Below, piece by piece: positions 1-25,473 of a DNA stretch of 25,473 nucleotides. Both the position numbers and the translations under genes were made by a program. Within the stretch, counting starts at the first letter, position 1, and each line of letters opens with the position of its first letter. The stretch lies in IMG/VR virus record IMGVR_UViG_3300030101_003549, positions 1-25,473 of that record. The stretch is one strand, 5' to 3'. The stretch is from a virus. Below the pieces are notes generated by a model. It did not search any database. It saw only the letters and a list, made by a program, of their open reading frames with translations, and was not told the DNA's origin.

Positions 1-2
1 CA

Positions 3-566
3 CTTGAAAAGATTGGTTCAAGAGTTAACAAATCATGTGGGTTACATGTTCATGTTGGTGTTTCAGATTGGAAGATCAAAGAATTCAGAAACCTTTTCAA
101 GCGTTACATAAAGTTTGAAAGTGCAATTGATTCTGTAATGCCAAATTCTAGAAGAGGAAGAAACAATGAGTATTGTATTCCAGTACTTGGGATCACTAGA
201 TTGAAACAATCATTTGAAGCAATTGATGATTGTAGATCAGCTAGACAAATTTCAAGTTTGTTAAGAACTAGATATACAAAACTAAACATCAAGTCTTTCT
301 GGAAACACGGAACTGTAGAGTTTAGACACCACAGTGGTACAACTGATGTAGAAAAGATTATGAACTGGTTAAAGTTTTGTTTAACAATGTGTCAAGCAGC
401 AGATCAACATAGAGCAATCAAAGTGAAAGAAGATGACAACAGATTGGATTACACAGATAAAATTGCACTTATGTTGAAGGGTTTATCAAAGGTCAAGAAT
501 TCATTGGTTGACAATGATGTTAGAAAATACTTTATTAAAAGAAGGAGACAGTTATGCACAAGTTAG
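3..566 (+). CDS. Amidoligase-family enzyme (GS-like COOH-NH2 ligase), 5' end outside window
   Basis: The reading frame is open from base 3, so the N-terminal part lies upstream; 187 residues are visible. The motif CGLHVHVGVSDW (about visible residues 12-23) and the later VEFRHHSGTTD followed by a helical segment (KIMNWLKFC) are hallmarks of the amidoligase_2 family, which has a glutamine-synthetase-like fold and joins an amine to a carboxylate using ATP. In phages and bacteria such enzymes often sit beside a gamma-glutamylcyclotransferase, and that is the case here (796-1266). The likely role is to attach or recycle a glutamyl-type amide on a peptide or surface polymer; the substrate cannot be read from sequence. 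It overlaps the next gene by 13 bases, so the two are translated as a unit. Family assignment is fairly sure, reaction is inference. Confidence 0.82.
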   Translation, partial: LEKIGSRVNKSCGLHVHVGVSDWKIKEFRNLFKRYIKFESAIDSVMPNSRRGRNNEYCIPVLGITRLKQSFEAIDDCRSARQISSLLRTRYTKLNIKSFWKHGTVEFRHHSGTTDVEKIMNWLKFCLTMCQAADQHRAIKVKEDDNRLDYTDKIALMLKGLSKVKNSLVDNDVRKYFIKRRRQLCTS

Positions 567-793
567 AGTATGTTGTAAAAGGTGGAGGTATTCTGCGTGG
601 TAAGACAAAACAGGACATTGCATTTGCATTGTATGAGTTATCTCTTGCACCCAGTGATACTTTCCAACAGTGGATGGTTTCTACATGCAAAAGAATACAC
701 ACACAGTTTGGTTGGAACGTTTCCAATGATTCACCAGATTCATTTGTTGATGACCTAGAGTTACATGGTTTGATTCAACAGAAGGTGGTGTAA
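554..793 (+). CDS. Small hypothetical protein between amidoligase and cyclotransferase
   Basis: This 79-residue protein is not recognised. The start is supported by a good ribosome binding site (AGGAG at about 543-547, 6 bases before the ATG), and the gene overlaps the end of the amidoligase and stops 2 bases before the cyclotransferase start. It has no signal peptide, membrane segment or metal-binding cluster; it is a mixed alpha/beta-looking soluble protein with several aromatic residues (two Trp, two Tyr) in a compact middle section. Its position inside a two-enzyme operon suggests an accessory or substrate protein for amide-bond chemistry, for example the peptide that is modified, but nothing in the sequence proves this. 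Confidence 0.7.
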   Translation: MHKLEYVVKGGGILRGKTKQDIAFALYELSLAPSDTFQQWMVSTCKRIHTQFGWNVSNDSPDSFVDDLELHGLIQQKVV

Positions 794-795
794 CT

Positions 796-1266
796 ATGTT
801 TTACTTTGCCTACGGTGCCAATCTTAATTTAGAAAACATGAAGGGAAGATGCCCTAATGCTAAGAAGATTGTGAAATTTACTTTGCAAGATTACAGATTA
901 GTTTTCAAAGGTGTTGCAGATATTGAGTATCACAAAGGTTCAAGCGTTGAAGGTGTTCTTTGGGATATTACAAATAAGTGTGAACATGCACTGGATATCT
1001 TTGAAGGGTTTCCAATACTATACAGAAAAGAATATTTCACTATCAAAATGACTGGACAACTAGCACATGATTTTGGAAAAACAGCTGATGTTATGTTCTA
1101 CACAATGAACAGAAGTGAATATGGTGAACCTATGAAATCATACTTTGATTGTATTCTGCAAGGGTACATTGCAAATGAATTAGATACAGACTACTTATGG
1201 GATGCATTACTTCATGCAGAAGACAACCATTCTTTTGGTTCTTATGAATCTAAGAGTTGGAGATAA
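796..1266 (+). CDS. Gamma-glutamylcyclotransferase (AIG2/GGCT-like)
   Basis: The 156-residue protein opens with YFAYGANL, the GGCT signature loop that binds the gamma-glutamyl group, and carries LDIFEGFPILY with the expected catalytic glutamate (E70). GGCT enzymes release 5-oxoproline from gamma-glutamyl amines or peptides. Together with the upstream amidoligase this forms the make/break pair seen in several phage and bacterial gene neighbourhoods: one enzyme forms a gamma-glutamyl-type amide and the other removes it. The length is normal for the family. The AAGGTGG stretch just before ATG 796 serves as ribosome binding site. It is the last gene of the plus-strand operon and is followed after 28 bases by a strong hairpin. 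The exact substrate is unknown. Confidence 0.85.
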   Translation: MFYFAYGANLNLENMKGRCPNAKKIVKFTLQDYRLVFKGVADIEYHKGSSVEGVLWDITNKCEHALDIFEGFPILYRKEYFTIKMTGQLAHDFGKTADVMFYTMNRSEYGEPMKSYFDCILQGYIANELDTDYLWDALLHAEDNHSFGSYESKSWR

Positions 1267-1281
1267 CAGTCATTTTACCTA

Positions 1282-1347
1282 TACCTAAACCATTAACCAC
1301 CCTCACAAAATTCAATAGAGGACACCTCAGAGGGTGGTTTTTAGGTA
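1282..1347 (+). terminator. Bidirectional terminator-like hairpin, also copy C of the repeated intergenic element
   Basis: AACCACCCTC (1295-1304) and GAGGGTGGTT (1330-1339) form a perfect 10-bp stem around a 25-nt loop, followed by a T run. An outer pair, TACCTAAA (1282-1289) with TTTAGGTA (1340-1347), can extend it. It lies between the convergent GGCT and ParB-like genes, so it could stop transcription from both sides. Bases 1292-1334 align with the elements at 3111-3153 (35 of 43 identical, no gaps) and 4473-4514, so it is more than an ordinary terminator. Confidence 0.8.
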
Positions 1348-1369
1348 TTTTAGACAAAATAATCAGTAT

Positions 1370-1906
1370 TTAATCAAATTCCCTTTTTCCTGTATCAGGC
1401 ACCCAACCCTTAGAAAATTCCTCTTGACTCCCTTTTTCAGTCATAGGACGGTAATCATATAACCTATCTACTTCCTCTTGTTCCATGCCTAGAATGTTTA
1501 TGAGTTCTTCATCTGTGTAATTATGTTTATCTTTCATTTTACGGACAATATCAGTCATAGGAATTATTCCATGATTACCACGTGCTCTATTATGAATGAT
1601 TGTTGCAGCAATTTGTTGTGCTTCATCAACTGCATCTTCTAAAAAAACCACAGGCACAAAACCATCTGTTAATTCAGCAATATCTGAATCAGCAGATACA
1701 GTCCACCTATGAAAACCATCTACTATTTCAAATGACTTACGAATAACAATTGGTTGTGTCCACCCACAAAGTTTGATTGATGTTTTTAAAAGTTCTAATT
1801 CAGTTGGTGCAACCCTATTAGGATTGTAGTCATTTGCCTTTAGCTTTGATCTTTTAACCCATTGCATTTGATTTATAGGTTGATTGTCTTTACCTTTTTT
1901 TACCAT
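1370..1906 (-). CDS. ParB/IbrB-like protein
   Basis: A 178-residue protein of the ParB N-terminal (sulfiredoxin-like) fold. Visible signatures are the N-terminal NPNRV segment, IVDGFHRW (equivalent of the ParB GEHRxR box) and HNRARGNHG, the last typical of the IbrB group. A C-terminal helix-turn-helix-like region contains LGMEQEEVDRLY. I start it at base 1906 because a strong ribosome binding site (TGAGGAGGAAAG) precedes that ATG; longer readings run deep into the upstream gene. It overlaps the end of the PP-loop gene by 17 bases, so the two are translationally coupled. IbrA/IbrB-type pairs (PAPS-reductase-like plus ParB-like) recur in phages and genomic islands; a role in nucleic-acid modification or regulation has been suggested, but the function is not established. 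Confidence 0.8.
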   Translation of the reverse strand: MVKKGKDNQPINQMQWVKRSKLKANDYNPNRVAPTELELLKTSIKLCGWTQPIVIRKSFEIVDGFHRWTVSADSDIAELTDGFVPVVFLEDAVDEAQQIAATIIHNRARGNHGIIPMTDIVRKMKDKHNYTDEELINILGMEQEEVDRLYDYRPMTEKGSQEEFSKGWVPDTGKREFD

Positions 1907-3104
1907 ATCTTTCCTCCTCATATGCTTTTTTACTTTGTAAATACTTTTCATTATCTGCTGTAAAGTTCGGAATCTTTCTGCCTTTGAAATCTCCACGCAT
2001 TGCAATACGAAGAAGAAACTTCCAACCAATACCACTTTCATGGTGGTGTGTTGACAATATTGGATCAGATGTTTTTTTATTATGTACACGTATAAAATCG
2101 TTTATAACTTTTGCTATTTTTGATTTATGTGGTTCAGGGTGTTTGTCTAAAAAATATTGGATAAATTCAGGCCATGATGTATCTTTTGGTTTATCTGGTA
2201 ATCCACCAAAAGCATAAAGTTCTGTATTGGCGTATCTTGCTGCAGTTGCACTTCCTGGCACTCTGCTTTGCATTTTATCCCACAAATCTGGGAAAGCTAT
2301 TGAATATTGCCAAAGACCACGCATTGGCTCTTCACCATATGGAGGTGCACATCTTTGCTGTAAGTGAGTCAGCCCTAGCTTTTCTAATATGTCATAGGTA
2401 ATGTTGTAATCCCAACCAAACTTTTGTGGTGCAGTCCAAACATCTACTGTCTTCATATCATAGATGGGGCAAACCTTAACAACATTTGCTAATGCAGTTT
2501 TTGATTTTAGGTTTATCATATAATCTTCATACCTTTTGCCACTTGTTTGTAGTATTGTTCTGTACCTCATTAAACTTTCTTCTGATCTTATTCCCATAAT
2601 TACACCAACCTCACCCCACTCCTGTGGTGTAAATAACAGACCATTACATTCTGGAACTGATGGTCTTTCTTCTTTTTTTCTTGGAAATATTGGAAAATCA
2701 TCAAGACCAAGCACAGATTCATGTGTTGGATATGGTCTTGTCCACTTGTCTTGATCTTCTGGTGCCCAAGGATACCAGAATGGGTGATTGCGACTACATC
2801 CATTTCTGTGTTTTACTGGTAAACACAACCAGTTCATTTTTACTTCTGGAAGGTCTGCAACTCTTGTTACATAATCAATTGTTTCATATGGGATTGCTTC
2901 TTCATCAAAGAAATAAACATGCAAAGGTAATTTGTTTCTTTCCTTTGCTACTTGTAAAGCTAAGTTAAGACATACAGTTGAATCTTTTCCACCACTAAAC
3001 ATAACAACAACATTATCAAAAATGTCATACGTTCTATTAATTCTTTCTATTGCTAAAGTATAGACATCTTTGTCTATATCCTTTTTTTTGAATACTTGGC
3101 TCAT
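1890..3104 (-). CDS. PP-loop ATP pyrophosphatase, PAPS-reductase-like (IbrA/DUF3440-like)
   Basis: The 404-residue protein has the PP-loop SGGKDS at residues 37-42, the AMP-forming ATP site shared by PAPS reductases, thiouridylases and DndC. Downstream are Trp-, Pro- and Cys-rich stretches (NGCSRNHPFWYPW, QRCAPPYGEEP) and GIRSEESLMR, like the GxRxxES motif of the PAPS-reductase superfamily. Length and these features fit the IbrA/DUF3440 branch better than assimilatory CysH, which is shorter and ends in a catalytic ECGxH motif not seen here. A likely chemistry is adenylation, or sulfur/nucleotide transfer, to an unknown substrate. The ribosome binding site AGAGGA precedes ATG 3104 and overlaps repeated element A, which could mask it. 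The partner is the overlapping ParB-like gene downstream. Confidence 0.83.
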   Translation of the reverse strand: MSQVFKKKDIDKDVYTLAIERINRTYDIFDNVVVMFSGGKDSTVCLNLALQVAKERNKLPLHVYFFDEEAIPYETIDYVTRVADLPEVKMNWLCLPVKHRNGCSRNHPFWYPWAPEDQDKWTRPYPTHESVLGLDDFPIFPRKKEERPSVPECNGLLFTPQEWGEVGVIMGIRSEESLMRYRTILQTSGKRYEDYMINLKSKTALANVVKVCPIYDMKTVDVWTAPQKFGWDYNITYDILEKLGLTHLQQRCAPPYGEEPMRGLWQYSIAFPDLWDKMQSRVPGSATAARYANTELYAFGGLPDKPKDTSWPEFIQYFLDKHPEPHKSKIAKVINDFIRVHNKKTSDPILSTHHHESGIGWKFLLRIAMRGDFKGRKIPNFTADNEKYLQSKKAYEEERYGKKR

Positions 3105-3110
3105 TTTTCG

Positions 3111-3153
3111 TCCTCTGACATGCCCTCTATTGCATTTTTAGAAGGTGGTTAAT
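3111..3153 (-). repeat. Intergenic hairpin element, copy A
   Basis: Read on the minus strand, it begins ATTAACCACC and contains CAATAGAGG and TCAGAGG. It matches copy C (1292-1334) at 35 of 43 positions and copy B (4473-4514) at 28 of 42. It starts about 20 nt after the stop of the cupin gene and ends just before the PP-loop gene. CTTCT (3144-3140) can pair with AGAGG (3116-3112), which is the ribosome binding site of the PP-loop gene; alternatively CTTCTA can pair with the nearer TAGAGG. Confidence 0.75.
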
Positions 3154-3172
3154 ACCTTTAGACCCCCCAAAA

Positions 3173-3871
3173 TTAGCCTTTTCCGTGATCTATGTAAGTT
3201 CTGTTAAGCATGGGGTGGTTTGTATCTGTTGGTCCAAAGTCTGAATCTGGATGATAAGCAATGATGTCCATAAAGTTTTCTGAAGTTCTAAATGAATGTA
3301 CTTCTCCTTCTTCTAAACAAAACATCATGCCTTTTGATAAATCTTCTTCCCAACCTGTTCTTTTTCCATCAGGTTTTTGAAATGCTTCACCTTTGCCACC
3401 AATAACAATGCCCATCCTAATACTTGGATGTAAATGTTGTGTTTGATCTATGCCCATTGGGAAGTGTAAATAATTTAAACATGGATCACCAAGTCTAGGT
3501 GGCATAATCAATAAACTATCAGTACAACCATCAATATATGAAAGTCTTCCATGATCTTCTGATTGACCAAGCATGTTTATGCCCTGAAATCCATAACGAA
3601 GAATCCAAAACATTTGTCCCCTAGATGAAAGTTTTTTTGCAGTAGTTTTATCTTTTGTATCAGTCTTTATACTGAAGAAATCACCTGCACCTGCTAACCA
3701 CTCTCTGTCATCTGACTTAATTAGATATGAACCTTCTGTTACAAAACCATATAAATTACCGATTGTTGGTTCTAGTTCATAATCATCCTGTATTGAAATC
3801 ATTTTTGTCGGATACATTGTATTTACCTGATCTATTTCTTCTGCATGTTTTGGGTTTGGTATTAATATCAT
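3173..3871 (-). CDS. Cupin-fold protein
   Basis: A 232-residue beta-rich protein that looks like a double cupin. The second barrel is clear: QHLHPSIRMGIVIGGKGEA (about 145-163) matches cupin motif 1 with the metal-ligand histidines H146 and H148, and GMMFCLEEGEVHSF (about 181-194) matches motif 2 with H192. The N-terminal half (GSYLIKSDDREWLAGAGDFF) resembles a degenerate first barrel. Cupins bind a metal and act as dioxygenases, isomerases or small-molecule binders; which applies here is not readable. Its start overlaps the stop of the ParB-like gene by 4 bases (ATGA), a translational coupling, so the two proteins probably act together. It is followed by repeat element A. The fold call is good, the substrate unknown. 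Confidence 0.75.
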   Translation of the reverse strand: MILIPNPKHAEEIDQVNTMYPTKMISIQDDYELEPTIGNLYGFVTEGSYLIKSDDREWLAGAGDFFSIKTDTKDKTTAKKLSSRGQMFWILRYGFQGINMLGQSEDHGRLSYIDGCTDSLLIMPPRLGDPCLNYLHFPMGIDQTQHLHPSIRMGIVIGGKGEAFQKPDGKRTGWEEDLSKGMMFCLEEGEVHSFRTSENFMDIIAYHPDSDFGPTDTNHPMLNRTYIDHGKG

Positions 3872-4446
3872 AGTTTTCTCATAATAAATAAAAGAGCATT
3901 GCTCTTTGTTTGTAAGTTTTCATTATCTCTGACCTTTTCAAGTTTTTCCATTATTTCTTCTCTATCTTCTCTATCAAGATAAAAAGTAATCGGTACTAAT
4001 TGTGTGAGATCACTTGCATGATATCCTGCTTGTGGTTCTTCAATATCTACATTGCTTTGTGAATCATCAAACTGTACAAAATCCATTTGTTCTGGTTGGA
4101 AACCTGCAACCTCCATGCCAGTGAGTTTATCAAGTTCTATCTGTAAAGTTTTATCTTCCCAAGTGGTTAATTCACCAACTTTGTTATCAGCTAACCGATA
4201 TGCATTTATTTGATCTTCACTATCTTTATAAATTTTGCATGGAACTTCTTCCATACCTAGTTGTTTTGCTGCAAGTAATCTTGTGTGACCTGCAACTACA
4301 ACATTATTTTCATCTATTACAATACATTGTTGAAAACCATGTTGCTTGATAGACTTAGCAACTTCATTGATTGCTGTTTCTGAGATAACTCTTGGATTTT
4401 GAAAGTATGGAACTACTTCATCAGTCTTTTTATACAAAATATCCAT
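3868..4446 (-). CDS. ParB-like nuclease-domain protein, phage type
   Basis: A 192-residue ParB/Srx-fold protein of the branch often fused to phage DNA methyltransferases. Signatures are FQNPRV (residues 15-20), FQQCIVIDENNVVVAGHTRLLAAKQLG (about 38-64; the AGHTR box) and AYRLADNKVGELTTWE. Here no methylase domain follows; instead there is a short C-terminal module ending LQTKSNALLFIM. Stand-alone versions usually serve as specificity or regulatory partners of modification enzymes; this is inferred. It is the first gene after a good promoter (4455-4483) with almost no leader, since the ATG lies 8 bases after the -10 box and no Shine-Dalgarno sequence is visible. The stop overlaps the cupin start. 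It differs clearly from the IbrB-like ParB at 1370-1906. Confidence 0.82.
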   Translation of the reverse strand: MDILYKKTDEVVPYFQNPRVISETAINEVAKSIKQHGFQQCIVIDENNVVVAGHTRLLAAKQLGMEEVPCKIYKDSEDQINAYRLADNKVGELTTWEDKTLQIELDKLTGMEVAGFQPEQMDFVQFDDSQSNVDIEEPQAGYHASDLTQLVPITFYLDREDREEIMEKLEKVRDNENLQTKSNALLFIMRKL

Positions 4447-4454
4447 ATTGGGTG

Positions 4455-4483
4455 ATTTTAGACAAAAATTAGGTGTCTGACAA
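4455..4483 (-). promoter_or_regulatory. Sigma70-like promoter for parB-cupin
   Basis: On the minus strand, TTGTCA (4483-4478) and TAAAAT (4460-4455) are separated by 17 bp; each differs from consensus by one base. The ATG at 4446 begins 8 bases after the -10 box, so the transcript would have a leader of only a base or two. The -35 box falls inside repeated element B. Confidence 0.6.
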
Positions 4484-4514
4484 GCCGTCTATGAACATCT
4501 TAGACACTGGTTAA
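4473..4514 (-). repeat. Intergenic hairpin element, copy B
   Basis: On the minus strand it contains TTAACCA, TCTAA, ATAGACGGC and TGTCAGA, shared with copy A (28 of 42). GTGTCT (4507-4502) pairs perfectly with AGACAC (4478-4473). Neighbouring TAGAC and GTCTA boxes allow alternative hairpins (TAGAC at 4521-4517 with GTCTA at 4505-4501, or GTCTA with TAGAC at 4491-4487). It lies 29 nt after the primase-helicase stop. Confidence 0.7.
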
Positions 4515-4542
4515 GGGTCTAGGTATCGTAAATAAGAACATT

Positions 4543-6276
4543 TTAAGACCAATGTGGAGGTTGAATGACATCATCATAAAAGGTATCAAACTGTTCAAAT
4601 ATACGTTTTTCATTGTTAAACTTAAATTTTGCAGAACCAATTTTTCCATATAAATCTTGTTCTCGTATCTTCCTAGTAATTACCTCACTAGTATTATCAT
4701 CAAAATCTCTATGCACAGTTAATATCACATCACTTTGGTTATTCCAATGACTAGCACCACTTATATCGTAAGCAGTTGGTGGTGTGTATCCACCATCACC
4801 CATTTTCTGCAATTTGGTTGGGTGAGCAACAACCCAAAAAACAATTTCATGCAATCTTGCAAACCTTTTACATTTAGAAATGAAATCTCTTATATGTTCA
4901 TCTTCTCTTTTACCACCTGAACGCACTGCACTCACTTCATTGTATGGATCAACAATAACACCATTACACCCATGTTTTAGAATTGCTCCTTTACTGATCT
5001 CCAATATCTTGTCAATACTTGGAACTTCTTCTTTGGTTTCAATAAAGTAAAAATGTTCATCAAGAAACTGCATTGCACTTTTTAATTCATTTGTTGACAT
5101 TCTATTTTCATCACCAATGTCAAATGGTTTTTCATTGATCATCTGTACCATTCTACGTAAATGCATTTGAGTACTGTGTTCTGGTGAAAACAAGGCAAAT
5201 TTCCAACCATGTGTTTTTGCTAATTTAATTAAAATCATATCTAAGAAATAAGACTTCCCATGATTGGGAATACCAGTAACAGTGTGAAACGTTCCCTTCA
5301 TTATTTTGTAGATTCTATCCAAGTTGCTATATCCAATCTCTATTGGTTTAACATAATTGCCATTATAAAGATCAAGCACTGCTCCTGTATAATCGCCACT
5401 TTTGTACAATCCATCTACAGGGTATGGAACTGCATTTGTAATCACTTGTCTTAATCTATCTTCACCATGTTTTACCAAAACATCATTTGCATCTTTACAA
5501 TCACTTGGTCTTTCAACATACCAACAGATATCCTTACCAAATCTATGTAATAATTCTTTATGTAAACTTTTACCTGCAGAATCATCATCTACGAATAGTA
5601 TTACTTTCTTAGCTTTTAGATTACTGTTCTTTAATCCTACAAACCTTTTATCATCTTCTTTAAGATTTGCATTCTTTGGTGCACCATCAGGCAATGTTGT
5701 CACATTTGTGTAACCTATCTCATATAATGACAATACGTCAATCTCACCCTCAACAAATATAATAGTATCCTCACCATGTATATTGTTGTAGTTATATAAA
5801 CATTTTTTTGCATTTGGTGATTGTTTGAATTTTTTATCTTCACTCCTGTACTTAACATTTACAATGTCATTGTTAAGGTTGTAGTAAGGAAAAGCATACC
5901 AATAATCATTTTTTCCTTCTGCATATATGCCCATTTCATCAACTGTTTCTTTACTAATACAACGTTTTGCAAAGTAACTATACAGTTTTGATGATTTACT
6001 TGGTTCTTTTGGTACAACTGGTGGTACATATATTTTTTCAGGTCTGTTGATCTTTGTCTGTGCTTTCCAACCAGTACTTACATTAAAACCACCAGTGTAT
6101 TCACAATGGTGACAAAACCAAACACAATTCCCTGTAGATTCAATTGTTAAAGCTAATGGATTGTCATTTGGGTTGTGGTTGTGTGGTTGACAACTTGGAC
6201 ACTTAATCTTTTGCGTACCAACATCTGTATTTCTAGGTTGTATTCCTTTTTTTCTTAATTCATTTTCAATATTCAT
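4543..6276 (-). CDS. Bifunctional DNA primase-helicase (T7 gp4/Twinkle type)
   Basis: The 577-residue protein has the full order of a phage primase-helicase. An N-terminal zinc ribbon carries C26-C29 and C55-C58. A Toprim core contains FVEGEIDVLS (E176) and LFVDDDSAGK (D230-D232). A RecA/DnaB-type helicase has Walker A GIPNHGKS (335-342), a Walker B-like VIVDPYNEV, and a later motif around WVVAHPTK. It should prime lagging-strand synthesis and unwind DNA as a hexameric ring at the phage fork. Length is normal for the family. The start at 6276 lies 2 bases after the stop of the O-like protein, so the two replication genes are one operon. Downstream is repeat element B. Confidence 0.93.
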   Translation of the reverse strand: MNIENELRKKGIQPRNTDVGTQKIKCPSCQPHNHNPNDNPLALTIESTGNCVWFCHHCEYTGGFNVSTGWKAQTKINRPEKIYVPPVVPKEPSKSSKLYSYFAKRCISKETVDEMGIYAEGKNDYWYAFPYYNLNNDIVNVKYRSEDKKFKQSPNAKKCLYNYNNIHGEDTIIFVEGEIDVLSLYEIGYTNVTTLPDGAPKNANLKEDDKRFVGLKNSNLKAKKVILFVDDDSAGKSLHKELLHRFGKDICWYVERPSDCKDANDVLVKHGEDRLRQVITNAVPYPVDGLYKSGDYTGAVLDLYNGNYVKPIEIGYSNLDRIYKIMKGTFHTVTGIPNHGKSYFLDMILIKLAKTHGWKFALFSPEHSTQMHLRRMVQMINEKPFDIGDENRMSTNELKSAMQFLDEHFYFIETKEEVPSIDKILEISKGAILKHGCNGVIVDPYNEVSAVRSGGKREDEHIRDFISKCKRFARLHEIVFWVVAHPTKLQKMGDGGYTPPTAYDISGASHWNNQSDVILTVHRDFDDNTSEVITRKIREQDLYGKIGSAKFKFNNEKRIFEQFDTFYDDVIQPPHWS

Positions 6277-6278
6277 AT

Positions 6279-6920
6279 TTACCCCGCTAAGTTATTTAAT
6301 GATCTTTTTTTAACTGTTATGTCTTGGTTTTCATAGTCTTCATATCTTTTTTGATTTAACCACGTTGATGGGTGTGGTATAAATTTTTCTTCAGTCCTGT
6401 TGTTCTTTGTTTCATTTGCAAATCTAATTGTACAAACTAGTAATTTCTTTTTTTGATATTTTTTTACAACATTTAACCATTTAGTGTATGTATGTGATTT
6501 GTTAACCTTGCGTGGATATACGTCCCAAAAATCTAAAAAGTCTTGGTCATACTTGTCCTTTGTTTCTTTATTATTAACTTTAGTATCTACTTTAGTATTA
6601 TTGGTCATGGACGTCCTAACGGTCTGGACATCAGTGTCCGTACCCATATTTATTGTATATAGGTTGCTAGTTCCTATCCTTTGTTCAACAACCAACAAAC
6701 CAAGTTCTGATAATTGCTTAATACACCTTCTAATTGATCTATCAGAAACACCAACAATTTTTCCCAAATGTTTTTCACTTGGGTAACTTTGATTGTTTTC
6801 GTTTGCATAGTTGCAAAGGATCATCAACACTAGTTTTGATGTTGGGTTTGGTATCTGTTTAGTTATACACCATGAAAGAGCTTGAATAGACATCCAGACA
6901 TTTTGGGTTATGTTGGACAA
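6279..6920 (-). CDS. Replication protein, lambda O/DnaT-like, with N-terminal helix-turn-helix
   Basis: A 213-residue protein. The N-terminal half is a winged helix (KLVLMILCNYANENNQSYPS, then LGKIVGVSDRSIRRCIKQLSELGLL), the HTH_36 type common in phage O-like initiators. A Thr/Asn/Lys-rich linker follows, then the typical C-terminal block DFLDFWDVYPRKVNKS ... FIPHPSTWLNQKRYED, found in phage replication proteins that load the helicase. It is directly upstream of the primase-helicase, as expected for an origin-binding protein or loader. It lies 11 bases after the Cro-like gene, so all three share a transcript. The phage origin may lie inside this gene, as in lambda, but I found no clear iterons. 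Confidence 0.8.
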   Translation of the reverse strand: MSNITQNVWMSIQALSWCITKQIPNPTSKLVLMILCNYANENNQSYPSEKHLGKIVGVSDRSIRRCIKQLSELGLLVVEQRIGTSNLYTINMGTDTDVQTVRTSMTNNTKVDTKVNNKETKDKYDQDFLDFWDVYPRKVNKSHTYTKWLNVVKKYQKKKLLVCTIRFANETKNNRTEEKFIPHPSTWLNQKRYEDYENQDITVKKRSLNNLAG

Positions 6921-6931
6921 AAATGCAAGTC

Positions 6932-7135
6932 CTACAAATCATAAAAATCGTTTGGGCAAACTTCTCCGCCTGTTGCAATAGTTATTTTTTGCATTTCTGG
7001 TTTTCTTGGTATTCTTTGACCATTACACCATTTATCAATAGCACCCTTGCTTACAAGTGTATCGTTTTGTTTAAGATAGGTAACAAAATCTTCATGTGTT
7101 AGACCTTCTTTTTTTAACCATTCTGAAAGTTTCAT
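6932..7135 (-). CDS. Cro-like helix-turn-helix repressor
   Basis: This 67-residue protein is nearly all one HTH domain: MKLSEWLKKEGLTHEDFV, recognition region VSKGAIDKWCNGQRIPRKPE, then ITIATGGEVCPNDFY, a pattern typical of small Cro/YdaS-like phage regulators. It is the first gene of the leftward replication operon and faces the recombination operon across a 55-bp divergent promoter region, the classical location for an autoregulated switch protein. The ATG lies 6 bases after an extended -10 box and has no Shine-Dalgarno sequence, so the mRNA is probably leaderless. It likely binds the 7136-7190 region and perhaps the 14-bp motif shared with the parB promoter. Confidence 0.82.
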   Translation of the reverse strand: MKLSEWLKKEGLTHEDFVTYLKQNDTLVSKGAIDKWCNGQRIPRKPEMQKITIATGGEVCPNDFYDL

Positions 7136-7141
7136 AAATCT

Positions 7142-7170
7142 AGTCTATCATAATTTTGCAAATCACCCAA
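7142..7170 (-). promoter_or_regulatory. Leftward promoter for the cro-like/replication operon
   Basis: On the minus strand, TTGGGT (7170-7165), a 17-bp spacer and TAGACT (7147-7142) preceded by TGA form an extended -10 promoter. The ATG at 7135 begins 6 bases after the -10, which predicts a leaderless transcript. Confidence 0.55.
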
Positions 7171-7183
7171 TATGTGCTACACT
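7156..7183 (+). promoter_or_regulatory. Rightward promoter for the recombination operon
   Basis: TTGCAA (7156-7161), a 16-bp spacer ending in TGC, and TACACT (7178-7183) form an extended -10 promoter. The TTG start at 7191 lies 7 bases after the -10. The 8-bp palindrome TTTGCAAA (7155-7162) overlaps the -35 and also lies inside the leftward promoter's spacer, making it a candidate operator for both directions. Confidence 0.58.
7160..7173 (-). promoter_or_regulatory. 14-bp motif shared with the parB promoter, candidate operator
   Basis: The minus-strand sequence ATATTGGGTGATTT is identical to the plus strand at 4445-4458, which lies between the -10 box and start codon of the ParB-like gene. 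Here it overlaps the -35 of the cro-like gene. A 14-bp match alone could be chance in 25 kb; both copies falling in promoters is what makes it notable. Confidence 0.35.
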
Positions 7184-7190
7184 CCTTCTA

Positions 7191-8003
7191 TTGAAATTTG
7201 ATATGAAAAGAAATAACAAAGCATTTGAGCAATATGGGATTGAATATATCAGTCCATCTGCTCTTAATAAATTCAGAAAAAATCCTGCTAAATGGCTTGT
7301 CAATATTGCAGGTTATAGAGAAAAAATATTTTCACCTGCTATGACGTATGGGATTGCTGTAGAGCAGGGTATCAATATGGGTGTAATGACAACAGCACCT
7401 ATCCAAGAATGCATAGACTCGGCTCTACGTGAGTATGACAAGATTTATAAAAGTATTGAAGAACATAAAGCAGATTATGACTTTGCAAAGTGTATGGAAA
7501 AACAAATGACACTTCCTGAAGTCTTAGACAAAGTTATACCACTTTACAGAAAGTTCGGTAAACCAACTGCCATACAGAAATGGGTTGAAGTGTATCTTGA
7601 TCTTCCTATACCACTGAAAGGAATATGTGATTACTTATATGATGATTATGTACGTGATCTTAAAACAACAGGTATACAACCAAAAGAAGTTAAAACAGAT
7701 TATTTAAACCAGTTAACAGTTTATTCTCTTGCCACAAGCAAAACACCACATGTTGATTATGTTTATGTTACAAAGCATAAGAGAGAGTTGATAAGCTATA
7801 AGATAGAGGATACAGAAGTTTATGTAAAAAACATTAGAAGAATTGCAATGAAGATGTGGCAACTGCTTTCATTTTCTAGTGATATTCATGAGGTTTGTGC
7901 AATGTCTTGTCTTGAACCAGACATTTCAAATGAAGACTTTATGAATCAATGGAGTGCAACCGAAATAAAAGGTGCACAAATATTATTTGATATGAAAAAT
8001 TGA
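7191..8003 (+). CDS. PD-(D/E)XK nuclease (RecB/Cas4-like phage exonuclease)
   Basis: The 270-residue protein carries the RecB-type nuclease motifs in order: GIAVEQG (N-terminal acidic helix), IPLKGICDYL (catalytic Asp), RDLKTT (the D-x-K core) and LNQLTVYSLA (the QxxxY motif). Such enzymes resect DNA ends and supply single strands to an annealase; the next gene is an Erf annealase, making this a phage recombination pair. The start is uncertain. TTG at 7191 lies 7 bases after the -10 box and would be leaderless; the in-frame ATG at 7203 has no Shine-Dalgarno sequence either. I use 7191, but 7203 is equally possible. Confidence 0.83.
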   Translation: MKFDMKRNNKAFEQYGIEYISPSALNKFRKNPAKWLVNIAGYREKIFSPAMTYGIAVEQGINMGVMTTAPIQECIDSALREYDKIYKSIEEHKADYDFAKCMEKQMTLPEVLDKVIPLYRKFGKPTAIQKWVEVYLDLPIPLKGICDYLYDDYVRDLKTTGIQPKEVKTDYLNQLTVYSLATSKTPHVDYVYVTKHKRELISYKIEDTEVYVKNIRRIAMKMWQLLSFSSDIHEVCAMSCLEPDISNEDFMNQWSATEIKGAQILFDMKN

Positions 8004-8013
8004 GGAATTGATT

Positions 8014-8625
8014 ATGAATAACTTAATACAAGCTTTGTTAAAAGCACAACAGGAAATAGTACACGCAACCAAAGATGGAACAAATCCATATTTTAAAAGT
8101 GGTTATGCAACTTTGGAGCAAGTAATAAATACTGTGAAAGAACCCTTAAACAATAACGGTATTTACTTTCAACAAAACAGTAGTTTGAATGAACATGGTG
8201 CAGTTTGTGAAACCGTTTTTTATGGACATGATTCACAACTAAGTGCAGGTATGGTTTTTGTACCTGCTGATAAGCATGATCCACAAGCATTTGGAAGTGC
8301 TTTGACTTATGCACGTAGATATTCTTTATCAATGGCATGTGGAATAGGTTCATCTGATGATGATGGTGAAAATGCCATGCAAAGAGATAAAGGTAAATAC
8401 AAGATGATTGGTCATGGTGGTAAAGTAGTTTTATCACGTGATAGTGTAGAGGAATACCTGAAAGATTGTGGAAGGATGTTGAAGGATAACAACAACGTTA
8501 TGACAAAGAAAATCTACAAACTTAATAAAGAAACAATTCATCAAGCACATGAAGATAGTGATGGTGAGGTCAAAGATTCTTATGCTAGATTGATTGAACT
8601 GTATGAAGGTAAAACCAGTGAGTAA
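8014..8625 (+). CDS. erf: Erf-family single-strand annealing protein
   Basis: A 203-residue protein with the ERF signature: an N-terminal helix (IQALLKAQQEI), NPYFKSGYATLEQVINTVKEPL, and the core block DPQAFGSALTYARRYSLS (about 89-106) followed by GIGSSDDDG. Erf proteins form rings on single-stranded DNA and anneal complementary strands, promoting phage recombination and genome circularisation. It follows the nuclease by 10 bases, as expected for an exonuclease-annealase pair. The ATG at 8014 is chosen because GAGGA (8002-8006) is well placed; a TTG at 8008 is in frame but less likely. The C-terminal third (after about 130) is lysine-rich and less conserved, as usual for the family. The end overlaps the next gene by 8 bases. 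Confidence 0.92.
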   Translation: MNNLIQALLKAQQEIVHATKDGTNPYFKSGYATLEQVINTVKEPLNNNGIYFQQNSSLNEHGAVCETVFYGHDSQLSAGMVFVPADKHDPQAFGSALTYARRYSLSMACGIGSSDDDGENAMQRDKGKYKMIGHGGKVVLSRDSVEEYLKDCGRMLKDNNNVMTKKIYKLNKETIHQAHEDSDGEVKDSYARLIELYEGKTSE

Positions 8626-8899
8626 AAGAAAACCAACAATGCATGATTGTATCTATATGGCGATGTCTAGAGGTCATTGGTGGACGCCACAAGAACTTAA
8701 ATACTTCATTGCCAACAACTTTCAAAAATCATGTAGTGAAAGTGGATTGACTGCAGGAATGCGTGATTTTAGAAAACAAGAGTATAGGGAAAAATATAAA
8801 TTGCCTTTAGATTGTGAAGTCTTAGAAAAGAAAAGATCATATCAAAAAAGTAATTTATGGAAATATAAATTGATTATTACTAGGAGTAAAAATGTCTGA
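8618..8899 (+). CDS. Hypothetical HTH-like protein
   Basis: A 93-residue basic protein, unrecognised. The GTG start at 8618 is chosen because GAAGGT precedes it by about 7 bases and it gives a short overlap with erf; an in-frame ATG lies at 8639. The N-terminal half (MHDCIYMAMSRGHWWTPQEL, then a second helix and SGLTAGMRDFRKQ) looks like a winged-helix DNA-binding domain. The lysine-rich end (KSNLWKYKL) fits nucleic-acid contact. It lies between the annealase and a possible SSB-like protein, so a role in recombination or replication is plausible. It has no catalytic motif. Confidence 0.7.
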   Translation: MSKRKPTMHDCIYMAMSRGHWWTPQELKYFIANNFQKSCSESGLTAGMRDFRKQEYREKYKLPLDCEVLEKKRSYQKSNLWKYKLIITRSKNV

Positions 8900-9284
8900 A
8901 TGGGAAAAGAAAGAGAAAGAGGGAACATTACACATTGATGGTAATGCCCAAATAATTAGAAAAGGTAGTGTGTTGTGGAAAAAAGCCACTCCAAATGATA
9001 CAAAAGATGAAATGCGATATCTTAGTATTATTGAAAGTGAAAACAACAAGGGTGAAAAAAAACTTGAACTTGCAATGTCAGTTGGTCTTATATTTGTTAA
9101 TAATAATAAGATAGACAAAGACAGTCCTGATATAAGTGGTGGCGTGACTATTGATGGTGAACGTTACAAATTCTATGGACGAAAAAGAGAAAGCAACAAA
9201 GATGGAACACCATTCACTGCATTCCAACTTGTAAAGGTTGAAGAAAGTGTTGCAAATGAAAATGATGATCCACTTCCATTTTAG
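8892..9284 (+). CDS. Possible SSB-like DNA-binding protein with acidic DDPLPF tail
   Basis: A 130-residue protein with a charged, beta-rich body (GTLHIDGNAQIIRKGSVLW, LELAMSVGLIFVN, GERYKFYGRKRE) and an acidic linker ending in ENDDPLPF. That tail closely resembles the C-terminal tip of single-strand binding proteins (DDDIPF in E. coli SSB), which recruits partner enzymes. It lies downstream of an exonuclease and annealase, the usual site of a phage SSB. I cannot confirm an OB fold by eye, so SSB is an inference; it could also be another replisome-binding protein. AGGAG lies about 5 bases before ATG 8892, and the start overlaps the preceding gene by 8 bases. Confidence 0.68.
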   Translation: MSEWEKKEKEGTLHIDGNAQIIRKGSVLWKKATPNDTKDEMRYLSIIESENNKGEKKLELAMSVGLIFVNNNKIDKDSPDISGGVTIDGERYKFYGRKRESNKDGTPFTAFQLVKVEESVANENDDPLPF

Positions 9285-9293
9285 GAGAACGCA

Positions 9294-9581
9294 ATGAGTA
9301 ATAAAAAAATCAAGTTAGTAAGCAAGAATAAAGTTACACCAACTGATAGTGCACTTACAGATACGCAATATTCAATACAGATACCAAGAGAAAAACTTCT
9401 TGGCTTGGTTGAGTTATGTAATGATCTCAGAAGGACACATAACTGTATCATGGAGTGCAATGATCTTTGGATGTCAGATGTCAAAAACATAGATAGAACA
9501 GTACACGCAATTGTTGATATACTTGATCTGGAATATGATTCAGAAAGTTATGATTACGTACTGAAATGGCAAAAAGATTAG
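9294..9581 (+). CDS. Hypothetical protein
   Basis: A 95-residue protein, unrecognised. A strong ribosome binding site (AGGAG at 9283-9287) precedes ATG 9294. The N-terminus is basic (SNKKIKLVSKNK); the rest is mostly helical and acidic, with two Cys (ELCNDLRR, CIMECNDLW) and a possible coiled or bundled segment. It has no signal peptide or membrane helix. It overlaps the HNH-type gene by 16 bases, so both are made together in the recombination operon. Function cannot be inferred beyond that context. Confidence 0.7.
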   Translation: MSNKKIKLVSKNKVTPTDSALTDTQYSIQIPREKLLGLVELCNDLRRTHNCIMECNDLWMSDVKNIDRTVHAIVDILDLEYDSESYDYVLKWQKD

Positions 9582-9895
9582 TTAATAAAGAGCATTTACT
9601 AAAAGTATCAAAAAAACCCTGCATGATCTCAAAAGCAGGGTTTTACACACATAAAGGACCGATTCAGGTACACCATTTATTGAAACCATCTGATGGTAAA
9701 CGTGGATGGGGTCTAAAAGCAGGTGATGATCAAGTCATTCCATTATGTATGTTTCACCATCAGGAGTTACATACAAAGTTTGGTGATGAATTCAAATTTT
9801 TCAAACATTACGGTATGAAAGAAACAGCAGGTCAAGAGTATGCAAAAGAGTTGTATGAGAATAAAGACCTTGAAGATGACGATTTACCCTTCTAA
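9566..9895 (+). CDS. HNH-like nuclease (DUF968-type) with SSB-like C-terminal tip
   Basis: A 109-residue protein whose core fits the His-Cys-rich HNH/DUF968 group: C19, VHHLLKPS (H36-H37), DDQVIPLCMFHHQELH (C61, H64-H65, H69). These residues form the beta-beta-alpha metal site of small structure- or recombination-related nucleases. It ends in DLEDDDLPF, again an SSB-type acidic tip, like the protein encoded at 8892-9284. The tail suggests docking to a host or phage recombination or replication partner that normally reads SSB tails. It is the last gene of the rightward recombination operon; a weak A/T-only hairpin and then a new promoter follow. Confidence 0.78.
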   Translation: MAKRLVNKEHLLKVSKKPCMISKAGFYTHKGPIQVHHLLKPSDGKRGWGLKAGDDQVIPLCMFHHQELHTKFGDEFKFFKHYGMKETAGQEYAKELYENKDLEDDDLPF

Positions 9896-9924
9896 AAAAA
9901 ATTGCTTTTTTTTGTCCTAGAGGG

Positions 9925-9961
9925 TTGCAATTGTAAACAAGTTTGCTATTATAAACATATG
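9925..9961 (+). promoter_or_regulatory. Extended -10 promoter with leaderless-type start, copy 1
   Basis: TTGCAA (9925-9930), a 16-bp spacer ending in TGC, and TATTAT (9947-9952). Six bases later comes ATG (9959), in frame with the Shine-Dalgarno-preceded ATG at 9983. The block from GTTTG through TATTATAAACATATG to ATTTTGAAAA is repeated with one change at 15842-15873, also upstream of a small gene. Confidence 0.68.
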
Positions 9962-9982
9962 AATTTTGAAAAAGGAGAAAAA

Positions 9983-10216
9983 ATGTCAAATAATAGAGAC
10001 CTTACAGAAGCAATAGAATCTTTCAAAGGCTTCAAAACTGAAACCCTTAAAAAGTGGGTTAATGAAAACCTTACTGTTGATCTTAACACTCTTACTGAGC
10101 ATGGGAAACAAGAAATTATGTTCCTTACAGAAGCTATGGAATGTGCGTTGTTCCACAAGGGTTGGGATTTAGATACCGATTGGGAAACTATGACTCACAC
10201 ATGGAGGAAACTATGA
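9983..10216 (+). CDS. Small hypothetical protein, probably the N-terminal part of a split gene
   Basis: A 77-residue protein starting at ATG 9983 after AAAGGAG; an in-frame, leaderless-type ATG at 9959 would add eight residues (MNFEKGEK). It is mostly helical (LTEAIESFKGFKTETLKKW, HGKQEIMFLTEAMEC) and ends DWETMTHTWRKL. The last codons lie in a 23-bp tandem duplication. Deleting one copy would run this frame straight into the next gene, giving one protein of about 112 residues ending AWVEHMKSI. I infer that the two genes arose by that duplication. The stop overlaps the next ATG (ATGA), so the second part can still be made by coupling. Function unknown. Confidence 0.72.
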   Translation: MSNNRDLTEAIESFKGFKTETLKKWVNENLTVDLNTLTEHGKQEIMFLTEAMECALFHKGWDLDTDWETMTHTWRKL

Positions 10217-10229
10217 CTCATACATGGAG
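10184..10229 (+). repeat. 23-bp perfect tandem repeat (one mismatch) across a gene junction
   Basis: Units at 10184-10206 and 10207-10229 (GAAACTATGACTCA then c/t then ACATGGAG) differ by one base. Each encodes MTHTWR, but in different frames because 23 is not a multiple of three. The first copy lies in the end of one gene, the second supplies the start of the next. Confidence 0.95.
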
Positions 10230-10344
10230 AGAAAGGCCTAAACCAATGGAGGTTTGGGCATGGGAACAAGAATGTGCAAATGACAATGACAATGAAGTTC
10301 CTAAAGAAGAAAAGGCATGGGTTGAACATATGAAGAGTATTTAA
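10213..10344 (+). CDS. Small hypothetical protein, probably the C-terminal part of a split gene
   Basis: A 43-residue protein. I start it at ATG 10213, where GGAGGAAA gives a good ribosome binding site and the stop of the previous gene overlaps (ATGA). The sequence is MTHTWRERPKPMEVWAWEQ followed by an Asn/Asp-rich linker and KAWVEHMKSI. It is acidic and unrecognised. The first six residues repeat MTHTWR from the end of the preceding protein because of the 23-bp duplication. The stop overlaps the next ATG by one base (TAATG). It may be a free C-terminal domain of an ancestral single protein. Confidence 0.65.
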   Translation: MTHTWRERPKPMEVWAWEQECANDNDNEVPKEEKAWVEHMKSI

Positions 10345-10508
10345 TGAATACAGTATTATTAGAACTAATAGAAGATTTACAAAGGAAGTATTGCAATCTA
10401 GATTTGATGTATTGCACCTTTCAAGAAATGGAAGATGAACTTGATCAAGATGATTGGGAGCTTCTATGCTACGTTATGAAATATGGTAAGAAACCAACAA
10501 TTCACTAA
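10344..10508 (+). CDS. Small hypothetical protein, 54 residues
   Basis: ATG 10344 overlaps the preceding stop (TAATG), and the frame runs 54 residues: MNTVLLELIEDLQRKYC, a middle acidic helix (QEMEDELDQDDWELL) and KYGKKPTIH. It is amphipathic and helical with an acidic centre, without signal or membrane segments. Translational coupling to the preceding small gene, and the absence of competing frames, support it. Function unknown. It is followed by a 72-bp leader that can form a pseudoknot before the next gene. Confidence 0.6.
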   Translation: MNTVLLELIEDLQRKYCNLDLMYCTFQEMEDELDQDDWELLCYVMKYGKKPTIH

Positions 10509-10523
10509 GCAGAAGTAGTGATC

Positions 10524-10577
10524 GTGTGGCACTGTACCTCCAAACTCAAAATGCAGTGCCATACACTTTGAGGGATT
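10524..10577 (+). promoter_or_regulatory. Possible RBS-masking pseudoknot in the leader of the next gene
   Basis: TGGCACTG (10527-10534) pairs perfectly with CAGTGCCA (10554-10561), extendable through GTG/CAC with a two-base bulge. The loop base run CTCAAA (10545-10550) pairs with TTTGAG (10567-10572), which includes the Shine-Dalgarno GAGGG of the gene starting at 10581. This H-type pseudoknot would hide the ribosome binding site. There is no T run, so it is not a normal terminator. I cannot match it to a known riboswitch. Confidence 0.5.
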
Positions 10578-10580
10578 TAT

Positions 10581-11084
10581 ATGATAAAGATTGAAAAAAA
10601 TATACCTTTACCTAGTAAGCACAAAAGAGCTATACGTGAAGAACAAAGAAAAGAATTAGTAAAATTAGAAGTTGGTGATTCATTCATTGTAAAAAATATA
10701 TCAGCTGTTCAACAATATTTAAGAGCAGGTAAAGATGAAGGTATGGTTATGACTTCAAGAAAAAATTATACTGGTCCAAGAAAAGACCAATTTAATTTTA
10801 GAATGTGGTATGAAAGACCAATGACTGATGTTGAACTTGCAGTACACAAACAAAAACAACTTGAATACTTAAATAGATATAAAAAACCAATTGTAAGTAA
10901 ATCAAAAGTAAATGGAAAACACACAGAAACAAAAGTACATGACACCTGTTATGGTTGTAATGAAAATATCTTATTGATTGCAGAATTGAAAGCAGAAAAT
11001 AAAAAGATTGTTGAGGATATGGAAAAGATCAACAAGATATTAATTGAAGAAAATGTTGGATGGAATAATTCCAAATTGAATTAA
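10581..11084 (+). CDS. Hypothetical phage protein with IEKNIPLP/VGDSF motif
   Basis: A 167-residue, lysine-rich protein. The N-terminus has KIEKNIPLP and, about 25 residues on, LEVGDSFIV, a pairing I have seen in many small phage proteins of unknown function. The middle contains RKDQFNFRMWYERP. After a Lys-rich linker come CYGCNEN, a single CxxC pair, and a C-terminal helical coiled-coil-like segment (LIAELKAENKKIVEDMEKI). That pattern suggests dimerisation, perhaps with nucleic-acid binding. Translation starts after GAGGG and may be controlled by the upstream pseudoknot. It is the first gene of a small set that includes an XRE regulator and two zinc-finger-like proteins. Confidence 0.72.
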   Translation: MIKIEKNIPLPSKHKRAIREEQRKELVKLEVGDSFIVKNISAVQQYLRAGKDEGMVMTSRKNYTGPRKDQFNFRMWYERPMTDVELAVHKQKQLEYLNRYKKPIVSKSKVNGKHTETKVHDTCYGCNENILLIAELKAENKKIVEDMEKINKILIEENVGWNNSKLN

Positions 11085-11095
11085 AGGAGAAAATT

Positions 11096-11332
11096 ATGTT
11101 GGATAGAATTATGACTGGTGATGAATTAAAAAAACTACGTTCAGAGTATGATGTTACACAATCTGAGTTAGCAAGTTATCTTGGTTACATTTCAAATGGC
11201 AAACCAAATAGATCAATGATTGCTAGATTTGAAAACAATCATGCTGTTATAAACCCAAGAATTAGCAGATTGATACAAAATTATTTTATGGAATTCAATA
11301 GAGTTGAGGAGTTTGAGCATGAACCACAATAA
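11096..11332 (+). CDS. XRE-family helix-turn-helix regulator
   Basis: A 78-residue protein with a complete XRE HTH: MTGDELKKLRSEYDVTQSELASYLGY, then PNRSMIARFENNHAVINPRISRLIQNY. Position of the VTQSELASYLG and SMIARFENN helices fits helices 2 and 3. A strong AAAGGAG precedes ATG 11096; a second ATG at 11111 is possible. It lies in the middle of the small-gene set, away from the divergent promoter region, so it is more likely a middle or late regulator than the main lysogeny switch. The C-terminal tail is acidic (EEFEHEPQ) and overlaps the next gene start. Confidence 0.85.
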   Translation: MLDRIMTGDELKKLRSEYDVTQSELASYLGYISNGKPNRSMIARFENNHAVINPRISRLIQNYFMEFNRVEEFEHEPQ

Positions 11333-11570
11333 GGAAGCAATACGTCTTAAGAAACTAAGAGAAAGACAATTCAAAAGAATTAGAGGTACAAGATGCCAAG
11401 TTTGTCATTCTACAAATTGGGGATATGCCAGAAACACTGGTGAATTTTATTGTATTGACTGTAATCATTTATGGGAAGATGAAATATTAAAATGGGCAAT
11501 GCAACCAGTTTTAAATGCAGATAAGCATGTTAACAAGTTAATCAAAGACCAACAGGAAAAAGAGAAATGA
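11319..11570 (+). CDS. Zinc-ribbon protein
   Basis: An 83-residue protein. I start it at ATG 11319 because GAGGAG (11306-11311) is well placed; an upstream TTG at 11304 would place the site inside the gene. After a basic N-terminus (RLKKLRERQFKRIRG) comes a zinc ribbon with CQVC and, 16 residues later, CIDC (CxxC pairs), flanked by aromatic residues. Such proteins commonly bind nucleic acid or RNA polymerase. The C-terminal part is helical and Lys/Glu-rich. It overlaps the XRE gene by 14 bases and the next gene by 4 (ATGA). Confidence 0.78.
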   Translation: MNHNKEAIRLKKLRERQFKRIRGTRCQVCHSTNWGYARNTGEFYCIDCNHLWEDEILKWAMQPVLNADKHVNKLIKDQQEKEK

Positions 11571-11800
11571 CACAATATACAGATAGAGTGATTGCACAAA
11601 GACTAAAACTTGAACAGGAAGAAGAAAACAAAAAGATTGCATGGTATGAAGCAAGAAATGAGTATATTAAAACTGTTTTCAAAGGTGGCATAGTCAAAAC
11701 AGAGTATTCAGATAAAAGAAAAAAAATAAGAGTATATTGCTCTAAATGTGGTGAAGATGTTTCATTTAAAGATATTTCTACACACGTATGCAATTCCTAG
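11567..11800 (+). CDS. Small protein with C-terminal zinc-finger-like motif
   Basis: A 77-residue protein coupled to the zinc-ribbon gene by an ATGA overlap. The N-terminal half is a long charged helix (VIAQRLKLEQEEENKKIAWYEARNEY); the C-terminal half has VYCSKCGEDVSF and STHVCNS, a CxxC...HxxC-like set able to bind one zinc. Pairing of two zinc proteins in one operon suggests nucleic-acid binding or assembly with each other. It is the last clear gene of the plus-strand block; a short hairpin with eight T residues follows at 11828-11850. Function unknown. Confidence 0.72.
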   Translation: MTQYTDRVIAQRLKLEQEEENKKIAWYEARNEYIKTVFKGGIVKTEYSDKRKKIRVYCSKCGEDVSFKDISTHVCNS

Positions 11801-11886
11801 CAGATATTTTTAGTATGTATCTTTATGTACTTGGTGGAAGTATTTTTTTTAGTATGAGTTATCTACTTTTTAGAGACTTCTTTTGA
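11788..11886 (+). CDS. Possible 32-residue membrane peptide
   Basis: ATG 11788 opens a short frame that is almost entirely one hydrophobic helix (IFSMYLYVLGGSIFFSMSYLLF) ending RDFF. It overlaps the preceding gene and runs into the convergent minus-strand gene by 24 bases. No clear ribosome binding site is seen, and a terminator-like hairpin lies within it, so it may be spurious. Confidence 0.22.
   Translation: MQFLADIFSMYLYVLGGSIFFSMSYLLFRDFF
11828..11850 (+). terminator. Weak intrinsic terminator of the rightward block
   Basis: TACTT (11828-11832), loop GGTGG, AAGTA (11838-11842), then eight T residues (11843-11850). The stem is short and AT-rich, but it lies at the end of the plus-strand operon just before the convergent minus-strand genes. 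Confidence 0.45.
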
Positions 11887-12099
11887 TTTTTCACTTGCAT
11901 AAACAATATTAAGACCTGCAAGAGTACACAATCTATTTTTTTCATCTAGACCTCTTGGTGTTAATACATATTCATTGTTTTGCAGTTTTACAAAATCTTG
12001 ATTTATAAGTTCCGATAAGTTTGCATCTGGAATATGATCTTTGAACATAATTGCAAGTATGCCACCCAATCTTTTAGTTTGTGTTTTGCTTAACGGCAT
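11863..12099 (-). CDS. Small winged-helix-like hypothetical protein
   Basis: A 78-residue protein that begins immediately after the endolysin stop (TAA then ATG) and is the last gene of the leftward late operon. The segment DFVKLQNNEYVLTPRGLDEKNRL resembles the wing and following helix of small winged-helix proteins; the front half is a short helical region. It has no signal peptide. It could be a DNA-binding regulator or a lysis-accessory protein; the first is favoured by the fold impression only. It ends by converging on the rightward operon. Confidence 0.62.
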   Translation of the reverse strand: MPLSKTQTKRLGGILAIMFKDHIPDANLSELINQDFVKLQNNEYVLTPRGLDEKNRLCTLAGLNIVYASEKSKEVSKK

Positions 12100-12576
12100 T
12101 TATATATGATGCCACTCCTTCCCCTCAAATAACAATGCCTCAGCATCACGTCTTCGTATAAGACCTTCTAATACTTTACCACCTGCTTTATTCCAACGTT
12201 TTAACTGGTGTGGAACTTCTTCATATACACCATTATTCAACACTTTAAGAAGCGTTGATGATGCAAGAGCGTTGCCTCCTACATTGAATGTCCAACAAAC
12301 AAGAGCATCAAATTGATTTTGTTCAAGAGGAACATCAACATAATTTGATACATATTTTTCGTATGTTTTTAATTCATGTTTGAGTAATTCTTCTGCCTCT
12401 TGCATTGTTATAGACATATTGTCTTTTACAGGTGAACCATTTTTTAGTTTTAAAGAACCGTAACCAATAGTTTTTTTGTTAGCTGCACACCTATAACTAA
12501 CTGCATTTCCATCTTCATCAATAGGACAACCTTCAAATTTTTTGATAAGAGCTATGCCCTCTTGCGATATATTCAT
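12100..12576 (-). CDS. Endolysin, GH24 lysozyme
   Basis: A 158-residue T4/P22-type lysozyme that cuts the glycan strands of peptidoglycan. The catalytic residues are visible: E15 in KKFEGC, C30 in YRCAANKK (Cys instead of Asp, as in many phage members) and T36 in KTIGYGS. The spacing between E15 and C30 is 14 residues, longer than the usual eight, because of an acidic insertion (PIDEDGN). It has no signal or SAR anchor, so it needs a holin to cross the membrane. I start at ATG 12576, one base after the SNase stop and behind a GGGGG run; a longer frame would read through SNase. The C-terminal LIRRRDAEALLF block is typical. Confidence 0.93.
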   Translation of the reverse strand: MNISQEGIALIKKFEGCPIDEDGNAVSYRCAANKKTIGYGSLKLKNGSPVKDNMSITMQEAEELLKHELKTYEKYVSNYVDVPLEQNQFDALVCWTFNVGGNALASSTLLKVLNNGVYEEVPHQLKRWNKAGGKVLEGLIRRRDAEALLFEGKEWHHI

Positions 12577-12577
12577 T

Positions 12578-12958
12578 TTAATAATCCCCCCAAGTTTTTG
12601 TTTTTTTGCCGCCCCAATATTCAACTGCATGACCTTCTTCAATAAGCAGTTTGCAAATATCTTCATTCTTTTCTGTATATGGAATAGCAAGAATTCTTCC
12701 GAATTTGCCACGACCAAGAGATTTGATTTTGAGAGTTTCTCCACATAATTCTGTTAGTCTTGCTTTTGCTTCAAGACCTAGTTTTTTTTCAGCTAGGTCT
12801 CTAGTTCTGGATTCAGGAGTGTCTATTCCTGCCAACCTGCAGCGTTGTTTTTTTAGAAATACATTGAATCCCAAATCCAGAGTAACATCAATCGTATCAC
12901 CATCAATAACCTTTTCTAAGATAGCGTTATAAACAAATGGCTCAACTGTTGATGACAT
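12578..12958 (-). CDS. Thermonuclease-like protein (SNase domain)
   Basis: A 126-residue staphylococcal-nuclease-fold protein with all expected residues: VIDGDTIDV (D19-D21), CRLAGIDTPESR (R41, D46, T47, E49) and GKFGRILA (R88), matching R35, D40, T41, E43 and R87 of the model enzyme. It should cut DNA or RNA with calcium. Unlike secreted SNases it has no signal peptide, so it likely acts in the cytoplasm, perhaps degrading host nucleic acid, or is released at lysis. It sits between a small membrane protein and endolysin in the lysis block. No clear Shine-Dalgarno sequence precedes ATG 12958. Confidence 0.92.
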   Translation of the reverse strand: MSSTVEPFVYNAILEKVIDGDTIDVTLDLGFNVFLKKQRCRLAGIDTPESRTRDLAEKKLGLEAKARLTELCGETLKIKSLGRGKFGRILAIPYTEKNEDICKLLIEEGHAVEYWGGKKTKTWGDY

Positions 12959-12965
12959 ATATTAA

Positions 12966-13130
12966 TTATTGTTTTGCTTTACCTATGTTAAGAGCAAGCA
13001 TCTCAATTAATTTATATAGTTTTCCGATCATTTGATCATCCTTTGGTGTTGGCGTTAAAGCACAGACTATTGATGCGGCACATACAACTCCTGTTACTAT
13101 TCCCAACCATTCTCCTATCATTCCCAACAT
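12966..13130 (-). CDS. Small membrane protein in lysis cluster
   Basis: A 54-residue protein starting at ATG 13130 behind GAGGAGG. The N-terminal half is a hydrophobic helix (EWLGIVTGVVCAASIVCAL, about 7-25); the rest is a soluble basic tail with TPTPKDDQMIGKLYKLIEML and GKAKQ. One membrane span, small size and a position between spanins and endolysin fit a holin or antiholin, but the positively charged C-terminal tail and single span do not prove it. I recall similar small proteins (TPTPKDD followed by GK-YKLIE) in other marine phages. The ribosome binding site is strong, so it is probably well expressed. Confidence 0.75.
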   Translation of the reverse strand: MLGMIGEWLGIVTGVVCAASIVCALTPTPKDDQMIGKLYKLIEMLALNIGKAKQ

Positions 13131-13169
13131 ATCGTCCTCCTCTATATTGAAAGTCTAAAGTCTAGCAGA

Positions 13170-13553
13170 TTATTCTTCTTCTGACGAATTTTTATCATCA
13201 TCATATTCTCTATAGAACTCTATTATTGAAAGTGTATCTCTTATATACCTTTTAACTTCTGCCATGTTCATTGATAGGTTTTCATAATCTTTAGATGTTA
13301 AAGAATAATAAGCAGTTTCAGGTGCAGAGCCATTGTCAATCTGATTGAGATATTCTTGCATTAGTTCTGGAGTCAATATTTCCCAATCAATATCCACAAG
13401 TTGAACTTCCATCGGAAGTGGAGGATGATACATTGGCATCGGCTCTGCGATTGTTACAACTTCAACAGGTTTACTTTGTATTAAGGGGAACGAAGTGCAT
13501 CCTGTTAGAGCTATAACAAAAAAACTATGAATTATTGTCTTCATCTGTTTCAT
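13170..13553 (-). CDS. Outer-membrane lipoprotein, probable o-spanin (Rz1-like)
   Basis: A 127-residue lipoprotein. The N-terminus MKQMKTIIHSFFVIALTGC is a lipoprotein signal with lipobox ALTGC; ATG 13544 (MKTII) is an alternative start. After cleavage, the Pro-rich segment EPMPMYHPPLPMEV follows, as in many o-spanins, then WEILTPELMQEYLNQ. It overlaps the end of the i-spanin-like gene in a different frame, the classical Rz/Rz1 arrangement. The pair should bridge inner and outer membranes and disrupt the outer membrane at the end of lysis. At this length it is bigger than lambda Rz1, so it may have an added domain. Context supports spanin strongly; sequence alone is moderate. Confidence 0.75.
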   Translation of the reverse strand: MKQMKTIIHSFFVIALTGCTSFPLIQSKPVEVVTIAEPMPMYHPPLPMEVQLVDIDWEILTPELMQEYLNQIDNGSAPETAYYSLTSKDYENLSMNMAEVKRYIRDTLSIIEFYREYDDDKNSSEEE

Positions 13554-13935
13554 CAAATTGATTGGGGTTTGTAAGTGCAATAAGTTCGTCTTTGACTTTC
13601 TTAGTTCCTTTGTTGACTATGTTTTCTATAAGTTTAGGTTTGGCAAGTGCAAGATTATCAAGATTATGTTTTGCAAAAGTGTTCTTTAGTTTATTGACCT
13701 CTCTTTGTGCTTCTTGATTTTTTGCTGTAAGTGTATTTATTTGTTCTTGGGTTTTTTGTTGCTTTTCTAAATTTTGTTTTATCTTGGCGTTTTGCTCTGC
13801 TATTTGTGTTTGTAAGATTTGAGCATTAGCTTTGAGTGTGGATATGTTGTCTTGAAGTCGGTCTATATACCAAGCTGAACCTGCTATGCTTGAAAACAAT
13901 AATCCACCTAGAATTAGATTGAGCTTGAGTCCCAT
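13525..13935 (-). CDS. Inner-membrane spanin (Rz-like i-spanin)
   Basis: A 136-residue protein with one N-terminal membrane helix (LNLILGGLLFSSIAGSAWYI, about 5-24) and then a long periplasmic coiled coil (QDNISTLKANAQILQTQIAEQ onward to about residue 90) rich in Gln, Lys and Asn. This is the standard Rz architecture. The end overlaps the lipoprotein gene, as in Rz/Rz1 pairs. The start overlaps the adenylate cyclase stop by 22 bases, so the cyclase and spanins are translationally coupled, which ties the signalling genes to lysis. Sequence conservation in spanins is low; the call rests on topology, coiled coil and gene order. Confidence 0.8.
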   Translation of the reverse strand: MGLKLNLILGGLLFSSIAGSAWYIDRLQDNISTLKANAQILQTQIAEQNAKIKQNLEKQQKTQEQINTLTAKNQEAQREVNKLKNTFAKHNLDNLALAKPKLIENIVNKGTKKVKDELIALTNPNQFDETDEDNNS

Positions 13936-15692
13936 GTATACACCTGTAATTTTTCTTTTTTACCTTTTGCCTTTATCGGTTTTAAAGGTATTAAATCAAA
14001 TTCTATAGCATTTTCAGTTGTTTGACCAATGAGAAGATCAACACCTGCATCTTTTGTCCCACTTTCAAGCCTTGCTGCAACGTTAACTGCATCACCAATT
14101 GCTGTGTAGTCAAACCGTTGTTCTGAACCCATATTGCCTACAATCGCATATCCTGTATTTATGCCTATTCCTATTTGCACAGGAGCAATGTCTTTGGATT
14201 GTAGTTCTTTATTAAGTTCTTTCATTCCGTTTTGAATGTCTATTGCACATGCAAGTGCTTTTGTTTCATGATGTCTTAAATCAAGAGGTGCATTGAATAT
14301 GGCCATCATTGCATCGCCAATATACTTATCAACCATTCCACCATTAGACTGAACTGCATTTTGTTGTACTGTGAGTGCTTTGTTCATAATATATGTTACT
14401 TTTTCAGGTTCTAAAGTTTCTGATAAAGAAGTAAAACCACGCACATCAGTGAACAAAAAGGTGCAGTATCTTTTTTCACCACCAAGTTTTAAAACTTCAG
14501 GGTTTTGTTGCAATCTTTTTACTTGTCTTGGGTCTAAGTAATGTTCAAATTGTTTCTTGATTTGTTGACGTAGTTTGTATTGTTCTCTAAATCTAAGATA
14601 AAAAGCTAAAGCACTTGTAATAAATTGTGAGATTAGTGTCCAAGTAACATCAACTAAATAACCTTTGTAAATAAGGGTATATCCACCAGATGCCACAGAA
14701 ACCATCAATAAAACACCTATACCTAAACCCCAAGTGACACCAAAAGAAGTCAATACAAGCCATGAGAGAGCTACAAAAAGCACAAATATAGCTACTTCAA
14801 GACCATAACTCCAATCTGGAACACTTGGAGAGTTTGGTATTAAAATTGATTCTGCAAGAGCAGTTTGTATCTTATGTGGTTCTAATAATCCAACTGGTGT
14901 TGCAATTTGTGGCATTATGCCTGTTGCAGTGAAACCAACAAAAACATATCGCCCTTTTACATCCATTTCTTCCAATGTAGTTTCTTTTGTATTTACCCAA
15001 GATATCCATTTCCTGCCCAAAGAATCAGTTTTTACTGGTGCAAGACCTTGTACAGTTATTTCTTCTATACCCAGATCATTTGTTTTTACAATATATGTAG
15101 TGTTACCTGCTAAGACCTTCATAACTTCTGTACCAAATGCAGATACAAAACCATCAGGTGTTCTAAGAAGCAAAGGTATTCTTCTTACAAGATTATCTAC
15201 TTCTGTTGGTGCAATTGCTATGCCTTGATTTGAACAGTTTTTTAAAATGTCTATATTTTGAACAACCCCTGTAGAATCAATCCCACCAACATTATTATTG
15301 CCTATGATTACAGTTCCAGATGTTTCTGGATAAACACCTTTCCCATCTTCATACATTGCTATGACACTTCCACCGTAGCAAAGAGCATTTGCAAAATCTT
15401 GATCGCCACCAAATCTATCTTCTTGTGGAAAAGCAAGAACCCAACCTACACCAAGAGCACCTTTTTGCAAAAGTTCAATATGGATTTCTGCAAGTCTTTG
15501 TCTAGATAAAGGATAACCACCCTCATTTTCTATATCTTGTTCTGTAATGTTAAGAATTGTAAAAAAACCAGATTCTTCATATTTGTGCACTAAACCGTCA
15601 AATGTTCTAAGTTTTATTACTTCTGTAAAGGTTGTTTGTAATAGTAATGGAGTGATTAATATTGGAAGTATTATGAATATTAATTTTTTCAT
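13914..15692 (-). CDS. CHASE2-domain membrane adenylate cyclase (class III)
   Basis: A 592-residue sensor enzyme. Residues 1-20 form an N-terminal membrane helix, about 25-290 a periplasmic CHASE2-type sensor, and about 296-368 three membrane helices. The class III cyclase domain runs from about 405 to 585. The active site is complete: metal ligands D416 (FTDVRGF) and D460 (YIGDAM), adenine-selecting K456 and T530, and transition-state residues N537 and R541 in GDAVNVAARLE. The K/T pair points to ATP, so it should make cAMP in the host cytoplasm in response to a periplasmic signal. In bacteria CHASE2 cyclases often neighbour FecR proteins, as here. A cyclase in a phage lysis cluster is unusual. 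No Shine-Dalgarno sequence is obvious at ATG 15692; the stop overlaps the i-spanin start. Confidence 0.93.
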   Translation of the reverse strand: MKKLIFIILPILITPLLLQTTFTEVIKLRTFDGLVHKYEESGFFTILNITEQDIENEGGYPLSRQRLAEIHIELLQKGALGVGWVLAFPQEDRFGGDQDFANALCYGGSVIAMYEDGKGVYPETSGTVIIGNNNVGGIDSTGVVQNIDILKNCSNQGIAIAPTEVDNLVRRIPLLLRTPDGFVSAFGTEVMKVLAGNTTYIVKTNDLGIEEITVQGLAPVKTDSLGRKWISWVNTKETTLEEMDVKGRYVFVGFTATGIMPQIATPVGLLEPHKIQTALAESILIPNSPSVPDWSYGLEVAIFVLFVALSWLVLTSFGVTWGLGIGVLLMVSVASGGYTLIYKGYLVDVTWTLISQFITSALAFYLRFREQYKLRQQIKKQFEHYLDPRQVKRLQQNPEVLKLGGEKRYCTFLFTDVRGFTSLSETLEPEKVTYIMNKALTVQQNAVQSNGGMVDKYIGDAMMAIFNAPLDLRHHETKALACAIDIQNGMKELNKELQSKDIAPVQIGIGINTGYAIVGNMGSEQRFDYTAIGDAVNVAARLESGTKDAGVDLLIGQTTENAIEFDLIPLKPIKAKGKKEKLQVYTWDSSSI

Positions 15693-15887
15693 GTTATATT
15701 TGCGTCAATCTTTATTAAAGATTTTTTCATTTATTTTGGGTGGTGTCAAAGTTCAAAACCTCAAAAATGTAGCACCACCCACCTCCAAAACCAGATAAAA
15801 AAGTTGTTTTTTTTTACATATAGACCTTGTATTTTTCTGTGTGTTTGTTATTATAAACATATGAATTTTGAAAATAACGAGGTAAAA
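15693..15887. promoter_or_regulatory. Divergent intergenic region with 9-bp inverted repeat
   Basis: This 195-bp gap separates the leftward cyclase from the rightward small gene. TGGGTGGTG (15737-15745) and CACCACCCA (15773-15781) form a perfect inverted repeat around 27 bases, with no T run on either side, so it looks like an operator or leader hairpin rather than a terminator. TTGACA is present on the minus strand (15749-15744) but no convincing -10 follows. The plus-strand promoter at 15827-15854 is clear. Confidence 0.5.
15827..15863 (+). promoter_or_regulatory. Extended -10 promoter with leaderless-type start, copy 2
   Basis: TTGTAT (15827-15832), 16-bp spacer ending TGT, TATTAT (15849-15854), then six bases to an in-frame ATG (15861). 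Spacer, -10, distance to ATG and the following ATGAATTTTGAAAA match the promoter at 9925-9961. The Shine-Dalgarno-preceded ATG is at 15888. Confidence 0.68.
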
Positions 15888-16181
15888 ATGAAAAAAGTAG
15901 AACAACTTAATATTAATAACTTTGAATGGACTGATGTATTGTTAATTCAAATGAAAGACAATAGATTTAGAGAAGTCATTGTTATAGACATTGATGACGA
16001 TATGTTTAGTTTTGATCTAGATACTACAGGCAATACAGGTGATGTTACTTTACAAGACATACATACTGGTGAAATCTTTGGTGCAAACCATGTAAAAGAT
16101 TTTTGGAATGATGATGTAAATGTTGCTTTTATGATTAGAAATACATTCTTAAATAGAATGCACGATACAGTAAGAGTATAA
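15888..16181 (+). CDS. Small acidic hypothetical protein, moron-like insertion
   Basis: A 97-residue protein starting at ATG 15888 after CGAGG; an in-frame leaderless-type ATG at 15861 would add nine residues (MNFENNEVK). It is acidic and looks beta-rich in the middle (VLLIQMKDNRFREVIVIDIDDDMFSFDLD), ending with a helical segment (NVAFMIRNTFLNRMHD). It is unrecognised. It is the only plus-strand gene within the leftward late block, and has its own promoter and a terminator (16203-16226), the signature of a phage moron. Its promoter-leader matches that of the small gene at 9983, so both are likely expressed at the same time. Confidence 0.75.
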   Translation: MKKVEQLNINNFEWTDVLLIQMKDNRFREVIVIDIDDDMFSFDLDTTGNTGDVTLQDIHTGEIFGANHVKDFWNDDVNVAFMIRNTFLNRMHDTVRV

Positions 16182-16202
16182 ATTACAAACTAAATACAAA
16201 TA

Positions 16203-16226
16203 GGGTGTAGCAATACACCCTTTTTT
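16203..16226 (+). terminator. Intrinsic terminator of the plus-strand small gene
   Basis: GGGTGT (16203-16208), loop AGCAAT, ACACCC (16215-16220), then six T residues. It overlaps the last codon of the convergent FecR gene and may slow leftward transcription as well. Confidence 0.82.
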
Positions 16227-17379
16227 AATTCTCTTGCCTTATTCTTATAACACTACTACTTCCACCATTTATTTTTATAGTTCTTGAAACTCCATCTTGG
16301 ATTAAGATTACTGTATAACTATCATCAGAATTAATATCAACCCTAGCAGTATTATTCACACTTCTTATAATCGTTAATTTTTCGCCTGTTATAAATGTAG
16401 TGATCTGTGTATCAAGGTCTTGACCAAAAGTTGTTCCAGACAATTGAACAGAACCAACATCTGCTTGTAGTTGATCTTCTTCTTCTTGGATTTCTAATTC
16501 ATCAAGAATATCTAACAAATCCTCAAGAAAATTTACATCCAGATAATTAATATCAAGTTCAGTGAATTCCAGATCAGACTCATTATCAAGCAAATCTTCT
16601 TCAAGGTAATCAACATCAAGATCATTAAAATCAAGAATTGAATTGCCTTTGCTTGAGTAAACAGTTTCTTCTTCTACAATCTTTTCTTCTGGTGGTGAAA
16701 CAATGAGAATGTTATCAATCAAATCCAAAGATAAATCAAGAATAACTGGTTTACTTGGTGCACTTTCAAAAACAGATACAGTGGTTGCTTGAAACGGTTT
16801 ATTGAGTATGACACTTCCTGTTGCTGTTATAACTTCTATTTCTCCACTTGATAAACCAAGAGAATCAGGCAAAAGAATTATTAAAGATTCACCAAGTTCG
16901 TTGACGGTTGCTGTAAAATCCGTTCCCCTGATTAGGATGTTTGCAGTTGGTGTTTTAAGAGTTACGTTTTTTTTATTTAATTTATCTACATTGCCAGAAA
17001 TAAATCTGGTCGTGCCAAGAGCAAAGGTAAGAGCCATTTTAGACTTTGAAGGATTTGGGTCATAAATATATTCATTAATTAATAATTGACTATGTTCAGT
17101 GAGTTTAACAATAGAATCGTCAAGAAACGTAATAGCCATACGACCATTAGATGTTATGGCTTCATCATTGCTTTGTATATCAAAATCTACAAAAGCATTT
17201 AAGGGTTCTTCCCTTATTATCTGTGCATTGCCTCTTAGTTCAGAAACATCTCCAATACTAACATCCTGTGCTTGTACCCTGATCGTTTTGATTGATACAA
17301 ATAGAAGAATTAGAAGTATTCGTGATAAGTTTAAGATAATCTCTTGCAAGTGTAGATGATTGTGTAATGTCAATATCAT
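16225..17379 (-). CDS. FecR-domain periplasmic protein with acidic LD-rich tail
   Basis: A 384-residue exported protein. Residues 1 to about 38 form a signal peptide with an unusually long N-region (hydrophobic LSRILLILLFVSI, cleavage near VQAQ). The FecR domain is visible in GDVSELRGNAQI, the SNGRMAITFLDDSIVKLTEHSQLLI strand set and TFALGTTRFISG through TPTANILIRGTDF. Beyond it lies an acidic repeat region (about 240-300) built on LD/DL units (FNDLDVDYLEEDLL, LDINYLDVNFLED), then a beta-rich end. FecR domains in bacteria act as periplasmic partners in signalling, often beside CHASE2 cyclases. The start ATG 17379 follows GGAAG by 6 bases and overlaps the curlin-like gene by 122 bases. The stop lies in a terminator stem. 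Confidence 0.85.
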   Translation of the reverse strand: MILTLHNHLHLQEIILNLSRILLILLFVSIKTIRVQAQDVSIGDVSELRGNAQIIREEPLNAFVDFDIQSNDEAITSNGRMAITFLDDSIVKLTEHSQLLINEYIYDPNPSKSKMALTFALGTTRFISGNVDKLNKKNVTLKTPTANILIRGTDFTATVNELGESLIILLPDSLGLSSGEIEVITATGSVILNKPFQATTVSVFESAPSKPVILDLSLDLIDNILIVSPPEEKIVEEETVYSSKGNSILDFNDLDVDYLEEDLLDNESDLEFTELDINYLDVNFLEDLLDILDELEIQEEEDQLQADVGSVQLSGTTFGQDLDTQITTFITGEKLTIIRSVNNTARVDINSDDSYTVILIQDGVSRTIKINGGSSSVIRIRQEN

Positions 17380-17983
17380 TTGAACTTCCGTCTAAATCTA
17401 AGTAGAAATATCCAGAATCAGCAGATGTTGTTCCTGAATAACCACTAGCTGTAAAATCTATCTCATTTGAGCTTCCATTTATATCAAGATAATTGATTGC
17501 ATTTTCATAATCAATATCAAAATTTAAAATGTTGCTATCTCCCAGAATTATCCAATCCAGATCAAGATAAGAAGAATCAGCACTCTCACCAATTTCTAGA
17601 TCAAACTCATTGCTTGAACCTGTAACATCAATATTCAGGTTAACGTAATCAGCACTTATTAATCCTGTGCTGTTCATCAGAATATCCATAATATTTGAAT
17701 CACCATCAAACTCAAAAAATCCAGTAAAGTTATCTCCATCAATTCCATCTGATCTAAAGACATTTGAACTTCCTATTTGGTTTATATCAAGCGTCATTGA
17801 AACACCGTCTAGGTCTAAAGCAGTCATTGTTCCTGAAACAGCAGAAGTTCCACCAATCAAGTTGGAAGAACCAAGTTGTTCAAGATCAACACTTGCTGAA
17901 TTACCAGATTGATCAACATATATTTCATTATCAGCAAAAACTGACAATGATAAAAATAAAATTAAATTTAATAATTTATTCAT
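17258..17983 (-). CDS. Curlin-like secreted repeat protein
   Basis: A 241-residue protein with a clear signal peptide (MNKLLNLILFLSLSVFA). The mature part has about seven imperfect repeats built on GSSN or GDSN followed by alternating hydrophobic and acidic residues, for example VDLEQLGSSNLI, LDINQIGSSNVF, IDVTGSSNEFDLEIG, LDINGSSNEIDF, LDLDGSSNDIDI. This is the strand-turn-strand pattern of curlin (QxGxxN) repeats, but much more acidic and with few Gln. It should be the export substrate of CsgG/CsgF encoded just upstream, giving a fibre or surface layer. A tail with two Cys (SICINQNDQGTSTGC) is odd for a curlin. CsgA or CsgB equivalence cannot be decided. It overlaps csgG by 8 bases and fecR by 122. 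Confidence 0.75.
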   Translation of the reverse strand: MNKLLNLILFLSLSVFADNEIYVDQSGNSASVDLEQLGSSNLIGGTSAVSGTMTALDLDGVSMTLDINQIGSSNVFRSDGIDGDNFTGFFEFDGDSNIMDILMNSTGLISADYVNLNIDVTGSSNEFDLEIGESADSSYLDLDWIILGDSNILNFDIDYENAINYLDINGSSNEIDFTASGYSGTTSADSGYFYLDLDGSSNDIDITQSSTLARDYLKLITNTSNSSICINQNDQGTSTGC

Positions 17984-18788
17984 ATTTCCAGTACCCTCTT
18001 TCGTAACCTATATTAATAAGTTCTAAAACTGCACCTTCTATTGCTTTCATTAATGCAAGAGTAGTGCTTTCATTTGAAGCAGAACCAATTTCTACTTCTA
18101 CAAGTTCAGTACCCATCTCTATGAATTTAAAAACGTCTGTTGACTGACCATAACTGTAAATTGTTTTTTGTGACATAACTTCAATGAGTATCTCACCTGT
18201 TGCAACTGAAACCATACGCAAACTTACAGTTACGGAATCTTCTCTATACTGCATACTTGAGCCGATTCCAAGATATCTTGCACCAACTCCACCAGTTGCC
18301 AAGTTACTATCATACGACACAACTGCACCTTCTAGCAACACACCTGCAAAAAGCAAAGGTGAAAGCACGTTATTATCATCTAATTGTTCTCTAGTTGATC
18401 TTATGAGTTGTCTCTCCTTTGTAAGGTTATCTAATCCAATTCTTTCAACCACACGAAAAAAATTGCCCCCTGATGCATGTTTCAAAGACCTTAATAATAT
18501 TGTATATGGTGCTTGTGTTATTGCAGATGAAAAAAGAGCAAACTCACTGTTACTTTTTCTTTGGCCTGTTTGATCTGTAAATGCAGTTGGGTAAACTGCA
18601 ACTACTGGTTTTACTATAGGTGCTTGAACATAAAGAAGTTGTTTTGACTGAAGATCAAAAATAGAGTATTTATTTAGTCCTTTGCTTTCAAACCTTTCAG
18701 GTCGTGTATCTTTGACTATATCAAAGACTGCACAACTAGAAAGAGAAATCACCAAGAGGCAATTCAATAACAGTCGTAGTTCCATCAT
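17976..18788 (-). CDS. csgG: Curli secretion channel CsgG
   Basis: A 270-residue outer-membrane lipoprotein of normal CsgG length (277 in E. coli). The signal ends with lipobox LSSC (C19). The match is clear from end to end: VYPTAFTDQTGQRK, FSSAITQAPYTILLRSL, NFFRVVERIGLDNLTKERQLIRS, then YDSNLATGGVGARYLGIG, the transmembrane-hairpin region VTVSLRMVSVATGEIL, and ASNESTTLALMKAIEGAV with a final RGYWKYE. CsgG forms a nonameric outer-membrane pore that exports curlins. Around the pore constriction, Phe is kept (FSSAITQ) but the preceding Asn is Leu. It overlaps csgF by 53 bases and the curlin-like gene by 8. The second Met (18785) is an equally good start. Confidence 0.94.
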   Translation of the reverse strand: MMELRLLLNCLLVISLSSCAVFDIVKDTRPERFESKGLNKYSIFDLQSKQLLYVQAPIVKPVVAVYPTAFTDQTGQRKSNSEFALFSSAITQAPYTILLRSLKHASGGNFFRVVERIGLDNLTKERQLIRSTREQLDDNNVLSPLLFAGVLLEGAVVSYDSNLATGGVGARYLGIGSSMQYREDSVTVSLRMVSVATGEILIEVMSQKTIYSYGQSTDVFKFIEMGTELVEVEIGSASNESTTLALMKAIEGAVLELINIGYERGYWKYE

Positions 18789-19281
18789 TTGAGTTAAAAA
18801 TTGTGAGTATTATCATACCATCAACAATCTCATAAGAAATTATATTGCCTTCTAATTCAAATGAACCTTCTGTTGACTGTGTCTCCCCAAACATGTTTTC
18901 AACAATCTGCCTTGATATCTGTGCATAAATACGACTCTCTAGGTTTCTAATGAACCTCGCTAAAGTTGTGTTTTCTGCATCTCTTTCAAGTTCATCTTGT
19001 AATGCTTTTATTTCTTCCTTGATTGTCATTTTTCGCATGTGTTCTTGGTTTTCAATCGTCAAGTAATGCGAACTTGTATTGACACCTGAAAAAGATGGAG
19101 ACTTAAATTTAAAGGTGATTTGATCTGCTTGTAGATTAACAGTAAGAATACCAATAAAAAGAAACACAGCAATGATACCCATTGCTATTGCAATACCTCT
19201 TTTTTCAATATTTTCCTGTGCAATCTTCAATTCTTTCTTGCTTGGTCTTCCTCTTTTTTTCTTAGTCTTTTCTTTGGTCAT
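18736..19281 (-). CDS. csgF: Curli assembly factor CsgF with N-terminal extension
   Basis: A 181-residue protein; E. coli CsgF has 138. The mature start DQITFKFKSPSFSG fits the CsgF peptide that inserts in the CsgG pore, and the end (LARFIRNLESRIYAQISRQIVENMFG, then NIISYEIVDGMIILTIFNSNDGTTTVIEL) matches the CsgF helix and beta domain. The N-terminus is odd: about 28 charged residues (KTKKKRGRPSKKELK) precede the hydrophobic IAIAMGIIAVFLFIGILTV. RGRP is the core of an AT hook. An internal ATG (MGIIAV) would give a shorter signal peptide but lacks positive charges. The Asn/Gly-rich linker of E. coli CsgF is replaced by a charged helix (about 80-105). The start overlaps the holin-like gene by 20 bases. 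Confidence 0.88.
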   Translation of the reverse strand: MTKEKTKKKRGRPSKKELKIAQENIEKRGIAIAMGIIAVFLFIGILTVNLQADQITFKFKSPSFSGVNTSSHYLTIENQEHMRKMTIKEEIKALQDELERDAENTTLARFIRNLESRIYAQISRQIVENMFGETQSTEGSFELEGNIISYEIVDGMIILTIFNSNDGTTTVIELPLGDFSF

Positions 19282-19612
19282 CTCTATCTGCCTTTGCTAT
19301 CTTGTTGCTATCAATAAGCTGTGGCACTCCTAAAATAGTTTTTATTAACGTATCTTGTCTAATGATTTCATTATCTAAGCTACGCACCCTATCTATCAAT
19401 GCTACTAAAATACCATGTTGGGAATCAAGTTTTGTGCCTAACCTTTCTTCCATCGCTGAAATAGATGTATTGACTTTATCATCAACAGTATCAAGTTTTG
19501 TCTCCATACCATCAATAATTCTGTTTATTAGCTTCCACACAAAAAGTCCTAGACCAAGTGCTGCAGCTATTGGAAAACCTAACTCGGTAATTAAAGCAAC
19601 TGCTGATTCCAT
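19262..19612 (-). CDS. Holin-like membrane protein with coiled coil
   Basis: A 116-residue protein with one N-terminal membrane helix (LGFPIAAALGLGLFVWKLI, about 11-29) followed by a long amphipathic coiled coil (ETKLDTVDDKVNTSISAMEERL onward). This layout fits hemolysin XhlA/BhlA-type proteins and several phage holin-like accessories. It lies just after the tail genes and just before csgF, and is the best holin candidate for the endolysin, together with the small protein at 12966-13130. The end overlaps csgF by 20 bases. No close family can be named from sequence alone. It starts 3 bases after the stop of the preceding small gene, with no strong ribosome binding site, so coupling is likely. 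Confidence 0.68.
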   Translation of the reverse strand: MESAVALITELGFPIAAALGLGLFVWKLINRIIDGMETKLDTVDDKVNTSISAMEERLGTKLDSQHGILVALIDRVRSLDNEIIRQDTLIKTILGVPQLIDSNKIAKADRDDQRKD

Positions 19613-19615
19613 GAT

Positions 19616-19888
19616 TTATGACCAGATAGCTGTTGCTACAGTCTTTACTAAAGCATCTTCTCCACTCATATCCGTAGCAGAACCACCATCTTCAACAAAC
19701 TTGGAAAAGTTCTTGACCTGTGTGCTTACAGAACCATCAAGACCTGAATCTGCACCTGTACCTGATAGCGTATTGTTATATACAACCATCAATGTTGGGT
19801 GTTTTGCATTTGCTGTGTCATCGGCAGAACTATCTGCTAATGGGTAAACTTCAATTCTCTGAACTGAAACTGTATTACTTATTGCCAT
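19616..19888 (-). CDS. Small probable virion-associated protein
   Basis: A 90-residue protein: MAISNTVSVQRIEVYPLADSS, HPTLMVVYNNTL, VKNFSKFVEDGGSATDMSGED and VATAIWS. I recall close relatives of this small protein beside tail-fibre genes of other marine phages, where the function is unknown. It is soluble and acidic, with beta strands in the first half. A strong AGGAG precedes ATG 19888. Its position between fibre genes and the holin-like gene suggests a tail or fibre accessory. No enzymatic motif is present. Confidence 0.75.
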   Translation of the reverse strand: MAISNTVSVQRIEVYPLADSSADDTANAKHPTLMVVYNNTLSGTGADSGLDGSVSTQVKNFSKFVEDGGSATDMSGEDALVKTVATAIWS

Positions 19889-19897
19889 ATCTTACTC

Positions 19898-20035
19898 CTA
19901 ATAAGAATTAATTTTTGCCTTTATTTGTTTTTCTACATCTTCCCAGACACTAGGCAAGTAAGCGTTTGGGTTGTTTTCCTTTGCATCATACAAATCCTGT
20001 AAAAATTGTTCAACTTGTTGTTTGGTATAACTCAT
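19898..20035 (-). CDS. Small hypothetical protein, 45 residues
   Basis: ATG 20035 overlaps the stop of the upstream virion-like gene (ATGA), and the frame continues 45 residues (MSYTKQQVEQFLQDLYDAKEN ... YLPSVWEDVEKQIKAKINSY). It looks like a two-helix, charged protein with no signal peptide. Coupled start, a downstream gene 10 bases later, and a fully occupied operon support it as real. Phages often have such short helical proteins after tail-fibre genes, but I cannot name a family. Confidence 0.65.
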   Translation of the reverse strand: MSYTKQQVEQFLQDLYDAKENNPNAYLPSVWEDVEKQIKAKINSY

Positions 20036-20736
20036 AATTTATCTACTAAAATTCTATTTGTTGGTGAGCTTGGTGGACCAGTTCCACTACTTGTTAATCT
20101 TGTAAATGTCATCTGATTGCTTCCTGTTACAAAGTTAGGTGTACTTGCTGAAGGTTGTGTTGCTGAAAAACTAAAACTTACTGTAGAGTTTCCTGCTGAA
20201 AAAGAACAAAATCCAGATGGTAATGTTATTTTTGAGTTATCACTTGAGTTTACACTTGCACCTGAAGGTGTAGAAGATATATTTGTAATCGTACCACCAT
20301 CAATTAGAACAGATGTAAAAAATGGAAAACTTGCACTTGTTGATTTTGTTACATCACATGTAAATTGAAATATTTGTGTGCCAGATGAATTTTGAAAAGT
20401 TACTCGCATAGTATCACCATCTGCAAGACCATTGACAATAGGGTTAACATTACTTGTTGTAAAGTTAATACCATACGCTTGATTTTGAGATGTGCCATCT
20501 GTAGATGTTGATGTCAAATTTGTATCAAGAATATTAGCACCTGCTGTAGCACCATAAAAATCAGAAAAAGATATTGTTCCAGAACTGACACCTGCTAAAT
20601 TTCTAAGAGTTGAACTTGCCAAACTTTGTGGGGTTGTTAATGATGCACCTAATTCTTCGTTTATTGATCTTCTCGGTGTAATACCTGAACCTGCAAAATC
20701 ACCAATAGACAAAGTTCCACTTGTTGCAAGAGCCAT
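20032..20736 (-). CDS. Probable virion (tail) protein
   Basis: A 234-residue Ser/Thr/Gly-rich protein. The first 65 residues, MALATSGTLSIGDFAGSG, then SINEELG and LAGVSSGTISFSDFYGA, follow a pattern often seen in phage structural proteins encoded next to tail fibres. The remainder is beta-rich with many Asn, Ser and Thr, like fibre or receptor-binding domains, and has two Cys. ATG 20736 overlaps the fibre stop by one base (TAATG) with GAGGAGG just before it, so it is made together with the fibre. It is likely a tail tip or fibre-associated protein; chaperone function is less likely given its composition. Confidence 0.72.
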   Translation of the reverse strand: MALATSGTLSIGDFAGSGITPRRSINEELGASLTTPQSLASSTLRNLAGVSSGTISFSDFYGATAGANILDTNLTSTSTDGTSQNQAYGINFTTSNVNPIVNGLADGDTMRVTFQNSSGTQIFQFTCDVTKSTSASFPFFTSVLIDGGTITNISSTPSGASVNSSDNSKITLPSGFCSFSAGNSTVSFSFSATQPSASTPNFVTGSNQMTFTRLTSSGTGPPSSPTNRILVDKL

Positions 20737-23700
20737 TATGCAACCTCCTCTAATTTAGCTTTCAGTTCTTCTATTTGTTCTTGTTGTTCTTTTATGGCCT
20801 CTACTAATAACCCAACTACATTACCATATCTTATGGCTTTGATTTCTTTATCATCACCAATTTCGTGAGTAGTAAATATTGCATTAGGTAAAACTTTTTC
20901 AAGTTCTTGAGCAATCAGACCTGTAGATTTTCTTCCATCTTTTTTATATGAAAAGTTTACACCTCTTATTTGTTTTACTTTATCAAGTGGATTTTGTATT
21001 AATTCAATATTTTCTTTAAGGGTAATATCAGATAATGTTCCAAAAGCAGCAACATCATTACCACAATTTAAAACACCTGCTGTTGTAAGTTCAACTCTTT
21101 GTGTGTTGTTAGTATCAAAGAAAAGTGAATGATTACTTGATGTTCCTATGTGAACATTACTGTTTTGTGCATACATTTGCAAAGTACAATTATTTGTTGT
21201 GTCTCTGACTAAAACAACAGGACTTGATGCATCCTCTATATGTAATTTAGAACTTGGTGATGCAGTTCCGATGCCTACTCGTCCTGCATCGGTTATAACT
21301 AATCTTTTTGTACCTTCGTCTGTTTGTAGGGTAAGACCACCTGAACCTGCCGCTTTGATGTCATTACCAATAATGTTTCCAAATGCTTGTATATTATTTC
21401 TAACAATAATATCCCCTGAATTATTCCAACGTAACGAATAATTATTACCACCTAAGTTTGTTGTTAGCTCTCCACCTTGATGCCCTTGTAATTGAGCACC
21501 ATCAATAGCCACTCCTGAATGACCTGTAGCTTTATATTGAAGAAAGTGGTTGCTGTCTCCATTATTTCTGAGTCGTAGAATGTTGTCATGCATTGATAAT
21601 GAGGCTAAGTTTCTAATATTTCTATTAGCATCTATAATTGTTGTTGCAGAAGTTCCTATTTGAAAATTTCCAGACGCATCTATGCGGAATCTTTGTGTTA
21701 GAGTACTACCTGAACTACTAGGACTTGTAAAAAATCTTAATTCACCATCATCTCCAGCACTTCTAGCATCAATTTTTGCAACAAGGTTTGAGTTATTTGC
21801 AAATACTAATTGACCTGTATCATTAAGAGAGCTTCTTTTACCCTCTAATTTAAGTACTGCGGCATCTCCTGACTTATTATTGTGTACATGAAGTTGAGTA
21901 TTCCCTGATACTGAGCTATTAGTAAAGGTGGCGTTGCCTGAACTGGTTAAAATAAATTCATCTGCACCTGCACCTGTAAAATTCATACGTAAGGTGTCAT
22001 CTGTATACTGATACAAAAGCCAAGCATCCGTATCGCTAGAATCTGTAGCTCGTAACTGCAAAACACCACCTGATTGAACAGTTACATTGCCACTAGATGT
22101 TATAGCACCACTAGAGATAGTCCCTATATTTGTAAGGTTTCTTGAGGAATCTACTATTGCGGTACTGCCAATTTTAATACTGCCATTTACTGCAAAACTT
22201 TGATCTGAAAAAGTATTGCCACTTTCAATTCGTATTCTTGCGGTTGATGAACCTGCTCTCCTAAAGGAAGCATCTCCTGATGCTGATGTAAATTGACCAC
22301 TTGATGTTATTGTTCCACTACTTGTTATTGCACCACTAGAGATAGTTCCTGCAAAGGTGGAATTATGGTTTACATTAAAAGTTCCATCAGATTGTATTGA
22401 AATTTCATTACCACCACCTAATCCGTTTTGCCTTACCCAAAAAGTTCCACCATCAACTCCTACATGAACCTGATCTGAACCTTCTGTAAATACAATATAA
22501 GGTGCAACAGAATTAGTAATATTTACTCTATTACCTGTTAAACCACCTGTAGATGTGATAGCACCACTAGAGATAGTTCCTATATTAACAAGCTCTCTTG
22601 ACTGATTTAAAATTGTAGTATTGTTGACTTGCATCGTGCCAGTACTTGTAAAAGCAAAATGATTTACACCACCTCCACCACCTCTAAAAGTTATACCTTT
22701 TCCTGTTGCTGCTGCAATATAAATACCATCTTGCCCTGTATTATGAGAAAAAATTCTGTTTGCTCCATTACCAGTTCCACTAAATCCAAGTGTTACATAT
22801 CTACCTGTTCCACTTGTTCCAAAAGTAGCATCATTGCCTAGAGTTATACTGTTTCCAACATCAAAAGACTTGATGATAGTTCCTGTAAAGGTGGCGTTTC
22901 CATTACCTTCAATTACAAATTTATCTGTTAGTGTGCCACCAGTTCTAAATCTAAAATCACCAGACCCCTCAGTACCTGAACTATTGTTAAATATAAAATC
23001 TCTTGTTGCTGCATCTGTGGTTATATTCATAAAAAATGATGAATCAAATCTCATTTCTAAAGCTTTTGCATTATTTTGCCAATTCAAGGCAAAAGCTGCA
23101 TTTGAGCCAGAAGAACTTGTAGCTGTTACATTTCCAGATGAAGTTATTGCACCACTAGATATAGTTCCTGTAAAGGTGGCGTTTCCTGCTGAACTAACAC
23201 TTAGAGTTGTAGCAGCAGTATTGTTAAAAAACTTTATATCGCCACTTGTGTTAGCTCCAATAAATCCTTTACTAGAACCAGAACGTTTTAGCTCAATAAT
23301 TGCATCATTATCAGTTCTGTTAAAAGAAGCTACTACACCACTTGTGGTTGCATTTATTTGACCACTAGAGATAGTTCCTATATTTGTAAGGTTTCTTGAG
23401 GAATCTATGACTGTGGTTGTACCAATTCTAAAACCACCTTGTCTAGCATCTACACCATTTGGTCCTATAACACCAACAACTCCATCTGTGCCTTCATTAA
23501 ATCTAAACTCTTGCCCTTGTGTAACATTGAAACCTAAAGCTCCACTCTGGAATTGTCCTATGCCTACATCATTTGTTATCCCACCTTGATCTTGAAATTT
23601 AATTCTGTAAAAGTTTTCTGTTGAAAAATCACCATAAACAGATTTAGAAAATTTTTGAATACCACTAAAAGTAGCAGTTTGTGAACTATCTATTGTTAAC

Positions 23701-25473
23701 CCATCAGAACCATTGGTTTTGAGAATGACACTTCCTGCATCCTGTGCTTCTATAAATAAAGTTCCTGTTCCTCTATTAACTAACTGTGAATTTGAGTTAG
23801 CACCACCATCATATCTAATTAAACGTAAACCATTAGAGCTATAAGTTGAATCTGTTATAAAGTCAATCATGGCAAGATGATTCCCAATAGTGCTTGTACC
23901 AATTGTCATTTTTGTAGCATTTGTTCCATCAGCAGGTATTTGGATTTCTCCTGCTACTAAGGTGTTGTTTACAGTAAGCGTAGATGCAGGTGAAGATAAG
24001 GGTGTAAAGAACTCTAATTCAGTTGTTCCAGATACGTCTGCATCCACAGGGAATCTTAGTGCTTTGCCACCTTTAGATGATGGTACAGTAGCAGGTATTG
24101 TAATTACACTATTAAATGTGGTTTTACCATCAGTTCCAACCACAAATCTATCTGTAGAGGATACATGACCAAATTTCAAAGGATCGCCATCGGTAGCAAC
24201 CATTCTAAATGCTCCACCTTGATAGTTTAAATAACCTTTATCAGTATTAGCACTTCTTTCAATGACTAATCCATGACTTACTCCAGAATCAGTAGATGTT
24301 TTTACATGTAAGACACTAGCAGGACTTGAAGCTCCTATGCCTACGCCAGTTCCATCAATACGCATAGCTTCTACATTATTTGGACTAAATACAATATCAT
24401 CTCCTTCTGCACCAATTAAAGCTCCAAAAGTTCCTGAACTATTGTCTACAAGGTTTATAAAAGAACCTGCATCTGTGCTTTCAAATTTTGCAGCTATATT
24501 TCCTGTACCTGCGTTTGCATGGATAAAACCACTAGAGATAGTTCCAAAAGAACTGTTGCCAAAACTATTTGAATTACCTGATGCTGTAATACTTGCTGAC
24601 AGACTTAATGATGTTCCAGAAACAGCAGAAGTAAAAGTAGTGCTACCAAGACTATTTGAATTACTTGTGCTAATTATAGATGCAGAAGTAGTCAGACCAT
24701 CTGTAGTTGTTCTTCCTGTAACGTCTACTCCTGAACTTGTTGTTTCAAATTTTTTACTGTTATCGTGATAAAGCTCAACTGCACCATCTGTTAACATACG
24801 TGCCATAAATTCTGAAGAACCTTTATCAAATTCTATGTGTGAGCCATTTGTTCTTATAACTAAATTACCACCACCAGTTTCTTCAATAATTGAGTGATCA
24901 TTTGTTGCTGTATGATAAATTTGTAAGTCTGAACCTGCTCCGAATACAACTCTATCATCATCACCTAGATTTATATTACCTGTAGTTGTTAAACCTGTAA
25001 GCGTTCCAAGACTTGTTATATTAGGTTGAGAAGCAGTTGATAAAGTTCCTGCTAGTGTAGTTGCTGTAAGTGTTCCTGTAACGTCTACCCCTGATGAGGT
25101 TGTGGCAAGTTTGGTTGCACCTGCCCTAAAAAGTGTTACACCTGTTGTTGAATTAAATCTAGCACTATTGACTGTACCATCTTCAGACTGCATAAAAGTA
25201 TCATCACTTCTTAATAAAAGATTGTTAGCACTTAATCTTAAATCACCAGTACCATTTTCAGTAATAAAACTATGAAGACCACTATGATAAATCTGTAAAT
25301 CTGAACCTGCTCCTAATTTTAATTTTTGATTATCTGGTAAAGTGATACCATGTGAAAAATCAAACTCATCATTTGTGTTATCCCAAAGAATAGTTGCATC
25401 TGTTGAAGCATCTACTGCATCTTGAATAGTAATACCTGCTCCATTTGCATTTGCAGAAGAATCACCTGTTGAG
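20736..25473 (-). CDS. Giant tail fibre with C-terminal S74 intramolecular chaperone, 5' end outside window
   Basis: The frame stays open to the right edge, giving at least 1578 residues; the ATG at 25193 is internal, because upstream codons continue the same repeat (LGAGSDLQIYHSG, also found at residues just after 25193). Most of the protein consists of imperfect repeats such as SSRNLTNIGTISSGAI and NATFTGTISSGAIT, with beta-strand-like Ser/Thr/Gly/Asn composition, as in long trimeric fibres. The last 98 residues are a peptidase S74 chaperone: SDITLKENI holds the self-cleavage Ser (codon 21030-21032) and the Lys five residues on, and a final coiled coil (AIKEQQEQIEELKAKLEE) supports trimerisation. 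It should assemble, then lose the chaperone. It is a receptor-binding candidate. The end is coupled to the next gene. Confidence 0.93.
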   Translation of the reverse strand, partial: STGDSSANANGAGITIQDAVDASTDATILWDNTNDEFDFSHGITLPDNQKLKLGAGSDLQIYHSGLHSFITENGTGDLRLSANNLLLRSDDTFMQSEDGTVNSARFNSTTGVTLFRAGATKLATTSSGVDVTGTLTATTLAGTLSTASQPNITSLGTLTGLTTTGNINLGDDDRVVFGAGSDLQIYHTATNDHSIIEETGGGNLVIRTNGSHIEFDKGSSEFMARMLTDGAVELYHDNSKKFETTSSGVDVTGRTTTDGLTTSASIISTSNSNSLGSTTFTSAVSGTSLSLSASITASGNSNSFGNSSFGTISSGFIHANAGTGNIAAKFESTDAGSFINLVDNSSGTFGALIGAEGDDIVFSPNNVEAMRIDGTGVGIGASSPASVLHVKTSTDSGVSHGLVIERSANTDKGYLNYQGGAFRMVATDGDPLKFGHVSSTDRFVVGTDGKTTFNSVITIPATVPSSKGGKALRFPVDADVSGTTELEFFTPLSSPASTLTVNNTLVAGEIQIPADGTNATKMTIGTSTIGNHLAMIDFITDSTYSSNGLRLIRYDGGANSNSQLVNRGTGTLFIEAQDAGSVILKTNGSDGLTIDSSQTATFSGIQKFSKSVYGDFSTENFYRIKFQDQGGITNDVGIGQFQSGALGFNVTQGQEFRFNEGTDGVVGVIGPNGVDARQGGFRIGTTTVIDSSRNLTNIGTISSGQINATTSGVVASFNRTDNDAIIELKRSGSSKGFIGANTSGDIKFFNNTAATTLSVSSAGNATFTGTISSGAITSSGNVTATSSSGSNAAFALNWQNNAKALEMRFDSSFFMNITTDAATRDFIFNNSSGTEGSGDFRFRTGGTLTDKFVIEGNGNATFTGTIIKSFDVGNSITLGNDATFGTSGTGRYVTLGFSGTGNGANRIFSHNTGQDGIYIAAATGKGITFRGGGGGVNHFAFTSTGTMQVNNTTILNQSRELVNIGTISSGAITSTGGLTGNRVNITNSVAPYIVFTEGSDQVHVGVDGGTFWVRQNGLGGGNEISIQSDGTFNVNHNSTFAGTISSGAITSSGTITSSGQFTSASGDASFRRAGSSTARIRIESGNTFSDQSFAVNGSIKIGSTAIVDSSRNLTNIGTISSGAITSSGNVTVQSGGVLQLRATDSSDTDAWLLYQYTDDTLRMNFTGAGADEFILTSSGNATFTNSSVSGNTQLHVHNNKSGDAAVLKLEGKRSSLNDTGQLVFANNSNLVAKIDARSAGDDGELRFFTSPSSSGSTLTQRFRIDASGNFQIGTSATTIIDANRNIRNLASLSMHDNILRLRNNGDSNHFLQYKATGHSGVAIDGAQLQGHQGGELTTNLGGNNYSLRWNNSGDIIVRNNIQAFGNIIGNDIKAAGSGGLTLQTDEGTKRLVITDAGRVGIGTASPSSKLHIEDASSPVVLVRDTTNNCTLQMYAQNSNVHIGTSSNHSLFFDTNNTQRVELTTAGVLNCGNDVAAFGTLSDITLKENIELIQNPLDKVKQIRGVNFSYKKDGRKSTGLIAQELEKVLPNAIFTTHEIGDDKEIKAIRYGNVVGLLVEAIKEQQEQIEELKAKLEEVA
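22108..22153 (-). repeat. 46-bp repeat inside fibre gene, copy 1
   Basis: Matches 23362-23407 at 45 of 46 bases and encodes the same SSRNLTNIGTISSG stretch. Shorter pieces of the unit, beginning CCACTAGAGATAG, recur at 22333, 22563 and 24529, with a variant at 23152. Near-identity at DNA level points to recent duplication or gene conversion. Confidence 0.9.
23362..23407 (-). repeat. 46-bp repeat inside fibre gene, copy 2
   Basis: Second near-identical copy (one mismatch) of the unit at 22108-22153, about 1.25 kb away in the same gene and in the same reading frame. Confidence 0.9.

Follow-up and report, generated by a model that had tools for sequence, protein, structure and literature searches.

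What an envelope-sensing adenylate cyclase does in a phage genome, directly beside the lysis genes, is the question raised by this locus. The window analysed here is a complete linear IMG/VR virus record of 25,473 bases from a marine phage, and its late region encodes, on the minus strand, a CHASE2 class III adenylate cyclase of 592 residues (13914..15692). A first-pass annotation had described an intact phage-borne membrane cyclase with an envelope sensor, adjoining lysis genes, and proposed that it raises host cAMP to retune host metabolism or to time lysis; its observation is confirmed and its interpretation partly supported. The cyclase belongs to an already published kind, as the last part of a phage-borne curli gene set: adenylate cyclases within pelagiphage curli (type VIII secretion system, T8SS) clusters were described in 2022 (Wittmers et al., PMC9599517).

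The cyclase as a phage gene

An N-terminal transmembrane segment (residues 2-18) precedes CHASE2 (about 25-300), which is followed by three transmembrane or linker helices (295-385) and the cyclase domain (403-592). Both CHASE2 (PF05226, residues 15-307, E = 4.8e-23) and Guanylate_cyc (residues 409-585, E = 4.3e-20) lie above the Pfam cut-offs, and the top-scoring phage family, PHROG 35576, matches the protein from end to end. In the AlphaFold2 model (mean pLDDT 86.5), a single N-terminal membrane helix leads into a periplasmic CHASE2 domain (about 44-290) and thence through helices 295-316, 318-342 and 350-385 into the cyclase domain; the predicted topology is thus that of a CHASE2 sensor, with transmembrane segments on either side of the periplasmic domain. 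The modelled cyclase domain has the class III fold, its matches being Spirulina CyaC and P. aeruginosa CyaB (Foldseek, E = 1e-17 to 4e-16, TMt 0.83-0.88).

The active site is intact at the sequence level and of the ATP-specific type, comprising two metal-binding aspartates (Asp416 and Asp460), the base-selecting pair (Lys456 and Thr530) and the transition-state residues Asn537 and Arg541. Among 82 relatives, Asp416, Lys456, Asp460 and Arg541 are invariant and Asn537 is present in 81, while position 530 is occupied by Thr in 63, Ser in 18 and Asp in one, so that the Lys/Thr pair named earlier holds, with Thr or Ser in 81 of the 82. Asp416, Lys456, Asp460, Asn537 and Arg541 likewise agree in 80 T4-like and 47 CsgG-recruited loci, apart from one truncated sequence. 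The dN/dS ratio against four relatives is 0.10-0.21 and therefore indicates purifying selection. The phage cyclase is genuine and probably active, and is predicted to produce cAMP. The cyclase of phage Melnitz (L083, 8917-10968) is an exception, with Ser at position 537 and changed residues at 528 and 530; it may be impaired, and that phage has a different host (OM43).

Membrane cyclases had been thought rare in phages, a view that did not survive the survey: two scans of viral contigs returned at least 589 and at least 585 matches, placing relatives on at least 585 IMG/VR contigs. A second contig (L316) shares the arrangement at 95-97% DNA identity, as do many divergent contigs; with hundreds of viral contigs and this near-identical one, an assembly error or a captured host gene can be dismissed. 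A scan of genome contigs for a cellular source gave three matches only, all within phage-like stretches of contigs from metagenome-assembled genomes (MAGs), and cyclase matches labelled as Acinetobacter phage are flanked by host housekeeping genes in the record and are not comparable. A supported branch (98/93) separates all phage sequences from the cellular ones in a tree of 20 phage and 28 cellular cyclases, which fits one acquisition and later dissemination from phage to phage. The same history has been argued for the curli module (PMC9599517).

Curli genes and spanins around the cyclase

Five genes lie upstream of the cyclase on the same strand, in the order 116-aa protein, CsgF, CsgG, curlin and FecR. 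The first product (19262..19612) combines an N-terminal hydrophobic segment with a coiled-coil-like tail and has only weak, holin-like PHROG matches; a histidine kinase is placed at this position in PMC9599517, and no kinase domain was found in the 116-aa protein. It is followed by the curli assembly factor CsgF (18736..19281; PF10614, 7.8e-18) and by CsgG, the curli outer-membrane secretion pore (17976..18788; PF03783, 3.5e-47; NCBIfam CsgG, 5.1e-48). The next protein (17258..17983, 241 aa) has a signal peptide and a predicted regular beta-repeat (AlphaFold2, pLDDT 83.7). Its assignment as a curlin-like fibre subunit is tentative and weaker than the other calls in the set: Curlin_rpt is detected in 12 of the 39 family members (best E = 2.5e-8) and matches the window member at 0.01, and a fold search of the model against the PDB gave nothing significant. 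The last gene before the cyclase (16225..17379) encodes a FecR-domain protein of 384 aa (PF04773, 1.8e-8; PHROG 37870, 7.7e-68) with an N-terminal hydrophobic, signal-peptide-like segment; it is predicted from hydropathy to be periplasmic and is the proposed input partner of CHASE2.

Conservation of this set was assessed with HMMs built from viral loci. The loci were recruited by similarity to the query, and the linkage counts hold for relatives of this clade, not for all phage cyclases: all five upstream genes occur in 43/43 window-type loci with at least 4.5 kb of upstream sequence, and a survey that started from CsgG found FecR and the cyclase downstream in 47/47 phage loci with at least 5 kb available. 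The FecR stop and cyclase start overlap or lie within 20 bases of each other in 53 of 79 window-type loci. In the T4-like relatives, the curli genes and FecR are retained (24/25), while Rz is almost absent (nearby in 2/69); therefore, the link of the cyclase to curli is general and that to spanins is lineage-specific. Curli clusters are widespread in marine phages. FecR and the cyclase are the constant parts of the cluster among the relatives and, with cellular genomes suggesting that the two are a sensor pair, they offer a concrete test of what such clusters do.

The lysis genes lie downstream, also on the minus strand. They encode an Rz-like inner-membrane spanin (13525..13935; PHROG 739, 1.7e-13), an overlapping Rz1-like outer-membrane lipoprotein spanin with the lipobox ALTGC (13170..13580; PHROG 812, 8.4e-17) and a phage lysozyme, the endolysin (12100..12576; PF00959, 1.1e-41). 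Both the spanin identities and the overlap noticed earlier hold, the Rz start overlapping the cyclase stop by exactly 22 bases (13914-13935). In a lysis-linked role, the cyclase would respond to a change in the envelope by raising cAMP and, together with the spanins to which it is coupled, would time or tune lysis. Rz indeed lies within 300 bases downstream of the cyclase in 45 of the 47 window-type loci with a recognised Rz, and overlaps it in 24; nevertheless, Rz is recognised in only 41 of the 74 loci with enough downstream sequence, T4-like phages keep the cyclase and curli genes with no lysozyme neighbour and almost never Rz, and genes in phage operons commonly overlap by a few bases. A role in lysis is thus quite unlikely. 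Among the relatives, adjacency to spanins proved confined to window-type phages, and FecR and the curli genes, not the lysis genes, are the constant partners. Most likely, cyclase and spanins adjoin because they share a late transcript and a place of insertion, not because the cyclase times lysis.

Between FecR and the cyclase, the window carries an opposite-strand cargo cassette (15790..16221, plus strand) consisting of a promoter-like repeat of 32 nt (15843-15874), a small ORF reading to 16181 and a terminator hairpin (16202-16221). The site is empty in three relatives (L002, L003 and L308) and differently occupied in two (L316 and L008). Since the cassette and its terminator split the FecR-cyclase junction, the window cyclase may be transcribed with the spanins rather than with FecR, apart from the curli genes. 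A stable leader hairpin precedes the cyclase (15735..15785, minus strand) and is kept in the nearest relatives L002 and L003 (z = -3.0, -2.1 and -2.2); Rfam identified no RNA family in the window, this hairpin included. The 32-nt repeat has a second copy, 97% identical, at 9941-9972; both copies stand upstream of plus-strand genes and look like a phage promoter. Elsewhere in the window, an amidoligase and gamma-glutamyl cyclotransferase pair (3-1266) is conserved in two related records (G122 and G141). It is followed by a ParB-domain protein adjoining a PAPS-reductase/DUF3440 protein (1370-3104), a pair resembling IbrB/IbrA; another ParB protein and a cupin protein lie close to it.

The probable FecR-CHASE2 pair and the possible target of cAMP

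CHASE2 is present in 138 of 289 alphaproteobacterial genomes. When the best CHASE2 gene of each of 30 such genomes was inspected by hand, a FecR domain was found within 5 kb in 12 of them, against 0.32 expected under random placement. In two cases (L147 and L148) a CHASE2-cyclase has FecR as its immediate upstream neighbour, and no CsgG was found near the CHASE2 and FecR genes in the genomes tested. One SAR11-family genome has a chromosomal set (L146, 2034-6001) in which a CHASE2-SpoIIE phosphatase is followed by another gene and then FecR, and in a Burkholderia biofilm operon a FecR-domain protein adjoins a CHASE2-histidine kinase (PMC5192318). As phosphatase, kinase and cyclase outputs all stand beside FecR, its constant partner is the sensor, not the output. 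Because FecR occurs near CHASE2 far above chance in Alphaproteobacteria, the two probably constitute a borrowed bacterial envelope-sensing pair; judging by gene neighbourhood, they may be in direct contact. The window genes scanned with Pfam include neither the paired sigma factor nor the TonB receptor of an E. coli-type FecR anti-sigma regulator. S. meliloti CyaD1 lacking CHASE2 produces cAMP constitutively (PMC5498481), pointing to a restraining action of CHASE2 on the enzyme.

It is reasonably probable that the cyclase is the output of the phage curli module (116-aa transmembrane/coiled-coil protein, CsgF, CsgG, curlin, FecR and CHASE2 adenylate cyclase), with FecR and CHASE2 as its envelope input. 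Late in infection, the phage would equip its host with a CsgG/CsgF pore and with curlin fibres. Once secreted, the FecR-domain protein, the borrowed partner of CHASE2, would report the state of the envelope (e.g., curlin or pore status, or a change at the surface), and CHASE2 would then hold the cyclase down or release it. The cytoplasmic domains would, as a homodimer, convert ATP to cAMP. In SAR11-type hosts, a CRP regulon is an unlikely reader of this cAMP.

The genomes of one host family bear on this last step. The MAG holding one relative (L085) bears the label Candidatus Pelagibacter and falls in Pelagibacteraceae, and 83 of the 118 genomes of that family contain the sequence of the 16S probe SAR11-542R; the family is therefore SAR11. 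A search for class III cyclases found no chromosomal one among the 118 genomes. In the two genomes with a class III cyclase, its gene shares a contig with the phage curli module; these (L085 in G001:C1 and L142 in G037:C11) are phage contigs binned into SAR11 MAGs, which falsely suggest a SAR11 cyclase. Nine of the 118 genomes encode cNMP-binding domains; a single protein is CRP-sized, and its N-terminal cysteine cluster makes it look FNR-like, so that no CRP-type cAMP receptor was found in the 118. Another cNMP-binding protein that was tested is a fusion with acyltransferase and lipase domains.

Reprogramming of the host through its cAMP-CRP regulon, as the retuning idea implied, would suit an enzyme apparently able to make cAMP, and in S. 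meliloti CHASE2 cyclases act together with Clr, a regulator of the CRP family (PMC5498481). The host of the window phage could also possess CRP. The terminase of a relative (G141) is at most about 50% identical to that of any cultured phage, and host assignment through its terminase and tail genes found no close cultured phage. Against this stand the SAR11 genomes, the host of HTVC008M being Pelagibacter HTCC1062 according to its record, and the 27 related phage records, mostly fragmentary, in which no cNMP-binding protein was found. Since the SAR11-family genomes showed no chromosomal class III cyclase and no CRP receptor, yet SAR11 phages carry the enzyme, this route is doubtful in the only host family that could be tested; for the window phage itself it may still apply, but overall it is an unlikely explanation. 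Yet another reading, a Pycsar-like system in which a cyclic nucleotide made upon envelope disturbance serves superinfection exclusion or counter-defence, is very improbable. PADLOC models for PycC do match the cyclase domain (E = 3.7e-29), as expected from the shared class III fold; however, the ATP-type pair (Lys456 and Thr or Ser530) is retained in all relatives but one, no pyrimidine-type substitution was found, and the neighbours scanned include no TIR or transmembrane effector of the Pycsar type, the linkage being to curli genes.

On a speculative reading of rather low probability, phages of SAR11-type cells would bring a full FecR-CHASE2-cyclase line from envelope to cAMP into hosts with neither class III cyclase nor CRP, and the cAMP would act on a non-CRP target or serve the phage alone, coupling the state of its own fibres to infection. 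The locus thereby raises the question of what cAMP means in cells seemingly devoid of its usual receptor.

Comparison with known systems

The pelagiphage T8SS cluster (PMC9599517) shares CsgF, CsgG, curlin, FecR and adenylate cyclase with the window, in identical order; CHASE2 is not named there, and FecR is read as an iron-dependent regulator. The window module differs in adjoining lysis genes and in the cargo cassette that splits FecR from the cyclase, and its phage lineage in having exonuclease/Erf-like recombination genes and, in the relative G141, a different terminase. HTVC008M (AGE60353.1) and Melnitz (QZI94833.1), whose records carry the cyclase annotation, encode full-length CHASE2-cyclases that end the curli cluster (34.7% and 31.8% identity); both phages are T4-like and, unlike the window phage, lack a spanin neighbour.

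Alphaproteobacterial CHASE2 adenylate cyclases, including S. meliloti CyaD1 (PMC5498481), have the same combination of CHASE2, membrane helices and class III cyclase, and many of them have a FecR neighbour; these are cellular enzymes and, unlike that of the window, do not lie near CsgG in the genomes tested. The Burkholderia BiofilmReg operon (PMC5192318), which controls biofilm, resembles the window in its periplasmic FecR-domain protein and CHASE2 sensor, but its output is a histidine kinase, whereas that of the phage module is a cyclase.

Follow-up and report, generated by a model that had tools for sequence, protein, structure and literature searches.

A phage-encoded, probable curli-type secretion module

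Phage type VIII (curli-type) secretion systems (T8SS) have been described in pelagiphages and, according to the available excerpts of the three papers concerned, have been reported so far from myo- and podoviruses (PMC9599517, PMC7029224, PMC9004378). In HTVC023P-type podoviruses and pelagimyophages the excerpted text of PMC9599517 gives the gene order as one or two 'HK' genes, CsgF, CsgG, CsgA/B, FecR, sometimes a second CsgA/B, and adenylate cyclase, with CsgE absent; the words 'holin', 'spanin' and 'endolysin' do not occur in the main text of that paper. For the myophages HTVC008M (SAR11) and Melnitz (OM43), csgA/B are said to be missing from the curli genes (PMC9004378, in part), contrary to the Melnitz-3 record, in which two curlin-repeat proteins are annotated.

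The window analysed here, a stretch of 25,473 nucleotides (positions 1 to 25,473 of the IMG/VR record IMGVR_UViG_3300030101_003549), carries such a module on its minus strand: a small transmembrane (TM) protein is followed by CsgF, CsgG, an acidic curlin-like repeat protein, a FecR-domain protein and a CHASE2 adenylate cyclase, and then by spanins and lysozyme. Adjacent genes from the small TM gene through csgF, csgG and the curlin-like gene to fecR overlap by 20, 53, 8 and 122 nt, calculated from their coordinates. The genes of the module are real, and since csgF, csgG and a curlin-repeat gene (below cut-off) lie together ahead of FecR and cyclase genes, as in the pelagiphage T8SS, the core finding is already known. 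The order is identical to that of the HTVC023P-type podoviruses and pelagimyophages; the differences are that the first gene, in the place given to 'HK' in the excerpted PMC9599517, has no kinase domain here, and that the backbone is of another type. An earlier note made from the sequence alone had mentioned curli genes in some marine phages, which the three papers bear out, and had counted the signalling neighbours among the less familiar parts, yet FecR and cyclase already figure in PMC9599517.

HTVC008M and Melnitz share the gene order of the window, and their CsgG proteins are 51% and 44% identical to ours, respectively, over 78% of the query; unlike the window, these myophages show no matches to lysis HMMs across the 16.6 kb that surrounds the module (HTVC008M and Melnitz-3 records). 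A Rhodobacterales curli operon on two MAG contigs (L173, L175) also has the order csgF-csgG-curlin, with CsgG 35-36% identical and one curlin HMM match followed by two similar-looking ORFs, but HMMs for the small TM protein, fecR and the cyclase found no match on its contigs.

Virion type and genomic setting

Judged by its helicase and by the portal and tail genes of its relatives, the window has a siphovirus-type backbone. Of 35 records, 12 have a helicase with 55% identity or more to that of the window, 11 of them with a siphovirus-type portal and none with a podovirus-type one, these labels being based on portal matches, with 12 of 40 tree rows having no portal match. In two podovirus-type records the identity of the helicase to that of the window is only 33-37%. 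This siphovirus-type lineage is an addition to the known myo- and podovirus carriers, and there are signs that the module has moved between backbones and been exchanged among virion types. An HTVC023P-type assignment was rejected, PolA being found in 1 of 21 related records and the window having an O-like initiator and a primase/helicase; DNA polymerase is listed as a core gene of that type (PMC9599517, in part).

That the contig might be a bacterial chromosome was rejected in view of its cataloguing as viral and its phage tail, replication and lysis genes, and the module shares its strand with the tail and lysis genes. No integrase was found in the 21 related records, which, as these are fragments, is weak evidence against temperate life. 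Neither an Rfam search of the window nor a DNA-level search of phage records with it gave a match. A terminator-like hairpin follows fecR (16202..16221, both strands) and a promoter-like TTGACA-17-AAAAAT with TG lies upstream of the cyclase (15721..15749, minus strand); both are patterns only, with seven such hairpin sites against a mean of 3.2 in shuffled sequences and a promoter scan at chance level (37 found, 36.3 expected). Between fecR and the cyclase, on the plus strand and outside the module, is a 106-aa ORF (15861..16181) with no relative among the other loci compared. An SNase-type nuclease (12578..12958, minus strand) is a further neighbour.

Co-occurrence and selection

We compared 83 csgG loci, namely the best 80 of at least 599 together with the window, HTVC008M and Melnitz-3. 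Because the 80 were chosen by CsgG, they sample only phages that have csgG; near-identical viruses may recur among them. The window's own second entry (L001) and L004 were removed before co-occurrence and dN/dS were calculated. Where a contig offered room, defined for each gene as a fixed number of bases beyond csgG, the companions were always present: csgF in 76/76, the small TM gene in 65/65, the curlin-like gene in 81/81, fecR in 75/75 and the cyclase in 54/54. Two other locus sets comprised the best 80 of 213 and the best 80 of at least 594, and contigs are shared among all three. Among the matches listed in a search with the o-spanin, all 21 loci with over 6.5 kb upstream carry all six module genes, several of these contigs being also in the csgG set.

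All genes of the module are under purifying selection, with median dN/dS values of 0.077 (small TM), 0.129 (curlin-like; quartiles 0.099-0.316), 0.177 (fecR), 0.179 (csgG; quartiles 0.139-0.204), 0.211 (csgF) and 0.216 (cyclase), compared with 0.231, 0.303 and 0.379 for the lysis genes Rz1, lysozyme and Rz; for each gene the calculation took the first 45 distinct sequences and kept pairs whose dS was 0.1-1.2, and the sequences include gene overlaps and small TM paralogues.

The pore and its candidate substrate

CsgG (17976..18788, minus strand, 270 aa) and CsgF (18736..19281, minus strand, 181 aa) both score above their Pfam cut-offs (PF03783, E 3.5e-47; PF10614, E 7.8e-18). The lipobox and SGGVGARY-type core previously noted in CsgG, an outer-membrane lipoprotein pore, are visible, the latter as TGGVGARY. 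A lipobox pattern is present in 101 of 112 CsgG proteins (window counted twice, L004 included), and five of the 11 misses, which were inspected, all have SSC. CsgF has a signal-anchor with a basic N-terminal extension, its mature part begins FKFKSPSFSG, and the pore-segment motif occurs in 105/105 complete CsgF proteins (window counted twice via L001). The likeness to E. coli curli extends over most of the CsgG chain, where a profile of CsgG relatives matched solved CsgG structures with an E of about 2e-64, and to the N-terminal pore segment of solved E. coli CsgF (E 0.006), beyond which the window CsgF has no match. Residues of the constriction loop, at what we take to be its position in the window CsgG, differ from those of E. 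coli. The E. coli set also has CsgE; the phage module instead has FecR and cyclase genes. CsgE was found in none of the 21 related records nor among the ORFs of the window, so the description of the export set as 'complete' is not borne out. The CsgG tree has long-branch problems in its bacterial and myophage rows, and we therefore claim no cellular origin from it.

The secreted GSSN-repeat protein (17258..17983, minus strand, 241 aa) is present as the earlier note had seen it, but its curlin affinity falls short of the Curlin_rpt (PF07012) cut-off (E 0.01, 16.2 bits against the 20.7 needed). Among 30 family members, 19 match Curlin_rpt at E<=1 (best E 0.0018) and 14 also match DUF3060. The predicted structure is all-beta (pLDDT 78, pTM 0.76); comparison with PDB folds gave nothing significant (best E 0.5), and many of the listed neighbours, all below significance, are beta-helix proteins. 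The phage encodes CsgG and CsgF with a curlin-like candidate substrate of its own, on the strand that runs from tail to lysis genes.

FecR-domain protein and adenylate cyclase

The FecR-domain protein (16225..17379, minus strand; PF04773, E 1.8e-8, above the Pfam cut-off; PHROG 37870) has an acidic middle and, in an alignment, a conserved C-terminal region, and is probably exported. Its structure model is poor (pLDDT 46.9). FecR is the sole domain that Pfam found in it, and the idea of a C-terminal curlin repeat was dropped (profile comparison probability 5%). The cyclase (13914..15692, minus strand, 592 aa) combines CHASE2 with a class III adenylate cyclase, as indicated by Pfam domains and solved cyclase relatives. 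Residues D416, K456, D460 and R541 are kept in 94/94 proteins and N537 in 93/94; their roles are presumably those of the two metal-binding Asp, the adenine Lys, the Asn and the Arg.

This conservation, together with the constant presence of fecR and cyclase, would suit a surface-sensing circuit, in which the exported protein is the input and a FecR-CHASE2-cyclase relay tells the infected cell of contact or crowding. The cAMP regulator Clr of Sinorhizobium has a FecR-domain gene among its targets, yet the expression of that gene in mature nodules was largely independent of clr (PMC5498481, in part). A receiver is harder to find: cNMP-binding domains occur in none of the 21 phage records and, in the family of a Pelagibacter MAG, in only 4 of the 79 genomes compared (of unstated completeness), among which cyclase domains are also rare (class I cyclases left out). 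Also against the circuit, L169, a related contig, carries the module but no cyclase. We consider such a circuit unlikely as the main function, although it is the alternative that survives best.

The small transmembrane protein and the lysis genes

The first gene of the module (19262..19612, minus strand) encodes a 116-aa protein with one TM segment and a coiled coil. The earlier note called it holin-like, a label that finds no support: its matches to holin PHROGs are weak (E 0.03 and 0.093), and its relatives keep company with csgF/csgG rather than lysis genes. In its own search (best 80 of at least 594 loci, two of them without room) it was linked to csgF/csgG in 78/78 loci, adjacent in 77 and about 1 kb away in one, with no match to a lysozyme within 1.5 kb downstream or to a spanin within 1.5 kb. 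No kinase domain was found in it or in 10 relatives. One or two such genes, two copies each in HTVC008M and Melnitz-3, occupy the position where PMC9599517 in its excerpted text puts a 'histidine kinase', and the small protein is probably that published 'HK'; 'histidine kinase', like holin, is a probable misannotation.

Downstream of the module lie an Rz i-spanin (13525..13935; PHROG 739), an Rz1-type o-spanin (13170..13580; PHROG 812) and a GH24 phage lysozyme (12100..12744), all on the minus strand. The curli genes lie upstream of the spanins as the earlier note had it; the gene that borders the spanins directly is the cyclase. A 54-aa one-TM protein adjoining the lysozyme (12966..13130, minus strand; PHROG 9685, function unknown) is a holin candidate by position only.

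This neighbourhood speaks for taking CsgG/CsgF as a repurposed lysis pore, a gated secretin or pinholin that times progeny release with the curlin-like protein secondary, as proposed in PMC9004378 (in part). Of 61 loci among the matches listed in the o-spanin search, 59 have the spanins immediately after the cyclase gene. From the csgG side, spanin matches occur in 23/44 and lysozyme matches in 34/44 loci, both lower bounds because the only HMMs used to look for lysis genes came from the window. One locus scored as a miss (L057) has a different holin and endolysin immediately after the cyclase, so that the module again adjoins lysis genes, but it thereby carries a recognised holin of its own. 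The PolA-bearing record (L130 and L032) has its Rz/Rz1 pair on the same contig far from the module, and HTVC008M and Melnitz-3 lack lysis matches around it. The six module genes are thus constant given room and the lysis genes are not, which weakens the suggestion of lysis control. Moreover, CsgG spans the outer membrane, not the inner. Finally, the curlin-like gene is present wherever there is room, and its median dN/dS does not exceed that of csgG, with overlapping quartiles; its constant presence and purifying selection favour an exported surface protein rather than a pore for lysis, and its being kept along with the pore makes the surface role the more testable. A lysis pore thus seems improbable, slightly more so than a sensing circuit. 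An uptake pore, in which ungated CsgG admits larger solutes or siderophores during infection (PMC7029224, PMC9599517, both in part), would fit the lack of CsgE in 21 records and the iron hinted at by the name FecR, but is the least credible reading, as it leaves CsgF, the curlin-like gene and the cyclase unexplained though present wherever there is room, curli-bearing Alphaproteobacteria are likewise reported to be without csgE (PMC3521004, in part), and Pfam gives the FecR domain alone in that protein.

Functional interpretation

We favour, with a probability of roughly 0.6, a phage curli-type secretion module that exports the curlin-like protein, which would form an adhesive fibre on the infected cell, with a FecR-CHASE2-cyclase relay. 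The genes, their homology, co-occurrence, purifying selection, conserved cyclase residues, strand and position are observed; timing, export, fibre assembly, a FecR-CHASE2 link and a benefit are what we infer. Expression would probably fall late in infection, together with that of the tail and lysis genes on the same strand; CsgG, a lipoprotein, would make up the pore in the outer membrane, into which the start of CsgF would insert, and the curlin-like protein would pass through it and assemble or attach on the cell surface. The FecR-domain protein, lying in the periplasm or at the base of the fibre, may report to CHASE2 of the cyclase, which would make cAMP, and the small TM/coiled-coil protein may be the inner-membrane part. 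Sibling cells or progeny could thereby be kept together, or competitors blocked.

Against this export reading we count the curlin repeat below cut-off, the lack of CsgE, the contig without cyclase, the poor FecR model, the lack of a significant PDB match, the overlapping dN/dS quartiles and, if the host is SAR11, the lack of a recognised cAMP receiver there. No clumping was seen in Melnitz cultures by Buchholz et al. (PMC9004378, in part), which we count likewise.

More tentatively, and with considerable doubt, the small TM protein could be a component that serves the module in the inner membrane, unrecognised and specific to phages (a single protein or two paralogues), and the module a private, CRP-independent secretion-and-signalling device that brings its own cAMP signal to hosts without curli or a recognised cAMP pathway and is traded between long-, short- and contractile-tailed phages. 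A secretion system given to a streamlined ocean bacterium that has none could alter cell aggregation, co-infection and carbon flow.

Gene content of the phage module

The window is a linear virus record of 25,473 bases in which a compact series of minus-strand genes runs from position 19,612 down to 12,100. These genes encode, in order, a 116-aa protein with one transmembrane (TM) segment and a coiled coil, CsgF, CsgG, a curlin-like repeat protein, a FecR-domain protein, a CHASE2 adenylate cyclase, the spanins Rz and Rz1, a 54-aa one-TM protein, an SNase and a GH24 lysozyme. The CsgG, CsgF, FecR, CHASE2 and cyclase domains scored above their Pfam cut-offs; the curlin repeat, at 16.2 bits against a cut-off of 20.7, did not. 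An earlier note that had recognized curli-type genes in a phage is correct in its main points.

This gene set is a phage type VIII secretion module. Wittmers et al. (PMC9599517) reported it from nine HTVC023P-type podovirus genomes and from myoviruses, in the order one or two "histidine kinases", CsgF, CsgG, CsgA/B and FecR, then often another CsgA/B, and an adenylate cyclase. When the phage collection was searched with the window CsgG, seven records matched, namely HTVC008M (twice), four Melnitz strains and one bacterial-looking entry. A 1.5-kb "Salmonella phage" record (OR851715), whose CsgG groups with a bacterial row on long branches, resembles host DNA. Although Buchholz et al. (PMC9004378) state that csgA/B is missing, two curlin-repeat proteins are annotated in the Melnitz-3 record (8701-9420 and 10479-11495).

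Other genes of the window bear no relation to curli: an amidoligase (3-566, plus strand), a gamma-glutamyl cyclotransferase (796-1266, plus strand) and a PAPS-reductase-like gene (1890-3104, minus strand), matching PHROGs 2443, 2520 and 2302, respectively. We also observed a 32-nt stretch in two copies of 97% identity (9941-9972 and 15843-15874), each overlapping the beginning of a plus-strand ORF. The ORF at the second copy encodes 106 aa and lies between fecR and the cyclase gene; no relative of it was found in the other loci compared.

Conservation across loci

Using CsgG, we fetched 80 viral loci (the best 80 of at least 599) and annotated them with HMMs derived from the genes of the window. 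Adding the window itself, HTVC008M and Melnitz-3 brought the set to 83 loci, and a gene was counted only where the contig extended far enough past csgG, by a set distance for each gene, for it to be seen. In such loci csgF (76/76), the small TM protein (65/65), the curlin-like gene (81/81), fecR (75/75) and the cyclase (54/54) were always present. Spanins were matched in at least 23 and GH24 lysozyme in at least 34 of 44 loci. Both counts are minima because lysis genes of other kinds occur, as in locus L057, where a recognized holin separate from the small TM protein (GTA_holin_3TM, E 4.8e-14) adjoins a peptidase M15.

In a search with the o-spanin (best 80 of 213 loci, sharing contigs with the CsgG-fetched set), the cyclase gene immediately precedes the spanins in 59 of 61 loci. 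Where the contig continues for more than 6.5 kb upstream, the full set of six module genes is there, in 21 of 21 loci. The two exceptions, L130 and L138, have spanins without an adjoining module; on the L130 contig the module is located elsewhere (L032). One further contig, L169, carries the module without the cyclase. L169, L170 and L171, which were assigned to Maricaulis, Neomarinimicrobiota and Pelagibacter MAGs, all have the module next to lysozyme matches and phage-like ORFs and look like phage contigs. The gap between fecR and the cyclase exceeds 150 nt in 27 of the 106 loci having both genes, and in HTVC008M and Melnitz-3 it is occupied by a second curlin-like gene.

The small transmembrane protein

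The gene at 19612-19262 (minus strand) had been called holin-like in the earlier note, a label that the searches do not support. Its PHROG holin matches are weak (E 0.03 and 0.093), as is that of one Melnitz copy (E 0.00011 over 23 residues), and a Pfam scan of the window protein and ten relatives returned neither a kinase domain nor a convincing holin match. Complete relatives are about 81-125 aa long, with an N-terminal TM segment followed by a coiled coil; in the phage collection only HTVC008M and Melnitz records (six in all) matched at E≤1. When this protein alone was the query (best 80 of 594), csgF adjoined it in 77 of the 78 loci with room and lay about 1 kb away in the other. HTVC008M and Melnitz-3 each have two copies of it, with no gene nearby that the lysis HMMs matched, and its median dN/dS (0.077) was the lowest of the nine genes compared. 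For these reasons we conclude that it belongs to the module and, judging from position and copy number, it would correspond to the published "histidine kinase". By its position beside the lysozyme, the 54-aa one-TM protein (12966-13130, minus strand; TPTPKDD motif; PHROG 9685, function unknown) is a candidate for the window holin.

Export or lysis pore

Published proposals for the role of the module are sibling capture (Zaragoza-Solas et al., PMC7029224) and a lysis pore (Buchholz et al., who saw no clumping). We favor export of a surface protein, which would account for a candidate substrate gene that is never lost where there is room for it and that evolves under purifying selection, as the pore gene does (median dN/dS of 0.129, against 0.179 for csgG, with overlapping quartiles). 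The pore segment of CsgF is kept in 105 of 105 sequences and CsgG aligns along most of the solved chain, both of which argue for the same reading. Lysis control by a CsgG/CsgF pore, also raised in the earlier note, suits the position of the module in many loci, but it leaves the constancy of the remaining module genes unexplained and does not fit the loci without lysis neighbors.

The putative substrate of this export is a 241-aa acidic protein (37 D+E against 3 K+R from residue 19 onward) with G-x-x-N-like motifs spaced 11-33 residues apart and two C-terminal cysteines that are conserved except in the myophage members. Its predicted structure is all-beta (pLDDT 78, pTM 0.76), and many of the listed PDB neighbors are beta-helix proteins, none of them significant (best E 0.5); the protein may form fibers. 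CsgE was absent from all 21 records searched, and Alphaproteobacteria with curli are likewise reported to lack csgE (Dueholm et al., PMC3521004). Ahead of its signal anchor, the window CsgF (18736-19281, minus strand) has a basic extension with RGRPS, found in 44 of 105 complete CsgF sequences.

Cyclase and host

The closest solved relatives of the cyclase are adenylate cyclases such as CyaB. All 94 distinct proteins compared keep the metal-binding Asp pair, the adenine-binding Lys and the Arg, and 93 of them keep the Asn. In an alignment inspected by eye, four cyclases (L052, L149, L159 and L002) have another catalytic-domain type while the CHASE2 half is common to all, a pattern suggestive of an exchanged output domain.

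SAR11 is a possible, unproven host of the window phage: Pelagibacter is the recorded host of HTVC008M, and L171 was binned in a Pelagibacter MAG. In the family to which that MAG belongs, two of 79 genomes have CsgG, both on contigs carrying the phage module, and a class III cyclase search matched three, two on these contigs and one below the cut-off. A cNMP-binding domain was found in 4 of the 79 and in none of 21 phage records. For a SAR11 host, this scarcity of candidate cAMP receivers would count against a simple cAMP-CRP-curli scheme.

Movement between phage backbones

Two relatives of the window, G002 and G018, carry between them siphovirus-type terminase, portal, head, head-tail adaptor, tape-measure and distal tail genes. 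Matches to the G018 portal span at least 437 residues in 16 of 35 records and about 110 in another two, and the podovirus-type portal of G014 matched seven, none of them among these 18. Twelve of the 35 records have a helicase with at least 55% identity to that of the window, 11 with the siphovirus-type portal and none with the podovirus-type; in two podovirus-type records the identity is 33-37%. By this replication gene, with types assigned from the portals, the window backbone is of siphovirus type; most of its structural genes lie outside the record. A literature search led to the three papers cited here on curli in phages, whose carriers are myo- and podoviruses; no siphovirus case was among the papers listed.

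In the CsgG tree, in which 12 of 40 rows are untyped, siphovirus- and podovirus-type rows are intermixed, and the supported branches require at least two and four changes. The window belongs to a supported group together with three rows of podovirus type and five without a type. The cassette has moved from backbone to backbone. The type of module was already known; what is added here is the reinterpretation of one of its components and a further phage lineage that carries it.
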